A stretch of DNA of 64,000 nucleotides from a virus: IMG/VR virus record IMGVR_UViG_3300047322_001237, positions 62,001-126,000 of that record; one strand, written 5' to 3'. Both the position numbers and the translations under genes were made by a program. This document shows, piece after piece, positions 1 to 64,000 of the stretch. The notes below the pieces were generated by a model that did no database searches, was not told where the DNA came from, and worked only from the letters and a program-made list of their open reading frames with translations. The stretch's first letter is position 1; every line of letters starts with the position of its first letter.

Positions 1-460
1 AGCGCATCCGGTTGTGGACGCCGGGACGTTGTTGCAATAGGTGTCCCAGAGGCTGTTCACACGGATGCGACTGATCGCATTGGATTCGGCTTGTGCTGCG
101 CTGGCGGAAACGGGTTGACCTGCTACCGGCTCGTACTTCTTCTTGACGACTGCGATCTGAGCGTCCGCTTTGACGTCGACGGCGACCTGCGACGCCGCGG
201 TCGCAGCCTTCGCCTGGACATCGTCGGTCACAACCTGGTCGTTGACCTTCTCGGATTTCTTGGCGACGTCGAGCTGGCCCTTGAGGTTGTCGTTGGCGGA
301 CGTCAGGTCTTTGATCTGCTGCGTGGACTTGCCGGCCGCCTCAGTCAAGGACTTCACCTGGTGCGCCTCGTAGACACCAAAGGCGATCAGTCCCGCAACG
401 ACGACAGCGATGGCGGTACCGATGATGGCGGTTGCGTATTCCTTCACTTGGTCAAGCATA
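1..460 (-). CDS. Spanin-like inner-membrane protein (3' end cut by window edge)
   Basis: Open reading frame from an ATG at 460 running off the window. GGAGG lies 4 bases upstream of the start, and the first 17 bases overlap the end of the RuvC-like gene. The protein has a short cytoplasmic start, one membrane helix at residues 9-29, then a long Lys/Ala/Gln-rich helical region suited to a coiled coil. This is the layout of an Rz-like i-spanin, which links inner and outer membranes at lysis. The partner o-spanin would lie outside the window. It could instead be an unrelated anchored coiled-coil protein. Confidence 0.6.
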
Positions 461-1031
461 GTTCCTCCAGATGGGCTCGCCAGCGGCCGTACGCCACTGC
501 CAGTGCATCGACAGAGTGTTCGTCGAGACGAGCGATTGGGATGTCCCCGTTGTATTGCAGATCGGGAAGTTTCATGAGCGCTTCCTTGACCTTCTCCTTA
601 TCCGCATTGCCGGATGCGCCGACTGCTTTTTTCACGGACGGGGGATCAATCAGGTACAGGGGCTTCCACATGTCGTAACGCATGACCGCACTACGAATCG
701 CGCAGATGACTTCGGTCAGTGCGCCGTATGCCTGTGGACGCCGCATGCTCATGAACGGGGACTCGGACGCGATCATGTACGGACTCACATTCACGAAGAG
801 ACGAAGCAGCTCGTCCTCCAATGATGAAATGCGGCCGATACGATCGCCGAACAACTCGGCTGTCCACAACTCTTTGGAGAGTCGATCGCCGTGATAGGTC
901 TTCGCGGAACTCGCGATGATCTTCATGATGGACAGATCGACCCAGAGAATCGAAGTACCCAGGCAGTTGCTGCCCGGGTCGATTCCGATGATGGAGATGA
1001 TGGATGCCGAATGCGCGGGCATTCTGAGCAT
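444..1031 (-). CDS. RuvC-like Holliday junction resolvase / RNase H-fold nuclease
   Basis: 195 aa. The RuvC catalytic layout is clear: IGIDPGSN with Asp18 near the start, ASESPF with Glu90, a central region like RuvC (PPSVKKAVGASG then AdK), and C-terminal DEHSVDA with Asp170 and Asp175. These acidic residues bind two metals for phosphodiester cleavage of branched DNA, as needed to resolve recombination intermediates before packaging. The start at 1031 has GGAG 6-7 bases upstream. The 3' end overlaps the spanin-like gene by 17 bp, suggesting translational coupling. Confidence 0.85.
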   Translation of the reverse strand: MLRMPAHSASIISIIGIDPGSNCLGTSILWVDLSIMKIIASSAKTYHGDRLSKELWTAELFGDRIGRISSLEDELLRLFVNVSPYMIASESPFMSMRRPQAYGALTEVICAIRSAVMRYDMWKPLYLIDPPSVKKAVGASGNADKEKVKEALMKLPDLQYNGDIPIARLDEHSVDALAVAYGRWRAHLEELCLTK

Positions 1032-1045
1032 CGTGACTCCAGTGC

Positions 1046-1891
1046 TTACGCCGAGACCAGGTTGAACAGCGGCTCGGTCGAACCCACGTTCAGGTTGATC
1101 GTCGTGCCGTTGTTCTGATAGTTCATCGGCACGAAGGTATCGATGAACGAGCAGATCTGGGCGCAGATGACTTCGTTCATGTTGAACGAGCCACCGCTTG
1201 CCGGGACCGACACCACATCGTCCACGCCCGAGACCATGCCGATCTCCGAGATGATGGCGTAGCGCGGATCACCGTAGATAATGTTCGCGCAGTTCACCAG
1301 CTCGGCCGCGTCCTGAGCGCTGAACGACAGACCCACGACAGCGGCCGCCGACAGGTAGTCACCTGACACTACGTTGACGGAGCCGTTCGCCACCGTGGGC
1401 GCCGTCGGGTTCAAGTTCGACGAGTTCGCGCTGTACGGCGTCGTGGTCGTGTTGCCACCCGAGACCGTGTTCAGGTTGATCTGCGCAGCCACACCCGTAT
1501 AGTCGATGCGGCGCAGGAAGTAGCACGCGTAAGCGATGCCACCGTACGTGATCACCTGACGCAGTGCGTACTGAGCCATCTGGCTCGCCGACAGGTCCGA
1601 GCTCACCGGACGCATGATGAACGGCAGGTGATTGTAGAGCGCTGCGTCCGTTGCTTCGTGCTGAATCGGGGAGGGTGCCGCGATGCCGTCGGAGCCAGCC
1701 GTGATGGTGTGTCCGCCGTTGCCGATGCAGTAGTAGCGTTGCGCCGGCAGGACGCTTGAAGCGGGTGCGACGCCCGCCTGAATCCCAAACTTCTCGTTAA
1801 GCGTCGAGTTCGGCATCATGGTGAAGGGCAGCTTCTGCAGCAGACACGTTTGCAGATACGCGCCCCAAGCGGTGCGAGTGGAGTTCTCCAT
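1046..1891 (-). CDS. Probable virion structural protein, unknown role
   Basis: 281 aa, rich in Ser/Thr/Asn/Gly, with no catalytic motif that I recognise. The low-Lys, Asn-Thr-rich central part (about 130-170) resembles surface or tail proteins. It sits in the structural block beside the portal and a 771-aa virion-type protein. The start has AAGGA 6 bases upstream. A virion role is inferred from composition and position only. Confidence 0.7.
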   Translation of the reverse strand: MENSTRTAWGAYLQTCLLQKLPFTMMPNSTLNEKFGIQAGVAPASSVLPAQRYYCIGNGGHTITAGSDGIAAPSPIQHEATDAALYNHLPFIMRPVSSDLSASQMAQYALRQVITYGGIAYACYFLRRIDYTGVAAQINLNTVSGGNTTTTPYSANSSNLNPTAPTVANGSVNVVSGDYLSAAAVVGLSFSAQDAAELVNCANIIYGDPRYAIISEIGMVSGVDDVVSVPASGGSFNMNEVICAQICSFIDTFVPMNYQNNGTTINLNVGSTEPLFNLVSA

Positions 1892-1927
1892 TTGGAATCC
1901 TTAATTAATCAGAAAATGACTTAGACT

Positions 1928-1945
1928 GAATCCCTCACAGGATTC
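1928..1945. terminator. Hairpin between two minus-strand structural genes
   Basis: Inverted repeat GAATCC-6-GGATTC in the 80-bp gap after the stop of the 771-aa gene. The T-run after it is weak (AGTCATTTTC), so it may be an inefficient terminator or a processing site. Confidence 0.4.
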
Positions 1946-1971
1946 GTTTTCGGACGATCAATTTTTTAATG

Positions 1972-4287
1972 TCAACTCGTCGGAGGCGAGTAAACAAGTC
2001 CGCTCAAGGTCGTGGTCGGCCAGAGCTTGGCCATCTGCTTCATTGGCGTGGAGGACGTGTTGTAGTTCGGTGCGTAGACGCTGACAAGCGACTCAAGCTG
2101 ATTGGCTGGTGATAAATCCAACCACGTCTCAAGACCGATCACGGGAGGCACGCCGCGGTCATTTTCCTGCAGGGGCGTAACAGGCGACGGGTGCACACCT
2201 GACGCAAAAAGCATCTCGGTAATGATGAGCGGGTCTTTTGCGGGCACTGTGTCGATCGCAGCATGGTCCATCTTGTCAATCACGGACGACTCGTAGAGGA
2301 AGTTGGTCGTGGCAGCGTTGACGTCGTAGGAGGTCGATGCTTTGCCTTGTTCGCCAATATCCAGGACTTCGGCCACGGTGTCGGACTCGTACAGCATCAT
2401 CGCGCCGGCGTTCGTTACATCGCCAATACGAACCATGGGCCAGTCGATGTCTTTGATCGCGTTGTCGTTGATCTCTGAGAGGAACTGCACGCTGTAGCTC
2501 GATAGACGTTGCATCATCGAGACCATTGCCTTCTGGATGTTCGCGAGCGTGTTCGACGAGCTCAGATCCAGACCCGTAGCGGCTTCGACGAGGGACTGAT
2601 AGAGCAGCTCGTAGTCGCTGGCCGAGAAAATCGTCAAGTCGATGTTGCGCAGCTTGAACCACTCTGCGTAGGTCTGGTTCGCACCGTCCCCGAGTTGGAT
2701 CATGTTGTCGGAATACAGCCGCTCCACCATCCCGTAGACCATCCCGCGCCTAACCGCATGCTCCTGAAACGCGACCAGATTGCGCTGGGTGTTCGCCGCG
2801 GCATAGATTGACTGCGCCGTCGATACGAATGCGTCGACCGAAATCATCGGCTGGATCACCGGCTGATAAGAGATGGCCTGCTGGGCAATATCTTGTGTAA
2901 CCAGCTTCTTGTCGACCACTGACATCAGGTCAGCGACACCCGGTGTCGGTATGCGCTGCACGCGTTTGGCGAGCACGGCCGGCACCGGCTTATCGGTCAG
3001 GTCAACGCCGATTGACTGGCTGTAGCAGTACCACATGAAGACGTACCCATCCTTCGCGTTGATCGGTACGATCGGCTCGCCCGTCACCGGATTGTCGACC
3101 ACCAAGAACGCGGTGTACCAGTCCTTGCTGCTAAACAGCAGCCAGTGGTTCATCAGGATGTCTTCGATGGTGTACGGCGTCGAGTTCGACATGTCCAGCA
3201 TCGCGGAGTTGAGCACCTTCGTCTGCAACTGATTCGAAAGTGAGTTCTCCATGTCCTCGAGGATCTCCCCTTGGACGTCCACCTGGATGAGGGCATTGTC
3301 GGTGGCCGCGGTCTGCTCGTAGCTGAGCATCTCGTCGAGCGTCCAAGTCGTCTCCGGCAACAGGTTGTATCCGAAGTTGAGGGGATTTGACTCGAACGCG
3401 ATCGTCGGGTAGAGCGCATTGGGCATCAGCGACAGATCGTGCTTCATCAGGTACGCCGCAAGCGGGATGTTCCGATCGGTCAGCAGCTTCTGAATCAGCG
3501 TCTTGAACGTCGACTGCTTGCCGACGTTGCGCTCGATGTAGTTGATGTTCCGGTACAGCCACAGTGACTGCTCAAGCGTCATGTGATCCAGGAACTGATC
3601 AAGACCGAGATGGGAGGCGAGGTACTGCTGAACGTGGTAGCTGTGCGCCTCCGCCGTCCCACACGCTTCCTCACGGAAGTTGATGACCGCCATGAGGATG
3701 CCGTAGTACATGTTCGCGAGCTGGATCGTCGGATACAGCTCATCGCTGATTGCGTACTGCGGGTTGATCCACCGCGCTTTGAACCCATAGATCCAGCGCT
3801 GCAGCTTCTCCATCAGGCTGTACTCGTTGCGCTCAACGTAGGTCGTCGGGTAACCGAGGATCTGACCATCCTTCGCAGCGATCGCTGTGTCGATGTCGAC
3901 CGGATAAAGAATCCCGAGGATGAGCGATGCCTGACGCGGGTACTGCTGAACCAACGCCTTGTAGCTGCGCGTTCCGAACTGATAAGCCTCGGCAGTCGCT
4001 GTGTGCAGCTTCAGATTGTCCGCAGTGAAGTCGATCTGCTCGAGCGTATCGAGCGATGTCACCTGCATAACGGTATCGGAAAAATGATACTGGCCCGAGA
4101 CATTCATGTAGTACTTCCACGAAGTCGGGTCCGTCTCATCCACCGCCGATGGTCCGTAGTAGTCCGTCACGTACTGATTCAGGCCATTCACGCTTTCCAT
4201 TGATTTCACGGAAATCGTCTGTGCCAAAGCCATGCACTGACTGATGTAAACCGCGTACTCGTTTGAATTTGAATTGGTGGATGCCAC
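1972..4287 (-). CDS. Large virion-type structural protein
   Basis: 771 aa from a GTG at 4287, chosen because GGGGA lies just upstream and a longer reading frame would run deep into the oppositely oriented portal gene. The protein is rich in Tyr, Gln and Ser with mostly helical sequence and no enzyme motif. Only about 33 bp separate it from the divergent portal start, so both promoters must overlap or lie inside the genes. It is likely a capsid-vertex, neck or tail component, but the exact role is not recognisable. Confidence 0.75.
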   Translation of the reverse strand: MASTNSNSNEYAVYISQCMALAQTISVKSMESVNGLNQYVTDYYGPSAVDETDPTSWKYYMNVSGQYHFSDTVMQVTSLDTLEQIDFTADNLKLHTATAEAYQFGTRSYKALVQQYPRQASLILGILYPVDIDTAIAAKDGQILGYPTTYVERNEYSLMEKLQRWIYGFKARWINPQYAISDELYPTIQLANMYYGILMAVINFREEACGTAEAHSYHVQQYLASHLGLDQFLDHMTLEQSLWLYRNINYIERNVGKQSTFKTLIQKLLTDRNIPLAAYLMKHDLSLMPNALYPTIAFESNPLNFGYNLLPETTWTLDEMLSYEQTAATDNALIQVDVQGEILEDMENSLSNQLQTKVLNSAMLDMSNSTPYTIEDILMNHWLLFSSKDWYTAFLVVDNPVTGEPIVPINAKDGYVFMWYCYSQSIGVDLTDKPVPAVLAKRVQRIPTPGVADLMSVVDKKLVTQDIAQQAISYQPVIQPMISVDAFVSTAQSIYAAANTQRNLVAFQEHAVRRGMVYGMVERLYSDNMIQLGDGANQTYAEWFKLRNIDLTIFSASDYELLYQSLVEAATGLDLSSSNTLANIQKAMVSMMQRLSSYSVQFLSEINDNAIKDIDWPMVRIGDVTNAGAMMLYESDTVAEVLDIGEQGKASTSYDVNAATTNFLYESSVIDKMDHAAIDTVPAKDPLIITEMLFASGVHPSPVTPLQENDRGVPPVIGLETWLDLSPANQLESLVSVYAPNYNTSSTPMKQMAKLWPTTTLSGLVYSPPTS

Positions 4288-4320
4288 GATGTCCCCAGGA
4301 AACAAAAAGAGGTGTAACAG

Positions 4321-7300
4321 ATGACGCAGAAAGCCTATAAGAGAGCCATTGAATTGGCTGGCACCGGGAAAAAGTTTCCGGTGATGCAATTGGTTCGGCA
4401 GGACCCGGGGATGGCGGCAACCATTGCCAAGCTGATTCCCTCGCAGCATCCCGTGCAATATGGCCATGACGGGAACCGCGAGACCACGCAACCGAATCTC
4501 TACAACTTCCGCAATACGGCGGAGCAGACGGCACAAAACGTCAATGACGCTGAAACCGTCATGCAGCTGCTGCCGGACATGGAGTTGGCGCAGCAGATTC
4601 TGGTTTCGAGCGTGGGTTCGCCGAAAGACATGATGTCGCTCGAGCTGACATATACGCCGCCGGAAGGACTCATGGCGCCCGATGTCAGCGCGGCCATGAT
4701 CGAGCGGTTCCGTCAGCATTTCGAGACGGTCCATAAAATAAAGCCGCTCATTCCCAAGATGTTGCGGGACATGCTCTTCGCTACCGGCTCGTATCCGATC
4801 GCGGTCATCCCGGAAAATTCGATTGACGAGATCATCAATGGACAGCAGCGCTTGTCGATGGAGGCGCTCTCTGAGCACATCTACTCGGACGGCACGATGA
4901 AGTCCGTGGGCCTGCTCGGACCAGCGGTTAAGGCGAAGCCAACTCAGCCGCGCCGCGCCGGCGTTTCGTTGGAGTCGTTCGCCGACTACAACTACGACAC
5001 GAACAAGGAGATGGGGGACGTCCGCTTTGAGCTGAGCCTGAAGCAACCGCTGCCGCCGGATGAGACGTTCTTGACCATCACCGACAACCCGTCCGTCCTG
5101 AAGATCCCCCAGATCAACCAGAAGATTCGTGAGCAGCGGATCTTCGGCGCGATGGGCAGCCGTGCGCTGGAATCGATCGGTCTCGGAAAGACATCTCAGG
5201 CGCATCGCTTGTCGGATCGTGAGCTGACCGGGATGCTTTACAAGAATCGGACGTTCGGCTATCAGCCCGTCGCGACCTTGAAGACGCAGGAGCAGCTTTC
5301 CCGCAATACGGTCGGCAACCCGATGGTGCTTCACATTCCGTCGGAAGCGGTGATCCCCGTTCACGTTCCGGGCTCGCCGCGACACCAGATCGGCTTCTTC
5401 GTGTTGCTAGATATGGACGGCCATCCGGTCGTGCGTCAGGAAATCACTGACCATTACCAGCAGCAAGCGCAGCGTATGTCGACGTCGGGTTCGTTCCCGT
5501 CAGCGATGCTCACGAAGGTCAAGAGCCAGATGAACGGCTTCGATCTGAGCAACAAGGACCACCTGGATTTCAGCTCACGCGTCTATGGCGAGATGGTCGA
5601 GCAGGATCTGCTGGCACGTCTGCGCAACGGCGCCTATGGCAACGGCGTGGAGCTGGCTAAACGGGAAGAGATCTACCGGATCATGTTCTCGCGCGCGCTT
5701 GCGAAGCAGCACACGCAGCTGCTGTTCATCCCGGCCGAATTCATGACGTACTTCGCGTTGCGATTCAGCAAGGACGGTATCGGCACCTCGTTGCTCGACG
5801 AGATGAAGATCCTGAACAGTCTGCGCTCGATGCTGCTCTTCGCCAACGTCATGGCCGGCATCAAGAACTCCATCGGCCGCACGGAAGTGAAGCTCAAGTT
5901 CGACGAGGACGATCCGAACCCGGAAAAATCCGCCGAGAACGCGATCCACGAGATCATCCGGTCGCGCCAGAACTTCCTGCCGCTGGGCGTGAACTCGCCC
6001 GCTGAAGTGGTCGACTTCATCACGCGAGCTGGCTTCGAATTCACGTTCGAAGGTCATCCGGGCATGCCTGACGTGTCCGTGGACTTCGGCGAGAAGAACT
6101 CGAACTACGTCCGGCCGGACACCGATCTGGAAGACAGTCTGCGCAAGCGGGCGATCATGAAGACCGGTATTCCGCCGGAAACGGTCGATGCGGCCTGGCA
6201 GCCGGAATTGGCCACGTCGGTCGTCACGAACAACATCCTGATGTCGAAGCGCGTCATGCAGATTCAGGACGAGTTCCATCCTCAGTTGGCATCGCACATG
6301 CGGATCCACGCCATGAACTCCGAGGAGCTGATGAGCGATCTCACGCAGATTCTGCGCGAGAACTTCTCGAAGCTGCGCCTGACGAATGACGATCGCGATG
6401 ATGCGAAGGGCAAGACCGCCCTGAGCCGTCAACAGAAGGCAGGTATCCCGATTGTCGACGAGAAGCAGCAGAACGGGAAGAACTTCACGGAGGAGCAGAA
6501 GGAGTTCCTGATTCAGCAAGTCTTGCGGGAATTCCTCATGAACGTGGAAGTCTCGCTTCCGCGCCCGAACTCTTCGACGCTCGAGAACCAGGTAACGGCG
6601 TTGGAGACATACGTGAAGGCGCTGGACATGGCGCTCGACGCATGGCTGTCGGAGAAGTTCTTCACGTCCGATACAGGCGGCGACGTTGCTGCGAAGATCG
6701 AGGTGTTGAAGGAAACCGCGAAGGCCTACTACGTCCGCCAGTGGATGTCCGAGAACGGGATGCTTACCGAACTTGCACAGCTCACAACGACGGGCGAAGA
6801 TGGCAAACCGGTGGTCGACGTGTTCAAGGTGCAAGCCGATCATATCGAGCAGCTGCAGAAGACCTTCGGCGACTTCTTCAAGACGCTCGTCCCGGCTACG
6901 AATCGTGCGAACGACAAGTACCAGGCGGCAGTCAAGAAGAGCAACACGCAGGAGGGCGGCTCGTCCTATTCGTCGGATACGGACAGCTCGTCGGGCGGCG
7001 GCACGGATGACTTCGGATTCGGTGGCGGCGACACTGGCGATGGAAATGGTGGCGGCGGTGGTGACGATGATCTGAATGGCGGCATGCCGGACTTCGGTGG
7101 CGGCGGTGGCGACACCGACACTAACGATACGGGTGCCGGTTCGGACAACAACACCGAATCCAACACTGAGACCAATCCCACGGACGAGAACTCTGAATCC
7201 AACTTGAACGGTGAGAACAACGACACCAACAAGGAAGAGGATAAGGAATCGAAGCCGGAGGACAACAAGTCGTCGGACGAAGAGAAGGACAAGGACGAGA

Positions 7301-7374
7301 AGAAGGATAAGGAAGACGAGAAAGACAAGGACAAGGACGCTGATAAGAAGGACAGCGCCTCGCCCAGCATCTGA
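4321..7374 (+). CDS. Portal protein with long acidic/lysine-rich disordered tail
   Basis: 1017 aa. The N-terminal and central parts resemble giant-phage portal proteins: a helical start, then a region with MELAQQILVSSVGSPKDM around residues 83-105, and an alpha/beta core to about residue 870. The portal forms the dodecameric ring through which DNA is packaged and ejected. From about 878 to the end the sequence is low complexity: Ser/Gly/Asp repeats, then Asn/Thr/Glu, then a highly charged Lys/Asp/Glu tract. The start follows AGAGGTG. A terminator with the recurring flank motif lies 30 bp after the stop. Confidence 0.75.
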   Translation: MTQKAYKRAIELAGTGKKFPVMQLVRQDPGMAATIAKLIPSQHPVQYGHDGNRETTQPNLYNFRNTAEQTAQNVNDAETVMQLLPDMELAQQILVSSVGSPKDMMSLELTYTPPEGLMAPDVSAAMIERFRQHFETVHKIKPLIPKMLRDMLFATGSYPIAVIPENSIDEIINGQQRLSMEALSEHIYSDGTMKSVGLLGPAVKAKPTQPRRAGVSLESFADYNYDTNKEMGDVRFELSLKQPLPPDETFLTITDNPSVLKIPQINQKIREQRIFGAMGSRALESIGLGKTSQAHRLSDRELTGMLYKNRTFGYQPVATLKTQEQLSRNTVGNPMVLHIPSEAVIPVHVPGSPRHQIGFFVLLDMDGHPVVRQEITDHYQQQAQRMSTSGSFPSAMLTKVKSQMNGFDLSNKDHLDFSSRVYGEMVEQDLLARLRNGAYGNGVELAKREEIYRIMFSRALAKQHTQLLFIPAEFMTYFALRFSKDGIGTSLLDEMKILNSLRSMLLFANVMAGIKNSIGRTEVKLKFDEDDPNPEKSAENAIHEIIRSRQNFLPLGVNSPAEVVDFITRAGFEFTFEGHPGMPDVSVDFGEKNSNYVRPDTDLEDSLRKRAIMKTGIPPETVDAAWQPELATSVVTNNILMSKRVMQIQDEFHPQLASHMRIHAMNSEELMSDLTQILRENFSKLRLTNDDRDDAKGKTALSRQQKAGIPIVDEKQQNGKNFTEEQKEFLIQQVLREFLMNVEVSLPRPNSSTLENQVTALETYVKALDMALDAWLSEKFFTSDTGGDVAAKIEVLKETAKAYYVRQWMSENGMLTELAQLTTTGEDGKPVVDVFKVQADHIEQLQKTFGDFFKTLVPATNRANDKYQAAVKKSNTQEGGSSYSSDTDSSSGGGTDDFGFGGGDTGDGNGGGGGDDDLNGGMPDFGGGGGDTDTNDTGAGSDNNTESNTETNPTDENSESNLNGENNDTNKEEDKESKPEDNKSSDEEKDKDEKKDKEDEKDKDKDADKKDSASPSI

Positions 7375-7402
7375 TCGGAACCAAAAAAAATAGATCGACC
7401 TT

Positions 7403-7452
7403 GCGGCATAAAGCCCAGACCCCCGAAAGGAGGTCTGGGCGATTATGCCGTC
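7403..7452. terminator. Bidirectional hairpin with GCGGCATAA / TTATGCCGTC flanks
   Basis: Perfect 9-bp stem GCCCAGACC...GGTCTGGGC (7413-7421 with 7432-7440) between the convergent portal gene and a minus-strand gene. The outer flanks GCGGCATAA and TTATGCCG(TC) are themselves complementary, extending the hairpin. This is the first of a family of similar elements in the window. Confidence 0.75.
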
Positions 7453-7453
7453 T

Positions 7454-7771
7454 TCAGAGCCTGAATTCGATCGCGGTCCGGCAGTGCAAATGCTCGCTGT
7501 CTAGACTCGTGAGTGAGAACCTTGCCATCTTGATCTGCAAGACTTTAAGTCCTTTGCAGAACGTGAGCCAGCTCATCGCGGGACTTGCGAGCTCCCGGTA
7601 GAGCACCGAACGGGCATGCGCTTGCACCATGGGCACAGCGGGGATACCGTGCTCCGGATCAGCGATGTACTCGTCGAGCAGCTGGTTGTAGCGCTGTTCG
7701 TCGATATGCAGGTTATGAAGAAGCTGACGAAACTGCTGGGACAGGATTACTTCCGGATAAATGTCTTCCAT
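7454..7771 (-). CDS. Hypothetical protein, 105 aa
   Basis: Not recognised. Soluble, mostly helical at first (residues 1-40), then a more hydrophobic C-terminal half (VLYRELASPAMSWL near 56-70). It lies alone between two flank-type terminators, so it is probably transcribed as its own short unit. Confidence 0.7.
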   Translation of the reverse strand: MEDIYPEVILSQQFRQLLHNLHIDEQRYNQLLDEYIADPEHGIPAVPMVQAHARSVLYRELASPAMSWLTFCKGLKVLQIKMARFSLTSLDSEHLHCRTAIEFRL

Positions 7772-7789
7772 TGGTTGTCCGGGTTGAAT

Positions 7790-7830
7790 AAAAAAGCCCA
7801 GGTCATGGACCTGGGCGCTTATGCCGTCAG
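7790..7830 (-). terminator. Rho-independent terminator preceded by CTGACGGCATAA
   Basis: Reading the minus strand: CTGACGGCATAAGC, then stem GCCCAGGTC-3-GACCTGGGC, then TTTTTTATT. A textbook terminator for the upstream 125-aa gene, with the conserved flank immediately 5' of the stem. Confidence 0.85.
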
Positions 7831-7843
7831 CTCGGGAGCAGAC

Positions 7844-8221
7844 TTAGAACGGGGCGTCTTCAATGACCGGTTCGTCGCTCGACTCTGCGCTGGGCTCGAC
7901 TGCGGCGTCGGTCGTGCCGTAGACGATGCGACCGATGTCGAGATTGTCCGGGTTGTCACACATCTTCAGGACGTCGTCGGCGTGGGCGTTCTGCTTAACC
8001 GTGATCGGCGTATCGAAGATGGTCGGACGGTCAGCGCGCAGCACGTCGAGCAGCGAGGGGATTTCGCCGACGACAGCCTCCGTGTTGCCTTCCGGCGAAT
8101 GCACCGTGACTTCCGTGAAGCCGGCTTCCGACAGCGCGTGCTGAACGACCCCGTACACGACTGCGTTCACTTCAACCGGGCCACCTTGAACGATGACTTC
8201 GAGGGCGTCTTTTTGGGACAT
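7844..8221 (-). CDS. Hypothetical protein, 125 aa
   Basis: Not recognised. Start at 8221 with AAGGA 7 bases upstream. Small alpha/beta-looking protein with an acidic Ser/Glu-rich C-terminus. Followed directly by a strong terminator. Confidence 0.75.
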   Translation of the reverse strand: MSQKDALEVIVQGGPVEVNAVVYGVVQHALSEAGFTEVTVHSPEGNTEAVVGEIPSLLDVLRADRPTIFDTPITVKQNAHADDVLKMCDNPDNLDIGRIVYGTTDAAVEPSAESSDEPVIEDAPF

Positions 8222-8258
8222 GATGCGTTCCTTGGTCTAAGGGTGGTACAACGAAGAA

Positions 8259-8282
8259 GGGCGTATCGATGCGAATACGCCC
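8259..8282 (-). terminator. Hairpin GGGCGTAT...ATACGCCC
   Basis: 8-bp perfect stem with an 8-base loop immediately after the stop of the small basic gene that ends at 8286. The trailing sequence CTTCTTCG has only a weak T-run. Confidence 0.55.
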
Positions 8283-8285
8283 GGA

Positions 8286-8408
8286 TTAGGCGAAGCGCAG
8301 GCCTTTCCGGTAGGCGCGGCCGCGTCTTGCTTGCCGGCGTACCCATTGGGTGTTAGCGCTGCGCATTTCGGGCGTCTTGGTACGCCGCTTGATGAATCGA
8401 ATCTTCAC
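8286..8408 (-). CDS. Small, highly basic protein, 40 aa
   Basis: Begins with GTG at 8408, one base after the stop of the upstream 90-aa gene, with GGAAGG about 9 bases upstream. About a third of the residues are Arg or Lys. Such peptides often bind nucleic acid or ribosomes, but no family is recognisable. The tight coupling to the upstream gene is the main support for it being real. Confidence 0.5.
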   Translation of the reverse strand: MKIRFIKRRTKTPEMRSANTQWVRRQARRGRAYRKGLRFA

Positions 8409-8409
8409 G

Positions 8410-8682
8410 TCAGACAGCCTTCCACGGCTGGGGCTCGATCTCGACGCCGAGATGCTTGGCGTAGCCGTTGCCGATGAAGTCTGCGTCCTTCTCTTCTGCG
8501 ACGTCTGCCACCCACATTGCTTCGGCGTTGGGCTTGCGCAGGTAGACGGCCCAGCCTTCCGTTTCGGCAGTCGGACCTTCGGGCTGGGCGAGGACGTCGT
8601 AGGTGCCGTCGACGCTCTTCCACGGCAAGACCTGCACGCTGATGATGTTGTCGGGATTGTTGGTTGCTTGTGCTGTGGACAT
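8410..8682 (-). CDS. Hypothetical protein, 90 aa
   Basis: Not recognised. ATG at 8682 with AAGGA 7 bases upstream. Acidic, soluble, with alternating hydrophobic residues typical of a small beta-rich fold (ISVQVLPW, GWAVYLRKP). Confidence 0.7.
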   Translation of the reverse strand: MSTAQATNNPDNIISVQVLPWKSVDGTYDVLAQPEGPTAETEGWAVYLRKPNAEAMWVADVAEEKDADFIGNGYAKHLGVEIEPQPWKAV

Positions 8683-8728
8683 CTTGTTTTCCTTGTTAGA
8701 AGCGAGAGCGCGGCTCCCTCATAAGTTT

Positions 8729-9253
8729 TCACGCAGCGGAGGAGTTGATGCCAACCAGCGGCGGGATGCGGAAAAGCATGTCGCCCCCCACGAGACGCTG
8801 GAAGAGAAATACGAAACGCCGGCTGCCGTTACGATCGGGTCGACTGAAGCAACCTGTCCGTTCAATCACGTTGTAGACGCCCATGCCCAACTTGAACACC
8901 GCCTCCTTGAGTCGACTGAAGTCAGCCGCTGCTTGGCTAACGCTGTGATACTCGCTATCGTCAGCGAGGTCGACTTCTTGAGTGGGGCGCAGGTAACGCA
9001 GCCCGTGCGGAGTTCGATCGAACTGGGGGATCTTCACGCGATCGAGGCGCGGCAGCAATTTGAGATTGTGCTCGATGCCGTCGATCTGGTCGCCGTAGAC
9101 CATGATGGGAATCATGATCTCGTGCAGAAGCTGAACGACAAACTCGTCGCTGAAAACCATTCCTTGGGTGTTGTTGCGGAAATCGTTGACGAGAGATGCG
9201 GTGGGAAGAATGAGGTGATCCGGGTAATGAGGCTCCTGCGGAGAGGGGATCAT
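8729..9253 (-). CDS. Hypothetical protein, 174 aa
   Basis: Not recognised. Soluble alpha/beta protein. The ribosome binding site before 9253 is weak (ACGGAAC). It lies between structural genes, but nothing in it points to a virion role. Confidence 0.65.
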   Translation of the reverse strand: MIPSPQEPHYPDHLILPTASLVNDFRNNTQGMVFSDEFVVQLLHEIMIPIMVYGDQIDGIEHNLKLLPRLDRVKIPQFDRTPHGLRYLRPTQEVDLADDSEYHSVSQAAADFSRLKEAVFKLGMGVYNVIERTGCFSRPDRNGSRRFVFLFQRLVGGDMLFRIPPLVGINSSAA

Positions 9254-9268
9254 GGTCGTTCCGTTTGG

Positions 9269-9451
9269 TCAGTGAGGCCACACGAGATAACGCTGCTTGC
9301 AGCATGAGCACGACTCTTTCGTAGGACCATCGACGTGAGAAGGGTTAGCGTCGAGGAGGGTGCGTGCCCCGCATAGCGTGCAAGTCGTCTGGTAGTCCTC
9401 GGAAGCGAGGATGTCCTTGACCGGCTCTTTGCTTCTGTCTGTTTGGCTCAT
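9269..9451 (-). CDS. Small zinc-ribbon protein, 60 aa
   Basis: Contains CTLC (residues 24-27) and a second CSCC pair near 48-51, the spacing of a four-cysteine zinc ribbon. The ATG at 9451 is chosen because the longer reading frame overlaps a terminator. Small zinc ribbons often modulate transcription or protein contacts, but the target here is unknown. No clear ribosome binding site. Confidence 0.6.
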   Translation of the reverse strand: MSQTDRSKEPVKDILASEDYQTTCTLCGARTLLDANPSHVDGPTKESCSCCKQRYLVWPH

Positions 9452-9466
9452 GACGGTTCGAATCCA

Positions 9467-9499
9467 GACGGCATACGGTGGGGAGCGAGTGCCCCCCAC
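9467..9499 (-). terminator. Hairpin with GACGGCATAC flank
   Basis: Stem GTGGGG...CCCCCAC between the 657-aa gene and the zinc-ribbon gene. On the minus strand the stem is followed by ACCGTATGCCGTC, the same flank found at other terminators in the window. Confidence 0.65.
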
Positions 9500-9509
9500 A
9501 CGCAACGCC

Positions 9510-11483
9510 TTACTTGACGAGGCGAAGCACGAACATGTCCTCGCCGATGAAGCCGACGTCGACTTCAAGCACCTTTCCATCGAGCGTCTGGATCAGCTGA
9601 CGATCGACAGTCGTGGTGAACGAACCGGTCTCTTCGGTGATGTCCTTCACGAGCTGATGCAGCACCGGCGAGACCGACTTCATGATCACGGCAGTTTCGC
9701 CCGCAGCAAACTCGATGGAGAGTTCGTGAGAGAGACAGTTCAGGTAAGTGAAGCTCACGTTCGAGACCAGGAAGGCCAGCTTTGGCTCCTTGCCGTCGAT
9801 CTTCACATCACCGATGAGCTCTTCGGTCAGCGGCTCTTGCACCTCTGCCGGCAGTTCTTCGAACGTGGCCGCAATCAGACGACGCTGGTTACGGACAAAT
9901 GCCTTCAGGATCACATCGCCGAAGCTGTCGCGCAGCACCGTAATCAGTTCGTCGATGTCATGCACGAACGAGTCGATCGAAACGCCCGAGAGTGCGAGGT
10001 TCAGGGAGAGCACACGGTTGACCATCTCGGTCGCGCGCGCATTCGCCTTGTACCAGAGCGCCTGCGATGCTTCGCCATAGGCGTCGTCGAGCAGCTCCTT
10101 CAGGTGGATAAAGGTACCAGCATCGCGGAACTCCTCGATGAAGTGCGTTTCATCTTCGAGGCTGATCGTCGCGTCGACGACCTGACCGTACTGACGGAAG
10201 ATGTCGGGACGCTTGCCGTCTTCTGTCGACTTCGCCCATTCGATCGCGCCCTTCAGCCAGCACGACTCGATCGACGTGTCCGCATACCACGCAGCACGCA
10301 CGCGCGTGGAGAACTTCGGCTCCGTTTCCTCGCGACGCGCTTCCTTCTCCTCGGCGATTTCCGCCAAGCCTTGGCTCAGGTTCTGCATCACCTGATCCGT
10401 GTTGGCCAGGTCCAGCGCCGGCGGAATCGGACCGAAGACGCTGCGGGTTTTGTGACGATCGTAGTCCATGATGTTCTCACGTTGTTTGATCACCGCGTTG
10501 ACCGTCCCGTTGGCGAGCTGCTGATAGAACAGCTGGTGCGTGACCGGGTTGTAGGCGGGGTGATACGGTTGATGATCCGAACGCGTCCACTTGAGGCTGG
10601 AGGTATCTGCGTCCTCGAGCGGGCCGTCCGTGTTTTGTTGTTTTGACATCGTGGTGGTCTCCTGCGCGACCGTAGTGACCGGAGCCTGATACGGTTGTGC
10701 GGGCTGTGTTACGGGAGTCGCCATGTCGGGCATGTTCTGATACCGATCGCCCATGCTGCGACCTTGCGCGCTCACCGGCTGCTGCGCGTTCATGCCGCCG
10801 TTGTTGAAGATGCTGCCACCCTGAGGCGCCATCGACATGCCTTGCGGACCGTAGGGCTGATGTCCGCCACCGTTACCGAAGCGCGGATCGCCGCCGGGAT
10901 GCTGCTGCACGTATCCCTGCTGCGGCTGCATGTATCCGCCGCCGAACGACTGCTGCTGTTGCTGCTGGCCCGGAGGCACCTGCAGATAGCCGAACTGGTT
11001 GCGGAACTGCGAGATCTTGTACGAGATCGCGTCGAAGCTACGGATGTGGTTCTCGAATCCGGCCTGCAAGTGCGGCTGGATGTAATTGCGCAGGGCAGGG
11101 TAGACCTTGATCATCGTGGCCACCATCAGTTCGATGATCTGCGACACCGACGTTTCGATGACCTGTTCGGGACGCATCTGCGGCCGCTCGGCGAGCGTCA
11201 GCACCACGAAATCCAGAATGCCCTTCACGAGCGAACTGAACTCGTCGTTCGCGAAGTTGTTGTTCGAGAACAGATTGAAGAAGAACCGACGCAGGGGATT
11301 GGATTCCGCCAGGCTCTGAATCTCGCTGGCGGCCATTCCTGCCACCAGCGGCACGTAGCCGGTCAGCCACGGCTCGATCTGGATCTGCGGCACGAACGGC
11401 GGGTTCTGTACCGAGATCTGGATAAACGGGCGCTGAATCATGTCCGCGCTCACCGGCAGGTGCATTTGGTGGTTGGAGTACAT
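9510..11483 (-). CDS. Large protein with Gln/Gly/Pro-rich linker, probable virion component
   Basis: 657 aa. Residues 1-165 form a mainly helical domain. About 165-290 is a low-complexity linker rich in Gln, Gly, Pro and Met, including a run of glutamines near residue 173. The rest is a mixed alpha/beta domain ending in a beta-rich tail. No enzyme motif. Start at 11483 follows AAGGA. It lies between the RNAP subunit and portal genes, a region of virion genes in phiKZ relatives, so a structural role is inferred. Confidence 0.7.
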   Translation of the reverse strand: MYSNHQMHLPVSADMIQRPFIQISVQNPPFVPQIQIEPWLTGYVPLVAGMAASEIQSLAESNPLRRFFFNLFSNNNFANDEFSSLVKGILDFVVLTLAERPQMRPEQVIETSVSQIIELMVATMIKVYPALRNYIQPHLQAGFENHIRSFDAISYKISQFRNQFGYLQVPPGQQQQQQSFGGGYMQPQQGYVQQHPGGDPRFGNGGGHQPYGPQGMSMAPQGGSIFNNGGMNAQQPVSAQGRSMGDRYQNMPDMATPVTQPAQPYQAPVTTVAQETTTMSKQQNTDGPLEDADTSSLKWTRSDHQPYHPAYNPVTHQLFYQQLANGTVNAVIKQRENIMDYDRHKTRSVFGPIPPALDLANTDQVMQNLSQGLAEIAEEKEARREETEPKFSTRVRAAWYADTSIESCWLKGAIEWAKSTEDGKRPDIFRQYGQVVDATISLEDETHFIEEFRDAGTFIHLKELLDDAYGEASQALWYKANARATEMVNRVLSLNLALSGVSIDSFVHDIDELITVLRDSFGDVILKAFVRNQRRLIAATFEELPAEVQEPLTEELIGDVKIDGKEPKLAFLVSNVSFTYLNCLSHELSIEFAAGETAVIMKSVSPVLHQLVKDITEETGSFTTTVDRQLIQTLDGKVLEVDVGFIGEDMFVLRLVK

Positions 11484-11531
11484 CGCTTAATCCTTGTTTA
11501 ATTTGAAGTTGTTCTGTTGCTGCTTGATTCG

Positions 11532-13175
11532 TTACCGACGACGACGGATCTCTTCCTGGATGCGGTCGAGCCTCGGGGCAAGGCGCGGATTCCGCAGGAC
11601 GAGACCAGACGGGTCGATCTGCACCCACGGCGAAATACGGGAATCGCCGGTCGGTGCTGCTTTCGGGAGGTTGCTGTAGCCGCCGACTTCGGCGAAGGAG
11701 ACGTGGAGGAAGCGCGTCGGGTCGTCGAGGTTCGCGCGATCCTTGCGGCCGCCCTGACGAGAGCTGCTCGACTGCGGAATCATCCAGCCCGTGATCTTGA
11801 GCGCCTTGTTGTCGCCCGAGCTCGCGATGTTGGCCACTTCCGCGTGCTGCTTCGTGATCCGGTAGATCAGACCTGTACTGATGGTCTTGTTCATCCGGTC
11901 CTCGATGTCCTTCTTCGTCAGTTCCTTCTTCGACGCAGCTTTCAGCTTGAAATACAGCTTGAAGATTTCCGTCGTGATGTCCTTCAGCACGAAGTAGAGG
12001 ATCGACAGCTCCTTGTCGTAGAGACTGTTGACCTTGTCCGACGCCTTGAAGAGCCAGTCGCTGATCTTCTCGATGACGATCGCGAAGAACTGGTAGAGGT
12101 CCGTGGCCCCGATCCCGATCTCCTTGAACTTCATCAGCACGATGCTATCGATGTATTCATCCAGCGAGCGGATGTGATCTTCGACGTCATCGGCCAAGCG
12201 TCCTTCAGGCAGGCTGCCGGAGAACAGCACGTGACCCATCAAAATGATCCAGGTCCGCGTGTTGTCCATGTACTTCGGATCGGTGTTGTTCACGTACTCG
12301 GGCTTCACACGGGACGGGAAGTGATCGACGACATAGAACAATCCGCCGATCATGTTCCGCACCATCGTGCGCTCGTAGTCTTCGCGGCGCACCGCAATGC
12401 GCAGGTTCGACGGTTCGTAGAGGCCACGACCGAAGCCCTTGGGTTTGATCTGCGTGCTGCTGCAAACGACCCACTGATCCGCTGGGTAGGTGTGCTCGTT
12501 GATTTCGAGTCCACCGACGACAGGGGTGCAGCCGCCGAACATCTCGAACGTCTTCATGAGGCCATACTTGCAGAACAAGTAGTGCATCATCGTCGAGTGA
12601 GCCTTCACCGTCGGCCGGATCTTCTTCATCTTCGCCGACTTGTGATAGATCATCGCCCATGCAACGTTTGCCTGCTCACGCTGACCGTTCGCATTGAAGT
12701 TCTGCGGTACGCGCTCAAACGTCAGGACGTCGCGCAGCAGACGCACGAACACCGTGTTCGTCCCAACGCTGATGACGCGGTCAGAGAGAACCGGCACGAT
12801 GTTGAAGCGCGAACCGCTCACGAAGATCGAGCCAGCCTCACCAACGAACGGCAGGTACATGTAGCGGTCGATCTTCTCGCCGCGATACGTGAACATGTAT
12901 TTCATCATGTACAAGTCGGACCGGGCGACGTCATACATGCGCTTGTTGTTGCCCTTCTTGCGGGAGGCCTCGTTCAGCTCCTCCTGCGGCGTGCAGCGCT
13001 TGCAGCCTTCGTACGTCAGACCTTCCGGGAAGCCCTTAGCTGCGGATCGAAACACCGAATCGATGTACTTGACGACGTGAATCTCCTGCATGTGCTCCAC
13101 TGCCAATCCGTTCGCAATGGACGGATTGATTTTGGGCATGTGATTGTCCATCAATCGTTCGATTTCGGGATCCAT
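11532..13175 (-). CDS. Non-virion RNA polymerase beta-type subunit (phiKZ gp123-like)
   Basis: 547 aa. The segment YLPFV..AGSIFVSGSRFNIVPVLSDR (residues about 105-135) resembles the beta-subunit element where cellular polymerases have a toughened LMT-DRGTFIINGTERVIVSQ type sequence. phiKZ splits beta into two proteins, and the N-terminal-like half (gp123) has this length and lies between capsid and portal genes, as here. It would assemble with other split beta and beta' subunits into the enzyme that transcribes middle and late genes. The remaining subunits are outside the window. Start at 13175 follows AAGGA. Confidence 0.65.
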   Translation of the reverse strand: MDPEIERLMDNHMPKINPSIANGLAVEHMQEIHVVKYIDSVFRSAAKGFPEGLTYEGCKRCTPQEELNEASRKKGNNKRMYDVARSDLYMMKYMFTYRGEKIDRYMYLPFVGEAGSIFVSGSRFNIVPVLSDRVISVGTNTVFVRLLRDVLTFERVPQNFNANGQREQANVAWAMIYHKSAKMKKIRPTVKAHSTMMHYLFCKYGLMKTFEMFGGCTPVVGGLEINEHTYPADQWVVCSSTQIKPKGFGRGLYEPSNLRIAVRREDYERTMVRNMIGGLFYVVDHFPSRVKPEYVNNTDPKYMDNTRTWIILMGHVLFSGSLPEGRLADDVEDHIRSLDEYIDSIVLMKFKEIGIGATDLYQFFAIVIEKISDWLFKASDKVNSLYDKELSILYFVLKDITTEIFKLYFKLKAASKKELTKKDIEDRMNKTISTGLIYRITKQHAEVANIASSGDNKALKITGWMIPQSSSSRQGGRKDRANLDDPTRFLHVSFAEVGGYSNLPKAAPTGDSRISPWVQIDPSGLVLRNPRLAPRLDRIQEEIRRRR

Positions 13176-13193
13176 ATTCCTTGTTCCTTTTAA

Positions 13194-14375
13194 TCACGCT
13201 TTTGCTTGTTTATTTGCATTGATGGTCGCGGTTTTATACGCAAGCCATGCAACGCCTAATGCACCCAGAATGGCCGGCAATTGCTTGAGCCATTCAGAAG
13301 TTTCTTTCCTTCTCTCCTGACTCATTTTGTTATCCAGCATTTGCCGTTCGTAAAAAGCTTTCAAGCGCTCCAATTCCATCTTGGCCCGATACGCTTCATC
13401 GGCGTACGCGGCCTGCTGGCGTTCGACTTCACGCTGGAGCGCGGTCTTTTCAAGTTCCCATTCGTGCTGTGCTTTCTGGTGGGCGAGTTTCTGCTCGTTG
13501 AGTTCGTTGCGGGCGCGGATCAACCGCTCCTCTTGCGCGAGAAGCTCATGCTTACGCTTTGTTTCCCCATCACCACAATGTTCAGCTTCTGCGTAAGTTT
13601 TGTACAAATCGAGCAGCTCGTCGGCCTCTTGCAGCGTGTAACGCCGCCAGCCGACGGTGGAAGGTAGACGTGTGTTTTCGAACGGCTTGTTGCGAATTAC
13701 CCATACGCCCTCTTCACGCGATGGATCGTGCGTGCCTTGGATGCGGTAGATATTGCCATTTCGATTGATAAACCGGTCGCCAAACTGGCCAGTATTATCC
13801 ACGATCTTGATCGTTTCAGAGAATGCCTCCTCTTCATTACGTGTTGCATTTTCGTTTAATAGGGCCAGTGCGCGTCCAATTTCGGAGAAGGGATGTGGAC
13901 CTGATTCCATCCCGCGATAAAGCGAGATGACAACATCATGGTCGTGGTCGTATATCTCACCCCGATACCGTTCCAGATCGTCTAACGACACCGCACGCTC
14001 AGTTCTGAAGAGCAAATACTGTTCGTAAGCTGTCGGTTGATGCCGTGCGGCGATATCCCGCAGCTCTCTGATCAGTTTCGAGTCGTTCTCCCGAACGATC
14101 TTGATCCATGCGAAGAACTCACGATGCATGTCCTTATGGACCCGCCACTCCGTCTCGATGACGAAGCTCGCACGCTGCACATCGGGGATCGCGGGGAACT
14201 CCCACTGCATCCCGTTTCGCTCGAGCACGGTAACCGGTCTGGAAAGGAAGTTGTAATATCTGACCTTCCTCTCGAATAGCTCGTCCTTCCGATTGGCGCT
14301 TAAATGACCCAGGCCGACCTGACATAGTTCGACCTTCCCAAACAACGTGTCGGGAATGAAATGGTCAAGTGACAT
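13194..14375 (-). CDS. Coiled-coil protein with C-terminal membrane anchor, 393 aa
   Basis: Residues 1-270 form a soluble domain of unknown type. About 275-360 is a long, heptad-rich coiled coil (many Glu, Gln, Ala, Arg). Residues about 366-384 form a membrane helix followed by a short basic tail. A candidate early promoter lies 122 bp upstream of the start. An anchored coiled coil could organise phage compartments or host membrane, but this is speculation. Confidence 0.75.
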   Translation of the reverse strand: MSLDHFIPDTLFGKVELCQVGLGHLSANRKDELFERKVRYYNFLSRPVTVLERNGMQWEFPAIPDVQRASFVIETEWRVHKDMHREFFAWIKIVRENDSKLIRELRDIAARHQPTAYEQYLLFRTERAVSLDDLERYRGEIYDHDHDVVISLYRGMESGPHPFSEIGRALALLNENATRNEEEAFSETIKIVDNTGQFGDRFINRNGNIYRIQGTHDPSREEGVWVIRNKPFENTRLPSTVGWRRYTLQEADELLDLYKTYAEAEHCGDGETKRKHELLAQEERLIRARNELNEQKLAHQKAQHEWELEKTALQREVERQQAAYADEAYRAKMELERLKAFYERQMLDNKMSQERRKETSEWLKQLPAILGALGVAWLAYKTATINANKQAKA

Positions 14376-14496
14376 AGAGAAATCCCATTACTTTAATTCT
14401 GGCGACTCTTAATCGCTGTGGTGCGCGCTGCTAATGCCTATTTCCTCCACCTGAATGCGGTTGAAACGAAAACTCCGTTATTCCTTCATCGGGTAG

Positions 14497-14514
14497 GTAA
14501 TATGTAACCGAGAT
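14497..14514 (-). promoter_or_regulatory. Candidate early promoter P1
   Basis: Minus strand ATCTCGGTTACATATTAC. The last eight bases, CATATTAC, differ by one base from the TATATTAC core I recall for phiKZ early promoters. It shares the whole 18-base frame with five to six other sites in this window. Drives the 393-aa gene at 14375. Confidence 0.55.
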
Positions 14515-14522
14515 TTAATAGA

Positions 14523-14550
14523 GCGTCATAAGCCAGCGGCGTGGACCGCT
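14523..14550 (-). terminator. Hairpin with GCGTCATAAG flank
   Basis: Stem AGCGG-6-CCGCT following the stop of the secreted 178-aa gene. On the minus strand it is followed by GGCTTATGACGC, a variant of the recurring terminator flank. Confidence 0.5.
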
Positions 14551-14586
14551 AGCGGACGAGCGCCCGGGGGAGAGGTGTGTAGGGAA

Positions 14587-15123
14587 CTAGAAGCAGTCGT
14601 CTTTCATGACGTCTGGCAAATCTGGATCAGCGTGACAGTCGCTCTCTTTCGGCGCGGGCTTCGGTTGCGGCTTCGGTTGCGGTCTCGGAGGGGGATTCTT
14701 GTTTGCCAGACGGCTGAGGCATGTGTACTCACCCTTGTCGATCCGCGGGAAGCATACCTTCACCTCCCCGGTCCATTTGTCGACTTTCACAAGGTGCTCG
14801 TAGTTGACCTGGTTAGAACCGGGAATCAGGCCGCGGAGGTTCTCATTGCCGTCTTCCCCCTCCACCATGCTCGCAGGTATCTTGCTGTCGTAACAGTACG
14901 AGCTAGGTTCGCTCCAGCGGTCATTCGCATTGTGATAGATAAAAATGCACTCAACTAGGACGTGTCGCGGTCGATCAAGAACCATCACCCGAACAGTAGG
15001 ACTGTTTGGGAAGGACCAGACGCTCTTATGATCTAAAAGCTCAAAAAAAGGCGTTGAATGCGCTTGCGGTGCTGCGAAGACTGAGACACATAGCGCGAAC
15101 GTCCACCCCATTCTTCTGACCAT
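14587..15123 (-). CDS. Secreted protein with Pro-Lys-rich tail, 178 aa
   Basis: N-terminal signal peptide (basic start, hydrophobic core, cleavage likely after AHS at residue 23). The mature domain contains six or so cysteines, suggesting disulfides, and a PQPKP repeat region near 150-165. It would act in the periplasm or outside the cell. No known family recognised. It sits between two flank-type terminators as a separate unit. Confidence 0.7.
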   Translation of the reverse strand: MVRRMGWTFALCVSVFAAPQAHSTPFFELLDHKSVWSFPNSPTVRVMVLDRPRHVLVECIFIYHNANDRWSEPSSYCYDSKIPASMVEGEDGNENLRGLIPGSNQVNYEHLVKVDKWTGEVKVCFPRIDKGEYTCLSRLANKNPPPRPQPKPQPKPAPKESDCHADPDLPDVMKDDCF

Positions 15124-15202
15124 GTCGTTCCCCCGGCCCTTAAGCGCAGCTTACAGAAGAATAGGCGATAGTTTGCCGTTTGCAATCTTGCTCAGGCGAA
15201 GA

Positions 15203-15249
15203 GGCGGCATAAATGGTCCTCCCAGGTCCCGAAGAACCCAGGAGGACCA
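15203..15249 (-). terminator. Hairpin with TTTATGCCGCC flank
   Basis: Stem TGGTCCTCC...GGAGGACCA downstream of the capsid gene. On the minus strand it is followed by ATTTATGCCGCC, the recurring flank. Likely ends the abundant capsid transcript. Confidence 0.7.
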
Positions 15250-15332
15250 CCAGCCCCAGTGACTTTTTTGCTGCTCCGGGTGGTGACCCTAGTGAAACGA
15301 GTCACCTACGTCACTCACCCGCCAAGCCGTCC

Positions 15333-17540
15333 TTAGACGGTATGGAAGTTGACCGGCACCTTCGAGGCCGCAGCCGCGCTGATACCCGTCACGTCGATGA
15401 CGCCCATCACCGGCAGGTTCGTGATGTGCAGGAACGACGGCTGAACCGTCAGTTCCTTCGACTGTGCGCCGTTGCGGATCATCGGCAGGACGACCGTGTA
15501 TTCCGGCTTCCATGCCATGTTGCCGAAGTGCAGCGGGTTGGGCACGCCAGCACGCTCTGCCGAGAAGTCGCCGAACGACATCACGATCTTGCCCGACATG
15601 CGCTCGTTGAGCGTCGAGACGATCTTCACGTCGAACTGACCACCCAGCGTACGCAGGTCGCCCGTCACCATCAGGTAACGCGCGATGTACGGATCCGTAC
15701 CGATGATCACGGTCGGAACCGGTGCGACGCCGCCAGCGAGTGCATCGGCCGCTGCCTTGTAGCCCGACTGGACGTACAGGGTGTAAGCCATGTCGCGCAG
15801 TGCGTTCACCAGGGTAGCCTGGATGTCCGCAGCACGCTGATGCGCCGACAGCGAGTCGAGCGAGGTGCTGATGTTCAGCGGCTTGTACATGTAAGCCGGT
15901 TGAACGACGAAACGCGACACGCCCATGATCTCCGGCGTATCTTGCGCGCTGTTCGGCGTAGCCGACGTGTTCAGTGCGCTGGTCGTTTCTGCGAGCAGGT
16001 CTTGCACGCGGAGCAGTTCGTCGACAGCTGCGTTCGACGTACGGATGCGCGTCGTGGTGATGAGCGCAGCCAGATCCGACGAATCGTTCGAGTCGCCGTT
16101 TTGCATCGGGCGCGGAATGGTGATCGGAGCCAGCAGGGGCACCGTGTACACCTGGTTGTAGAAGTTCGTGTTCAACAGCTGGCCGCGCTGACGGCGGTTG
16201 CTGTTGGTACGACGCGCGTCGAGATCGTAGCCGATGACCTTGGCGTTCGCGAACAACGCAGCCAGGGTTGCGCCCGTGCCGGTCGAGATGTCCAGCGTGG
16301 CATCGCTGTTGTTCTTGATCGAAGCGATCGAGACGCTCGATGCGTTCAGTTCCGTGTTGCCCAGTTCGAGGTTGATCGAACCGAACACCGAGAAGCCGAT
16401 GCGCGCTTCGTAGCCGCCCGAGATGACCGGAGCCAGGATCGTCGATGCCGAGCCGTCAGCCAGAACCGTGTTCGGACCGACCAGGAGGGTCTGGGTCTCG
16501 TACTGGAGGTTCATCTGACGGTACGTGTTCTGCACCGCGAAGTTGAACGTCGCCAGCGGCAGTTGACGCGTGTTGAACTTCACGACTTCGGTCGTCGGCG
16601 TTGCGCCGCCCGTCGTGAATTCGACGTACACCGCGTCGAGCGCGAGCTGCGTGTCGATTGCGTCGGTGACGTCGAGCAGGCCCGTGTCGAGCAGCGCTTC
16701 GGTCTGCGAGATGCCGAGCAGCGAGAACTTCTTGCCGATTGCCAGCGGCGCGGTCGTCACAGCAGTGTCGTCCGAGAGCATCACGCTGTACGGAGCAACT
16801 GCAGCCGACGGCACGAAGTAGCCGGTGGATTCGTCGTTCACGACCGGGACGATCTTCGTCTGGTCGTTGCGCAGGATCGTCGGATCGATGACGGCCTGCA
16901 CGATGTTCTTACGGCCGAAGTTGGCCGTCGGTGCGCCCGAGATGGGACGCTTCGTTTCGTTGTACACCTCGATCAGGCGGATCGACACGGTGTAGCCAAC
17001 CTGGTCCGGCGTCACGACGACGGTCGGATAGAACGCTTCGCCGAACTCGTCTTGGCGAGCGGCTTGCATGTTGTACGCGACGGAGTAGACCACCGCGTTC
17101 TTGTTTTCCTTCTCGTCGTACGCTTCCAGCGCCGGCTTGATGCGCTCGAGCATCTTGTCTTCGCCTTGCGGGACGATGAACTTCATGCTTTCCGTCGAGA
17201 CGCGGTCGTGCTTGATGCTCTGGCGCAGGCCGCCTTCGATGTCGCCCGACATCGTGGCTGCTGCGAGCGCTGCGTCGCGCTGAGCTTGCGTGAGGTCACG
17301 CAGGCCGTGTTCTTGCACGATGTGTTCGAGCGCGGCGTTCAACGATTGCACCGAGCTGTTCAGCTCGTTTTGCATCGTGTCGCTGATGCCTTCCATCGCG
17401 AATGCAGCGCGCGAAACTGCTTGCGAAGCGAATGCGAGGCCGCGATCGTTTTGTTCATGGCGCAGCGATTGGACGATGGTGTCCAGTTGCGTCATCGGCT
17501 GCACGCCGCCGCGGTTCTTGTTTGCGAACAGAGTGGTCAT
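15333..17540 (-). CDS. Major capsid protein, phiKZ type
   Basis: 735 aa, the usual length for phiKZ-like capsid proteins (about 745). The recognisable region after residue 150 (VYSVAYNMQAARQDEFGEAFYP) and YTVSIRLIEVYNE match this family. Residues 1-139 look like a helical, Gln/Glu-rich propeptide ending in PALE, a plausible S/A/G-x-E cleavage site for the prohead protease; phiKZ removes a similar N-terminal segment. Start at 17540 follows TTAGGA. It forms the HK97-fold shell. Confidence 0.9.
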   Translation of the reverse strand: MTTLFANKNRGGVQPMTQLDTIVQSLRHEQNDRGLAFASQAVSRAAFAMEGISDTMQNELNSSVQSLNAALEHIVQEHGLRDLTQAQRDAALAAATMSGDIEGGLRQSIKHDRVSTESMKFIVPQGEDKMLERIKPALEAYDEKENKNAVVYSVAYNMQAARQDEFGEAFYPTVVVTPDQVGYTVSIRLIEVYNETKRPISGAPTANFGRKNIVQAVIDPTILRNDQTKIVPVVNDESTGYFVPSAAVAPYSVMLSDDTAVTTAPLAIGKKFSLLGISQTEALLDTGLLDVTDAIDTQLALDAVYVEFTTGGATPTTEVVKFNTRQLPLATFNFAVQNTYRQMNLQYETQTLLVGPNTVLADGSASTILAPVISGGYEARIGFSVFGSINLELGNTELNASSVSIASIKNNSDATLDISTGTGATLAALFANAKVIGYDLDARRTNSNRRQRGQLLNTNFYNQVYTVPLLAPITIPRPMQNGDSNDSSDLAALITTTRIRTSNAAVDELLRVQDLLAETTSALNTSATPNSAQDTPEIMGVSRFVVQPAYMYKPLNISTSLDSLSAHQRAADIQATLVNALRDMAYTLYVQSGYKAAADALAGGVAPVPTVIIGTDPYIARYLMVTGDLRTLGGQFDVKIVSTLNERMSGKIVMSFGDFSAERAGVPNPLHFGNMAWKPEYTVVLPMIRNGAQSKELTVQPSFLHITNLPVMGVIDVTGISAAAASKVPVNFHTV

Positions 17541-17592
17541 GAGTGATCCTAACCGTTACAGTTAAAAAAGAGACTACTGGGGCTTGTTGACC

Positions 17593-18162
17593 TCAAACCG
17601 TCAACTGCTTTGCAGACAACAGATCGAGATAACGCTTGAACAGAGGTGTGGCTGCCACCTCGTGATATGCGTTGTACGCATACAATACCTTTAGGATCTG
17701 CACGATCAGCGCGGCCTGATAACCTTCAGTGCCTGCCTCTTGCGTGAAGAAACCCGGATTAATCACGACACCCGCGACTTCGCGTGTGATGTCATAGATA
17801 TAAAAGGGCTCCGCGTGGTGCGGCATGCGCGACTCCGGCGCAAACAGCCGTGCCTGCAATTCCGCCTGGACGTTCAAGGAACGCTCCAGAGGACAAATCG
17901 TTTGCTCGAAGAACGTCTTGTTCTGACCATGAGCACTTGAAGCCCACTGCAAGAACAAACTCCAGTCGCTGCCCTCGACTCCCATGAGCTGAGCGCAGTA
18001 CTTCTGCATTCCCAAGAAGCACACCAAATCATTCGCGCTCGAAAGCGGCTTGAGCACGTCGAAATTCAAGCATTCCGACAGCGGAAGGTTTTTGCGGGCG
18101 AGCGTCTCATGCACCCAATAGGGAATGAGGATCACCTGCTTGAGTGGGCGGGCATTGGACAC
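17593..18162 (-). CDS. Hypothetical protein next to capsid gene, 189 aa
   Basis: GTG start with GGAG 8 bases upstream. Mixed helical protein with no recognised motif. It lies immediately upstream of the capsid gene and divergent from the helicase, the place of phiKZ gene 119 as I recall it, so a conserved core role is possible. Confidence 0.75.
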   Translation of the reverse strand: MSNARPLKQVILIPYWVHETLARKNLPLSECLNFDVLKPLSSANDLVCFLGMQKYCAQLMGVEGSDWSLFLQWASSAHGQNKTFFEQTICPLERSLNVQAELQARLFAPESRMPHHAEPFYIYDITREVAGVVINPGFFTQEAGTEGYQAALIVQILKVLYAYNAYHEVAATPLFKRYLDLLSAKQLTV

Positions 18163-18257
18163 TTTGTTTGCTCCAGCAGATAGAGGGACCAGTAAATAAA
18201 AAAGTCACCGGGTCTTTTCTATGACCCAGAAAAAGCTTTCTCACAGTATTTACAAAC

Positions 18258-19832
18258 ATGAACCACAAACTGCTGCTGGTGAAGTGCATCACTCTCATGT
18301 TCCGCGAGAGCCAGCTGCCGGGCGCCCATGAGAATTCGGGGGCACTCGTCAGGAGCATCATCAACGAGATAAAGGAACCGCAACTGGCCATCGGTCTGGA
18401 TCATGAGCGCGATATAACCGCAGCGCTGAAAAAGACCGCGTTGTCTATGTGCGAAGCACCGCTCGATCACGAATACGAGCCGGGCGAAATACTTCAACAA
18501 TTGAAGGTGGATTGCGGCGAAGACGAAAAGCTGTACGAGTCGTTCGTCGAAGGCATCGAAAGGGAATTGACGGAAGGGAAGATCAAGAAGACGGCGGTGA
18601 ATCTGCGTCGTTCATTGAACGAGTATTTCCGTGAGCAGAAGATCCAGGAAATCATTTTCCAGGCATCGAACAAGCTGCGGTTCAACCGCACGCAGGTCAC
18701 GAACATGAAGCAGTTCGTGGCTGAAGTCTGCACGGAGCTGGAACCCTATCAGGTGGACGCTACGGCTAAGGATCCCGCGATCGTGGCTGAAGTCGATCTG
18801 TCGCGCATCGATGAAGTGAAGCACATCTTCAGCGAAGTGCAGAAGACGGAGAACGGCGGCGGGATTTTGAGGACGGGCTGGCAGGGCGTGAACCGGATGT
18901 TGCGCGGCGGATTTCGTCGCGGCCAGCAAACCGTGATCGGCGCGCTGCAGCACAACTTTAAGACGGGCTTCAGTCTCGGCGCTTTCATCGGCGTGGCGCT
19001 CTTCAACGAGCCGGAAATGATCGACCCGGTGAAGAAACCGCTTCTGCTCCGTATTTCCTTCGAAGATGATCTGGAACTCAATTTCCAGTACATGTACGAA
19101 GTGCTCATGGCTTTCGACGGTCGAGAAGCAGAGATCGTCAAGAAGACCAAGGAAGACTTCGAGGCGATGTCGCCGGAAGAGCTGGACGCATACATCACGA
19201 AGATCGCCGCCTACGTGCAAGAGCGCATGCGGGTTAACGGTTACGAGATCAAGATGCTCCGGGTCAACCCGTCGGAGTGGACGTACAAGGATCTGTGCAA
19301 CAAGATTCTCGAGCTGGAAGCCGATGGCTACGAGATTCACATGTGCATGGTCGACTACCTCCCGATGATGCCGACCACGGGCTGCCTGCAAGGACCGACC
19401 GGCACCGACGTGCAGGACCTCTACCGTCGTGTTCGTAACTTCTGCTCGCCGCGCAAGATCGCCTTCGTTACACCGCACCAGCTGTCGACGGATGCCAAGC
19501 AGATGATTCGAGACGGCAAGAGCGACTTCGTGAAGGAACTGGTAGGTAAGGGCTACTACCGCGGTTGTAAACAGATTGACCAGGAAGTGGACCTGGAGAT
19601 TTTCATCCACATTGAGAAGAGTAACAATGAAAGCTTCCTCACCATCCAGCGAGGCAAGCACCGCATCATCGGTCAGACCGATCACCGCGATCTCTTCTGC
19701 GTGCTGCCGTTCTCGAAGTTCGGCATCTTGTTCGACGTCAATGGCGCCGACACAACACGCAAGAAGGTTGGGGGTGGTCCGATTGGATCAAATGACGAGA
19801 CGCCGTTCTGGGCCTTCGACGAGGCCGCCTAA
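18258..19832 (+). CDS. DnaB-like (RecA-fold, SF4) replicative helicase
   Basis: 524 aa. Residues 1-190 form a helical N-domain. The RecA-like domain has GALQHNFKTG (228-237) in the Walker A place, where the usual Gly before Lys-Thr is Phe; SFEDD (268-272) in the place of the DnaB catalytic motif; Walker B MCMVDYL (362-368); and the polar PHQLS sensor (406-410). It should unwind DNA at the replication fork. The ATG has no obvious ribosome binding site, the upstream 95 bp is AT-rich and holds a small hairpin. A strong terminator follows. Confidence 0.75.
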   Translation: MNHKLLLVKCITLMFRESQLPGAHENSGALVRSIINEIKEPQLAIGLDHERDITAALKKTALSMCEAPLDHEYEPGEILQQLKVDCGEDEKLYESFVEGIERELTEGKIKKTAVNLRRSLNEYFREQKIQEIIFQASNKLRFNRTQVTNMKQFVAEVCTELEPYQVDATAKDPAIVAEVDLSRIDEVKHIFSEVQKTENGGGILRTGWQGVNRMLRGGFRRGQQTVIGALQHNFKTGFSLGAFIGVALFNEPEMIDPVKKPLLLRISFEDDLELNFQYMYEVLMAFDGREAEIVKKTKEDFEAMSPEELDAYITKIAAYVQERMRVNGYEIKMLRVNPSEWTYKDLCNKILELEADGYEIHMCMVDYLPMMPTTGCLQGPTGTDVQDLYRRVRNFCSPRKIAFVTPHQLSTDAKQMIRDGKSDFVKELVGKGYYRGCKQIDQEVDLEIFIHIEKSNNESFLTIQRGKHRIIGQTDHRDLFCVLPFSKFGILFDVNGADTTRKKVGGGPIGSNDETPFWAFDEAA

Positions 19833-19868
19833 TCTTGTGTAGTAGCAATTCTCTGTTTGTCGGGGTTG

Positions 19869-19919
19869 GCTCAAGGATCCTCTTGCGATTTCGAGGATTC
19901 TTGAGCTTTTCCCTTTTAT
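19869..19919 (+). terminator. Strong rho-independent terminator
   Basis: 14-bp near-perfect stem (GCTCAAGGATCCTC with GAGGATTCTTGAGC) followed by TTTTCCCTTTT, directly after the DnaB-like helicase gene. Confidence 0.85.
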
Positions 19920-19948
19920 GCAGTCTATTTATCAATCTTGGGTGGCTT

Positions 19949-21178
19949 ATGGCTTTGGAATTTTCACAAGTAGTCCACGGTCGGGAATTTGACGAATCCG
20001 GGACCGACCCGTTGAAACTGGAACTGGACCATTTCGTTCTCGACTGCAAGGACGCGGATCACAGCGTGGTCCTCTTGGGCGAGATCGGTGAATATCACGA
20101 ACAGATCGGGCAGGTGCAGGCCGAGATCCATCAGATCCTGGCGCCAGCGATCGAATCGAACCAGACCGATAGCATCGCTCTCGAAGGCTTCGGCGACACG
20201 TTCAAGCAATACTGGGACAAGCTCGTCGAGTTCCTGAAGAAGGTCTGGGCGAAGATCGTTCAGTTCTGTGAGTTGCATTTCACAATCCTGGGTCGCCGCC
20301 GGCTGTACATCAACCGGATGATCAAGAAGGTGAAGTCGCTGAGCACCAATCCGAACACCTATCAGGAACTGGCGAAGCAAGGTCCCTTCCGAATCACGGA
20401 CGGGCATGCGCGATACTTCGTGGTTGGTGGCCATGAGTGTTCGAACTTCGGTGAGCTGAACCAAGGCTTCGTGAAGACGGGCGAGGTCGTGGACTTCGTC
20501 ACCGGGGATTACGCCAAGACGATCGCGGCCCGCGCATCGGTGCTGGAAAGCGCCATCCAGGGCGCCACCGTCGAAAGCGCCGACGAGGTCTGGAGCAAAC
20601 TTTTCGCCGACATCGAAAAGCATTACAGCTTCCATAACCTGAAAGTCGACATGCTGGGCAATGTCTCTGTCATGTACGGCGCCGTCGTCGAGAAGGTGAA
20701 GGGAGAAACCCCGGGTCGGGGCCTCAAAGACCTGAAGCTGACTATTGGGGATTTGGAAGAAAGGTGGAAGGTCAAGCCCGATGGCCGCGGCTTCACTCCC
20801 ATGAAGATCGACGAGCTCGCAAAGATCTACGGCGCCATGGATTCGATGCTGGCAAAGATCGATGCGTTCAAGAACGGCGAATACAAGGAGATCATCAAGC
20901 ATTCGAGCACGATGATCTCAAGCACTGACAAGTTCGTGAATCTCGTGAGCGCCTACTTCAAGTCCGGAAAGGGCGGCGAAGGGAGTGGCGTGAGTGCGTA
21001 CCGCGAAATCATGAGTCTCAACCGGTTTTATCTGGAATGGATCAAGAGCCCGCTGACCGATCTCATCAAGTACATCACCGCGATTTTCCATTCCGTCAGC
21101 ATTGAGCTGGAAAAGAACATCCAGATGTATGCGCCGAAGCCAGCATCGAACATCTTCACCGTGATGGGCGTCGTCTAA
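19949..21178 (+). CDS. Internal-head protein, cleavable propeptide family
   Basis: 409 aa from the ATG at 19949 (GGGTGG just upstream). After an acidic leader comes SIALEGF with the A-L-E site ending at residue 79, followed by an amphipathic helix rich in Trp, Lys and Phe (YWDKLVEFLKKVWAKI). The same arrangement recurs in the proteins at 24326, 25745, 27110 and 51826. In phiKZ such proteins are packed inside the head, cut after S/A/G-x-E by the prohead protease, and ejected or form the inner body. The rest is helical with no enzyme motif. Confidence 0.7.
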   Translation: MALEFSQVVHGREFDESGTDPLKLELDHFVLDCKDADHSVVLLGEIGEYHEQIGQVQAEIHQILAPAIESNQTDSIALEGFGDTFKQYWDKLVEFLKKVWAKIVQFCELHFTILGRRRLYINRMIKKVKSLSTNPNTYQELAKQGPFRITDGHARYFVVGGHECSNFGELNQGFVKTGEVVDFVTGDYAKTIAARASVLESAIQGATVESADEVWSKLFADIEKHYSFHNLKVDMLGNVSVMYGAVVEKVKGETPGRGLKDLKLTIGDLEERWKVKPDGRGFTPMKIDELAKIYGAMDSMLAKIDAFKNGEYKEIIKHSSTMISSTDKFVNLVSAYFKSGKGGEGSGVSAYREIMSLNRFYLEWIKSPLTDLIKYITAIFHSVSIELEKNIQMYAPKPASNIFTVMGVV

Positions 21179-21202
21179 GATTTTTCGAAAAAAGGTTTGA
21201 AA

Positions 21203-21874
21203 ATGTTCAGTTCATTATTGGGCCGTGCTCTTTTCTCGATTTCGATGGAGGAAGTGATCAACGGCCGCGAAGCAGAGTCCTACATTTCGGAAGACCCCGT
21301 GCTGGCAGGCATGGGCGGCGCTTGCGTATTTGTTTACCAGCCGTTCGTCAGGCAGCGCTGCATTAACTTCTTAATGTCGGTCGAGAAGAATCCGGACGAG
21401 GCGAGCAGCACCAACAACCCGTCGCTGGTGAAGGAGATCAAGGACATCGTCAAGATTCCGAGCGGTCTCAATCTCATGCTGTTCAGCAAGGCGCTGAAGG
21501 AGATGTTGTCGCCAGCGGAGTTCGATGCGGTGTTTCAGCACGAGTGCGGACACGTCCACCATCGCCATACCGAGACGCCGAGCTCCGGAACGCACGAGGA
21601 GTTCATCCAGCGTGAACTGGAGGCGGATCAATACTCGGTCGACAAGACGGGTGATCCAGAGGCGCTGATGACGGGGCTGGAAAAGTGCCTGAGATTCGGC
21701 ACCCAGCAAGCCGCGCTTTGGGAGCATGGAACGTCGGACTCATACATCCGCAAGCTGATCGACAGCGACATCATCGACGCCTTCACGTTCAAGAAGGTCT
21801 ACCTGATGGGCAAGGCACTGCACAAGAAGCGCTTCGACGCGCTCGAGCGCCTGGTCAAGGCAAAGAAGAAGTAA
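21203..21874 (+). CDS. M48-like zinc metallopeptidase, probably packaged in the head
   Basis: 223 aa from the ATG at 21203 (AAAGG 7 bases upstream; an upstream TTG is too close to it). HECGH at residues 113-117 is the zinc-binding HExxH, and RELEAD (137-142) supplies the third ligand in the way of M48/gluzincin peptidases. The N-terminus holds FSISMEE, with an S-M-E site ending at residue 16, matching the prohead-protease site of the neighbouring internal-head proteins. It follows one of them by 24 bp, suggesting a processed enzyme carried in the capsid. No membrane helices, unlike HtpX. Confidence 0.7.
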   Translation: MFSSLLGRALFSISMEEVINGREAESYISEDPVLAGMGGACVFVYQPFVRQRCINFLMSVEKNPDEASSTNNPSLVKEIKDIVKIPSGLNLMLFSKALKEMLSPAEFDAVFQHECGHVHHRHTETPSSGTHEEFIQRELEADQYSVDKTGDPEALMTGLEKCLRFGTQQAALWEHGTSDSYIRKLIDSDIIDAFTFKKVYLMGKALHKKRFDALERLVKAKKK

Positions 21875-21876
21875 CC

Positions 21877-21920
21877 AAAAAAAAAATAGGTAGCCGGAGC
21901 CATGGGTGCAAACCCATGGC
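21877..21920. terminator. Bidirectional terminator between convergent genes
   Basis: Perfect 9-bp stem GCCATGGGT-gcaa-ACCCATGGC. On minus it is followed, about 12 bases later, by ten T residues; on plus by a T-rich stretch near 21938. It separates the metallopeptidase gene from the small minus-strand gene. Confidence 0.7.
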
Positions 21921-21927
21921 CGTGGCA

Positions 21928-22089
21928 TCAACCGTCCTCTTTTTGTTTCTTCTCCTTCTGTTCCTCCCCGTCGTCAGCGTGATCGGTTTCTCCTAACTGA
22001 CGGTTCAGGATGATGTAGTCCGGTCTGAATCCTCGTGTTTTTTGATATTGAAAGAGTTTTTCCAGCAAGAATGATTTCAAGGACATCAT
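21928..22089 (-). CDS. Small charged protein, 53 aa
   Basis: Minus-strand reading frame with two adjacent ATGs (22089 and 22086) and CGGAG 4-7 bases upstream. The N-terminal half is helical and basic-aromatic (LLEKLFQYQKTRGF), the C-terminal 20 residues are Glu/Lys/Asp-rich. A candidate early promoter lies 24 bp upstream and a terminator follows, giving a complete one-gene unit. Function unknown; an early host-directed peptide is possible. Confidence 0.55.
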   Translation of the reverse strand: MMSLKSFLLEKLFQYQKTRGFRPDYIILNRQLGETDHADDGEEQKEKKQKEDG

Positions 22090-22112
22090 AGGCTCCGGGA
22101 TTTGTCAATTTA

Positions 22113-22130
22113 GTGATATATATTTCTAAA
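22113..22130 (-). promoter_or_regulatory. Candidate early promoter P2
   Basis: Minus strand TTTAGAAATATATATCAC, ending in TATATCAC, in an AT-rich gap between divergent genes. It points at the 53-aa gene. Shares the core with the other candidate early promoters. Confidence 0.5.
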
Positions 22131-22140
22131 AAGATAAGAT

Positions 22141-24267
22141 ATGTTTTCAGCACTGCGACGGCTGATCGGCCTCATTCGGGTTGAAGAATCAGGCGACTTA
22201 ATCAAGGTTTCAGGTTTGCCCGGCGACTCGGTCGCCAAAACGATCTTCGAAGTGTGGGGCACCAGCAAGATCGTGAACAACATGTTCACCAAAGTAAGCC
22301 CATCCGACGTTGTATTCAACAGGTTCTTCGCCCCTGACGTGGTTTATGCATTCACCCGCATCGTCAACGAGAAAAAGAAAGGACACAACATCCGGGCATT
22401 GAAGAAGGTGATCGAAGGCATCTACGAGCACACGTGGATGAAGACGACGATCATCAAGCATCCGGACATTCTGGACAAGTCTCAGCTCGGACAGCTCAAG
22501 TGGAGCCCGCTGGAGCACCAGGACGGCTTCTTCAAGTGGTTCAATGAGATGGTGCCGCGTTTCGGTTTGAAAGGCGCCATGCTCGGCGCAGGACCCGGTA
22601 CGGGCAAGACGTACATGGGGATCGCACTCGCTCTCCAGCTGCACGCGGATGTCGTGATCATCATCTGCCCGAGCCGCGCTGTGAAGAAGGTCTGGGAGGA
22701 CACGATCGTCACGCAGTTCAAGCGGCCGCAGCCCTACTGGCATTCCAAGATGGGGACGCCGCCGAAGCCCAAGCAAAAGTATTACATCGTCCACTACGAC
22801 TCGCCGCAATCGCTCCAGCGGTTCATGGAGTTCGCCAAGACGCAAAGCTGGCACAAGCCCGTCATCCTGCTGGACGAGTCGCACGGTCTGAACGAAGAGT
22901 CGGCGTTCCGCACGCAGCTCTTCATCGACCTTTGCGCGCTGGTGCGCTGCCAGTTCGTGTTGTGGGAGTCGGGGACGCCCGTGAAGGCCATTGGTGGCGA
23001 GATGGCGCCGCTCTTCCGGACGATCGACCCGTTGTTCGATCCAGACGCTCAGGAGCGGTTCCGGGCCATCTACGGCAAGGCGACTGCGCGTGCGAACGAC
23101 ATCCTCTCGCACCGTCTGGGCAAGGTGACGTACAAGGTCGACAGCAACAACGTGGTGAAGATCTCGGTGCACCATCCCGAATCGAAGATCAAGATCCCGA
23201 ACGGTGATCAATACACGCTCGCGTCGATCCGTACCGAAATGCGGACGTTCATCGACGAGCGGATCAAGCATTACACCAGCAACATGCGGATGTACGAGCG
23301 CATGTTCGATAACGCGTTGAGCTACTTCTACAAGACGCTGGTGACGGCCGAGCAGAAAAACGCCTTCAAGATCTACGAGCGGAACATCAAGCTGATCCGC
23401 AAGGGTTATGACCCGTCGGTAATGAAGGATGCCGCGGCCTACTGCAACAACTACGAGAAGAAGGTCATCATCCCGGCCTTGCCGAAGGAGCTGAAGGAGG
23501 ACTTTAAGACGTCGAAGTCGGTCGTCAAGTACCACAAGCTGAAGGTGCAGGGTGAGGCACTCGGACGGATTCTCGGCCGCAAACGTGCTCAATGTGTGAT
23601 CGACATGATTCCGTACATGGGGCTGGAGCACAAAATCGACACTGGCCTCAAGAAGACCCTGATGTTCACTAGCTACGTGACAGCGGTCGACGCGGCCGCG
23701 GACTACCTGAAGCAGCGCGGATACGGTCCGCTGCGCGTCTACGGCGAGACGAACAACGAGCTCGCACAGATGGTCACGGAGTTCGGCAAGAACGATGATG
23801 CCAACCCGATGATTGCAACCTATCAGTCTCTTTCGTCAGCGGTGCCGCTCATCATGGCCAACACCATGGTCATGTTCAATTCGCCGTTCCGTTCGTTCGA
23901 ATACGACCAGGCTGTGGCGCGCTGCAAGCGTCTCGGTCAGGACGAGGACGTCTACGTGTACGACATCGTGCTCGACACGGGCGAGGAGCCGAACATCTCA
24001 AGCCGCACGATCGACATCATGCACTGGAGCCGGGAGCAGGTGGACGAAATCCTGGGGTTCGAGAATACCCAGCTGATCGCAGCGGAGGCCTTGCAGGACA
24101 TGTCGCCGGTTGAGCAACACGGTTACAGGCTGGCAACTGAGGAAATCATCGAGCAGGAGTTTGAACAGGAGATGGCAATCATGGAAGGTCTGGATGTGGC
24201 TGAGGTCTCCGAGCGTCGTGATCCCGCCTGGGCGCACTGGGCGAGTCAATTTGGCCGGGCAGCTTGA
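22141..24267 (+). CDS. SF2 helicase / SNF2-like ATPase
   Basis: 708 aa. Motifs in order: LEHQ (124-127, Q-type), Walker A GAGPGTGKT (149-157), DESH Walker B (245-248), SGTP motif III (in WESGTPVKA), and a C-terminal helicase domain with motif VI in YDQAVARCKRLGQ followed by the VYVYDIVLD strand typical of SNF2/UvsW-like enzymes. Role inferred: recombination, replication restart or chromatin-like remodelling of phage DNA. It sits in the internal-head gene block, so it might also be virion-packaged, as some phiKZ helicases are. Confidence 0.8.
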   Translation: MFSALRRLIGLIRVEESGDLIKVSGLPGDSVAKTIFEVWGTSKIVNNMFTKVSPSDVVFNRFFAPDVVYAFTRIVNEKKKGHNIRALKKVIEGIYEHTWMKTTIIKHPDILDKSQLGQLKWSPLEHQDGFFKWFNEMVPRFGLKGAMLGAGPGTGKTYMGIALALQLHADVVIIICPSRAVKKVWEDTIVTQFKRPQPYWHSKMGTPPKPKQKYYIVHYDSPQSLQRFMEFAKTQSWHKPVILLDESHGLNEESAFRTQLFIDLCALVRCQFVLWESGTPVKAIGGEMAPLFRTIDPLFDPDAQERFRAIYGKATARANDILSHRLGKVTYKVDSNNVVKISVHHPESKIKIPNGDQYTLASIRTEMRTFIDERIKHYTSNMRMYERMFDNALSYFYKTLVTAEQKNAFKIYERNIKLIRKGYDPSVMKDAAAYCNNYEKKVIIPALPKELKEDFKTSKSVVKYHKLKVQGEALGRILGRKRAQCVIDMIPYMGLEHKIDTGLKKTLMFTSYVTAVDAAADYLKQRGYGPLRVYGETNNELAQMVTEFGKNDDANPMIATYQSLSSAVPLIMANTMVMFNSPFRSFEYDQAVARCKRLGQDEDVYVYDIVLDTGEEPNISSRTIDIMHWSREQVDEILGFENTQLIAAEALQDMSPVEQHGYRLATEEIIEQEFEQEMAIMEGLDVAEVSERRDPAWAHWASQFGRAA

Positions 24268-24325
24268 GATCAATCTTTTGATGAAGAACTCATCCTCAAC
24301 ACGACTATCCCATTAAGGACAGGAC

Positions 24326-25663
24326 ATGGACATTTTGCGCATGGCGCTGGAGAGCGGCGACGAAGCCGTCGAAGCGGAAGAAACCCTCGATCAAACGGTG
24401 CCGGAAGGCGATGATCAGTCCATCACGCATCTCGCGGAAGCCTGCGACGGCCACTTCGAGGCGGACGAACAAGTGTCGGTCGCCGCGGAGGCCATCTTCG
24501 GTTACTACGACGACCTCGCGTCGATGATCAAGAACAAGACGACATCGCCCATCGCTACGGGCCTGGTCATCAGGGGCGTGAACACGCACCTGCGCAGCGT
24601 CGGGCTGGAAGAAATCAGCTTCGTCGCGGTCGAGAACTATGGCACGCTCAGCTCCGAGCAGCAGGCCAAGATCGCGCTCGAAAGCGTTGGCACAACGCTG
24701 AAGACGTGGTTCTTCCAGGACACGGTATTGCACTTCAAGCACTGGAAGGACATCGTCCTCGACTCCTTCAAAAGCGTGGGCAGCAAGCTCGCCAAGTACG
24801 AGAAGAAGTGCGCGCAGAACAAGGCCGAGTTCGAAGCGAAGAAAGGAAGTCTGGACTCGACGATCGAGGTGAACCTGCACGGGCTCTCGTACTTCTTCAT
24901 GACGCGCGACGGCCAGCCGAAGAACTTCATGAGCTCGCTCGCGAAGGACTTGTCGATGTCGACGTATGTGCTCACACGCTATCCGGCGGCAGTCATCGCC
25001 GAAATCGAAAAGCTGACCAGCACGGTCAAGTCCGGCAACGCGAAGTCGAAGGCGAACATCGAGGCACTGGCGAAGAAGGTTGCTGCAATGAAGTCGCCGG
25101 CAGAGCTCTTCGACGGTTCTTACCTGGGTGAGGGCAAGTACTTCAACGTGACCAGCCTGAATGCCGAAGCAGGCAACGGCGGTGGCGACCGGCTCAACCA
25201 GTTGGGTCGCACCGGCACCGTCGTGGAAAGCACGTCCGGCGGTCACACGGCCGGTAAGGTGGCAACGTTCGCTATTCGCCAAGGCGCGTTCGGTCCGATC
25301 GGCAAGGCTGCATCCGCAGCCGCCTCCATCGCATTGTCCGAAGAGGTGCACCTGAGCGTGCGTGAGCTCGGCGAGGTGTTCGAGGCCGCGCAAGCCTACC
25401 TCAACAACGTCAAGACGTTCCTCGCCATGGAATCGAAGTTCGGCCAAGCAGTCGACGCGCTCGGCGCGGCGATGGCCGCACTCGGCAAGACGGCCGGCGA
25501 GCACCCTGACGCGGAGATCGGAAGCATCGGCGACAAAATCGAAGCATATGGCAAGACCTTGACGCGCGCGTTCCAACGTCCCGCTTTGCAGGAAGTGGCC
25601 CGTTCCATCCGTGCGAGCAAGTACTGCAACTACTTCGGCCTGCGCGGCATCTTCAACGGGTAA
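24326..25663 (+). CDS. Internal-head protein, cleavable propeptide family
   Basis: 445 aa. Very acidic N-terminal region (about 1-60), then KIALES with the A-L-E site ending at 119, followed by an amphipathic Trp/Phe/Lys helix. MALE at residues 6-9 is a second possible site. The remainder is long helices rich in Ala, Lys and Glu. Start follows AAGGACAGG. Same architecture as the 19949 and 25745 proteins; expected to be processed in the prohead. Confidence 0.7.
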   Translation: MDILRMALESGDEAVEAEETLDQTVPEGDDQSITHLAEACDGHFEADEQVSVAAEAIFGYYDDLASMIKNKTTSPIATGLVIRGVNTHLRSVGLEEISFVAVENYGTLSSEQQAKIALESVGTTLKTWFFQDTVLHFKHWKDIVLDSFKSVGSKLAKYEKKCAQNKAEFEAKKGSLDSTIEVNLHGLSYFFMTRDGQPKNFMSSLAKDLSMSTYVLTRYPAAVIAEIEKLTSTVKSGNAKSKANIEALAKKVAAMKSPAELFDGSYLGEGKYFNVTSLNAEAGNGGGDRLNQLGRTGTVVESTSGGHTAGKVATFAIRQGAFGPIGKAASAAASIALSEEVHLSVRELGEVFEAAQAYLNNVKTFLAMESKFGQAVDALGAAMAALGKTAGEHPDAEIGSIGDKIEAYGKTLTRAFQRPALQEVARSIRASKYCNYFGLRGIFNG

Positions 25664-25687
25664 ACCGCACGGTTGCTCAATCTTCGA

Positions 25688-25716
25688 GACAGGGGCTTCG
25701 TGCCCCTGTCTTTTTT
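25688..25716 (+). terminator. Rho-independent terminator
   Basis: Perfect 9-bp stem GACAGGGGC-ttcgt-GCCCCTGTC followed by six T. It lies between two internal-head genes only 80 bp apart, so downstream genes must restart from a promoter in that gap or through read-through. Confidence 0.85.
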
Positions 25717-25744
25717 GTTCTGCCCGAAAAGAGGCATTCTCATC

Positions 25745-27061
25745 ATGGAAACAAAATCGCCGGAGAGCGTCGATCTGGTTTCGCTGGAATCCCAGATCCA
25801 AACACTCGAGGGGCTGCGAGATCGTCTCGTGACCACTGGGACGTTCGACACCCGAATCGCACTCGAAGCGGACGCGCTCGATGGCAGCAGCAACATGGCG
25901 CGCTTGGTGTTTAGCGGCAGCTCTCGTGATCGCAAGCTTGGGCTTGCCATCGAGGGCATTGGGCGCTCGATCTGGGAAGCGATCAAGAAGATATACAGCA
26001 AGATCGCGGACTATTTCAAGCGGCTCTGGAATTGGCTGACCGCGAAAGAAAAGGCGGGACCGACGGAAGCACAAGCCGAGGAGGCTCATAAGGCCGCCGA
26101 GGAGTTCGTGCAGTCGGCCGACGAGATCCTTCGGGAGTCGGGTGGCGCCACGCACCATCAATCTGCTCAAGCGGCTTCCGCGCACACCGAGCAGAGCCAG
26201 ACTGCGCCGCCGAAGTCCGCGGGATCTGGCACCTGGTCAATGCAGGAGCTGTATGAAGCGTGGGACGCGGAATTCCCAACCTTCTCGCGCGCGTTTTCTC
26301 CGCTCGAACTCCGAATGTTTACGGAGCCGGACTACTACGAAAAGACCAACGGCATTCTGCGACAGGCGCTGCGAGACTTTGATGCCCACAAGGTCTTCGG
26401 AAACATCCGCGACCTCTTCGAGTCCGAGATGCGTGTTGCTGAGCAGCAGGATAAGCAAGGGAACGGCGCGCGCTTCGAGATCGATGCATATGTCCATAAG
26501 CGACTTGAGGACGCCTTGCCGGAAGGGCGGGCGGACAAGCTGGAAGGACTGATCGAGGGTGCACGGCAAGAGCGGGAGGAGTCCCTGAAAGGAGGCGCGA
26601 ACGCGCTGCCCAAACACCTGGAAGAGTGCAAGGAGCGGATGGAGCGGATGATCGAACGGGGATGGCGCGCGATGAAGGAAAACGACCGCGTGCGACACTA
26701 CTTCAATCTGAAGGACCTTGAGATGGTGACCGAGATGGTGAACGGTCAACTGAAAACCGTCGAGAAGATTGAGCAGTCTGGCGGTCCCGCTGACGCACAG
26801 TTGAAGGTCGCTCGGTTCTTCAGTCAATACCTGCGTACGGTCATCCCGTTTGTGCACAAAAACATGGAAGCGAGCAAGTTCGTCCGCGAGCTGGAATATG
26901 CGTACTGGCGAGCGATCGTCCACGTCGAAGTGCAGATCTCCGCAGCCATCCACAAGGTGTCGAAAGGCCGGGTCATTAGCGACCATACCAAGGCACTCTT
27001 GGAAAAGATGGACCGCACGATCAGCCAGCACAAGAGCTTCGGCGCGCTCTTCAGCAAATAA
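25745..27061 (+). CDS. Internal-head protein, tandem paralogue A
   Basis: 438 aa from the ATG at 25745; AGAGG lies about 10 bases upstream. Three A/S-x-E sites: SLE (13-15), IALE (38-41), LAIE (67-70). The last precedes an amphipathic Trp/Lys helix (SIWEAIKKIY). The first 100 residues align with the next gene nearly end to end, showing tandem duplication. The C-terminal 300 residues are helical and more diverged. Expected to be cut by the prohead protease and held in the capsid. Confidence 0.7.
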   Translation: METKSPESVDLVSLESQIQTLEGLRDRLVTTGTFDTRIALEADALDGSSNMARLVFSGSSRDRKLGLAIEGIGRSIWEAIKKIYSKIADYFKRLWNWLTAKEKAGPTEAQAEEAHKAAEEFVQSADEILRESGGATHHQSAQAASAHTEQSQTAPPKSAGSGTWSMQELYEAWDAEFPTFSRAFSPLELRMFTEPDYYEKTNGILRQALRDFDAHKVFGNIRDLFESEMRVAEQQDKQGNGARFEIDAYVHKRLEDALPEGRADKLEGLIEGARQEREESLKGGANALPKHLEECKERMERMIERGWRAMKENDRVRHYFNLKDLEMVTEMVNGQLKTVEKIEQSGGPADAQLKVARFFSQYLRTVIPFVHKNMEASKFVRELEYAYWRAIVHVEVQISAAIHKVSKGRVISDHTKALLEKMDRTISQHKSFGALFSK

Positions 27062-27109
27062 CAGGCTTGCGTAGCCTAGTTCTAGGCTGCCGGCGAGGAA
27101 GAGAAACCC

Positions 27110-28375
27110 ATGGAAATTATTAAAGATTCAACCGAATATCTCGCGCTGGAGTCGCAGCTCGATGCTTTGGTGACGGTCCGTAGCCAGCTGATGCAAAGCG
27201 GCTCTCTAAGCACGACGATCGCGCTTGAGGCCGACGCTGCACTCGGCGGCAGTCACTACGCAGCGCTGCAGTTCAGCAGCAAGACAAAGAGTGAACGCAC
27301 CCGCATCGCGCTCGAAGGGGTCGTCAGCACGGTCTGGGACACGATCAAGAAGCTGATCCGCAAGTCGGTCGATATGCTCAAGCGTTTCATCGGATGGCTG
27401 CGTGGCGACGGCAAGAAGTTCGACGAGGCGCACCTTCGCGGCGTGGAAGAGGCGGGCAAGAAGCTTGCCGATGGTATCGAGCGACTTGCGAAGATCCTCC
27501 AGACGGAGCATCTGCGTCAGCGGTACGAGGAGAAACTGTATTCGAAACTGATGGCAGATTCGCCGGCACAAACACGCGCGATCCTCGACGCCAACTCCGA
27601 GTACAGCAAGGCGATGGTGAGCCTGAGTCAGTCGTTCGATAAGGGCGACTACACGGAGATCATCGAGAAGGGCGTAGCGTCCCTGGTGGCCTGGTACGAG
27701 AAGGAAACCAAGCGCGCCGAGGAGATGGATGCGTCGGGTCAAGCCACGCATCAGGATCTCGAAGCCTTCGCGAAGGAACTGGACACCCAGGTCAGCACCC
27801 AGGAGGAAGGCAGCGGCACGATGTCGAGCCTTACCGCCCGTAATGCGTTGGAGCTCACGAAGGGACGCTACGACGCCATCAAGCAGGCGAAGACGTCCGT
27901 CAGTGGTGGTCAGTACGCCAGCATCCCGAAGGAAGTCTCTGCGCTCAAGAACACGGTTTTGAGTGCACAGACCCGCATCGGTGTGGCGGGCGCGTCGCGC
28001 TCCATGCGACAGGCCCAGCAGGCGCTCGAGCAGATGACGCAGCACCTCAATACCGTCTCCGTCAAGATTGACCGGCTGTCGTCGGAAACGGAGCAGGGCA
28101 AGGTGCTCGTGGCTCAGCAAGCCGTGGCGCGCGCCTTCGTCAAGCATCTCCGTGAACTGATGGACAGCTATCACGTCGTCATCGTTGCCCATGAGTTCCT
28201 GTATCAGGTCTGGATCGAGACGCAGAAATCGATGCTGAAGATTTGGCAGGAGATGGTCAAGATGTACGATGAAACGGTCGTGGATGAGCCGATGTCGGAT
28301 GCTCAGCGCAAGGACCGCGCCGAAGTTGAGAAGCAGGTTCGTACGACGCTCAAGGAGTACGCGGGTCTGCTCTGA
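27110..28375 (+). CDS. Internal-head protein, tandem paralogue B
   Basis: 421 aa. Sites at LALE (11-14), IALE (37-40) and IALE (66-69), the last followed by the helix VWDTIKKLIRKSVDML. Residues 12-100 match the preceding protein closely. A GAGGAAGAG ribosome binding site precedes the ATG, and a short palindrome (AGCCTAG-tt-CTAGGCT) lies in the 48-bp gap. Last gene of the plus-strand block, ended by a flank-type terminator. Confidence 0.7.
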   Translation: MEIIKDSTEYLALESQLDALVTVRSQLMQSGSLSTTIALEADAALGGSHYAALQFSSKTKSERTRIALEGVVSTVWDTIKKLIRKSVDMLKRFIGWLRGDGKKFDEAHLRGVEEAGKKLADGIERLAKILQTEHLRQRYEEKLYSKLMADSPAQTRAILDANSEYSKAMVSLSQSFDKGDYTEIIEKGVASLVAWYEKETKRAEEMDASGQATHQDLEAFAKELDTQVSTQEEGSGTMSSLTARNALELTKGRYDAIKQAKTSVSGGQYASIPKEVSALKNTVLSAQTRIGVAGASRSMRQAQQALEQMTQHLNTVSVKIDRLSSETEQGKVLVAQQAVARAFVKHLRELMDSYHVVIVAHEFLYQVWIETQKSMLKIWQEMVKMYDETVVDEPMSDAQRKDRAEVEKQVRTTLKEYAGLL

Positions 28376-28382
28376 CCTGCGA

Positions 28383-28431
28383 GACGGCATAAGAGCCCAG
28401 ACCTCCTCCCGGGGGTCTGGGTTTTATGACG
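28383..28431 (+). terminator. Terminator with GACGGCATAA flank
   Basis: GACGGCATAA (28383-28392), stem CCCAGACC...GGTCTGGG (28396-28403 with 28414-28421), then TTTTATGACG. It ends the plus-strand block just before convergent minus-strand genes. Confidence 0.85.
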
Positions 28432-28444
28432 TTACTTTTGCGGA

Positions 28445-28552
28445 TCAGATCGACGACAACCAATTGAGGAAGTACGCGAGGCCTGCGATGATCGGCACGG
28501 CAAGGCATGTGTGATCAAGCGCGGTCAACTTCCTCGGTGTATCGCTTTCCAT
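28445..28552 (-). CDS. Small membrane protein, 35 aa
   Basis: ATG at 28552 with GAGGA 4 bases upstream, starting 12 bp after the stop of the methylase-like gene. Residues 17-33 form one hydrophobic helix (AVPIIAGLAYFLNWL). No family can be assigned at this size. Confidence 0.5.
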   Translation of the reverse strand: MESDTPRKLTALDHTCLAVPIIAGLAYFLNWLSSI

Positions 28553-28563
28553 GATGTCCTCGC

Positions 28564-29403
28564 TTAGGCAGCTGCTTTGACCAAGTCGGGTTGTGCTTTC
28601 GGCGCCTCGGCGGACCGCATGAACTCGATCATCTTCGAGCACGCTTCGCCGATGCGTTTCTTTTCGAAGCGGTTTCGCCAGCCACACAAATAGTGCGCGG
28701 GTGTGTGCCACACGGCCCACGTCTGAAGCGTCAACGAGTTACCGTGAACGACCGTCGCTGGAATGCCGAGGAGGGCCAGTTGCACGTACGCCATATGCAC
28801 GCAGGTCGGATCGACGTCAGTGCAGGTTGCGTGCAGCATGGTGGGGTAGTTCAGGCCTTTCTCGTGCATGGCCTGTGCGACTGCGACGACCATTCCCGCC
28901 GATCCGCATGCCGGCTCGTCCATGGTGATGAATCCGCGCTTCCGGATCTCCGAACCGTCGCCGACCGTGACCATCTTGGCCATCATCAGGGAAACCTCAT
29001 ACGGCGTGAAGAATTGCCCCGCCCGTTCATTTCCCAGGTCAAGCGCCATGAAGATCTGGCCCAGTACGTCCCCGATGCTGTCGACCGACTCCCTCAAGCC
29101 TGCGTCGCCCAGAAGGTCGAGCCGCGACTGATAACACGCTTGGAGCTGGCCGAGTGTGCGCGCGAACAGATCCAGCTCTTCCTTCTTGTAGTTCTTGATG
29201 ACCTCCATATAGCGCTTCTCGCGCCTGTCGTAGTTGATCAAGTCGAACTTGTTGCTGAGCGCGAGCGCCGACATTTCGATGAAGTCGCAAAACACTTTGT
29301 ACGGGTTGTGGCGGATGGAGAACTGCTGTAGCGACTTAACCACCTCGCCCTTGTAGGGGTCCGTCCAGACGGGCGATCGATTCAGCTTCGCGCGCCTGCT
29401 CAC
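28564..29403 (-). CDS. HsdM-like N6-adenine DNA methylase fold, catalytic motif not visible
   Basis: 279 aa from the GTG at 29403, which overlaps the upstream stop by 4 bp and has GGAG 8 bases before it. AGQFFTPYEV (128-137) and DEPACGSAGM (162-171) are the hallmark HsdM/N6_Mtase motifs; motif I binds S-adenosylmethionine. TDVDP (195-199) fits the acidic loop. The (N/D)PP(Y/F) motif that holds the target adenine should follow HGNSL (220-224), but the sequence there is VWHTPAHY. The protein may therefore be inactive, altered in specificity, or an antirestriction decoy. Confidence 0.75.
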   Translation of the reverse strand: MSRRAKLNRSPVWTDPYKGEVVKSLQQFSIRHNPYKVFCDFIEMSALALSNKFDLINYDRREKRYMEVIKNYKKEELDLFARTLGQLQACYQSRLDLLGDAGLRESVDSIGDVLGQIFMALDLGNERAGQFFTPYEVSLMMAKMVTVGDGSEIRKRGFITMDEPACGSAGMVVAVAQAMHEKGLNYPTMLHATCTDVDPTCVHMAYVQLALLGIPATVVHGNSLTLQTWAVWHTPAHYLCGWRNRFEKKRIGEACSKMIEFMRSAEAPKAQPDLVKAAA

Positions 29404-29744
29404 GATGCGTTCTCCGCAGCCTTCGCCTTTTCCTTCTCCTCGGCTAACTTCTTCTTGGTCGCCTCGGACTTCTCCTGACATTCCTTCTGAAGCTTGCCGT
29501 AGACGTCATTGCTGGCGCTGTCGATCTCCCCAACGTTGCAGAGGAACGCCATCTGGTGGACGATCATTCGGATGGCTGCGTCGTCACGGACCTGCTGCGT
29601 ACCCATGTTCTCCTGATGCTGGCACTGGTTGATGGCCCGCACTAGCGAGCGCGCGACACCGCTGAGATTGCATGCGCCTTCCTGAATGAAGAGGGCGTCA
29701 CTGTGACGGTTGATGGCATCTTGGTTCATGTTGTCGAGGCTCAT
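29400..29744 (-). CDS. Hypothetical protein, 114 aa
   Basis: ATG at 29744 with AGGGA 7 bases upstream is preferred over an upstream TTG lying in a terminator. Soluble helical domain, then a charged Lys/Glu/Ala coiled-coil tail (about 88-114). Four-base overlap with the methylase-like gene indicates coupling. Confidence 0.7.
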   Translation of the reverse strand: MSLDNMNQDAINRHSDALFIQEGACNLSGVARSLVRAINQCQHQENMGTQQVRDDAAIRMIVHQMAFLCNVGEIDSASNDVYGKLQKECQEKSEATKKKLAEEKEKAKAAENAS

Positions 29745-29761
29745 TTGCTTTCCCTGAAATG

Positions 29762-29788
29762 ACAACGCCCGCTTGTCGCGGGCGCTTC
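29762..29788 (-). terminator. GC-rich hairpin
   Basis: 7-bp stem CGCCCGC-ttgtc-GCGGGCG following the 112-aa gene. The T-run is short (TTGTCATTTC). Confidence 0.5.
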
Positions 29789-29805
29789 GTTCGTGAAACC
29801 GCTTA

Positions 29806-30144
29806 TTAGACCCAGGAGCACCGGTAGCTGTCGCGCAACTCGCAGCAGACCGTCCAGAGCGTTCGTCGGATGTTTGCTTGATGGTCTTTCAGTTCCTCCT
29901 CACTCCACGCACCGAATTCCCGGAGGTTTGCAGCGACCGCCTCGGGCTCCCAGTACGCGGTTTGGTCGAGCACGTCCGGATATTCTGAGAGTTTCAGGAT
30001 CTCCCGATCGCGAGGCCCAGCCATGCTCACCGAGAAAATCTGAGCTGCGGTCAGGTCGATCTCCAGCCTGCCGCATGCTGACGTCCAAGCGCTCGTCCTG
30101 TTCGGCTTTCCCCATCTGAGGCGCACGGTTCCCGGAGCGGTCAT
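29806..30144 (-). CDS. Hypothetical protein, 112 aa
   Basis: Not recognised. Start at ATG 30144 (or GTG 30147, which has better spacing to GGAGG). Overlaps the upstream stop. The N-terminal half is beta-rich, the C-terminal half helical, with two adjacent cysteines near residue 99. Confidence 0.65.
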   Translation of the reverse strand: MTAPGTVRLRWGKPNRTSAWTSACGRLEIDLTAAQIFSVSMAGPRDREILKLSEYPDVLDQTAYWEPEAVAANLREFGAWSEEELKDHQANIRRTLWTVCCELRDSYRCSWV

Positions 30145-30434
30145 CACGACTGAGCCTCCTTTACAGTGACGCCGAAGGACGCCGGCCAATCGCAGATCTT
30201 GGTGTCCGAGCTGGCGACGTAGAAGTGACCTCCCGCGTTTTGCACATACAGGCGCTTCTTTCCGCCATAGCCGTCAGGCGCGACCGCCACGAGCGTTTCA
30301 TAGCCGACCTTGGGCGTCGGATACATCCCGCACAGCGCTCGCGCTGAAGTCACGGAGATGCGCTGCATGTGCTCTGGTCCGTAGCTCCAGTGATTCCCAG
30401 CCGGTGGCTTTGCTAGCGATTTGACTTCGATCAC
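30144..30434 (-). CDS. Hypothetical protein, 96 aa
   Basis: Not recognised. GTG at 30434 overlaps the upstream stop by 4 bp and has GGGAGG just before it. Small beta-rich protein (YETLVAVAPDGYGGKKRLYVQ). Part of a run of overlapping small genes from 29.4 to 33.9 kb. Confidence 0.65.
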   Translation of the reverse strand: MIEVKSLAKPPAGNHWSYGPEHMQRISVTSARALCGMYPTPKVGYETLVAVAPDGYGGKKRLYVQNAGGHFYVASSDTKICDWPASFGVTVKEAQS

Positions 30435-30766
30435 GCGGCCTCCCGCTCTTCTTCCTCCCAGTACGTCACACCCCCCGAGATGTCGATGAACCACGAGTCC
30501 GGCATGTCGCTTCCGTCGATCATCAGCTTCTGATGGTTCACGCCAAATGCTCGGGAGCCGATCTCAATGTAGGTGTCGAAGGGCGCCGTCTGCGTTTTTA
30601 CAAAGTTATAGCGTGTCATCGTGCTCGAGACTGCGATCACAAACGGCGTCGGTTTGCCATGTCGGTAGACCGTGTATCTCGTGCGCGGGTCTGCCCGTAG
30701 GGGCGTGAGAAACTTGCGCACGTTGATCGGCTTCGGCATCATGAACTTAGGCAAGTTCGACTTCAT
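30431..30766 (-). CDS. Hypothetical protein, 111 aa
   Basis: Not recognised. ATG at 30766 overlaps the stop of the upstream gene (ATGA). Basic N-terminus, beta-rich middle, acidic C-terminus ending in a run of Glu. Confidence 0.65.
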   Translation of the reverse strand: MKSNLPKFMMPKPINVRKFLTPLRADPRTRYTVYRHGKPTPFVIAVSSTMTRYNFVKTQTAPFDTYIEIGSRAFGVNHQKLMIDGSDMPDSWFIDISGGVTYWEEEEREAA

Positions 30767-31029
30767 GCCTTTGCTTTCTTGTGCTGATCGGCCACGACTG
30801 TTCCTCCGTCGTGCGGCGGGCATGGATTCCTCCTGATGTAGGCGCGGACAATCGGGTCGAGCTCCGGACGGTAGGGGACTGCTCGGACGTATCGGGCTGG
30901 TCGTCCGAGCACACGCATCCAGACTCTTCCAGCGACCTCCGCTCGCTCCACGTTGCGGGCTCGAACAAAGACTGAAGGCCCGCACCGCTTACTAGCGCTG
31001 TTGATCGGAAAGACTTCGAAAGAAGGCAT
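30763..31029 (-). CDS. Hypothetical basic protein, 88 aa
   Basis: Arg-rich (VRARNVERAEVAGRVWMR). ATG at 31029 lies just after the stop of the upstream gene; ribosome binding site weak. Ends in an overlap with the next gene. Unknown function. Confidence 0.6.
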   Translation of the reverse strand: MPSFEVFPINSASKRCGPSVFVRARNVERAEVAGRVWMRVLGRPARYVRAVPYRPELDPIVRAYIRRNPCPPHDGGTVVADQHKKAKA

Positions 31030-31031
31030 CG

Positions 31032-31352
31032 TCAACGAGCCCGGTGGATGATTCCCGTCGATGTCGGTTGCGTGTTGCTACGCGTCCCGTTGCCGATCTG
31101 TTTGACTTCGGCCGATCCAGTGTTTTCCGGCGCGGGCAGTTCAGACGGCGTGCCCGGAGGCGTCATGAACGGCGAGCGGCCGTTGCCGCCGATCGCACGG
31201 ATGTACTCGACCTCCACCTTCGCCGTCTCGACCGCCACTGCGGCGACCTGTGCAACTGCGCGAGCCCGATCCACTTCCATCGGTCTGTCCCGGTCACGCA
31301 GGGCGCTAAGCGTATTCATCAGGTGTTCACGCAAATCGTTCATGTGGCTCAC
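31032..31352 (-). CDS. Conserved small phage protein, 106 aa
   Basis: GTG at 31352 with AAAGGAG 7 bases upstream. The first 55 residues (LREHLMNTLSALRDRDRPM then EVDRARAVAQVAAV) resemble a small helical protein common in proteobacterial phages and prophages, always of unknown function. The C-terminal half is Pro/Thr/Ser-rich and likely disordered. Overlaps the HNH gene by 26 bp. Confidence 0.7.
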   Translation of the reverse strand: MSHMNDLREHLMNTLSALRDRDRPMEVDRARAVAQVAAVAVETAKVEVEYIRAIGGNGRSPFMTPPGTPSELPAPENTGSAEVKQIGNGTRSNTQPTSTGIIHRAR

Positions 31353-32073
31353 GGTCTTTCTCCTTTGCTTCACGGACAATACGGTTCAACTGGCGCGTGA
31401 TCGCGCCCTTGAGCTGTGTCAGCTTCGCTAGCTCCGGCGATTTGTTGATTGGGTGATTGCGGTACGCGCGTTCCCGACGGCTCACCAGTTCGAGGATGTC
31501 GATGGTGATCTCGGATGCGACGTTGGTCTTCTTCCCGGGAAGAAAGCAGACCATGTGGCCCTTGGGGACAGGACCGTGGACTGATTCCCAGACGAGGCGA
31601 TGAACACCGACCCATCTGCGTTGAAACTGGACAGCAGGATCGTCGGTCACCTTCCGCTCGAGATAACCCTCCTTAGACAAGCGCTCCGTGCCGATGGGCA
31701 CCCAGTTCTTGTGCGCGGCGCCGGTGCGTTCGCCTTTCTTGAATTGCGTGCGGCGACAATTGGGATGGGTTCCCGTACTGCCTTTGACGCCGTCATTCCA
31801 CGCTTTCTGTCCTTTCTTGAACTGGTTGGCCTTGAGTGCGGGATGGACCTGACCACGCGCGATGCGCAGCTGGCGATCCGCCTCCCAGTACTCGTCGGTC
31901 TTCCTGACGCCTAACGCTGCGGCGTGCTGATACAGCGGACCGACGCCGACCCCCATCTCGTCTGCCATCTCCTTGGTGGATCGATGCGGGTACTCCCTTC
32001 GGATCTTCTCCTTTTCCTCCTCAGTCCACATGTGACGGACTTTTACGCGAGACGTAGACTTTCGTTTTGGCAC
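31327..32073 (-). CDS. HNH endonuclease with N-terminal helix-turn-helix
   Basis: 248 aa from GTG 32073, with GAGGAGG 6 bases upstream. Residues 16-55 (WTEEEKEKIRREYPHRSTKE then MADEMGVG) are a Myb/HTH-like DNA-binding module. Two QFKKG repeats follow (85-89, 110-114). The HNH region is PIGTE...GY.ERKVTDDP then VHRLVWESVHGPVPKGHMVCFLPG, with His158, His166, His173 and Asn184. This is the usual build of phage HNH homing-type endonucleases. It overlaps neighbours on both sides, so it is embedded in the operon rather than an obvious recent insertion. Confidence 0.8.
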   Translation of the reverse strand: MPKRKSTSRVKVRHMWTEEEKEKIRREYPHRSTKEMADEMGVGVGPLYQHAAALGVRKTDEYWEADRQLRIARGQVHPALKANQFKKGQKAWNDGVKGSTGTHPNCRRTQFKKGERTGAAHKNWVPIGTERLSKEGYLERKVTDDPAVQFQRRWVGVHRLVWESVHGPVPKGHMVCFLPGKKTNVASEITIDILELVSRRERAYRNHPINKSPELAKLTQLKGAITRQLNRIVREAKEKDREPHERFA

Positions 32074-32458
32074 TGTCTGCCTCCTCTTCGAATCGAGTCC
32101 ACACGGGGATGCTGAACTCACCAGCCAGCAAGATCGCGTCACCTGTCACGAAGTCGTGACCCTGTATCGTTTTCGAGAAGTCGTATCCTCCACAGGCTCG
32201 GATCTCCGACACTTCCGGATGCATGGCTTCAACGAGGGAGATCACGTAGTCAAAGTCCCGAGCGGAGAATTCCGCCCAGCGCTTGTTTTCGGCTCGAGGT
32301 TCGGACGGCTCGCCAAACATGTCATAGGTCATGAAGCCGGCACCGCGGCTCCTGAGCACACCGGCACCAAGTTCGTGGTGCAGCTCTTCTGCGAGTTTGT
32401 TGCTGACCGTCGCGACCCGAGCACGAATCTCACCGAACGTGCTAAATAGTTTTGGCAT
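32021..32458 (-). CDS. Hypothetical protein, 145 aa
   Basis: Not recognised. ATG at 32458 overlaps the upstream gene by 17 bp. Mixed alpha/beta with a helical N-terminus. The last 53 bp overlap the HNH gene in another frame. Confidence 0.65.
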   Translation of the reverse strand: MPKLFSTFGEIRARVATVSNKLAEELHHELGAGVLRSRGAGFMTYDMFGEPSEPRAENKRWAEFSARDFDYVISLVEAMHPEVSEIRACGGYDFSKTIQGHDFVTGDAILLAGEFSIPVWTRFEEEADSAKTKVYVSRKSPSHVD

Positions 32459-32819
32459 CGTTGGATTTGCGCGGAACACCACCGTGCTTTTCGAATAGGA
32501 ACCAGAACTCGGCTTCAATGCGCCGTTTGTTCGTGCCATCCCCTTCGATCCAAGCAAGGGCGAGATTCTTTTCAAATCCGCTGTAGGACTTGCTCATGTG
32601 CTGCATAGCGCGCAGCTTCATGTCGTGGACCCAGCCCCACAGTGGATCGACTGTGCGATAGCGCGGCATCGTGTCTGCGAGATAGCCGCGCCCGACCACG
32701 ATGTAGTCGTCCACAGTGACAGCCAAGTTCTCTGCGTCGCTCGGTTTTTCGAATCCGGCAATGATCTGTTTTGTTGTCCGATGAATGACGTAGTGGTTGA
32801 AGTTCGGGTTGGATGTCAT
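32442..32819 (-). CDS. Hypothetical protein, 125 aa
   Basis: Not recognised. Starts with an ATGA overlap to the upstream gene. The N-terminal part (YVIHRTTKQIIAGFEKPSDA then a beta-rich stretch) resembles small phage proteins that display-like fold strands, followed by a helical domain with many aromatics. Confidence 0.7.
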   Translation of the reverse strand: MTSNPNFNHYVIHRTTKQIIAGFEKPSDAENLAVTVDDYIVVGRGYLADTMPRYRTVDPLWGWVHDMKLRAMQHMSKSYSGFEKNLALAWIEGDGTNKRRIEAEFWFLFEKHGGVPRKSNDAKTI

Positions 32820-33187
32820 TTGCGTTTCTTCTTCTTGTCACCCTGCAACTGTTGATTGGCTTCTCGAATCAAGTCGGTAACGTACGTCCATTCTTCAGCG
32901 CAACGATGCATCTCGGCACGACGGTAGGCGGGCCAGATAAGCAAATCTCCGAGACCGTTACCTTCGAGCAGGGCATACACGTTGGCGGCCGCTGATAGAC
33001 AGCCTTTCTCGGATGCCGGGTTTGCCAGCGCCAGTTCAAGTAGTGCGTCGCATACGTCAGACATCGAGACCGACATATCGGCAGCTCTTGGCTCACCGCG
33101 CTGACGCAACTCCTCGGCGTTCTGACGCAGACTATGCCCACACCGCTTGACATTCTGCTTCAGGCAGTTTTTCCAATAGGTCTCCAT
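32816..33187 (-). CDS. Hypothetical protein, 123 aa
   Basis: Not recognised. GGAGG lies 10 bases upstream of ATG 33187 (a TTG at 33193 is closer to it and possible). Helical, with five cysteines and a strongly basic C-terminal tail (KKKKRK). Confidence 0.65.
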   Translation of the reverse strand: METYWKNCLKQNVKRCGHSLRQNAEELRQRGEPRAADMSVSMSDVCDALLELALANPASEKGCLSAAANVYALLEGNGLGDLLIWPAYRRAEMHRCAEEWTYVTDLIREANQQLQGDKKKKRK

Positions 33188-33202
33188 AGTCAAGCGTCCT
33201 CC

Positions 33203-33412
33203 TTATGGCAGGGTTGCAAGAAAGCCAGTGAAACGGCCCCACAACTCCGGACGGCGCTCGATGTTGCGCTCGAGTTCTTTGCGTGTTAGCCCCTCACGGA
33301 CCAAATCAAGAAACGCTTCATTACCTCTCGCGATGTTCCTACCGGCCTGATAGAACAGCTGCGCCTGTGTAGGGATGGCAAGCATGGGACGGACCCAGAC
33401 ACAAGTCCTCAC
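33203..33412 (-). CDS. Small helical protein, 69 aa
   Basis: GTG at 33412 overlaps the upstream stop by 4 bp with GGGAGG before it. Residues 12-60 are amphipathic helices rich in Arg and Glu. Unknown function. Confidence 0.6.
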   Translation of the reverse strand: MRTCVWVRPMLAIPTQAQLFYQAGRNIARGNEAFLDLVREGLTRKELERNIERRPELWGRFTGFLATLP

Positions 33413-33876
33413 GCGACCCTCCCACTGAACTGGTGAACGTTGCGAGATCCGACAGACGGACCCACGCTGTAGCGTCGCCTCACCTCCCAGATCTTCGCCA
33501 TCTCCGAGTTCTCTCGAACGAACTCCTCGTACGTTGCGACCTTTGCCTCCGTGAAAAGACCCACCAACGTGGCTTTGTTGCGGATCATGACTGCCAGTGC
33601 GCCTTTGCGATACATGATGAATTCGGCGAGCGGCAGCAGCTGGCTCGGGTGCAGCATGAAGCTCGCGACCGTGAGCTCTTGGGCAATTCGGGGATTCCAC
33701 GAAGGGGAGAGAGGGGTGTGCGGAGGAAGACCGAGGTAGTCGAGCAGAATGTCACGGCCTTGTTCCGTGACGTCGCAGAGTCCTCGCATGCTGTATGCGC
33801 AGGCCTCGCCGGTCAGATAGCGAATGCCAAACTGCTCGAGTGATTGCCAACAATCAACCTGAATTGCTTCGTCCAA
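33409..33876 (-). CDS. Hypothetical protein, 155 aa
   Basis: TTG start at 33876 with CGGAG 7 bases upstream. Contains LCDVTEQGRDILLDYLGLP (32-50), like a winged-helix wing region, and a hydrophobic stretch at 72-98. First gene of the overlapping cluster that runs to 28.4 kb. Unknown function. Confidence 0.7.
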   Translation of the reverse strand: MDEAIQVDCWQSLEQFGIRYLTGEACAYSMRGLCDVTEQGRDILLDYLGLPPHTPLSPSWNPRIAQELTVASFMLHPSQLLPLAEFIMYRKGALAVMIRNKATLVGLFTEAKVATYEEFVRENSEMAKIWEVRRRYSVGPSVGSRNVHQFSGRVA

Positions 33877-33962
33877 GTTTGTTCTCCGGGAAAAGAACTA
33901 CTGAATGGCACGGGTCTGTGGACCCAATGGAACTGCTGAAACATAAGGGGGAAGAAACAAAA

Positions 33963-34050
33963 AAAGAGGGCCCCGGGAAAGGCGTGCTCTTTTTGAAACG
34001 AGACGTCATAAAGCCATGGGTCGGGATGTGACTCCGCGATACCCAGGCTT
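33963..34050 (-). terminator. Double hairpin with GACGTCATAA flank
   Basis: Two inverted repeats follow the 121-aa gene: AAGCC(at)GGGT with ACCC(a)GGCTT (34011-34050), followed on minus by TTATGACGTC; then AAAGAG...CTCTTTTTTT around a GGGCCC core (33961-33996). The second has a proper T-run. Confidence 0.65.
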
Positions 34051-34061
34051 CATGTGTTCGA

Positions 34062-34427
34062 TTACGATTGACCGATCGGGCTACCGAGTTGCGCGTAGCT
34101 GATGGTCTGGAGTGTGGCGGGCTGAATAGCGTAGGCGCCATTCGAGACCGTCATCGTTGCGTTGACAGCAACATCCCAATGACTCATGGGATTGTCTTCA
34201 CCGCGAAAGATGTCGATCTGCAGCACCAAGGCACCGCTGAGGTTCTGGTAGGAACCAACGCCGTAGTGCAAGGTGTCATTCGGAAACAGCGTTTGTACGG
34301 AGGTCGTCGCCGACTGCAAGGCCGTGTTCAGGGTGGTGGCGTCAGCTGCACTGCCCGTCACCTGTGGCACGACCGCGTCCTTAACCTGCGCGAGCGTCAT
34401 GAAGACTTGGCGCTTCGTGAGATCCAT
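34062..34427 (-). CDS. Hypothetical protein, 121 aa
   Basis: Not recognised. Low charge, rich in Thr, Ala, Gln and Val, with a predicted beta-rich C-terminal half; looks like a small structural or extracellular domain. AGGAG is 13 bases from the start, longer than ideal. Confidence 0.7.
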   Translation of the reverse strand: MDLTKRQVFMTLAQVKDAVVPQVTGSAADATTLNTALQSATTSVQTLFPNDTLHYGVGSYQNLSGALVLQIDIFRGEDNPMSHWDVAVNATMTVSNGAYAIQPATLQTISYAQLGSPIGQS

Positions 34428-34456
34428 GTTGCGTTACTTCTCCTAATGTGGAAGGG

Positions 34457-35083
34457 TTAGACTCCGGCGAGCACTGCCCGAACCTTGTCGGCCGGATTGC
34501 TGTAGCCCGTGTTGATCTTGATTCCGTCCTTGCCGATCGAGAGCTTCACATCGAAGCGCTTGCTATCCAGCGCCTGCAAGGCACGGGCTGCTTCGATCAG
34601 CTTGTTGATCGCTTCCAGTTCGGCCTCGCTGGCGCTCCACCTCTGCTCGCGCGCCAGTGCTTCAGCCGGCGCTTCGGGAGGCAGCGACATCGTCAGCCCG
34701 CCATGCTCTGTGAACTTGAGATCGAGAATAAGTTCGCCAACCAGCTTCGCGTTGTGGAAGTGGTTACCCGGCATCAGCAGATGCAGATAAACTTTCGGCT
34801 GCTGCGTGTCGATCCCGGTCACGCGATGGAAGCGATACTTCGGGTTGAAGGCTCGACCGCTGTTGGCAATCACGGCTTTGTCGTACAGATACTCCAGACG
34901 CTTCTGGACAGCATCGAAGGTCTCGTTGTCCATGAATTCTTCCATCTCATTGCGGAAGAACCACGTCCCGCTGATTTCTTTCTCGAGCAGCTTATCGATC
35001 GCTGCGGTCGCGAGTACGCCATTGATTTGCGGCATGATCAATTTAAGATTTAGTTGAGGATTACGAATCTCACTGCTCGTCAT
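34457..35083 (-). CDS. Hypothetical protein, 208 aa
   Basis: Not recognised. Start could be 35083 or the ATG at 35035; neither has a good ribosome binding site. Contains an alpha/beta core (KVYLHLLMPGNHFHNAKLVG) and an Ala/Glu-rich helix before a beta-rich tail. Confidence 0.65.
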   Translation of the reverse strand: MTSSEIRNPQLNLKLIMPQINGVLATAAIDKLLEKEISGTWFFRNEMEEFMDNETFDAVQKRLEYLYDKAVIANSGRAFNPKYRFHRVTGIDTQQPKVYLHLLMPGNHFHNAKLVGELILDLKFTEHGGLTMSLPPEAPAEALAREQRWSASEAELEAINKLIEAARALQALDSKRFDVKLSIGKDGIKINTGYSNPADKVRAVLAGV

Positions 35084-35113
35084 ACCATCGGGAGGTGGAG
35101 TCAGAATTGCCCA

Positions 35114-35155
35114 GACGACATAAAGCCCAGTCCCGACGACGGGGTCGGACTGGGC
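35114..35155 (-). terminator. Hairpin with GACGACATAA flank
   Basis: 12-bp stem GCCCAGTCC(CGAC)...GTCGGACTGGGC. On minus it is followed by TTTATGTCGTC, the recurring flank with one change. Ends the 127-aa gene. Confidence 0.75.
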
Positions 35156-35184
35156 GCTAGTGAGTGAAGGGTTGAACTACAGAA

Positions 35185-35568
35185 CTACAAAGAGGGGCGG
35201 TTGATGATGCGCTGACAGTGGGCGACGAATGGTGAGAGGCAGTTATCGTCGATTAGATCGGCAACGATGATGGTGTTGTTTTCTTCGCCTCTGTGATCCT
35301 TGCGTCCGTTGCAGGCACGGTAGGTGATCAGGACGTCGGGGCCGATGAACGACTGAGTGATCCACATATACAGCTTGTCATGCCGCAGGTAGATCTCCCC
35401 TGATACAGCATCGCCTCCCATATTCGATCGAACGTGATGTGTACCGCGCTCAAGGCCAATTTTGACGGCCAACGATCTCAGCAGCTTGGCTCCGTAGTAG
35501 TGGAAGTCTCGTTTGGCGTAGTAGCCAGCGATCCACTCCCGCGTGGTCAGAATCGGGGCTATCTCCAT
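35185..35568 (-). CDS. Hypothetical protein, 127 aa
   Basis: Not recognised. Start with AGGAG 5 bases upstream. Basic N-terminal half, beta-rich middle with several aromatic residues. Closely follows the 429-aa gene (8-bp gap), so co-transcribed. Confidence 0.7.
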   Translation of the reverse strand: MEIAPILTTREWIAGYYAKRDFHYYGAKLLRSLAVKIGLERGTHHVRSNMGGDAVSGEIYLRHDKLYMWITQSFIGPDVLITYRACNGRKDHRGEENNTIIVADLIDDNCLSPFVAHCQRIINRPSL

Positions 35569-35576
35569 GCCGTCTC

Positions 35577-36866
35577 CTAAAGTGTTGCCGCGCGTGCCCC
35601 CGTCTCCTTGTGGGCTTCCCAGGCGTAGCGCAGGGTCGTGTCGAATTCGCCTTCAGTGGTCTCGTCGTACACGAATGAGCCGCCGGCGTAGCGCAACTCG
35701 ATCATGAGGTATGTCTTCAGGATGTCCGGCGAGATCTCCCCCTTCAAGTTCAGCGTCATCGTCTCCACGGGCGAGGTGGAATTAAGCAACTTCGCCATTT
35801 CTTCCCACATCCGCTGTATTCGTGATTCGACGCCCGGGAAGTAGATGGCGAGACCCGTCATAAACGGTTCGAGCTCCGACCAGGAGGCTGCTTCGACCGA
35901 CATCTCCAGCTTGCGCGCGTACGCCGGCACTGGACGTGCGGCCGACTCCAGCACCTGTCGCGTTAGCGCCGACGCTCGTGCCTCCCGCGTCATGTCGGCT
36001 GCCGGCACGTGCTCGATCTCGGAGATCACCATCATCGAGCCGGGCTTGAGGTAGAGCGCGTCGTCCCCCGGCCCATGCTCAAGCATCAGTGTGGCCTCAA
36101 ACCAGGGATGCTTGTAATTCGCTCCCGGTACGTGACTCTGATAGCGGATGTTGAGCGTTTTTGCGTGACCGTTTGTGGTCGCCCCGGCCGGATACACGCC
36201 AGTGACCGACAGGTGGAAGAGCGGGGCATGGGTATCGATGATCGCTAGGTCCTGCTTGCTCTTGATGCGTGCTCGGATCGCCAACACGACCTCAGCCGCC
36301 TCGTTCTCATCGCCCTGAAACGCAGGAACCAACAGCTGCCGGATTCCCTTGAGGGAGAAGGTGCGCAGGCGGTTGACCATATCGATCCAGTAGTTGGGGT
36401 CGGTAGGAACCAAAGCCGGGACCGATGAGTCTGGCGGTATCGCTTGGAGGGTAGGCTGGGCTTCGATCAACCAACGACGCAAGTGCGCTGCTTCGGGATC
36501 AATGAAGAGGTACGTTGCACCGCCCTCCGTCTCCGCAAGCACCAGATCGAAGACAATCACGATGTCCTTCACGGACGGATCGTCATCCAGCGGTCGCACC
36601 CGCATGAGGATCTTGTCCTTCTTGCCCTCCGGGTCCGGTCCCATCTGTCCTTCAAACCGGAAGGTGTAGCTCGACGGGTTTTCAGCCAGCCATCCGTGGG
36701 GTTTGGACAGCAGCCGGTTGAACGCCGCGAGGCTTTTCTTGTCTGCCAAGACGCGCTCCAGCTTGGGCTGGAGCTCACTCCACGTCCACTTGCCCTGTGT
36801 CAGTTCGCGCAGGAACGTCGTGAGGCGAAGATGTTCCTCCTGCTGTATGGGCGTCGGCATTGTCAT
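35577..36866 (-). CDS. Hypothetical protein, 429 aa
   Basis: Not recognised. Helical N-terminal domain (1-60), beta-rich core with hydrophobic strands (residues 60-270), then a helical and beta mixture. No signal peptide, no membrane helix, no catalytic motif. Its start is nested inside the preceding 64-aa gene. Confidence 0.7.
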   Translation of the reverse strand: MTMPTPIQQEEHLRLTTFLRELTQGKWTWSELQPKLERVLADKKSLAAFNRLLSKPHGWLAENPSSYTFRFEGQMGPDPEGKKDKILMRVRPLDDDPSVKDIVIVFDLVLAETEGGATYLFIDPEAAHLRRWLIEAQPTLQAIPPDSSVPALVPTDPNYWIDMVNRLRTFSLKGIRQLLVPAFQGDENEAAEVVLAIRARIKSKQDLAIIDTHAPLFHLSVTGVYPAGATTNGHAKTLNIRYQSHVPGANYKHPWFEATLMLEHGPGDDALYLKPGSMMVISEIEHVPAADMTREARASALTRQVLESAARPVPAYARKLEMSVEAASWSELEPFMTGLAIYFPGVESRIQRMWEEMAKLLNSTSPVETMTLNLKGEISPDILKTYLMIELRYAGGSFVYDETTEGEFDTTLRYAWEAHKETGARAATL

Positions 36867-36969
36867 TGCGAATATCTCTCATCAATTCTTGATTAAATTG
36901 TTGAGTCTCGAACCACTTCTCGAAGCCATCATCCGTGAAGTGTCCAGCCTCGTCGTAATATCGTTCCAT
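36775..36969 (-). CDS. Small acidic protein, 64 aa, overlapping the next gene
   Basis: ATG at 36969 with AAGGGA 5 bases upstream. The first 38 residues are a plausible helical domain (GFEKWFETQQFNQELMRDI). The last 92 bp overlap the 429-aa gene in a different frame, so the low-complexity C-terminus may be dictated by that overlap. Confidence 0.55.
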   Translation of the reverse strand: MERYYDEAGHFTDDGFEKWFETQQFNQELMRDIRNDNADAHTAGGTSSPHDVPARTDTGQVDVE

Positions 36970-36980
36970 TTTCGTCCCTT

Positions 36981-37012
36981 GATGTCATAAGGGGAGAGCC
37001 GATGGCCCTCCC
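36981..37012 (-). terminator. Hairpin with GATGTCATAA flank
   Basis: Stem GGGGAGAGCC with GGCCCTCCC, lying after the 109-aa gene on minus and followed there by CCTTATGACATC, a diverged copy of the recurring flank. Further downstream a 7-bp inverted repeat (GGTTCGA...TCGAACC) is also present at about 37030-37060. Confidence 0.5.
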
Positions 37013-37141
37013 TCATTAACCAGATTCCGGTTCGAAGCAGCCTCCTTTCTCTCTCGAACCGTGGAACAAATCAGAGAACTTCGGGACGTTGCACCGTCCA
37101 TACAAAGAGGCTGGTCAATAAGTTTTACCTGGACAATCCTG

Positions 37142-37471
37142 TTACTGCTCGCGCCTGAAGCCTTTCGGCGTGATCCAGTCGTAGCGATCAGGCTCGTCGT
37201 TCAACGGCTCGACGTCGAGAAACTTGCAGGGGTCGGCCGCATCCGCCCAGTGGAAGACCGGAATCCACTCGTCCGTCTCACGGATGTAGCGCCACTTCGT
37301 CTGCGCGAAGCCCGGCACCGACAGCAGCTCGTTGTCCGTCAAATGGGAGTTCTGCACGCAGCTCATCTTCGCGTTCAGCTGGACCATCAGGGCCGGAGAG
37401 TCACGCAAGTACAACTCGCGCGTGATCTGTTCCAGCGTGTAGACCTCGCCGCCGCGGGGATAGTTACGCAT
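37142..37471 (-). CDS. Hypothetical protein, 109 aa
   Basis: ATG at 37471 with AAAGGAG 7-8 bases upstream. Acidic, aromatic-rich; N-terminal part (VYTLEQITRELYLRDS) could be a small helical recognition domain. Unknown function. Confidence 0.65.
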   Translation of the reverse strand: MRNYPRGGEVYTLEQITRELYLRDSPALMVQLNAKMSCVQNSHLTDNELLSVPGFAQTKWRYIRETDEWIPVFHWADAADPCKFLDVEPLNDEPDRYDWITPKGFRREQ

Positions 37472-37492
37472 GATCTCTGCTCCTTTTACGCA

Positions 37493-37522
37493 AATAAAAA
37501 AGCCGACCCACGAAGGGCCGGC
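37493..37522 (-). terminator. Rho-independent terminator
   Basis: Minus strand: stem GCCGGCCCttcgtGGGTCGGC followed by TTTTTTATTTG, ending the 280-aa gene. Confidence 0.85.
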
Positions 37523-37542
37523 ATCAAGAGAGGGAGGAAGTA

Positions 37543-38385
37543 TTACGCTTTGATCGCGGTTTCGAACGGATGGAAGTTCGACAGCAGCACCTCGAACGTA
37601 GCGCCCGGCATCGAACCGCTTTCGACGCCGCGCATCACTTTGAACACACCCTGCAGCTCGCCTGACACCTTGCTCACATTCCCCTGCACCGAGACCGCGA
37701 AAAAGTTGCCTTCCCGAACGCTGGTGCGATCGATCCATTCACGCATGAGCCCAATGTCTTCCGTCTGATTCGGCTTACAAGCAAGCACCATATCGAAAAT
37801 GTGCTGCACCTCGTCGAGTGACCTAAAGATCAGTTCGATATTCGTGCCTGCTCCTCGATACGCGCGCGAGTGCTGCGGCACGCTCCCGAGCTGAGGATAA
37901 AATCCTGGCGGCTGTGGGAACATGCCGGACCGCATTTGAGGCTGATACCCGCGCATGGATCTGGCTTTCAACGCGTTAGAGCGGATCGGACTGTCCTTTT
38001 CGGCTGTGTCGCAGCCAGTCTGTCCTTCCACGTGCTCGACCGCCACCGGCTTAGAGGGCAGCATGAACCCGGAGCCAGTCGTACCTGACATAGCCCGACG
38101 AATTTCGAAGTAGGCCGAGCGCTCGCCCGCCTCCAAGGTCAGTCGCGCGACAGTATCCGTAGGTCCGGTCGGCCAGATCGAGGGAAGGATGACGTCGACT
38201 TCGACGGTTCCATCCGTTTCACCTTCAGGAAGACCCAGCATTTCCGTGCGGACATACGCAAAGAACTCGTTGGCAGTTGCGAGAGATTGGAAGAAGGTCC
38301 CCAGCACGATGCTGAGATTGACCACGTCGTAGGTCCCGGCAACCTTCGACTTGAGTTCCGCGATGATGTCATGGAGTTCGGACAT
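37543..38385 (-). CDS. Hypothetical protein, 280 aa
   Basis: Not recognised. Start with AAGGA 10 bases upstream. Two ordered parts (1-110 and 175-280) are separated by a Pro/Gln/Met-rich linker (about 140-172). Framed by two strong terminators, so it is probably its own unit. Confidence 0.7.
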   Translation of the reverse strand: MSELHDIIAELKSKVAGTYDVVNLSIVLGTFFQSLATANEFFAYVRTEMLGLPEGETDGTVEVDVILPSIWPTGPTDTVARLTLEAGERSAYFEIRRAMSGTTGSGFMLPSKPVAVEHVEGQTGCDTAEKDSPIRSNALKARSMRGYQPQMRSGMFPQPPGFYPQLGSVPQHSRAYRGAGTNIELIFRSLDEVQHIFDMVLACKPNQTEDIGLMREWIDRTSVREGNFFAVSVQGNVSKVSGELQGVFKVMRGVESGSMPGATFEVLLSNFHPFETAIKA

Positions 38386-38420
38386 TTTGATCTTGTTCCT
38401 TGGATCTGGTTGTTTGTTGA

Positions 38421-38451
38421 CAAATAAAAAGCCGGCCCGATGAGGCCGGCT
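38421..38451 (-). terminator. Rho-independent terminator
   Basis: Stem GCCGGCC...GGCCGGC followed on minus by TTTTTATTTG, ending the 357-aa repeat-domain gene. Confidence 0.85.
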
Positions 38452-38477
38452 GTTTCGCTAGACAGGGATGCTTCGGA

Positions 38478-39551
38478 TTACAGTTCGACGGCCTTCGAAA
38501 CGTCAATGCCAAAATCGCCGATCTTGCCGACGAGCTGGTTCAACTCCTCGTGCGTGAAGTCCACGCCCTTGATGTTGTACGACGCCTGTACCAGACTCTT
38601 CTTCGCAGGCGCGCCAACAGCGAAGCCACTGGCCGTGAGTTCGGAGTACAGCTCTTTGACCTCACCGAGCGTGAAGTCCACGCCGCGAATCTTCATCGAG
38701 ACTTCGAACAGCGGTTGATTAGCCAGCACTGCGGGCGGTGCGCTCGATACCAGGTCTGCTTTCACTTCTTCTTCCTTGTTTTCGTTGTTGGATTGCACTT
38801 CAGATTCGTTCACTGCCGCCTTCTGCCAGCGCGCGGGCATCGGCAGGTCATTGAGTCGGTAAACGAAGTAGGGACGCTTCGGCAATTGCTCGACTGCACG
38901 ACGGGTCACGTAACCCGCCTTGAAGAAGATCGACAGCTTCGGCGAGATGCTGACCGGGTTGTAGTCGTAGTCCGCAAGGAACACAGCCAGGTCGGCTGCG
39001 GAATACTCACCGAAATCCGCCATCAACTTCCAGATGGCGACGTCGAGCGTATCGCCAGGCAGGATCTCGCCCAACTTCTGCGGCACGGGTTGCTGTTCTT
39101 CCACCGCCACCGGCGTGATGACCTCGACTGCCGGTTCTTCAAACACCTCCGGCATGGCCGGCTGTTCCATCGGTTCGTCCTTCTCGTTTGCGGGGATGGG
39201 CATGGGGATATGCGCCTTCAGTCGGTACACAGTGCGGGGACCCTCGCCGCGACGATCGTAGATGCGGTTGCTTCGTACGAGCGAGGCGGTGCGGTTTTCC
39301 ACTTGCGCCGGATCGAAACCGAAGTCCTTGATTGCCACAACGATCTCCTTCGCGCCACGCCACTTGCGATCGGACATCAACTTCCAAATTGCTACGTCAA
39401 TACCTTCTTCAACCAGGATGCGATTGATCGACACGCGCTTGCGCACGGTGACGGTCGGTTGTTGCAACTTGCTGCCCTTTTGACCATTGGCAAAGAACAG
39501 GTCGCGGAGGTCAGTCAGCGAATTGCCAGCGGTACCCAGTGCATTCAACAT
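38478..39551 (-). CDS. Protein with two winged-helix-like repeats and two C-terminal repeats
   Basis: 357 aa. Two repeats start DVAIWKLM (about residues 52 and 169) and run to YRLKAHIPMP and YRLNDLPMP; each has the helix, helix, YR-strand layout of a winged helix. A second repeat type, GVDFTLGEVKELY and GVDFTHEELNQLV, occurs near 289 and 331. Acidic, Pro-rich linkers separate them. A DNA-binding or RNAP-directing role is inferred. It has a candidate early promoter 59 bp upstream and GGAG 8 bases before the start. Confidence 0.75.
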   Translation of the reverse strand: MLNALGTAGNSLTDLRDLFFANGQKGSKLQQPTVTVRKRVSINRILVEEGIDVAIWKLMSDRKWRGAKEIVVAIKDFGFDPAQVENRTASLVRSNRIYDRRGEGPRTVYRLKAHIPMPIPANEKDEPMEQPAMPEVFEEPAVEVITPVAVEEQQPVPQKLGEILPGDTLDVAIWKLMADFGEYSAADLAVFLADYDYNPVSISPKLSIFFKAGYVTRRAVEQLPKRPYFVYRLNDLPMPARWQKAAVNESEVQSNNENKEEEVKADLVSSAPPAVLANQPLFEVSMKIRGVDFTLGEVKELYSELTASGFAVGAPAKKSLVQASYNIKGVDFTHEELNQLVGKIGDFGIDVSKAVEL

Positions 39552-39609
39552 GTAAAACTCCAGCCTTGTTTAAGTGTTATTAAGAGCATCTGGATTGATG
39601 CTCGTACAC

Positions 39610-39627
39610 GTCATATAGGTCTCAGAT
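39610..39627 (-). promoter_or_regulatory. Candidate early promoter P3
   Basis: Minus strand ATCTGAGACCTATATGAC. The ATCT and GACCTATAT parts match other family members; the final TATATGAC has one change from TATATCAC. Positioned upstream of the repeat-domain gene. Confidence 0.5.
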
Positions 39628-39659
39628 ATTTTTCGTTCCGTTTTAACGGGACGAGCGAA

Positions 39660-39689
39660 GGCGGCATAAGGGGAGGCACGAAGCCTCCC
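39660..39689 (-). terminator. Hairpin with GGCGGCATAA flank
   Basis: Stem GGGAGGC-5-GCCTCCC after the 164-aa gene, followed on minus by CCTTATGCCGCC, the recurring flank. Confidence 0.7.
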
Positions 39690-39694
39690 GATTA

Positions 39695-40189
39695 TTACCA
39701 TGCGAGATATGAGGGACGCCCCTTCTCGTCATCGTCGAAAGCGAATTGAAGCTTTTTCGGAGCGAGCCAGGCAACGAGATCGATCTGTTCTTGCTTGATA
39801 ATGCCGCCCGTAATCGTGGATTGTGTTTTCCACTCGGTTAGCAGTTTGTTGTGCTCATTGTCGTTCTTGACCCAGTCGTCCTGAGCCAGGATTACGATTG
39901 TGTAAAGGAAGAGTTCGAGCTTCTCAATCTCTCCGCGCGGAGGGATTCGATTTTCGGGAACGGTGAGTTCAATGACATTGCCGCGCGCGCTGTAGCGCGT
40001 CGTGCCGTGCGTCTTTTCCATCATGGAGGCGAAGGCTTGACCAATCGCCTCTTGCTTGTCTGTCGTGGCGTAAAGCCACTCATTTGATTCAGTTTCATCC
40101 CAGCGGACAATCTTACCGGTTCGCTTAAAGCCCGGCATTAACTCGCGCTGATTATAGCCGGATCCATGGTAAAGCAACTTGGTGGTCAT
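39695..40189 (-). CDS. Possible ADP-ribosyltransferase-like protein, 164 aa
   Basis: ATG at 40189 preferred over an upstream TTG. LYHGSG (residues 6-11), LMPGF (18-22), and WLYATTDKQEAIGQAF (about 38-53) are laid out like the small HYE-type ADP-ribosyltransferases (Arr and relatives), and an E is present in ELTVPENRI. The match is only by motif. If right, it would modify a host target, as T4 Alt and ModA do. It follows the structured-RNA region. Confidence 0.65.
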   Translation of the reverse strand: MTTKLLYHGSGYNQRELMPGFKRTGKIVRWDETESNEWLYATTDKQEAIGQAFASMMEKTHGTTRYSARGNVIELTVPENRIPPRGEIEKLELFLYTIVILAQDDWVKNDNEHNKLLTEWKTQSTITGGIIKQEQIDLVAWLAPKKLQFAFDDDEKGRPSYLAW

Positions 40190-40211
40190 GTTGTATTCGC
40201 GCAAAAGGGCA

Positions 40212-40246
40212 TACAGGACAGGGGCGGGGTCCCCTGTCCCTTTTTT
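40212..40246. terminator. Bidirectional terminator at 3' end of RNA region
   Basis: Perfect 9-bp stem GGACAGGGG...CCCCTGTCC. Plus side has a six-T run, minus side TGTATGCCCTTTTG. It lies between the ncRNA candidate and the 164-aa gene. Confidence 0.7.
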
Positions 40247-40249
40247 GTA

Positions 40250-41115
40250 CGCCTGAAGACAGTGGAGTCAGATCACTTGGGTTTTGGTATGTCCGTTACG
40301 CACGCGCCCGGCGTCGACTGAGGTCAGAAAACCAGCGATACTGCGATCCGTCTTGCCTTCCAGTTGCTTCCTCGTGAGAAGAAACACTAAGCGGGCAAGA
40401 CCGGAGACTGAAGCTAAAGAACAATAACGGCAGTGCGCCAGAGTTCTTGATGCGGCGATTGTTGCTAATACAGCAATGGATTAGTGCGCTTCCCATAGAA
40501 GACTGGCGTGAAGCAGATCCGTCTATTTCGCGGGGAGACAACCGCTCTAATAGAGTTACCCTGGTTCCAGCGTCTCGTAGACGCTGACTCTTACGAAGGT
40601 GTGCAACCCATCGCACAGAACGCCAAGACTTCTACAGGCTGCGCACTGAGAGCATGGCTCGATCAGCTGCATGGGCGCACCGCACGGCGCCACACGCACA
40701 AGGCACAACTTCCCGGGCTACACCCAGGCTTACCGATACAGGAGTGAAGTGGGCTCCTGACAGTCCGCTTTCGCAAGCGTTTCCGTAACCGGTGTTTGAT
40801 TCGGTGAACTGTGATCCTGAGCAACTAAAACAGCCAGTGAACAAATGGGATTCCCGTCCCTATAGCGCATCATTTCGCTGTCTCACGACAGTGCACGTAG
40901 CGTCTCACGACGAGTACGGCTGAATGCGCAGATCACTAACAACTACCCGGTGCTTTAGCGGGGCACTGGTGCTACTCAGGATTTCGCAGGCGTTTCACCT
41001 GGACATGGTTCCGGCCATCAGCGTTGCGCCTATGCCTTCTCCGTGCTGCGGACTTGCACCGCTCATCAGACAGTATCTAAGACCATCGATCTACAAGACA
41101 GAGCGATCTGTCTCG
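40250..41115 (-). ncRNA. Candidate large structured noncoding RNA, about 0.87 kb
   Basis: A 940-bp gap without a credible gene in a genome otherwise packed with genes. Minus-strand hairpins include CGTC-GTGA-GACG (40901-40912) and CTGTC-GTGA-GACAG (40878-40891), two adjacent stems with the same GNRA tetraloop; CGCTT-GCGA-AAGCG (40766-40779), also GNRA; a 7-bp stem at 40568-40586; CCTGGG...CCCGGG (40712-40728); TTGCT...AGCAA (40462-40476); GACAGA...TCTGTC at the 5' edge (41097-41112); and a longer-range 8-bp stem (40350-40357 with 40394-40401). A terminator follows. Size and phage setting resemble the ROOL and GOLLD RNAs, but I cannot assign a class. Strand is inferred from the GNRA loops and flanking genes; ends are approximate. 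Confidence 0.6.
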
Positions 41116-41132
41116 TCGCATACGATAGGGGT

Positions 41133-41675
41133 TCAGGCATTTTTTACTGCGTCCGTCCTATTGCTATCAGGAAGCGCAGCGGCGACGCCGTGCTGCTTGC
41201 GCCACAGTTCGAATTCGTGTTCCTCACCGAGATGCTTGATGAACTCGCCGGCGTCGGAGAGCTCGGCAACTTGTCGCTTGATGCGCTGGTTCTGCTGAGA
41301 CAGACCAACGTTGGCGACTTCAAGCATCTCGCAGATGTCACGCCACTCCGCATCCGGCTTGACGTCCGGGAAGATCAGTCGCGGCATGAACGACAAATCT
41401 ATCGCGCACTCGCCGAACTTGACACTGATTGTCCAGCGCTCGCGTCCATGATGCGTTACATCAGGCTCGCCGACCGTCCTGATCGCGAAGGTCGTGGTGA
41501 TCTCCGACACAACCTCAGCGGGCAGGCCTGGCTTCTCGGTCCATGGGATGCAGATAAGATCGAAGTCTCGAGCAAGACTTCCGTGGATTGCCATCGCGTA
41601 ACCATGCTTGCGGGCGATTTCCGCCAACTGCGGATAAAGCGCGCAGTAGACGGGAGCGTAGTTAGCATCCTTCAT
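41133..41675 (-). CDS. Nucleotidyltransferase-like phage protein, 180 aa
   Basis: HGSLARDFDL (residues 31-40) matches the GSxxR-D start of the polymerase-beta-type nucleotidyltransferase fold, and CAIDLSF gives a later acidic strand. The rest resembles a protein seen often in Burkholderiales phages and prophages, with unknown substrate. GGAG lies about 9 bases before the ATG. It overlaps the upstream gene by 14 bp and ends just before the ncRNA region. Confidence 0.7.
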   Translation of the reverse strand: MKDANYAPVYCALYPQLAEIARKHGYAMAIHGSLARDFDLICIPWTEKPGLPAEVVSEITTTFAIRTVGEPDVTHHGRERWTISVKFGECAIDLSFMPRLIFPDVKPDAEWRDICEMLEVANVGLSQQNQRIKRQVAELSDAGEFIKHLGEEHEFELWRKQHGVAAALPDSNRTDAVKNA

Positions 41676-42318
41676 TGCCCTTCTCCTTTTCCGGATAAGC
41701 GATGTTGAAGACCGCGGACAGCGCGCGGTCGAGCTGCTCCCGCTTCTCGGCTGTCATCACGATAGGCGTGCCGTCCGGCCGGAAACAGTAGTGACCGCCT
41801 TCGCACCCGATCGCGCTGCAGCCGCCCGGCTTGCACGTATCCTTCTTCTCCACTTGCTTTTCGACAGGGGGCAAGCCGACTACCGCGCGCAGATCGTTGG
41901 CCAGCAGGTCGACCACCTTGCCATCTTCCAACACCACGCCCATGATCTCGTCATCCATGTCGGTCGTCGAATAAGCTTCCACGAAGGCCTTGATGCGTTC
42001 GATGGCTTGCGCAGGCTTTGCTTCTTCTGCCCGTGCGAGTCCCGAGCGAACGCCTGCGTCGAAGATCTCTTGCTCCGTAGGCTTCCGACCCTTCGCCACG
42101 TAGAAAGCGCCGCTGAAACCGCCGTACGTCCGCGGCGTCAGGAGCAACGGATTGGGCGCGACTTCTTCGGCGTGCTTTGCCGGCGTGGAGAAGAACACCG
42201 AGCCGACCGCATAGTCGGTCCAGTGCCCGAACCATTTGAGGATCGGACCGTATTCATCGAGCCCTGCAACCACTGCCGCCGGCACGTAGTCGCTCTTGTC
42301 TTGTGGTGTTGTTGTCAT
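41662..42318 (-). CDS. Hypothetical protein, 218 aa
   Basis: Contains a Cys cluster CKPGGCSAIGCEGGHYC (about 161-177) that could bind a metal. The first half is rich in aromatic and Gly residues. Ends in a Lys/Glu-rich tail. Function not recognised. Co-transcribed with the nucleotidyltransferase-like gene. Confidence 0.7.
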   Translation of the reverse strand: MTTTPQDKSDYVPAAVVAGLDEYGPILKWFGHWTDYAVGSVFFSTPAKHAEEVAPNPLLLTPRTYGGFSGAFYVAKGRKPTEQEIFDAGVRSGLARAEEAKPAQAIERIKAFVEAYSTTDMDDEIMGVVLEDGKVVDLLANDLRAVVGLPPVEKQVEKKDTCKPGGCSAIGCEGGHYCFRPDGTPIVMTAEKREQLDRALSAVFNIAYPEKEKGNEGC

Positions 42319-42345
42319 CTGCTTGTGTCGTTGATGAGGTGTTTG

Positions 42346-42660
42346 TTACTTCTGTACGTCGCGAGGCATCGGGACTTCCGAGCCTTGCTTCCAGCGAACG
42401 CCGCCGGCGGCTGCCATCACAGAACCCGAGATCGCGACGATCCCGGTGGAGAAGCTCATGCTGTCGAAGTGGTGAGAGCGGAGGGTGTCGTAGAGCGTGA
42501 GGCCGAGAAACTCCAGACCGCCCAGCATCACGAAGCCGTAGCCGATCAGACGGGCCGGATCGACGTCGCCGTTCCAGTTGGTGAAAATGTCACCCGCTGT
42601 CTTCTTGAGCAGCGCGCGAGCGTTAGCCAGGGTTACGAGGTTCTTGAGTGTTTGCCACAT
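42346..42660 (-). CDS. Two-helix membrane protein, 104 aa
   Basis: ATG at 42660 with GGAGA 7 bases upstream (an ATG at 42666 is too close to it). Basic N-terminus, two hydrophobic segments (about 44-64 and 72-88). Size and layout would suit a holin or other small membrane protein. First (3'-most) of the membrane-protein cluster extending to 45.2 kb. Confidence 0.65.
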   Translation of the reverse strand: MWQTLKNLVTLANARALLKKTAGDIFTNWNGDVDPARLIGYGFVMLGGLEFLGLTLYDTLRSHHFDSMSFSTGIVAISGSVMAAAGGVRWKQGSEVPMPRDVQK

Positions 42661-42707
42661 GGTCATTCTCCGAGGGGGTATCCAAAGGATTCGTCGACGG
42701 GCATGAC

Positions 42708-42741
42708 CAAAAAAAAAACAGTTCACGCGAAGCGAACTGTT
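42708..42741 (-). terminator. Rho-independent terminator
   Basis: Minus strand: AACAGTTC...GAACTGTT stem followed by ten T. Ends the 69-aa gene and separates it from the two-helix membrane gene. Confidence 0.85.
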
Positions 42742-42756
42742 TGAAGCAGGGAACCC

Positions 42757-42966
42757 TTAGATGTCCCAGTCCCAGTCGGGACGCGACTGCTCTGCTGCGA
42801 GGCGTCGACGCGCCTCGTCAGAGATCACCACGGAGGAGGACTCCAGCGGTTGCAATTGCGCCCTTACTACTCGATGGGAAACGGGTTGGGGTTCTTGCTG
42901 CTTCGCCCTTCGCATGTAATCGTGGAAGGGCTCAAACACGGGCGTAGCACTGAACACTCGGACCAT
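42757..42966 (-). CDS. Hypothetical protein, 69 aa
   Basis: Soluble, Arg/Gln/Glu-rich, ending in the acidic-aromatic DWDWDI. GGGAG 6 bases upstream of the start. Unknown function. Confidence 0.6.
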   Translation of the reverse strand: MVRVFSATPVFEPFHDYMRRAKQQEPQPVSHRVVRAQLQPLESSSVVISDEARRRLAAEQSRPDWDWDI

Positions 42967-42984
42967 GGCGCGCTCCCTTGTCTG

Positions 42985-43386
42985 TTAAGCGACGTTGGGA
43001 AGCGGACCTTGCTGGGATTCCTCGCGCGGTTCTTTCAGCACGCGGGCCAGCGTGAAGCTCATGTACAGGGTCGACGCGAGACAGAGCACGATCGAAACCA
43101 TGAGCACCGCATACCAGTGCATCATGAACAGACTGCCGAGATACACGATCGCAGCGCCCGCAAACCGAGCAGCGATCATCCAGACGCCCTTGGCGCCGAG
43201 GTTCTGATAGCTCGTGTGCCGGACCGTACGGATGAAGACCGCGATACCCGTCTTGCTCTGATGCGACCAGATCAGGTACGGGCCCATGAGCGAGATCTGG
43301 AAGGCGACCAGTGCGAGGTAGAGCGACTGCGCGGTCGAGAGATTCGAGAAGTTCGATTGAACGAACGAGAAGATAGTGTTCAACAT
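42985..43386 (-). CDS. Multi-pass membrane protein, 133 aa
   Basis: ATG at 43386 with AAGGA 7 bases upstream. Three hydrophobic segments (about 18-36, 63-82, 85-108) and a charged C-terminal tail. Basic loop between first and second helices. Function unknown; belongs to the small membrane protein cluster. Confidence 0.65.
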   Translation of the reverse strand: MLNTIFSFVQSNFSNLSTAQSLYLALVAFQISLMGPYLIWSHQSKTGIAVFIRTVRHTSYQNLGAKGVWMIAARFAGAAIVYLGSLFMMHWYAVLMVSIVLCLASTLYMSFTLARVLKEPREESQQGPLPNVA

Positions 43387-43405
43387 GGTCGGTATCCTTG
43401 AATGC

Positions 43406-43436
43406 AAAAAGAAAGGGCCACTGCGATGAGTGGCCC
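43406..43436 (-). terminator. Rho-independent terminator
   Basis: Stem GGGCCACT...AGTGGCCC followed on minus by TTTCTTTTTGC, after the 54-aa gene. Confidence 0.85.
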
Positions 43437-43472
43437 TAGGGTTGATGCTGTTTCGTGTTAGGCGAGCTTGTC

Positions 43473-43637
43473 TTAGCGTCCCGGATCCTTCTTGACGAAC
43501 ACGCCGAACAGACGGGTGGACACGTCTTTCGCGGTGGTCATAGTGTTTGGTTCTCGGGATTTATTTACAGCGGGTATGGATTTCTCGGGAACAGTCGGCA
43601 CCTTGCGACCGAACACGATTGGAGGACGTTCCTTCAT
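43473..43637 (-). CDS. Small basic protein, 54 aa
   Basis: ATG at 43637 with GGAGGA 3-4 bases upstream and 15 bp after the stop of the preceding gene. Rich in Lys, Arg, Pro and Val, with no membrane helix. Good coupling supports it; no family assignable. Confidence 0.6.
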   Translation of the reverse strand: MKERPPIVFGRKVPTVPEKSIPAVNKSREPNTMTTAKDVSTRLFGVFVKKDPGR

Positions 43638-43652
43638 GGCTCCTCCAGGGAT

Positions 43653-43757
43653 TCACTTGACGTCGTACTTGAAGGTTCCGCTGTAGATCGTCTTGACGGC
43701 CAAGCCGAAGAGGACCCCGAGGCCCACATAGCCGGCCGCTTTCAATGCCTTTTCCAT
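43653..43757 (-). CDS. Single-helix membrane protein, 34 aa
   Basis: ATG at 43757 with AAGGAG 6 bases upstream, 14 bp after the preceding stop. Residues 8-24 form a Gly-rich membrane helix (AAGYVGLGVLFGLAV). Member of the small membrane protein cluster. Confidence 0.6.
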   Translation of the reverse strand: MEKALKAAGYVGLGVLFGLAVKTIYSGTFKYDVK

Positions 43758-43771
43758 TTCCTGCTCCTTGG

Positions 43772-43918
43772 TTACTTGGTGTCTTCCGTTTCGTTCTTCT
43801 TCGGTTCCTCGTCCTTGCCAAACTTCAGAGCGATCGGCAGGGAGAGGGCCAGCAGTACGCCAGTGGCGAAGTAACAGATCGCGGCACCGTTGGAGATGCC
43901 GTCGTCAAAATCTTCCAT
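43772..43918 (-). CDS. Single-helix membrane protein, 48 aa
   Basis: ATG at 43918 with AAGGA 6 bases upstream. Acidic N-terminus, one membrane helix (about 12-31), charged Lys/Glu tail. Member of the small membrane protein cluster. Confidence 0.6.
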   Translation of the reverse strand: MEDFDDGISNGAAICYFATGVLLALSLPIALKFGKDEEPKKNETEDTK

Positions 43919-43932
43919 GATTGATCCTTGTT

Positions 43933-44238
43933 TCAGAGAGCCCGAATAGCATCCAGGCGTCGGTAGTACTCAGCCACGAGGTGATAGCCGTCCAGATCGC
44001 ACACCTTGAATGCGAGCTCGAGGGCCAACGGCCACTTGTCGGTACCGGTCAACTTGTCGACTTCCTGCTCGACTTGAGCGAGCAAGCTGGCGGCAACATC
44101 CATCGCCTCGATCGTTTCTTCTGCACGACTGAGTTGCTCCTCGGCTCTCGGTGGCCGCGGATGGTACTGATCCTTAAGGTCGCGCAGTACAGCCTTCGCT
44201 TCATGGATCGTGCGCAGCATTTGGGCTTCGGTTTGCAT
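43933..44238 (-). CDS. Helical protein, 101 aa
   Basis: Soluble and strongly helical, with heptad-like spacing of Leu and Ala between residues 10 and 65. No membrane helix. Lies inside the membrane-protein cluster and may interact with a partner there. Unknown function. Confidence 0.65.
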   Translation of the reverse strand: MQTEAQMLRTIHEAKAVLRDLKDQYHPRPPRAEEQLSRAEETIEAMDVAASLLAQVEQEVDKLTGTDKWPLALELAFKVCDLDGYHLVAEYYRRLDAIRAL

Positions 44239-44257
44239 GATGGTTCGCTAGAAGTTG

Positions 44258-44479
44258 TTAGGGATTGGTGCGGGTGTCGGAAATTGCGCGCTGCAGGTTG
44301 GCCATCGCGGCCTTGACCCATTCCTCCTCTTGAGCGACGTGGCTGGACAGCTTGTCCACGAGAAACGGAATCACGAAGAATGCCAAGACCACGCTCACCG
44401 CGAGGACCGACACCAGCGCTTCGCCGTTCATTGCCAACTGGATCATCAGGTACTTCATTGCGGAAATTACTGCGTGCAT
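44258..44479 (-). CDS. Single-helix membrane protein, 73 aa
   Basis: ATG at 44479 with AAGGAG 7 bases upstream. One strong membrane helix (about 20-40, rich in Val and Phe) followed by a soluble helix with Glu/Gln. Member of the cluster. Confidence 0.65.
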   Translation of the reverse strand: MHAVISAMKYLMIQLAMNGEALVSVLAVSVVLAFFVIPFLVDKLSSHVAQEEEWVKAAMANLQRAISDTRTNP

Positions 44480-44552
44480 CTCGCTTCTCCTTAATTGGTT
44501 CATTGAGCCGGGTGAGCGCCTGCTCACCCCGCGCTCATCGAAGATGACCGGC

Positions 44553-44714
44553 TTACGAAGCGGTCGACTGGGGCTGCTGGGGTTGCGGTTGCGCCGGGGC
44601 GGCGTTCTTGTCGCGATTGCAATACTTCTCGATCTGCTGGACGACCTTGTAGCCGGCATAGCAACCGAGGATGAAGCCGGCGGCGCCGCCGAAGGAACGT
44701 GCAAAGCTACCCAT
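44553..44714 (-). CDS. Small membrane protein with Gln/Pro-rich tail, 53 aa
   Basis: ATG at 44714 with AAGGAG 6 bases upstream. Gly/Ala-rich hydrophobic segment (7-23), a Cys, then a tail of Gln, Pro and Ala. Member of the cluster. Confidence 0.65.
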   Translation of the reverse strand: MGSFARSFGGAAGFILGCYAGYKVVQQIEKYCNRDKNAAPAQPQPQQPQSTAS

Positions 44715-44779
44715 GACTTACTCCTTAATTAGGATTACTACGCTTAATGGTGGTGATGCTTTCTGAGATCGGTCGCAAC

Positions 44780-45211
44780 TCAAGCAGCGTTCGTGGCGCT
44801 GCCGTCGTTGGACTGACCCTTCTTGAGCAGATCCTGAGCATTAGCGATCGCTTTTTCCAGATCCTCTGCTGCCTGCTTTGCACGAGCTGCCGGATCGTCC
44901 GTCTTCGGAGCCGCTTCCTGCGCGGGCTTCGCTTCAGTTGCCGGCTTCGCTTCGTCCTTCGTCTCGTCCTTCTTTCCGTCCTTTGCGGCAGCGTCACCCT
45001 TCGTTGCTTCCGCCTTGTCGCGGTTGGTGTACCAGTAGGCGACGCCACCAACGACAGCTGCGGCGCCCAGACCGATCGCTGCGTACTTCAGGTTGTCTTC
45101 GGTGAAGATCGTCGACGGTTCCTGGCTGGTGGTCGTCGTGTTGCCGGCGTCAGCGTTCTCTGCGGTTTCTTGAGCAGCGTCGAAAGCGAACTTAGCGAGG
45201 GATGCGAACAT
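44780..45211 (-). CDS. Membrane protein with long charged tail, 143 aa
   Basis: AAAGGAG 7 bases upstream of the start. Residues 44-61 form a Gly/Ala-rich membrane helix; residues 65-130 are a Lys/Glu/Ala-rich tail, probably disordered or coiled. First gene after candidate promoter P4, so it heads the membrane-protein operon. Confidence 0.7.
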   Translation of the reverse strand: MFASLAKFAFDAAQETAENADAGNTTTTSQEPSTIFTEDNLKYAAIGLGAAAVVGGVAYWYTNRDKAEATKGDAAAKDGKKDETKDEAKPATEAKPAQEAAPKTDDPAARAKQAAEDLEKAIANAQDLLKKGQSNDGSATNAA

Positions 45212-45277
45212 GGTGATTCTCCTTTCAGGTGGTTTAGAGGTTTAAATCAGATCCAGATTGGTTCTTGATTCACGCCG

Positions 45278-45295
45278 GGAATATATGTTTGAGTT
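45278..45295 (-). promoter_or_regulatory. Candidate early promoter P4
   Basis: Minus strand AACTCAAACATATATTCC. The core TATATTCC has one mismatch to TATATTAC. Weaker than its relatives but well placed, 67-85 bp upstream of the membrane-protein operon. Confidence 0.4.
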
Positions 45296-45331
45296 TTTTT
45301 AGAATCGTTGTTTTAGAGTAAAAAAAGAAAA

Positions 45332-45373
45332 GACGGCATAAAGGCCCGGGTCGCCCCGGGCTCCTATGCCGTC
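45332..45373 (-). terminator. Hairpin with full GACGGCATAA / TATGCCGTC flanks
   Basis: Inner stem GCCCGGG...CCCGGGC and outer arms GACGGCATA and TATGCCGTC, which are perfect complements. The best example of the recurring element. It ends the 101-aa gene. Confidence 0.8.
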
Positions 45374-45386
45374 TGCACTCGAGGAA

Positions 45387-45692
45387 TTACAAAATGGCGC
45401 GGCGCACGCGCTCTTGATACTTGCTCAGTTTCTGCTCGGTATCCGCAGCTTGAGGGAAGAGCACGTAAAACCCGTCGCGCCCATTCCCCACTTCCTCACC
45501 GTCATTCAAGTCCTTACAGATTCCTTGCCTGCAGCGCACGATCGTCCCACCGTCATGCACGACGTCCTCCAGGACATCTCGCAGTTGCTGCGGTCCATCC
45601 GGGTGACGGTGTTTGAAAGCGTTGATGGCGATGAAGATGACTGCGCATGCTACGACGACCGGCACAATGCGACGGCCCCGAATGGAAAACAT
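45387..45692 (-). CDS. Membrane-anchored protein, 101 aa
   Basis: ATG at 45692 with GAGGAG about 5 bases upstream. Basic N-terminus then a membrane helix (8-24, VPVVVACAVIFIAI). The rest is soluble and probably periplasmic, with two cysteines (about 54 and 59). Unknown function. Confidence 0.65.
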   Translation of the reverse strand: MFSIRGRRIVPVVVACAVIFIAINAFKHRHPDGPQQLRDVLEDVVHDGGTIVRCRQGICKDLNDGEEVGNGRDGFYVLFPQAADTEQKLSKYQERVRRAIL

Positions 45693-45739
45693 GGTGCTCC
45701 TCGTGAAGCGTGGTTTTGTGAAGTGGCAGAGGGGGTAAA

Positions 45740-46186
45740 TCAGAAAATCGCCGCAGACCACTCGGTTTGCGGTTGATACGCTTGCGGCCTCATCGCCGTG
45801 GTGTTCTTCAGAATCTGGTCTGGTGCTGTGACGTCTTCAGGTTTGATCTGCGGTTCGACGTGATCAGGGTAATTGGTTCGCATGAACTTCAGATCAGCCG
45901 AAACTGCGGAATCCGTCAGCCCGAGCAACTCAGCGACTTCGCATGCTTTGCAACCGGACTTAAAGACGGCGGCAACCAGTCGGCGACGATCAGACGTCTC
46001 CAGGTAATACGCGTAAATCGGCGACTGATCCAAGAACCAGCGACGGCAGATTTCGCCATTCACTTCGCTCATGATGAGCGTATAGCGACCGAAGTGCGTC
46101 ATCTCAACGCGACCTCGGTGCGGCGGTTCACATTGAATTGCTTGTTGGGAAACGCTTGCGAAGTATTCGAAAAGTGCGCTGAGCAT
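45740..46186 (-). CDS. Helix-turn-helix protein, 148 aa
   Basis: ATG at 46186 (an ATG at 46102 is an alternative). Residues about 79-105 read KACEVAELLGLTDSAVSADL, a clear helix-turn-helix of the sigma-region-4 or LuxR type. The N-terminal part has no membrane helix. A candidate early promoter lies 76 bp upstream. Probable transcription regulator. Confidence 0.7.
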   Translation of the reverse strand: MLSALFEYFASVSQQAIQCEPPHRGRVEMTHFGRYTLIMSEVNGEICRRWFLDQSPIYAYYLETSDRRRLVAAVFKSGCKACEVAELLGLTDSAVSADLKFMRTNYPDHVEPQIKPEDVTAPDQILKNTTAMRPQAYQPQTEWSAAIF

Positions 46187-46261
46187 GATGAGGAATGAAT
46201 TTGATTGGTGACCGGCATTGGATTCGATTGGGCAGTGAGAATTACCAGGAATCTCAGAGTA

Positions 46262-46279
46262 GTGATATAGGTCTGTAAG
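46262..46279 (-). promoter_or_regulatory. Candidate early promoter P5
   Basis: Minus strand CTTACAGACCTATATCAC with the full TATATCAC core. Lies in the 299-bp divergent gap between the HTH gene and a plus-strand gene. The remainder of that gap is AT-rich but shows no other clear element. Confidence 0.55.
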
Positions 46280-46485
46280 TAACTGCAGCGCCAATGGGAT
46301 ATCGCTTGGAACGGTGAAATAGCGGACTACTTAATACCGTCCCGAAACGCTTCCGACCGATCGTTATTTTTGCTATTGTCGTCGGCAATTCTGCATGGAC
46401 TGCCGCAAATTCATTCCGCAAAATCATGGGCCGGAAGGGCGTCGGCGCGTATACTCCTTCGTCGAGTTGGATGGGAGGGATTCCG

Positions 46486-47013
46486 ATGAGTCGCGTCATA
46501 TCTGCGCTTTTCTTTCTTTTCGCTTGCGAGGTGGCGTGCGGTGCGCAAGTGGACAGCTACGGAGGGGAAGTTACCTCATCGGTCCAGTCCTTTTATCCTA
46601 TCAAACCGGTGGTTGTCTATCGAGGACCTGCTTTCACTTCGCCTTCTAAATCGAACGATAAGTTTGTCGCTGACGACCATGTAGCACAGTTGTGGCCGTT
46701 CATCAAACCTGGGGAATCTATAGCTGCATATTCCGCCGTCTTGAAGGTTGGTAAATGGACGCATAAGCACTTCAATGGCAGCACAGTCCTTGAGCAAAGA
46801 CGGACGATTGCAAACGAGCTTGTATTGGGTGGTCGAGCCTCTCGATCAATGACAATGTTTCCCGTGCGGGCGGCTACCCGTTGGCGTGTAATCAGAGGCA
46901 TCCCAGTCGCGTTGATGGCCGGGGCCATAGGCGGAATCGTCGAGGAGGTCAACGAGGTTGAACAATTAGCGTTAGACAGGACGCCTCTCCCACCTGTTGA
47001 AACCGGTCAATAA
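46486..47013 (+). CDS. Secreted or lipoprotein-like protein, 175 aa
   Basis: ATG at 46486 with GGGAGGG 6 bases upstream. N-terminal signal sequence with a hydrophobic core and two cysteines near residues 14 and 18, so it may be lipid-modified. A second hydrophobic Gly/Ala segment (about 141-155). Isolated on the plus strand among minus-strand genes, and lower in GC than neighbours, as expected of a laterally acquired gene. Confidence 0.65.
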   Translation: MSRVISALFFLFACEVACGAQVDSYGGEVTSSVQSFYPIKPVVVYRGPAFTSPSKSNDKFVADDHVAQLWPFIKPGESIAAYSAVLKVGKWTHKHFNGSTVLEQRRTIANELVLGGRASRSMTMFPVRAATRWRVIRGIPVALMAGAIGGIVEEVNEVEQLALDRTPLPPVETGQ

Positions 47014-47016
47014 AGA

Positions 47017-47106
47017 ATGCGCACGAGCCTAATTGTTTTTCTTGTGGTGTTTTTCGTCTCGTTACTCATTTACCCCGTGCTGAAAAAATGGGGTATTTTT
47101 AGATAA
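47017..47106 (+). CDS. Very small membrane protein, 29 aa
   Basis: ATG 3 bases after the preceding stop. Residues 4-20 are a strong hydrophobic helix rich in Val and Phe, then a basic tail (KKWGIFR). No clear ribosome binding site; translation would depend on coupling. Confidence 0.45.
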   Translation: MRTSLIVFLVVFFVSLLIYPVLKKWGIFR

Positions 47107-47126
47107 TCCGCGTTTCCGGCACAAAA

Positions 47127-47153
47127 GCCAGAGCGAGAGATCCTCGCTCTGGC
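47127..47153. terminator. Bidirectional hairpin between convergent genes
   Basis: 11-bp stem GCCAGAGCGAG...CTCGCTCTGGC. On minus it is followed by TTTTGTGCC. Confidence 0.75.
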
Positions 47154-47162
47154 ATCGAACAT

Positions 47163-47555
47163 TTATTTCTGGATAGTCGAAACGTCGACGCCGGCCGCGG
47201 CCGCGGACTGACTCGCACTGGAAATCGGCGCGTCCTCACCGACGACCTGCTTGGCTTTGGCGAGCAACTGTTTCCAGAGTACGAGGTAATACCCGGTGCG
47301 GAATAGGTAATACAAGCCCGGGATCAACGGTGCCCAGAACGGAATCGCGACCTTCAGCACGTAGAGTGCGACGAAGAACGCAATCACCAGGACCCGCGTG
47401 GTGATGAGGGACGGTGCGAGGCCGATCTTTGCAGCGAGGCCCTGCAGCTGCGTGACCGCTTGGGTCGCCTGCTGGTTGGCGCTGATCCACTGACCGATGC
47501 CGCTCGTGAACTGGAGCGCGATCATGGCACAGAAAGCGCAAAGCAGAAGAAACAT
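47163..47555 (-). CDS. Membrane protein, 130 aa
   Basis: ATG at 47555 with GGAGG 6 bases upstream. An N-terminal hydrophobic segment (1-16, signal-like), then two further membrane segments (about 54-72 and 75-92). Gln/Ala-rich tail. Unknown function. Confidence 0.65.
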   Translation of the reverse strand: MFLLLCAFCAMIALQFTSGIGQWISANQQATQAVTQLQGLAAKIGLAPSLITTRVLVIAFFVALYVLKVAIPFWAPLIPGLYYLFRTGYYLVLWKQLLAKAKQVVGEDAPISSASQSAAAAGVDVSTIQK

Positions 47556-47689
47556 GAAACACCTCCATCGGTTTCGCAGGGAAGTCTGCATACGATGGGG
47601 TCCGGAAAACTTTTCTGATCGCGTTTGATTTGGTCAGTTTTCACCAACGCGAGGCCCGGTAAGGCTCTGCGGGGAACTTAAGCCCTAAC

Positions 47690-47719
47690 TTGACACCGAC
47701 CGTTGGAACTAAGTAAGAT
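47690..47719 (+). promoter_or_regulatory. Sigma70-like promoter
   Basis: TTGACA (47690-47695), 18-bp spacer, TAAGAT (47714-47719). Positioned 33 bp before the GTG of the YagK/YfjJ-like gene. Suggests use of host polymerase. Confidence 0.5.
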
Positions 47720-47751
47720 CGCTGCCTTTCGTCGTACGGTAGGGTTTACGC

Positions 47752-48795
47752 GTGGTAACGAGTAGGCTGCAGCGCAATGTGGATCAGGGCTTGCGTGAGC
47801 GCGCGCATATTTTCTTCGACACCAAGGGGCGGGTTCAGCGGCACAGCGCACAGGAGGAGAACGAGCTCGTCGGGCAGTTCCTCGAGCTGTTCGAACTGGC
47901 CGAGCGACTGCGCAAGCACGTAGGAGATGTGCTCACCCTGCGTGAGAATCCCCACAGCGGCATTCGATTTGTCCCTTCTTCCAAGCTGGCGCTTCTCGTG
48001 CGTAGCTGGCTGAACATCAACGTCCATCTCGCACACCAGCTCTTCCCGCAGCACCGGTTTCATCCGCTTATCGAGATATTCATGCGACGTGTCCCGGTCT
48101 TTCACGAATATCGCTTTTTCATTTTTACGCCGGGTTCCGTTCCCAATGAGATTCTCGATCAGATCGTATCCAAGGTGAATTTCAGTTTGGTCGAGATTCG
48201 GAAAGAATTGGCGAGCCAAGTGGTCAAGAAGGCAGCGGGCGAGTTTATTCGGCCAGTGAATAAGAACCACAAGAGCCTTACGGATTATGTCGATGCGCTC
48301 GTAGAGCAGCATGGTTCAATGCAGGCGGTGCGACTTGACCTTGGATATACGGAGCGAATCACGTACTCGTCACGGGCCGCGCGCAAAATCTCTTTCGAGG
48401 AGACAAGCGACCACCGAAAAAAACTTCTGATTCACATGCGGCGGTGGTTTCCGGAGAATATGCTTGGCTATTCGTGGAAACTGGAACACGGCCTACAAAG
48501 TTCTTACCGCTATCACTGGCTCTTTTTCTTTCCGGGCAACACGCTGCGCGGCGACATGGAAATTGGGAAACTGATCGGTGAGCAGTGGTCGAAGAGTGTG
48601 ACGGACGGGAAGGGCGCGTACTTCAACTGGAATGATTCGGCAGGCAGTGGAATCAAACGTCCGGGTACGGGAAAGATCGCATCCTCGACGCCATTGAAGA
48701 ATCCGATTCAGTACATGACGAAACTGGACCGGTATATCAAACTCGGCGTGCCGGCCGGCGGTCGGACGTTTGATAAAGGGAATATGCCAAAATAA
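47752..48795 (+). CDS. YagK/YfjJ (Inovirus Gp2-like) family protein, 347 aa
   Basis: GTG start with AGGG 8 bases upstream. The C-terminal half (about 195-310) has the features of the YagK/YfjJ C-terminal family: RLDLGYTER, later LLIHMRRWFPENMLGYSWK, SSYRYHWLFFFPG with a conserved His, IGEQWSKSV and GAYFNWND. The family is found on integrated elements, satellites and filamentous phages and is thought to act in replication initiation. A plus-strand island with its own host-type promoter, so it looks like cargo. Confidence 0.7.
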   Translation: MVTSRLQRNVDQGLRERAHIFFDTKGRVQRHSAQEENELVGQFLELFELAERLRKHVGDVLTLRENPHSGIRFVPSSKLALLVRSWLNINVHLAHQLFPQHRFHPLIEIFMRRVPVFHEYRFFIFTPGSVPNEILDQIVSKVNFSLVEIRKELASQVVKKAAGEFIRPVNKNHKSLTDYVDALVEQHGSMQAVRLDLGYTERITYSSRAARKISFEETSDHRKKLLIHMRRWFPENMLGYSWKLEHGLQSSYRYHWLFFFPGNTLRGDMEIGKLIGEQWSKSVTDGKGAYFNWNDSAGSGIKRPGTGKIASSTPLKNPIQYMTKLDRYIKLGVPAGGRTFDKGNMPK

Positions 48796-48821
48796 AGATT
48801 GGATTGCGGCGTCTACACGGC

Positions 48822-49289
48822 CTACTTGCTTGAGCCAGAACGCGTCCCTGCACGTCCGGGGCCGCCGGCACCCACGCGCCGCACTGTCGCGCGTTGAAGA
48901 TTGAAAGCCTGCTGCTTCAGCCAGTCAACCATCCCCGATGAACGGCGGTCCCCAAAATCGATCGCCGTCGCCACGGTCGACTCGGAGGCCACCTGCGCGG
49001 CGATCTCCTCCGGCAGCTCACCGCAGGCGACCAATACAGCTTTGCCCAACAGGACTTGTTCGGTCTCTTGCCCGCGGTACGTTAGCCGGAGGCGACACTG
49101 GCAATCCGTGTCGTCAGCAGCATCTGGTGCGAAAATTAGACTCACAGACGACTCGGCGTCGACGAGGCTTTCCCAGAGGTTGGTGACGTCGATGTCGCCA
49201 GTTCCGATGAGCGCCGCGGCGTTGTCGAAACCGTCAGACACATTGCGAACGGTGCGGTCGCCGGGATCTATCAAATAGGAAAGGAACAT
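48822..49289 (-). CDS. Hypothetical protein, 155 aa
   Basis: Not recognised. Acidic N-terminal two-thirds, then a basic Gly/Arg-rich tail (about 135-155). No membrane helix. Weak ribosome binding site. Confidence 0.6.
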   Translation of the reverse strand: MFLSYLIDPGDRTVRNVSDGFDNAAALIGTGDIDVTNLWESLVDAESSVSLIFAPDAADDTDCQCRLRLTYRGQETEQVLLGKAVLVACGELPEEIAAQVASESTVATAIDFGDRRSSGMVDWLKQQAFNLQRATVRRVGAGGPGRAGTRSGSSK

Positions 49290-49295
49290 TTCTGC

Positions 49296-49829
49296 TTAGC
49301 ACGTGCCCTCATGATTAGAATCATAGGTTCCATCGATCCGCGCGAATGTGATCGAATCAAAGTTAACGTTCCCAACACCCGGGCCCGGGCCGATCGCAAA
49401 CGACCAAACTACAGGCGTCCAAATATTGTTGTAGTTGCACTTCCGCCGATCGACGACGTAGTCGTTCACTCCACCGGCTACGACGTTATGAGAGTTGTCC
49501 GATAAATAGACGAACAGGTGAACGGATTGTAGATAGTTCACCCCTTCAGAAGTACGGTCGAAATATTCAAAAGACAAAACTCCGGTTGCCTGCGGTGGAG
49601 CACCGGGTGAGACCGTTACAGTAAGATGGACTTTTTGAAATTCAGTAGCTATTATCTGACCGTCGTCTAACAGATAGAAGTAGGGGAAATCGCAGATAAA
49701 AACCCTGGTGTTGGGGGGCGGAGAATTCTGTTGACTGAGAGCGCATTCAACAGAATTGCTTGTACGAGCATACACGTCGTTGGTAACAACCATACATGCT
49801 ACGAGAACCACCAAAGCGATTTTGTTCAT
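49296..49829 (-). CDS. Secreted protein, 177 aa
   Basis: Signal peptide with likely cleavage after VYA (residue 21). The mature part is beta-rich, with four cysteines and many aromatic residues; looks like a small extracellular beta-sandwich. Lower GC than its neighbours. Unknown function. Confidence 0.65.
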   Translation of the reverse strand: MNKIALVVLVACMVVTNDVYARTSNSVECALSQQNSPPPNTRVFICDFPYFYLLDDGQIIATEFQKVHLTVTVSPGAPPQATGVLSFEYFDRTSEGVNYLQSVHLFVYLSDNSHNVVAGGVNDYVVDRRKCNYNNIWTPVVWSFAIGPGPGVGNVNFDSITFARIDGTYDSNHEGTC

Positions 49830-49997
49830 GTCAGCGCCCCGATTGGTCAGTGCAAGCCTAGGATAGCAGGAAAAGCCTTCCGGATTCCGTTAGGCTCCGG
49901 TCGCGGCCAAGACGGCCTGCGACGTGTTCATCGTGTTCTCATTTTTTTTCGGCGTCAAACCGGTCTATCGTTCGTCAGCGCACAGAACGGAATATTT

Positions 49998-50027
49998 CCC
50001 GGGCGATGCCCGGGAACTTTATGCTGC
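49998..50027 (-). terminator. Hairpin with GCAGCATAAAG flank
   Basis: Stem CCCGGG-5-CCCGGG after the exonuclease gene. The minus-strand flank GCAGCATAAAG is a diverged copy of the recurring element. Nothing else is seen in the gap 49830-50027. Confidence 0.55.
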
Positions 50028-50531
50028 TTACCTGTCTATCGATTCGCACTTCAGTTTAAGCGCGACTGCATCCCAATACGCATTGTGCTGAATCGCGCCC
50101 GGGATGTTGTTCGGCCATGCATCGACGCGGACCACTTCGAACGTGATACCAGGAATGGCGATCATGGTGCCTGGTCCGGTAATCAGCTCCTGACAGAAGT
50201 ACTTGATGTCATCCGGCCAGTCCGAGATCACGTGCGGCGCCTTATCCCCCTCGAAGAACTGCTGGAGGTAGTTCGCCGTCGTGGGCATGTAGTAGCCTTC
50301 GGGTCCCAGCTTCACCGACGGGTCACGTTGATCAGACCAGTTCGCGAGATTGATTCCCATCTCGACCGGCACGTTACAAATCACCGGCACGGCGTTCTCA
50401 GCCACCCAGTCGGTGTAGCTCGTCAAGGTCGGGTACACGAGATAGATGCCGATGCCATCTTCCCGCACCAATCCCATCGAGATCAGATCGCCACCGAAAC
50501 CGTTGAACTCGGTGTCAAGGTAATAGCGCAT
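50028..50531 (-). CDS. DEDDh-type 3'-5' exonuclease, 167 aa
   Basis: YYLDTEFN at residues 3-10 carries the Exo I Asp and Glu; SDWPDDIKYF supplies the Exo II Asp; HNAYWDA near the C-terminus gives the Exo III His and Asp. This matches the small 3'-5' exoribonuclease family (Rv2179c-like). It could trim RNA or DNA ends. GGAGG lies about 10 bases before the start. Confidence 0.75.
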   Translation of the reverse strand: MRYYLDTEFNGFGGDLISMGLVREDGIGIYLVYPTLTSYTDWVAENAVPVICNVPVEMGINLANWSDQRDPSVKLGPEGYYMPTTANYLQQFFEGDKAPHVISDWPDDIKYFCQELITGPGTMIAIPGITFEVVRVDAWPNNIPGAIQHNAYWDAVALKLKCESIDR

Positions 50532-50549
50532 TTGTACGCGCCTCCGTAG

Positions 50550-50756
50550 TCAAAGCTTCATCAACTTGGGGATCAGCGCCAATGTGCCGGCGAACACCAG
50601 CGAGAATGCGATTGATCCAAGGAAAGCCCACAACGCGAGCGCAAACCAATCCCCATGTATGCTGCAATCGAACACATGCTTACAGGTCATGACGCCCAGA
50701 GCAATCGTGGCGACCACCATCCAGAGAAAACCAGCCAGCGTAAAGTACTTCTTCAT
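50550..50756 (-). CDS. Two-helix membrane protein, 68 aa
   Basis: ATG at 50756 with GAGG 8 bases upstream. Two membrane segments (about 5-23 and 40-62) with two cysteines between them. Overlapping longer frame rejected. Unknown function. Confidence 0.6.
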   Translation of the reverse strand: MKKYFTLAGFLWMVVATIALGVMTCKHVFDCSIHGDWFALALWAFLGSIAFSLVFAGTLALIPKLMKL

Positions 50757-50769
50757 CCTTGTTTCCTCT

Positions 50770-50985
50770 TCAGTATCGACCCGGGCTGATGTGGCAGCAA
50801 AGCCGATTACTCCAGCGCCGGTTCGTGTGCTTCTTGCCCAGCTTGGTGCGCCTGAACCGCACCTGCAGCGTTTTGCATTTGCTGTAGTCGAAGAAAGCAG
50901 GGCCATAGACGCCGACGTTATGCCTCGGTGACCGCTTTCCCATCGCAATCAGCTTTAGCCAGCGCGGATTGTTCCTGACTTTCAT
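50770..50985 (-). CDS. Small, highly basic protein, 71 aa
   Basis: ATG at 50985 with GGGAG 5-7 bases upstream. Rich in Arg, Lys and Asn (QVRFRRTKLGKKHTNRRW). Overlaps the upstream 84-aa gene by 68 bp. May bind nucleic acid. Confidence 0.55.
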   Translation of the reverse strand: MKVRNNPRWLKLIAMGKRSPRHNVGVYGPAFFDYSKCKTLQVRFRRTKLGKKHTNRRWSNRLCCHISPGRY

Positions 50986-51172
50986 GCTCGGACTCCCAGC
51001 GAAGCACGTCGTATTTGCCCGTAAATACGGCCCACGCCAGCCGCAGCCGTGTCCTCAGGGCGATACCCTGAAAGCCCAGCGGCCGCGCCGGCACCCACCC
51101 CCTGTGTTTCGTTTCGGTCCACATATTCGTGTTGCGAATCTGATGGGTCCAGAAGAGCTGGGGCGTTCTCAT
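50918..51172 (-). CDS. Hypothetical protein, 84 aa
   Basis: Starts with an ATGA overlap to the cyclophilin gene. Basic and Trp-rich N-terminal half, acidic C-terminus. Unknown function. Confidence 0.55.
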
Positions 51173-51687
51173 GCCAGTACCTCGGCCGGCAGCACTGATG
51201 CCTTCTTGATGACAATGTCGATCAGCGGCCAGTCCTGATGGAACCCCTTGTTGCCGGTCTTGACGTTCGCGATCGCGTCGCAGATGTCCTTGCCCTCGAC
51301 GACCTCGCCGAATACTGCGTAGCCCCAGCCGGCCGGGTGCTTCGCGATGTGGTTAAGGAAGTTGTTGTCGAACACGTTGATGAAGAACTGCGCAGTCGCC
51401 GAGTGCGGCTCGTTCGTGCGCGCCATGGCCACCGCGTACTTCGTGTTCTTCAGGCCGTTGTTCGCTTCGTTCTCGATCGGCTTCTGCGTGGGCTTTTGCT
51501 TGCCGTCGGCCATGAAGCCACCACACTGGATCATGAAGCTCGGGATGACGCGGTGGAAGATCGTGTTCTCGTACTGACCACGGTTGACGTAGTCGAGGAA
51601 GTTGGCGACCGTCTTCGGTGCCTTCTCAGCATTCAGGGCGAGGACGATGTTGCCCGCGTTCGTTTCCAGCAGTACTTTGGTGTTCAT
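51169..51687 (-). CDS. ppiB: Cyclophilin-type peptidyl-prolyl isomerase
   Basis: 172 aa, close to the bacterial PpiB length (164). Hallmark [14 protein letters not shown] (44-57) with catalytic Arg46, the [10 protein letters not shown] strand, and [14 protein letters not shown] near the end. No signal peptide, so cytoplasmic. It catalyses proline cis-trans isomerisation and may help fold virion or compartment proteins. Unusual for a phage and likely of host origin. The symbol follows the bacterial family. Confidence 0.9.
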
Positions 51688-51766
51688 CTTGTTCGTCTCA
51701 TGCTTGGTGGAAGAAGATCGACCGCAGCGGGTCGTTCAGAGCATGAGTCGAGGCAGCAAAAAAATA

Positions 51767-51815
51767 CCGGCATAAAGACCAGAGGACCTACAGTCCCCTG
51801 GTCTGGATGCGGCGT
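51767..51815 (-). terminator. Hairpin with CCGGCATAA flank
   Basis: Stem AGACCAG(a)GGAC with GTCC(c)CTGGTCT, followed on minus by TTTATGCCGGTATTTTTTT. The 5' arm on minus, GACGCCGCATC, also resembles the flank. Ends the internal-head-like gene. Confidence 0.8.
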
Positions 51816-51825
51816 CGTTTCCGAC

Positions 51826-52749
51826 CTACTGCGCAGCGTGCGGGTCGTCGAACAGCTTCTCTCCACCGCACAGCAACGTCGCCCAAGCGATCGCAGCGAC
51901 GATCGTGTCCTGGTAGTCGTACAGCGAGAAACGCAACTCGCTGGACGCTTCGTCCGGAATGCCTTGCTCGTAGAAGAAATCACCGATGCGACTCACTCGA
52001 AGGCGCTGGCCCTTGTAGTCCGGCTTGTCCTCCCAGAACTCCTCGTCGAAGTCTGAGGTAGGCAATCGCATCCACGCCTTCTGGCGATACTCCTTGAGCA
52101 CGTCGAGGGCGTTCATCACTGCGGCGCCGGTGCGAACGATGTCGTCTTGCGTGAGTTGAGGCAACTCGGCGCCATGCATCTGGCGTGACGCTTCTCGACG
52201 CACTCGGTCTTCATGGCGCTTGGTCTGATCGTGCTGCTTCTGTCCCGGCACCTTGATCTTTGCAATGACCTCCCCGGCGAACTTCTCGACGACTTCAACT
52301 TTGGGCGGGTGCTGCGACTTGTAGAACGCCTCGATCTCCTTCAATCCATTGCTCAGCGCAGCTGCGTAAGCTTCGAATTCGCCGGCACCATTTTGAGCGT
52401 GATCTACATGTTCCATCTTTCGATGGGCGAACTCCATAGCCTCGACTGGCTTCACGATCTTGCCGTTGACGATCAGGTGCTCCAGATCCCGCTTACCGAC
52501 GTGAATCTGGCGGTTTTCGAAGTGCTTTGCTACCCAGCTGCCGTTCGCAATCGTCTCGTGCACGTGACTCTTCAGCTCGTCCGATTTGTGCCATACCTTG
52601 CTCAGGTCCTCGCGGTGAATTGCTTTGATCTTGCGGAATACCAGGTCATGAAGGAAGTCTCGGAAGCCTTCGATCGCAATAGCTGTCGGTCGCTGGACGG
52701 GGTATCCTTCCATGGCTGCCACGAGCCCTTGTCGTTGTAGTTGTCGCAT
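51826..52749 (-). CDS. Internal-head-like protein outside the main block, 307 aa
   Basis: ATG at 52749 with GGTGG close upstream. AAMEG (site ending at 14) and IAIEGF (site ending at 27) are followed by a short amphipathic helix FRDFLHDLVFRK, the arrangement of the proteins at 19949 to 28375. The rest is helical with a Lys/His/Gln-rich middle. Suggests a dispersed member of the prohead-processed family. Confidence 0.65.
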   Translation of the reverse strand: MRQLQRQGLVAAMEGYPVQRPTAIAIEGFRDFLHDLVFRKIKAIHREDLSKVWHKSDELKSHVHETIANGSWVAKHFENRQIHVGKRDLEHLIVNGKIVKPVEAMEFAHRKMEHVDHAQNGAGEFEAYAAALSNGLKEIEAFYKSQHPPKVEVVEKFAGEVIAKIKVPGQKQHDQTKRHEDRVRREASRQMHGAELPQLTQDDIVRTGAAVMNALDVLKEYRQKAWMRLPTSDFDEEFWEDKPDYKGQRLRVSRIGDFFYEQGIPDEASSELRFSLYDYQDTIVAAIAWATLLCGGEKLFDDPHAAQ

Positions 52750-52814
52750 GTGCCACCAAAGAAAAAAAGAAGTCACATACGATTGCCGGGGCACACGGCC
52801 CCGGCCTACATCGA

Positions 52815-53270
52815 TCAGTTGGACGCCATGATCCGCACAGCTTCCATCCGGTCGACTTGCTTCTCGACGAGCTTCGCGTATTGACGACGGAACTTAGGCG
52901 TCTCAGAGTGATAGGCGCCGATCGCTTTCCAGTTGTTGCCGTGTTCGTCGATCTTGCGGCGCAGTAGCCATGCGCCCGTGTAGATGTTCTTGCAAGCGTT
53001 CATCAGATCCTTGCGCTTCACGCCATACTTCTTGAGCTCGCGCAGGTGAACGGAGTTGATTTGCATCGTGCCCAGATCGACCGTTCCGTTGCGGTTGCGA
53101 TTGACCGCATGCGGATTGTTGCCGCTCTCGACTTCGGCGATCGCGCGCAAGACAGTGGGACTGACGTGATGCTGCTTGGCCGCAGCGTCGAAGCAGTCCG
53201 CGCGGCAGGTGGTTGAAGCAAAGGCCAATACGAGGAGGGCGAGATAGAGTTTGAGTGTCGTTGCTACCAT
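52815..53270 (-). CDS. Secreted lytic transglycosylase (SLT domain)
   Basis: 151 aa. Signal peptide (1-24). AIAEVESGNNPHAVNRN (44-60) contains the catalytic Glu48 in the ES motif, and DLGTMQIN (65-72) completes the SLT signature. Length and signal resemble the small VirB1/IagB-type enzymes. It cuts glycan strands of peptidoglycan, at entry or lysis. The closest partner in the window is the spanin-like protein at its start. Confidence 0.85.
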   Translation of the reverse strand: MVATTLKLYLALLVLAFASTTCRADCFDAAAKQHHVSPTVLRAIAEVESGNNPHAVNRNRNGTVDLGTMQINSVHLRELKKYGVKRKDLMNACKNIYTGAWLLRRKIDEHGNNWKAIGAYHSETPKFRRQYAKLVEKQVDRMEAVRIMASN

Positions 53271-53300
53271 CTTTCTGGTTCTTCCTTTTTGTTGTCACTG

Positions 53301-53326
53301 AAAATAAAAAGCCGCCCGAAGGCGGC
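53301..53326 (-). terminator. Rho-independent terminator
   Basis: Stem GCCGCC-cgaa-GGCGGC followed on minus by TTTTTATTTTC, after the zinc-ribbon gene at 53348. Confidence 0.9.
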
Positions 53327-53347
53327 TCTACTTGCTCTTGCCGAAGT

Positions 53348-53755
53348 TCAGCTCGCCGGAGCCGTCTCTTCTGCGATCTTGTGTGCGGTCCAGTCCCAGT
53401 AGCCGCTGATCGTTTCCTGCTGCGCCACGGCTTCTCGCCACGTCTGACGGGAGATGACCGGATGCTCGCCGTCGCCTTCCGGGTTGTACTTGTCGTCCAG
53501 CGCGCTTCCGGGCAGACCGCAGTCCTGTTCCAGAGTTGCCATCTGGTCGGCAGTGAACGTCTCCACAACCTCGGCCGGCTCAATCACCTGCTCAGTCACG
53601 AGCTTCAGCTCCGTGTCGCAGCCATCGCAGTGCCCGCCGTCGTGGATCCCGCTAAGACCCCAGGATTGGTTGTTAATGTCCCAACGGACGGTCGCGTCTG
53701 CGGAGACATCTTCGCTGCCGCAATAAGGGCAGACCATTTTGTATCGAGCTGTCAT
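53348..53755 (-). CDS. Zinc-ribbon protein, 135 aa
   Basis: CPYC (9-12) and CDGC (43-46) form a four-cysteine zinc ribbon. The C-terminal part ends in a Trp-rich segment (SGYWDWTAHKIAEE) similar to the YWNWTATEI segment of the 61448 protein. AAAGGGAG 5 bases upstream. Unknown function. Confidence 0.7.
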   Translation of the reverse strand: MTARYKMVCPYCGSEDVSADATVRWDINNQSWGLSGIHDGGHCDGCDTELKLVTEQVIEPAEVVETFTADQMATLEQDCGLPGSALDDKYNPEGDGEHPVISRQTWREAVAQQETISGYWDWTAHKIAEETAPAS

Positions 53756-53767
53756 TGCTGCTCCCTT

Positions 53768-54274
53768 TTATTCGGTTAGCGCTGGTGCGGCCGTCTGCTC
53801 GGCAATTTTCTTGGCACGCAGTTCGTCCAGGTACTTCAGATACGCCGCGGCACCTGCGTCGTCTCTCCCAAACTCGGGATAGACCCTCTCGTCCCATTGC
53901 TGAACGAAACTGGGATCGTTGAACCAGTTGCGCGTGTGAAAGAAGAACCGCGCGATGAGGGCGGACGCCGTGGTCACGATCAATTCGTGCGGTGTTCCCG
54001 CAGCCATGGTGTAGCTGCCGAAGTCGAGCAATTCGGGCTTGTATTCAGGCACTCCACGGAAGTAGACGAATGTTTCGCCCGTTTTCTCGTTGACCGACAC
54101 CATCGCGTTCAGGTTCTCCGGCGAGATCGCCAGCGAGGGAACCGGCTGCTTGCGCAGTCGTAGCTTCGAAGATTCGAAGACACCGATGTTCGGTAAGTTG
54201 CGTTTGCCCAGATCGCGAATGATGTCGACCATCAGGTCTTGTTCGCGGTAATTCTCGATGCGGAAGATTTCCAT
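53768..54274 (-). CDS. Hypothetical protein, 168 aa
   Basis: Not recognised. AGGAG 7 bases upstream. Mixed alpha/beta with a hydrophobic strand-rich core and an Ala/Lys helical C-terminus. Overlaps the upstream stop, so co-translated with the 172-aa gene. Confidence 0.65.
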   Translation of the reverse strand: MEIFRIENYREQDLMVDIIRDLGKRNLPNIGVFESSKLRLRKQPVPSLAISPENLNAMVSVNEKTGETFVYFRGVPEYKPELLDFGSYTMAAGTPHELIVTTASALIARFFFHTRNWFNDPSFVQQWDERVYPEFGRDDAGAAAYLKYLDELRAKKIAEQTAAPALTE

Positions 54275-54792
54275 TACTGCGCTCCTGTTTCTTGCATCAT
54301 CGAGCGGACCAGTTCTTCGGCACCGGCCATGTGCCTCCAGTTGGCCCGCGAACCGTAGCGCTCGTGCGCCAGGGAGGCATCGCTCGGATCGTTGAGGTCG
54401 TAGACGATCTCCTCATATGCGCAAGCCACATGACGCGCCCACGGATCCACCAGCCATCGGCCATCGATGATGGCGAAGTCGTGGCCGCCCGGGTGCCACT
54501 GCTTTCGCGCGAAATCGCAATCGGGGTTGGCTGCGTTGGTGAAGCCGAAGATCTGGGTATGTGACGGGAAGCGGCGATAGACCTGCATCGCATAGTGGGT
54601 GCAACGCACTGCATCCGTGCCGTCCGGGAACTGCGATTCCACGTCGTCCATCGGTTTTCCGTGGCGGACGTAGTACTCCGTTACCTGCGTCGGGGTATAC
54701 AGCTTGCCCGCTTGGTCGATGTATCGGATGCCGAGCGCCTCTTCGTGTCCGAAAAACTCATGGATGACGCGCTTATCGAGATTCAAGTTCAT
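54274..54792 (-). CDS. Possible papain-fold (Cys/His/Asp) protein, 172 aa
   Basis: AAGGA 9 bases upstream. VRCTHYAM, GGHDFAIIDGRWLVDPW place Cys, His and Asp in the order and spacing seen in small papain-like or transglutaminase-like folds. There is no signal peptide. An enzymatic role is inferred from this triad-like layout only. Confidence 0.65.
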   Translation of the reverse strand: MNLNLDKRVIHEFFGHEEALGIRYIDQAGKLYTPTQVTEYYVRHGKPMDDVESQFPDGTDAVRCTHYAMQVYRRFPSHTQIFGFTNAANPDCDFARKQWHPGGHDFAIIDGRWLVDPWARHVACAYEEIVYDLNDPSDASLAHERYGSRANWRHMAGAEELVRSMMQETGAQ

Positions 54793-54866
54793 TTGTGATG
54801 TTCCTTGTTAGTCCTGCTTAATAGAAATCATGTGCTTCACCTTGTTTCACCTTCTAGGAAAAGCAC

Positions 54867-55649
54867 ATGACGCATGTTGTTTCGAAGCACCCGTATCGCC
54901 GTCGCAAGGACCGCCCTGATTCCCGCGACCACAAGTACCGTCTCCATCTGACGGCGCCTGTCCCCTCGCAAGATCTACCGCGCCAGGTGGACCTTCGTCC
55001 CGGTTGCTCACCCATCGAGAACCAGGGCGATCTTGGCTCCTGCACCGGTCACGCCATCGTCGGCGCGCTCGAATACGAAGAGAACGCTCAGCAGGAGCAG
55101 GTGGTCCAGCTCTCGCGTCTGTTCGTCTACTACAACGAGCGGGCTATCGAAGGCACGATCTACGAAGACGCCGGCGCGGAGATCCGCGATGGCATCAAGG
55201 CGATTGCACAGTACGGCGTGGCCAAGGAAAATCTGTGGCCGTACGACCCGGCGCAGTTCACGGTCAAGCCGTCGCTCGAGGCGTACAACGACGCGATGAA
55301 CCGTCGCGCGCTGCAGTATCAGAGCGTGGCGCAAACGCTGGACGCGATGACGCACTGCCTGGCAGTGTTCAAGCGCCCGATCGTGATGGGCATCCAGGTC
55401 TTCGAGAGCTTCGAGTCGGAGGAGGTGGCTCGTACGGGCGTGGTGCCGATGCCGCGGGTGGGCTACGAGCAGTGTCTGGGCGGACACGCGGTGCTGTGTG
55501 TGGGATACGACCTCGACAAGGAGGTCTTCATCTTCCGCAACAGCTGGGGACCGGAGTGGGGCGATGCGGGGTATTTCTACCTGCCGTTAAACTACGTTTT
55601 GAACCCGAACTTGGCAGAAGACTTCTGGATTATTCAGAAGATCAGCTGA
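54867..55649 (+). CDS. Papain-like (C1A) cysteine protease, 260 aa
   Basis: Gln53, GDLGSC with Cys59, GGHAVLCVGYD with His207, and FRNSWGPEWGDAGYFYLP with Asn225 give the full C1A active site. The propeptide is short (about 45 residues) and there is no signal peptide. It would cut proteins in the cytoplasm or in the virion. AGGA 6 bases upstream. Plus-strand island among minus-strand genes; a flank-type terminator follows. Confidence 0.85.
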   Translation: MTHVVSKHPYRRRKDRPDSRDHKYRLHLTAPVPSQDLPRQVDLRPGCSPIENQGDLGSCTGHAIVGALEYEENAQQEQVVQLSRLFVYYNERAIEGTIYEDAGAEIRDGIKAIAQYGVAKENLWPYDPAQFTVKPSLEAYNDAMNRRALQYQSVAQTLDAMTHCLAVFKRPIVMGIQVFESFESEEVARTGVVPMPRVGYEQCLGGHAVLCVGYDLDKEVFIFRNSWGPEWGDAGYFYLPLNYVLNPNLAEDFWIIQKIS

Positions 55650-55662
55650 TGCAGTAGCTTTT

Positions 55663-55702
55663 GGCAAAGGGGCGCAAGTCCCCTTTGCTATTATGCCGTC
55701 AG
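55663..55702. terminator. Hairpin with TTATGCCGTCAG flank
   Basis: Stem GGCAAAGGGG...CCCCTTTGC between convergent genes, then TATTATGCCGTCAG. The flank also encodes the last residues and stop codon of the minus-strand gene (Leu-Thr-Ala-stop). Confidence 0.75.
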
Positions 55703-56035
55703 TTCACCAGAGCTAATGAAGAAAAAGCGATCCTTCTCCGACGAATAGCACAGGCCGCACCGAACCAGATCGTGAACAATCCCCAATGTCGCCACTTGCT
55801 TGAAGCGCTCGGTGTCGGCGGTGTACCAAACGTGGGAGGAGCGCACGCACTCAATCATCGGTTGCAGTGAATAGTTTTGCAAATTGGGGCAGAGACGATC
55901 GAGCACGATCATCGCGTGAACGTCAGGTCGACTTGCCAGCTTGAGCGCAACCTTATCGAAGTCGCAATAATCATCGAGCGACTTGAAAAGATCAGCCAAC
56001 TCCTCGTTGGTCATGTCCTTGATGAGCTTATTCAT
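55691..56035 (-). CDS. Hypothetical protein, 114 aa
   Basis: ATG at 56035 with AAAGGA 7 bases upstream is preferred over 56065. Helical N-terminus with acidic residues (NEELADLFKSLDDYCDF), then a mixed domain with several cysteines. Ends in LTA encoded by the recurring motif CTGACGGCATAA. Confidence 0.7.
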   Translation of the reverse strand: MNKLIKDMTNEELADLFKSLDDYCDFDKVALKLASRPDVHAMIVLDRLCPNLQNYSLQPMIECVRSSHVWYTADTERFKQVATLGIVHDLVRCGLCYSSEKDRFFFISSGELTA

Positions 56036-56071
56036 GCTGTTTCCTTTCTCGTTGGTGTCGTTCATTTGCTT

Positions 56072-56083
56072 TTATGCCGTCAG
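56072..56083 (-). repeat. CTGACGGCATAA element without hairpin
   Basis: Exact copy of the terminator-linked motif at the end of the 86-aa gene, encoding Leu-Thr-Ala-stop, but with no hairpin after it and the next gene starting close by. Shows that the motif can occur apart from the stem. Confidence 0.7.
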
Positions 56084-56332
56084 CGCGAGATCTACTTCTT
56101 CCGTCTCACGCGGCTCGGTCAATGCGTTGATCCAGTTCTGCATGAAGTTGGTGACCGGTATCCCATACGACTCCGTCCAGTGAAAGATGACCGGTCGCGC
56201 GCCTCGGCGATGAGGATACCGTACCCGCTTCTTCAGTGGCTCTCGTGTAAGGCGATGCGACACCACGCGAACGTGTGTTTCACGATGCGCCTTCGAGGGC
56301 CGACGCTTTCTTAGGCTTGTATATCGAATCAT
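56072..56332 (-). CDS. Basic protein, 86 aa
   Basis: N-terminal half strongly Arg/His/Lys-rich, C-terminal half acidic-aromatic (VIFHWTESYGIPVTNFM). Weak ribosome binding site. Ends in the LTA-stop motif. Confidence 0.6.
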   Translation of the reverse strand: MIRYTSLRKRRPSKAHRETHVRVVSHRLTREPLKKRVRYPHRRGARPVIFHWTESYGIPVTNFMQNWINALTEPRETEEVDLALTA

Positions 56333-56338
56333 GTTGCT

Positions 56339-56899
56339 TCAATAAAGCTTAGAGATGACATACGCGCCGTCCTTGCCGGAAGGCTCGACCTTGTGCATGG
56401 TGCAGTTGTCCTCACCCCAGTTATCGCAGAACGCGACACCGACGTTCGAACGGTTCCCGTTCTCGTCGAAGCAGTTGGACTCCGACGACTTGCGAACTTC
56501 ATACGCAAGCTGCTTGTCCGTCGAAACGAAGCCCTCGGTCTTCGCCTCATTCCAGACAAGGTAAAACTCCTTCCCCTCGCTCTGGTGCTGAGCCGCGGCC
56601 GTCAATGCGTCTCGATGCGTGTCCATGAAGCCGCTGACCGCTGCGCCGAGGTTCTTCAGTCCCGCTTGCAGGCGCTCGATCATCGTCTCGATGTCTTCTT
56701 TCTCCAACACCACCCAGTACTCGCCGTTCATGCGCAGCACGCGCCAGTCCGGGTCATCGAGAAGGCCTTTGTCGGCAGCCGTGCCTTCCGGTGTGGTTCT
56801 TTTCTCTACACCGAAGCGTTCCTTGTTATAAATGTCGTAGGGGAAGTAGATGGACCCTTCAGGGAGGCCTCCCAGTTCGTGGCGTGCAACGAGTTTCAT
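56339..56899 (-). CDS. Hypothetical protein, 186 aa
   Basis: Not recognised. Mixed alpha/beta with a central helix (EKEDIETMIERLQAGLKNLG) and cysteines near the end. A Gly/Pro-rich beginning. Unknown function. Confidence 0.65.
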   Translation of the reverse strand: MKLVARHELGGLPEGSIYFPYDIYNKERFGVEKRTTPEGTAADKGLLDDPDWRVLRMNGEYWVVLEKEDIETMIERLQAGLKNLGAAVSGFMDTHRDALTAAAQHQSEGKEFYLVWNEAKTEGFVSTDKQLAYEVRKSSESNCFDENGNRSNVGVAFCDNWGEDNCTMHKVEPSGKDGAYVISKLY

Positions 56900-56905
56900 T
56901 TTTAT

Positions 56906-57307
56906 TTATTCCAAAGGTCCAAAGCCCATCAGGCGTGATTGTTTGCGGACCGCTTCCCGGAAGGCGGTCATGTCGACTTCGTCCTTTCCCTGTGGCCAGT
57001 GGCAACCCAGAAAGAAATGAGCGACGGCATCGAGGACGAGATCGTCCACTTCGGTATCGCGTTCGTACAACGCCAGCTTGATGCGGGCGTGCGGGTAGAG
57101 GCTCAGGATGCTCTCGACCTTCTCCGGATTGAAAGACAGGTCAGTGTGTTCCTTCAGAAAGCGCGCGACGTCCTGATAGAGTTCAGGCCGTGGCGTCGCT
57201 TGGCGGTTGTCGTGAAGGAGGCGGGAGATGTTTCGCTGGATCGACAGAAACGCGCTACGGTCGTCGCTCGCTTCTTTCATCACGAATTCGGGTGTCGTGC
57301 TGAACAT
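56906..57307 (-). CDS. Hypothetical protein, 133 aa
   Basis: ATG at 57307 with AGGAG 7 bases upstream. Helical throughout, rich in Arg, Asp and Leu. Unknown function. Co-directional with the 74-aa gene. Confidence 0.65.
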   Translation of the reverse strand: MFSTTPEFVMKEASDDRSAFLSIQRNISRLLHDNRQATPRPELYQDVARFLKEHTDLSFNPEKVESILSLYPHARIKLALYERDTEVDDLVLDAVAHFFLGCHWPQGKDEVDMTAFREAVRKQSRLMGFGPLE

Positions 57308-57317
57308 GGCATGTCTC

Positions 57318-57542
57318 CTATTCCTTACGCAGACGCACACCGAAGACGTCGCCCTTATGCCAGCCGCGCGCCATGAAGTCCGCGTAGCTCGTGTACCCCG
57401 AGGTCGTCGGTGCCCAGGGCGTGATGACCGGGGCGCGCTGCACGCGGGAGATAATCAGGAAGCTCGGCTTCGGTGCCTTCAGGCGCGAATCGCGACGCAT
57501 GCGGTTGAACTTGATGCGGAGCTTGGTGGTTTTGCTATGCAT
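57318..57542 (-). CDS. Basic protein, 74 aa
   Basis: Lys/Arg-rich N-terminal half (KTTKLRIKFNRMRRDSRLKA), then a Pro/Thr-rich and Gly/Trp part. Heads a unit driven by candidate early promoter P6, whose core lies 53 bp upstream. Possible nucleic-acid binder. Confidence 0.65.
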   Translation of the reverse strand: MHSKTTKLRIKFNRMRRDSRLKAPKPSFLIISRVQRAPVITPWAPTTSGYTSYADFMARGWHKGDVFGVRLRKE

Positions 57543-57594
57543 GGTGTTTTCTGCTTATTGGGTCACGAAACATCGAGGTCGATGTACCGTGTTG

Positions 57595-57612
57595 GTGATA
57601 TGCGTCTGAGAT
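57595..57612 (-). promoter_or_regulatory. Candidate early promoter P6
   Basis: Minus strand ATCTCAGACGCATATCAC. Same frame as P1, P3, P5 and P7. Its distance to the next start (53 bp) equals that of P7. Confidence 0.55.
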
Positions 57613-57621
57613 GATCTTGAA

Positions 57622-57644
57622 TAAAAAAAGGGACCGAGGTCCCC
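57622..57644 (-). terminator. Rho-independent terminator of the toxin-antitoxin unit
   Basis: Stem GGGACC-gag... -GGTCCC followed on minus by TTTTTTTATTC, after the toxin-like gene. Confidence 0.85.
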
Positions 57645-57667
57645 TGTGTCATTGAACGCGGGATGTG

Positions 57668-58030
57668 TTACTCGTCGACCGACAACGGATACGCCGCCTG
57701 CCGGTGGTGTTTGACCGAGAGGAAAACGATGCGAGTGTCGGAATGGCCGTATAGGAGGGAGTGGTGCTGCAACACGCGTTCACGCAGGTGGTCGAGCTTG
57801 AATTCTTTCATGAGACTCGCCAACTTTACTTTTTGCTCATCCGTGGCTTCGGGGGGATCATAGTGCTTGCAGAGGCCGGGGCGGGCTACGACGAGTCGCG
57901 CGAATCGATCTAGTTCCTCTTCGAGTGCTGCGGACCTGCGGGGAGCGGAATTCACGTCTTGGTCGAGCATGAATTCCGCGATTGCATCCATCGATCGATG
58001 GTAACTTCGGGCCTGCGTGATTTTTATCAT
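57668..58030 (-). CDS. ParE/RelE-like toxin, 120 aa
   Basis: AIAEFMLDQD in the N-terminal helix and RIVFLSVKHHRQAAYPL near the C-terminus match the ParE/RelE toxin fold, in which the final strand and basic/His residues contact the target. Its ATG overlaps the stop of the antitoxin gene by 4 bp. Target (gyrase for ParE, ribosome-bound mRNA for RelE) cannot be told from sequence alone. Confidence 0.7.
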   Translation of the reverse strand: MIKITQARSYHRSMDAIAEFMLDQDVNSAPRRSAALEEELDRFARLVVARPGLCKHYDPPEATDEQKVKLASLMKEFKLDHLRERVLQHHSLLYGHSDTRIVFLSVKHHRQAAYPLSVDE

Positions 58031-58353
58031 CCTTTCGCTTGCGCCTCCGCAGCTCGACGGCGCACGCGCTCAAGGCGTTCTTGAGAGAGTTGACGACCTT
58101 CCTCTTCCGAGATGGTTCCTTCGCGCAGTGATTCCAATGCCCCGATTACCTCGTCCACCGAGAACGCGCTTGGGGCGTTATCCTGCGGATGGAGGAGTTG
58201 ATCGTAGGTCTCGGCGTCGATCACGACGGCGCGCGGCGTGCCGTCCTTCTCCCGAAGCAACTTGACGCTGCCGCCGTGCATTCCATCAACCAGCTCGCGC
58301 ATAGGCGCGCCAAGCGCGTCAATCGAGACGTCTTCCACGATGGGAGTTGCCAT
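58027..58353 (-). CDS. Phd/YefM-like antitoxin, 108 aa
   Basis: SVKLLREKDGTPRAVVIDAE (29-48) followed by TYDQLL is the Phd/YefM-type N-terminal fold that binds operator DNA. The C-terminal part is acidic then Arg/Glu-rich, the flexible region that wraps the toxin. AGGAG 8 bases upstream. Directly upstream of the toxin gene in the usual antitoxin-first order. Confidence 0.75.
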   Translation of the reverse strand: MATPIVEDVSIDALGAPMRELVDGMHGGSVKLLREKDGTPRAVVIDAETYDQLLHPQDNAPSAFSVDEVIGALESLREGTISEEEGRQLSQERLERVRRRAAEAQAKG

Positions 58354-58385
58354 TGTTCAAGCTCCTGTAACTTGCTGATTTCACG

Positions 58386-58414
58386 ACATTACTTGAACGG
58401 GGCAGCGCGGTCAA
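58386..58414 (-). promoter_or_regulatory. Sigma70 promoter of the toxin-antitoxin operon
   Basis: Minus strand TTGACC (58409-58414), 17-bp spacer, TAATGT (58386-58391), 33 bp before the antitoxin start. A near-consensus host promoter, unlike the phage-type motifs elsewhere. Confidence 0.65.
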
Positions 58415-58483
58415 TGCTCTGTCCCTTTTTTGTCGTTTCGATCGTTAGCAAACGTTTCCCGTGAAACTATTAGGGACGCGACC

Positions 58484-59014
58484 CTAAAAGCGCATCACCT
58501 CTAAGTCCGTATGTTCCGCCTTTTTGGCGACGGGTGCGAGGTCGGCCCATTCGATCGGCCGCAGCAATCCGTCGCAGGTCGTGTTCGGCACAACCTCCTT
58601 GCACTCCACACCGTCGAACCGCAGCGATTCCTTGGCCGGTACCAGAACATGACCGCACTTCGGACAGGCCACCCAGCGCGAGTGGATCTCCAGACCTGGT
58701 CGGTCCTCGAACAGCAGGTCGGTGGCAAACCGGAAGAAGTTCCGGTGCATACTCTCCGCGTCGAAGCCCTCGCTCACCGCGTCGAGTGCCTGCTGGCCCA
58801 TCTCGAACCCACGCGCGCCGCGCCCGCTTTTCCAGAACGGGTTTTCCGTATCCTTCGTCCGGAACGCGTTTGCGACGTCATGCAGTCGCTGCGTTGCCAG
58901 GTAGAGACGCTGGCAGTGACGGATCAACTCGTCACGCGTCATGTTGTCGAACGGCGACTCGCCCCATTCGAGCTTCTTCGGCTCTTGCGTTTCGTCCTTC
59001 GTGAAATAGCTCAC
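58484..59014 (-). CDS. Zinc-ribbon protein, 176 aa
   Basis: GTG start with GAGGAG 7-8 bases upstream. CPKC near residue 117-120 and Cys residues at about 137 and 146 (ECKEVVPNTTCDG) suggest a zinc ribbon. The N-terminal part is helical with many Arg and Phe residues. Unknown function. Followed by weak hairpins including TAGGG...CCCTA. Confidence 0.7.
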   Translation of the reverse strand: MSYFTKDETQEPKKLEWGESPFDNMTRDELIRHCQRLYLATQRLHDVANAFRTKDTENPFWKSGRGARGFEMGQQALDAVSEGFDAESMHRNFFRFATDLLFEDRPGLEIHSRWVACPKCGHVLVPAKESLRFDGVECKEVVPNTTCDGLLRPIEWADLAPVAKKAEHTDLEVMRF

Positions 59015-59394
59015 CCTTTCTCCTCGATTCTTCGAAATATCACCGACTTCCCCAGCAGGCCGCTGTAGGCATAAGGGAAACGTCCATCGTCCGGCGTGAA
59101 GATTCCTTTCTGTCTAAGTTGATCGACCATCGCTAAGCCAAGACCTAATGCCGCGTCGGCGAACTTCTCCATGATCTTCTGGTCCAGATCGTTGTCCGAG
59201 CTGATGATGTCCATCACGGCGTTATCGACCTCGTCGTCGGCATGAGCGTAGCTATCGACGTAGCATGACAACCAGCTCACCATCGAAGCGGGCTGAGTGT
59301 CCAGCACGTCTTCGAGGCCCTTGACTTCTTTTTCGTATTCACTAATCGGCTGCTGCAAATCCAGAATCACTGCGTCGGGGTAACGCACTGCCAT
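59011..59394 (-). CDS. Hypothetical protein, 127 aa, paralogue of the 62385 protein
   Basis: GGAG 8 bases upstream. Shares with the 160-aa protein at 62385 the ordered blocks ILDL..P...YEK.VK, FADAALGLGLAMVDQLRQ, and VIFRRIEE. Mostly helical. Function unknown; the duplication suggests a role that tolerates or needs two versions. Confidence 0.7.
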   Translation of the reverse strand: MAVRYPDAVILDLQQPISEYEKEVKGLEDVLDTQPASMVSWLSCYVDSYAHADDEVDNAVMDIISSDNDLDQKIMEKFADAALGLGLAMVDQLRQKGIFTPDDGRFPYAYSGLLGKSVIFRRIEEKG

Positions 59395-59466
59395 AGCTTT
59401 GCTCCACGTCGTAAATAACGGACGGAATAGAAGCCTTCGACCCGATGCAGAGTCGAAGGCAGAGGG

Positions 59467-59901
59467 TCAAGCAGATTTCTGATCGGCGTCGATCAAGCCG
59501 TTTGAGAAGAGAACCGTGCCCGGTGCGACGTGTTCCAGATCGTAGGGACCGTACGTCTCGACGCGCGACGTCCATTCGTTGTTGCTGTCCGGTGCACTGC
59601 GCACGACCTTGCCGATCGGCTGGAACGAACCGGCGCCTTTCGTCTTGATGCCGCGAAGGAGCGCCGTATCCAAATCCTTGCGGGAGTCGAGACCGAGCGT
59701 TTCGCTGCGGCCGTGGCAGCGACCCTCATCGTCGACGAAGCCCGCCGAGATGACTTCACCGTCACGGAACTTGCGACGCCAGTTGCGCTCGGAACCGAAG
59801 CGAATGCATTCGATGGCTTCCTTCATGCGATCGTGGTCTACGTCACGCGGGAACACAAAGATCGACTCGGCCCCGTCGACCACTGCAACGATGTATTTCA
59901 T
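59467..59901 (-). CDS. Hypothetical protein, 144 aa
   Basis: Not recognised. AAGGAG 8-9 bases upstream. Beta-rich start (KYIVAVVDGAESIFVFPRD) then mixed fold. Overlaps the upstream gene by 4 bp. Confidence 0.7.
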   Translation of the reverse strand: MKYIVAVVDGAESIFVFPRDVDHDRMKEAIECIRFGSERNWRRKFRDGEVISAGFVDDEGRCHGRSETLGLDSRKDLDTALLRGIKTKGAGSFQPIGKVVRSAPDSNNEWTSRVETYGPYDLEHVAPGTVLFSNGLIDADQKSA

Positions 59902-60383
59902 TGTTCTTTTTCTCCTTGATAGTTCTTCCGCATGCTGTAAAGGTTGCGCAACGTGAGGTCGAAGCCGCCGATGAACTGGGCGACGGTCGTGTACATCTCC
60001 GCCTGCTGACGGCTCGTGGTGACGTCGTGCATGTCGTCAGTGAGATTTAGCGCATCCTTCAGACTGCGTAGCTCGTCTCCGCTGGCACCGAACGTCTCCA
60101 GACGCTTGTAGCGTTCGCCGACTGCGATTAGGCTATCGACCGCGGCCTTGTACACATCCTCGAGCGGTTCACGGTTGTCGGCGTACTCCGTCATGGCAGC
60201 GCCGACGATCACGCGAAACGCTATCGAGGCGAACTCAGGCTTGCCGCCGCGCCCTTCGACGATGGCTTGCAGATGCTGATGCGGAATAAGCTTGAGCTTC
60301 AGTTCGTCCGCCTTCGAATGGCGAATGATCATCGGCAGGCGCGCAGCGGGTTTGCGCGATTGATAGAAATGTTGTTTAGTCAC
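59898..60383 (-). CDS. Hypothetical helical protein, 161 aa
   Basis: GTG start with AAGAAG upstream. Basic N-terminal segment, then long helices; a Tyr-rich C-terminus. Unknown function. Confidence 0.7.
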   Translation of the reverse strand: MTKQHFYQSRKPAARLPMIIRHSKADELKLKLIPHQHLQAIVEGRGGKPEFASIAFRVIVGAAMTEYADNREPLEDVYKAAVDSLIAVGERYKRLETFGASGDELRSLKDALNLTDDMHDVTTSRQQAEMYTTVAQFIGGFDLTLRNLYSMRKNYQGEKEQ

Positions 60384-60413
60384 GATGCTTCTTTACAGCG
60401 ATGAGTTGTTGAC

Positions 60414-60626
60414 TTACTGCCGAGCGGTGCATGAGAGCGCACCGGAGACGCCTATGCCGCCAGTATGGACGTAGGTGCAGTGCTGATAGGTCGTATCGAA
60501 CTCTACGTACGGAACGCCTTCTTCGGCCTGTGCTTCCTTCGTGCCGGAAGCAACCATGAAGACCGTAAACGCGATCCCGCACGCGACGCCCACCATGAAC
60601 AAAGCGGTAGCGATTGACTTCTTCAC
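60414..60626 (-). CDS. Small membrane or secreted protein, 70 aa
   Basis: GTG start 4 bases after the dCTP deaminase stop. Residues 7-26 form a hydrophobic signal/anchor; the rest carries two cysteines that could pair in the periplasm. Confidence 0.65.
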   Translation of the reverse strand: MKKSIATALFMVGVACGIAFTVFMVASGTKEAQAEEGVPYVEFDTTYQHCTYVHTGGIGVSGALSCTARQ

Positions 60627-60629
60627 GCC

Positions 60630-61451
60630 TTAGACCTTCGGGCAGACAGGCTGATCACCCTGGTTCATGTACTTGCCGCCGCGGTCCTTGTAGGAGACGT
60701 CGCAAGCTTCGTCGGACTGGAGGAAGAGCACCTGAGCAACGCCTTCGTTGGCGTAGATCTTTGCGGGAAGTGGGGTCGTGTTCGAGAACTCCAGAGTCAC
60801 GTAGCCTTCCCATTCCGGCTCAAAGGGAGTGACGTTCACGATGATACCGCAGCGCGCGTACGTGGATTTCCCGAGGCAGATCGTCAGCACATCGCGTGGG
60901 ATCTTGAAGCGCTCCACCGTGCGGGCCAGAGCGAACGAGTTCGGCGGGATGACACAGACATCGCCCTTGAAATCCACGAACGATTTCTCGTCGAAGTTCT
61001 TCGGGTCGACCACCGTCGAGTTGATGTTGGTGAAGATCTTGAACTCGTCCGCACAGCGCACGTCGTAGCCATAGGAGGAGAGCCCGTAGCTGACGATCTT
61101 CTCCTGCAGATGCATGCGACCCTTCAGATGCACGACTTCGCCTCGCATCCGAGACCCATAATGGAGGTAAGCCGTCTGCTCGTCGTCCGTCGCAAGGCGA
61201 GGGCGATGGCGAACCTGACCCGGGACGAACGGTTCGATCAAGACTCCGTTCATCTGCAGCCAGGCTCGCTTCTCTTCTTCGGTCAACGGCACCATCGTTC
61301 CGCTGTAGTGCTCGACCGGGATACCGCCGTCGCGCGTCACCCACTGGCCATCGTCGTTCCTTGATGCGAAGAACCGATTGTCACCCGTATGGATGATCGC
61401 GTCGGGTGCTTGACACATGCGCTTGATCCACGCGTCACTCTTGATGCTCAT
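60630..61451 (-). CDS. dcd: dCTP deaminase with two family-unusual insertions
   Basis: 273 aa, against about 190 for bacterial Dcd. The N-terminus [12 protein letters not shown] is typical, but the usual EPFVPGQVR segment comes only at 72-81 and SSYGYDVRC at 125-133, so about 52 and 35 residues are inserted. The catalytic core is intact: GKSTYAR (194-200), Glu221 in VTLEFSN, VAQVLF and the final YKDRGGKY. It turns dCTP to dUTP for thymidylate supply. Overlaps the upstream gene by 4 bp. The symbol follows the family. Confidence 0.85.
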
Positions 61452-61660
61452 GCTTGTCCTCGTGATGCTTGTTGATTGTTGTTTAACCTATTGATTTCCG
61501 TTGCCGTCCAATTCCAGTAGTCGTACACGACCGACTGAATGTCAGCGATGATGTCTTCTCTGCTTTTTGGAGCCGGGGCCAGCCACTCAATCCTGATGTG
61601 TGGGTATATGCGCCGGTTCTTATTGGCCCTGATGCGGGCTTTGACTTTCTTGCTCAGCAT
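61448..61660 (-). CDS. Small basic protein, 70 aa
   Basis: Lys/Arg-rich N-terminus, then [11 protein letters not shown], similar to the YWDWTAHKI segment of the 53348 protein. Overlaps the dCTP deaminase start by 4 bp. Unknown function. Confidence 0.65.
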
Positions 61661-61665
61661 GCTTG

Positions 61666-62040
61666 TTACGCCGGTACTGCGGCGAGGAACGGATTCTTGA
61701 CGATGAGCGCACCCTTTCGGTTCGCACTCCAGGTACCGATACGACCGTTTGAAAACTTCCGAGCGGATTCGACATGCACTTCGGCACGCTCAACGCGCTG
61801 TGCTTCCGTGGCACCGAACTTGAAGAGCATCGGGCGCAAGCGATTGAAGAACCCGTCTCTGCCACCCTGAGCCGTCACAATGCCGTGCGCCGTCGTGAGC
61901 GCGGCGCCTTCCGTGGTAAAACGGTCTGCCTGCTCTGCATCAGTCGACAACGCCCGGGTGGGACTCATCGCGTTGATGAAGAACAGATCCGCTGCACCCG
62001 CTCGAGCGATGCGTATGCGATAGACGAAGGCCTCATTCAT
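61666..62040 (-). CDS. Hypothetical protein, 124 aa
   Basis: ATG at 62040 with AAGGAG 8 bases upstream, overlapping the upstream gene by 8 bp. Ala/Arg-rich, mixed fold. Unknown function. Confidence 0.65.
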   Translation of the reverse strand: MNEAFVYRIRIARAGAADLFFINAMSPTRALSTDAEQADRFTTEGAALTTAHGIVTAQGGRDGFFNRLRPMLFKFGATEAQRVERAEVHVESARKFSNGRIGTWSANRKGALIVKNPFLAAVPA

Positions 62041-62326
62041 GGACGAGCTCCTTCTCAGTATCACGGAGCTTTGCGTTCGGATCCTCTTCAAGCGGCTCCA
62101 GCCAGTCTTCCGCGCAATCCACCTCCATCCCGATTCCGCCGTGCTCGGAGATGAACTCCCCGCCATCGGCTGACACCACACGCCAGATCTCGCCCCACAG
62201 GGAATGCGGCGGGCGATCCGTATAAAGGAACTTCGCGCGGCAGATACGGCCGACCGAAACTCCCTTGGGTCCGTTGGCCGAGCCAATGATCCGGCACAAC
62301 GCGCCGGGCGTTACTCGCTTAGACAT
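62033..62326 (-). CDS. Small SH3-like domain protein, 97 aa
   Basis: ATG at 62326 with GAGGA 5 bases upstream. Alternating strands with Gly turns and the C-terminal CAEDWLEPL pattern resemble small SH3-like phage proteins. Unknown function. Confidence 0.65.
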   Translation of the reverse strand: MSKRVTPGALCRIIGSANGPKGVSVGRICRAKFLYTDRPPHSLWGEIWRVVSADGGEFISEHGGIGMEVDCAEDWLEPLEEDPNAKLRDTEKELVHE

Positions 62327-62350
62327 CGTTGTCCTCGTAGTTTGGAAATG

Positions 62351-62375
62351 AAAAGGGGCGCTTGTCGGCGCCCCT
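62351..62375 (-). terminator. Rho-independent terminator
   Basis: Stem GGGGCGC...GCGCCCC followed on minus by CTTTTCATTTC, ending the 160-aa gene. Confidence 0.8.
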
Positions 62376-62384
62376 GTTGATGGG

Positions 62385-62867
62385 TTAATCGTCTTCGTCG
62401 TCTGGAGCGGATTCGTCCTTCTCTTTCGGCGTTCGCTCGTCACGCCACATCCACATGGTCATCGACGGTTCTTCTCGTCGGCGAAACACGGCAGCTTTGT
62501 CGCTTGCCCAGCCGGCGAAGTAGAAGTCGAACCGAGCATCGTTCGGATCGTAGAGACCGAAGTCGTTGAGCTGCTTCACCATCGCCGTGCCCAGCTTCAT
62601 CGCGGCGTCAGTAAAGCAGTTCGAGACATTCGGCGGAACACCCGCGTCTTCCATGTTGAATTGGATCTCGGCGACCGCGTCATACAGTTCGGTTTCGTCG
62701 TAATCTTTGGAAGAGATGTGGTCCGTGATGTAGTTGACCATGTGGCTGACATCGGTCTGAACCTTGTTCCCGATCGGCTTCACCTGCTTTTCGTAGGCTG
62801 CCACCGGTTCACCGAGATCCAAGATGAACGAGTCAGGGATGCGGAGCTTGTCTTTTTCGTCGGGCAT
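62385..62867 (-). CDS. Hypothetical protein, 160 aa, paralogue of the 59011 protein
   Basis: GGAGGAA 5 bases upstream. Shares three ordered blocks with the 127-aa protein at 59011 and adds a C-terminal acidic Asp/Glu/Lys tail of about 30 residues. Driven by candidate promoter P7, whose core lies 53 bp upstream. Confidence 0.7.
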   Translation of the reverse strand: MPDEKDKLRIPDSFILDLGEPVAAYEKQVKPIGNKVQTDVSHMVNYITDHISSKDYDETELYDAVAEIQFNMEDAGVPPNVSNCFTDAAMKLGTAMVKQLNDFGLYDPNDARFDFYFAGWASDKAAVFRRREEPSMTMWMWRDERTPKEKDESAPDDEDD

Positions 62868-62878
62868 GACTTCCTCCG

Positions 62879-62956
62879 TTAGTCAATGAGCCGTTGACGA
62901 TCCTCCGTTGTCCATGTACGTGATATGTAATCGAGATCCAGTTGAATCGAGTTCAT
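62879..62956 (-). CDS. Possible micro-ORF, 25 aa
   Basis: ATG at 62956 with AGGAG 6 bases upstream, ending 12 bp before the 160-aa gene. Acidic, no membrane helix. It spans promoter candidate P7, so only one of the two may be real, or the sequence serves both. Confidence 0.3.
   Translation of the reverse strand: MNSIQLDLDYISRTWTTEDRQRLID
62920..62937 (-). promoter_or_regulatory. Candidate early promoter P7
   Basis: Minus strand ATCTCGATTACATATCAC, differing at only two positions from P1. Points at the 160-aa gene. It overlaps a 25-aa reading frame, so the sequence could be constrained by coding instead. Confidence 0.45.
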
Positions 62957-63024
62957 GCTGCGCTCCTTCTGTTCAGTAAGAATCAAGCAGCCTCGTATTG
63001 GCCTGTATGTGTGCTTTGACGCGT

Positions 63025-63546
63025 CTAGTGCGCGTTCACCACGTTCTGACCTGACTCGAACGAAAACTCGGGGATATGCAGCACGTCACGCGCGAACACG
63101 CGCAGCACATCTGCGTAGGAAGGATCCTCGACCACCTCCGGGTAGAACTTGTTGAACTTGTTCAAGCTCCAGCCGGTGAGGTCCAGCTCGTCCAGTTGCT
63201 TGTTGATGAACTGGGTTGCAAAGAAAGAAAGGAGGGCGGTCTGATTTGCCGGAACCACGATGCGACCGAAGATGCGAGCGGGACCGTACTGACGACCACC
63301 GACACCGAATTGCAACTCCAGCATTCCCGCTTCAACATCGATGCGATGCAGGATCATGCGCGCGTAACGATCGTAGACAGCCAGTGCGTAGGCTGAGCCG
63401 GGATCGGTCGCACTGGGGACGGTCACAGTAGGCGCGAAGTAGGGGATGTTTCGGTTCTTGATGTCTTCGAGGATTGCTGCGAGGATCGGGGATAGCTCCA
63501 AGTACTGAGATCCCGGGAACGGCTCCGGGGTCTGGATGTCTGACAT
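63025..63546 (-). CDS. Hypothetical protein, 173 aa
   Basis: ATG at 63546 with AAGGAGA 4-5 bases upstream. Mixed alpha/beta with many aromatic residues and a Gly-rich middle (ELQFGVGGRQYGPARIFGRI). Unknown function. Confidence 0.7.
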   Translation of the reverse strand: MSDIQTPEPFPGSQYLELSPILAAILEDIKNRNIPYFAPTVTVPSATDPGSAYALAVYDRYARMILHRIDVEAGMLELQFGVGGRQYGPARIFGRIVVPANQTALLSFFATQFINKQLDELDLTGWSLNKFNKFYPEVVEDPSYADVLRVFARDVLHIPEFSFESGQNVVNAH

Positions 63547-63620
63547 TTTCTCTCCTTGTTGGGTGACAACCAGACGATTACTGGGGAGCGTAAGAACTTC
63601 CCTGAACCTGTGGACGGAAC

Positions 63621-63654
63621 AAAAAAAAGAGTCAGACTTGCGCTCTGACTCTCT
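63621..63654 (-). terminator. Rho-independent terminator
   Basis: 9-bp stem AGAGTCAGA...TCTGACTCT followed on minus by eight T, after the Pro-rich gene. Confidence 0.9.
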
Positions 63655-63659
63655 TGATT

Positions 63660-64000
63660 TCACCAGCCACGATCTTGTCGATGCGGCCACACGGGATGGT
63701 AGCCTCGCGGCCACTGACCGGTTGGCAACGCTCGATAGAAGGGGATGCCCACACTCACGACAATGCGCGGTGCCGGCGGCGGGGCGTAGACGTATTGTTG
63801 GGGAGGCGGCGGCGCATAGATCGGCTGAGGCTGCTGCACATATTGAACGGGCGGCTGCGGGTATGCTGGAAGCGGCGGATTCGCTTGCACATAGTCCGTG
63901 GTTGCATCGTTACGTGCGTTTTGTTCGGCGATGATGCGCCGTTGGCGCTCGACTTCCTGCTGCCGTCCTACGATGAGTCCGTTGCGATAGGCACGAGCCA
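63660..64000 (-). CDS. Pro-rich protein, 5' end cut by window edge
   Basis: Reading frame open through the window edge. The visible part has an Arg/Gln-rich helix (GLIVGRQQEVERQRRII), then a long Pro/Gln/Tyr/Ala-rich stretch and a Trp/Gly/Arg tail. Looks like a surface or periplasm-spanning low-complexity protein; start and function cannot be seen. Confidence 0.6.
   Translation of the reverse strand, partial: ARAYRNGLIVGRQQEVERQRRIIAEQNARNDATTDYVQANPPLPAYPQPPVQYVQQPQPIYAPPPPQQYVYAPPPAPRIVVSVGIPFYRALPTGQWPRGYHPVWPHRQDRGW

Follow-up and report, generated by a model that had tools for sequence, protein, structure and literature searches.

A hammerhead-type ribozyme variant appears to head a large conserved RNA of phiKZ-like jumbo phages

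An intergenic region of a phiKZ-like jumbo phage appears to encode a variant of the hammerhead-type ribozyme, set within a large phage RNA that is apparently undescribed. The window that we analyzed is a 64,000-nucleotide stretch of DNA (bases 62001–126000 of a 278,988-base virus record), and the structured RNA occupies positions 41119–40475 of its minus strand, about 650 nt. Sequence comparison makes it quite probable that a single phage transcript carries the ribozyme at its 5′ end, with a predicted cut after C40813 that would free or trim a structured 3′ RNA. The RNA is conserved and the letters of its core are invariant; stems I and III, hairpins A and B, and the arms of the 3′ domain are backed by covariation or by two independent predictions.

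The RNA lies between gene boundaries at 40204 and 41133, and both flanking genes are on the minus strand. The initial annotation described positions 40250–41115 as free of genes, and we confirmed this: only short reading frames occur there, none of them conserved, and no conserved gene is found between the two boundaries. The minus strand, on which it described hairpins, folds far more stably than expected by chance, with -377.6 kcal/mol against -332.6 ± 8.1 kcal/mol for shuffled sequence (z = -5.6; none of 20 shuffles was as good); the plus strand of the gene-free stretch gave z = -3.2 against shuffled sequence. The tetraloop-capped stems noted there are present as well, two adjacent ones capped by GUGA and one by GCGA. 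The longer-range 8-bp pairing, by which the pairing of AUCCUGAG (40982–40975) with CUCAGGAU (40821–40814) was presumably meant, corresponds to stem III of the hammerhead-type core. Judged by the protein encoded at 1046–1891, the phage is a phiKZ-like jumbo phage, as had been proposed: matches to this protein were found in 270 phage records, PHIKZ139 of phiKZ being one of them, and its closest cultured match is in Burkholderia phage FLC9. We agree, too, that the window holds no recognizable tRNA. Elsewhere in the window, the minus-strand protein at 13194–14375 has distant matches (about 21–30% identity) in 16 jumbo phage records; in three of the relatives inspected (LucasX, pVa-21, and FLC6), its gene adjoins one that carries the annotation RNA polymerase beta subunit.

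A DNA search of phages and plasmids with the window RNA as the query returned no match, and relatives were found through patterns, synteny, and models. A search by the flanking proteins gave one homologue (L004). By way of a neighboring gene we reached G001, a phage contig of 323 kb in which a homologous RNA is present (nhmmer, 1e-21). The copies in G004, G005, and the FLC9-like contigs were revealed by patterns assembled from words in common. FLC9 itself was found by distant BLAST; in its genome a 507-base gap without annotation contains the RNA. With a first model (R1) we detected G014, G016, G032, and G048. Two compact copies were recognized by a T-loop pattern, one in a phage contig (L133) and the other in a contig binned as Thaumarchaeota (L137), and the same pattern found copies in Paraburkholderia sp. 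BCC1886 (L141) and Caballeronia arationis (L145). A covariance model built from 13 sequences recovered the window at 9.5e-20 and other members at values down to 4.8e-27, with one copy of the RNA per phage genome. A second model (R2) found FLC6 (1.8e-8), a lineage outside model building, and then FLC8 and SURPRISE13. The cultured Burkholderia phages FLC9, FLC6, FLC8, and SURPRISE13 all carry the RNA. With conservation in about 19 records and the covariation described below, the main proposal of the initial annotation, that this phiKZ-like jumbo phage encodes a large structured noncoding RNA, is supported.

In the model searches no copy was detected in phiKZ, PhiPA3, LucasX, Eowyn, PhiEaH1, or pVa-21, nor in the majority of the remaining phiKZ-like contigs searched, a group that includes many fragments. 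Its absence from phiKZ and PhiPA3 means that phages of this type can do without the RNA. We rejected pattern matches in genomes other than L137, L141, and L145, which were without stems or coding-like, as well as a weak model match in DT01 (0.008), located inside a CDS, and weak ones in G210 and G526 (about 1e-3).

Jumbo-phage-like DNA with the RNA occurs on contigs of Burkholderiaceae isolates (Paraburkholderia sp. BCC1886 and Caballeronia arationis). The Paraburkholderia contig is 286 kb long, and its core sequence is identical to that of G014. The presence of these two copies in Burkholderiaceae isolates suggests the host range of this phage group. The copy on the contig binned as Thaumarchaeota (L137:1245–1355) is a compact core; the same contig encodes a DUF5131 protein and may be a mobile element or misbinned. 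Neither this copy nor the compact one in L133, which lies upstream of a gene, has a recognizable 3′ domain.

Every copy shows the same order of elements: CUGANGA, hairpins, CGAAA, a helix running from A15.1 to U16.1, H17, and the complement of the bases that precede CUGANGA. On the minus strand of the window, the 5′ strand of stem I (ACUGU, 41070..41074) pairs with ACAGU at 40808..40812, whose assignment is backed by covariation and which would form the first bases of the predicted 3′ product. The putative catalytic strand C3-U4-G5-A6-U7-G8-A9 (CUGAUGA, 41063..41069) carries the hammerhead letters, and its counterpart C11.1-G12-A13-A14 (40983..40986) reads CGAA in all members. Stem III is formed by AUCCUGAG (40975..40982), which begins with A15.1, and CUCAGGAU (40814..40821), which ends with U16.1; the two strands covary, and the A15.1–U16.1 pair is invariant. 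H17 is C40813, and cleavage is predicted 3′ of this base from the letter match to hammerheads. The loop of stem III holds an insert (40822..40974) which, according to folding, contains several hairpins, including the two GUGA-capped stems. We at first discarded the hammerhead reading of CUGAUGAG, as the first hairpin is not immediately followed by GAAA, and returned to it when stems I and III became evident in G048 and the FLC9-like copies. We read the 5′ half of the RNA as an expanded type-I hammerhead core, enclosed by the covarying stems I and III and predicted to cleave.

An alignment of 16 distinct core sequences supports this reading. CUGANGA is found in 16/16, with U or A at N7 and no other variation, and so are CGAAA (G12-A13-A14 followed by A15.1) and U16.1; H17 is C, A, or U in all members and never G. 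Stem I, in contrast to these invariant letters, occurs in the 5′ variants ACUGU, GCUGU, GCUCU, GCUAU, UCCGU, UCCCG, and GGCUU, and the complement is correctly placed each time. In this stem 98.8% of cells are paired, with two-sided changes at all 5 positions, and in stem III 88.3% are paired, with two-sided changes at 7 of 8 pairs (12/13 for both stems together). Over the whole core, 94.6% of pairs hold and two-sided changes occur at 17 of 21 pairs. The alignment rows are joined segments, and the pair count is in part selected for, because pairing served to place the 3′ strands of these two stems. Two-sided changes fill 98 cells against 32.9 in shuffled alignments. In the test for covarying pairs among relatives that the initial annotation had called for, the covariation score was 0.770 against 0.198 ± 0.025 for shuffled alignments, none of 500 shuffles reached it, and sliding the structure by 1–3 bases lowered it to 0.09–0.20 (at most 0.204). 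Smaller alignments without FLC6 and SURPRISE13 scored 0.677 and 0.648.

When the placement was tested by shuffling single sequences, the result was strong (0–1 of 2000) for the window, Caballeronia, G005, FLC9, and G032, and below 3% for G004, G014, G008, G009, L024, G010, and L133. It was weak for G001 (7%), G048, L137, and G016 taken alone, the site in G016 aligning with the strong one in G005. FLC6 was found by the model and not by stem pairing; its stem I (GGCUU/AAGCC) and stem III (UACACAC/GUGUGUA) are perfect, and SURPRISE13 shows a compensatory change from U-A to C-G. For the window, the hammerhead-type fold (-94.8 kcal/mol) lies 0.6 kcal/mol from the unconstrained optimum (-95.4), with pair probabilities of 0.54–1.0 in stem III and 0.2–0.3 in stem I. 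The stem III insert measures 100–145 nt in subgroup 1, G005, G016, and G032, while a short loop is all that closes stem III in the FLC9-like, L133, L137, and G048 copies. In the FLC9-like copies L023 and L024, AGAGC occurs again close to the RNA 3′ end, and this additional AGAGC could pair with GCUCU in competition with the stem I strand.

In the usual hammerhead, A9 and G12 flank stem II, which begins with the 10.1–11.1 pair. By our reading of the alignment, the canonical stem II is absent from the phage RNA, and a multi-helix junction of three hairpins takes its place. Hairpin A (GCGG-UGCAAGU-CCGC, 41048..41062, minus strand), placed by pairing and loop fit, has a T-loop-like loop of 7 nt; it is 100% paired in the 16 sequences, with two-sided changes at 3 of 4 pairs. 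Its loops (UGCAAGU, UUCGAGU, UUCGAGG, UGAAAGU, UGGAAGU, and UUAAAGU) all match the T-loop motif UNNRA, and UUCGAGU is a common tRNA T-loop. Hairpin A2 (41002..41047, minus strand) varies in length and its sequence is not conserved; on inspection it forms a long hairpin in the FLC9-like, FLC6, and L137 copies. Hairpin B (CAGG-UGAAACG-CCUG, 40987..41001, minus strand), identified in the same way as hairpin A, carries the second T-loop-like loop. It is 96.9% paired, with two-sided changes at 2 pairs, and its loops match UNNRA except in FLC9, L133, and perhaps G048.

FLC6 and SURPRISE13 have U10.1 and C11.1, so that the usual G10.1–C11.1 pair is impossible. Position 10.1 is taken by hairpin A, which pairs it with its own 3′ strand; in these two phages the first pair of the hairpin reads U-A where the others have G-C, and C is retained at 11.1. 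The other 14 of the 16 sequences have G10.1 and C11.1, which are compatible with the usual pair. Since the defining feature of stem II is lacking, we call the RNA a hammerhead-type variant rather than a hammerhead. Adjacent T-loops are known to interlock in other RNAs, and by analogy hairpins A and B probably pack together, holding the core active.

Upstream of the core, a TATG motif at 41119..41122 (minus strand, within a conserved TATGCG) may mark the start of transcription, with G as +1. TATGCG stands 35–56 nt before C3 in 5/5 near relatives (the window, Caballeronia, G001, G004, and G014) and the motif is absent near the RNA in FLC9-like members. The late promoters of phiKZ consist of TATG with G as the start site (PMC4666361), which fits such a role. 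The sequence further predicts a 5′ hairpin ahead of the ribozyme (AGACAGA-UCGC-UCUGUCU, 41096..41113, minus strand); in Caballeronia a hairpin in the same place (GGCAGAC/GUCUGCU) differs from it at paired positions. In G005, the FLC9-like, and other copies, the core begins a few bases after the upstream stop codon.

Downstream, 14 members continue past the predicted cut with a hairpin, AAGUUGU, more hairpins, and the word GCAGCC, which together form a conserved 3′ domain of about 300–350 nt. RNAalifold, run separately on two subgroups, predicted the same two arms, one around AAGUUGU and the other from CGCAGCC to a GGAUGCG-like end. In the window, the first arm, a hairpin followed by AAGUUGU, lies at 40702..40734, and the long arm, CGCAGCCUG ... 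UAUGGGAAGCG, for which both subgroups show paired changes, at 40486..40644, both on the minus strand. In subgroup 1, 36 of 85 pairs in the domain show a change at both positions in one or more of the five sequences, and on inspection the sequences of G005, G016, and G032 fit the long arm. In G001 and G004 the RNA ends earlier, at a hairpin and U-run of its own before the next gene, and in FLC6-like phages the 3′ part is different or strongly diverged.

The conserved RNA is followed by a variable insert (40340..40474, minus strand), as BLAST blocks against the nearest relative end at 40475 and resume at 40339. In that relative, Caballeronia arationis, a GIY-YIG/NUMOD3, I-TevI-like homing-endonuclease gene recognized by Pfam (L145:2991–3743) replaces this segment, and the conserved RNA thus ends near 40475. 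The 0.9-kb extent given by the initial annotation has to be shortened to match: the structured RNA is real, but its conserved part does not reach 40250. The 3′ terminator assigned to it found no support. The hairpin at 40216..40239 has its T-run on the plus strand, and from its sequence we read it as a plus-strand terminator and not as the terminator of the minus-strand RNA. This hairpin is strong, is conserved in the Caballeronia contig, and faces the plus strand though the neighboring genes run on the minus.

All families of Rfam 15 were searched, among them the ROOL, GOLLD, HEARO, OLE, and group I/II intron models named as a check in the initial annotation, and there was no credible match in the window, G001, G004, G005, FLC9, or SURPRISE13, even at E<=10. 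Models of OLE, group I/II introns, and riboswitches gave no match either at gathering score or to E 10, and the hammerhead models had none at E<=10 in the window, G001, G005, FLC9, and L137. A twister-sister match on L137 (12.4 bits, E 8.9) was treated as chance. A cobalamin-riboswitch reading of GGUGCAAGUCC, to which no model matched, was rejected. A tRNA match was obtained upstream of the G005 copy only, at L009:2394–2475 (39.9 bits, E 8.5e-6), where ARAGORN makes no tRNA call. In the open-access literature we found no relevant paper joining hammerhead ribozymes with jumbo phages, and the form is described neither in Rfam 15 nor in that literature (most subscription papers lie outside this coverage). 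The alternative, raised in the initial annotation, of a new class is supported in the sense of a variant form of the hammerhead type, the ribozyme core having no place in that earlier description.

We propose that the transcript would begin near 41119 or read through from the upstream gene, and that the RNA would fold during synthesis, its 5′ half forming a type-I hammerhead-type ribozyme. The CUGAUGA and CGAA strands would make up the catalytic pocket, closed by stems I and III, with three hairpins in place of stem II, the first and last of them T-loop-like. From the match to the hammerhead reaction, the RNA is expected to cut itself between 40813 and 40812, yielding a 5′ product with the ribozyme at its end and a 3′ product that opens with stem I and includes the conserved 3′ structured domain. 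The likely purpose would be for the 3′ RNA to acquire a defined 5′ terminus and to be detached from the mRNA upstream. What we infer from the sequences is the cleavage itself, the contact between the T-loops, and the role of the product. An allosteric hammerhead, in which the paired T-loop hairpins sense a tRNA, a nucleobase, or a phage-stage signal and so switch cleavage, and with it the liberation of an RNA that serves the phage in regulation or as a structural element, is an unlikely extension of the proposal; if true, it would be a natural counterpart of engineered ribozyme switches with a sensor in stem II.

The ribozyme might instead be a cis-acting processing site that cuts polycistronic phage mRNA, trimming upstream 3′ ends or setting downstream 5′ ends, so that the 3′ domain would be a mere leader or terminator region of the next gene. 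We regard this as possible, if doubtful. The short distance between the preceding stop codon and the core in several copies, those of G005 and the FLC9-like contigs among them, would suit it, as would L133, whose core stands alone directly upstream of a gene with a ribosome-binding site. Hammerheads are known from bacteria and phages, and the bacterial ones flank genes, some near phage genes (PMC3088659). The covarying arms that the 3′ domain possesses in two clades argue against a mere leader, and so does its own terminator ahead of the next gene in G001 and G004.

Size, phage location, extensive structure, and the large inserts in stem III recall ROOL, GOLLD, and other large phage RNAs whose function is unknown (PMC12286853), and the tRNA-like match about 350 nt upstream of the G005 copy is of a kind commonly seen with them. 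A purely architectural RNA of this sort, a cage or scaffold in which the hammerhead-like junction serves as a fold alone and makes no cut, is nonetheless quite unlikely. Scaffolding alone does not explain why H17 is never G and why the catalytic bases are invariant while the stems around them vary freely, and the compact copies consist of little beyond the core. Moreover, neither ROOL (RF03087) nor the conserved 3′ region of GOLLD (RF02032) matched the RNA copies searched, the window, G005, and FLC9 among them; given this and an architecture of a hammerhead-type ribozyme with a 3′ domain, the suggestion in the initial annotation of a fit to these RNAs or of a diverged member does not hold. Chance hairpins in a decayed protein gene or intron remnant, a reading to which the homing-endonuclease gene at the 3′ end of the Caballeronia copy might lend itself, are hardly credible: the covariation refutes it in practice, the other copies that we examined preserve the RNA but have no endonuclease, and no conserved reading frame, split host gene, or splicing signal was found at the locus.

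Hammerheads are the best-studied small ribozymes, and a form with T-loop-like hairpins in place of stem II is absent from the resources that we searched. If the RNA cuts, it would represent another way of stabilizing the hammerhead core and would offer natural material for ribozyme switches. A conserved large RNA is also added to phiKZ-like jumbo phages. The prediction is a sharp one, with a single cut site per phage, known to the base, and since several carriers are cultured (FLC6, FLC8, FLC9, and SURPRISE13), activity and role are directly testable.

Among known systems, HEARO and intron-type elements share with the phage RNA an adjoining homing endonuclease, but here it is of the GIY-YIG/NUMOD3 type, accompanies one copy only, and is inserted 3′ of the RNA. 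ROOL and GOLLD are likewise large, structured, phage-encoded RNAs whose function is unknown, and one copy of our RNA lies near a tRNA-like sequence; the phage RNA matches them in neither sequence nor model and differs in its hammerhead-type core at the 5′ end and in its 3′ arms. With type I hammerheads (Rfam Hammerhead_1, Hammerhead_3, Hammerhead_II, HH_9, and HH_10; Perreault et al. 2011, PMC3088659) it shares the order stem I-CUGANGA-[II]-GAAA-stem III-UH-stem I, the A15.1–U16.1 pair, an H17 that is not G, and an open stem I. Unlike them, it has three hairpins for stem II, two of them T-loop-like, does not keep G10.1–C11.1, may carry an insert of 100–145 nt in stem III, heads a large conserved RNA, and has no Rfam match. 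In the non-circularly permuted hammerheads of type SGC/CSG (Eckert et al. 2023, PMC10085705), too, comparative analysis revealed a new arrangement of the hammerhead core. However, whereas those reorder the three blocks and create pseudoknots, the phage RNA keeps the type-I order and appears to have stem II rebuilt.
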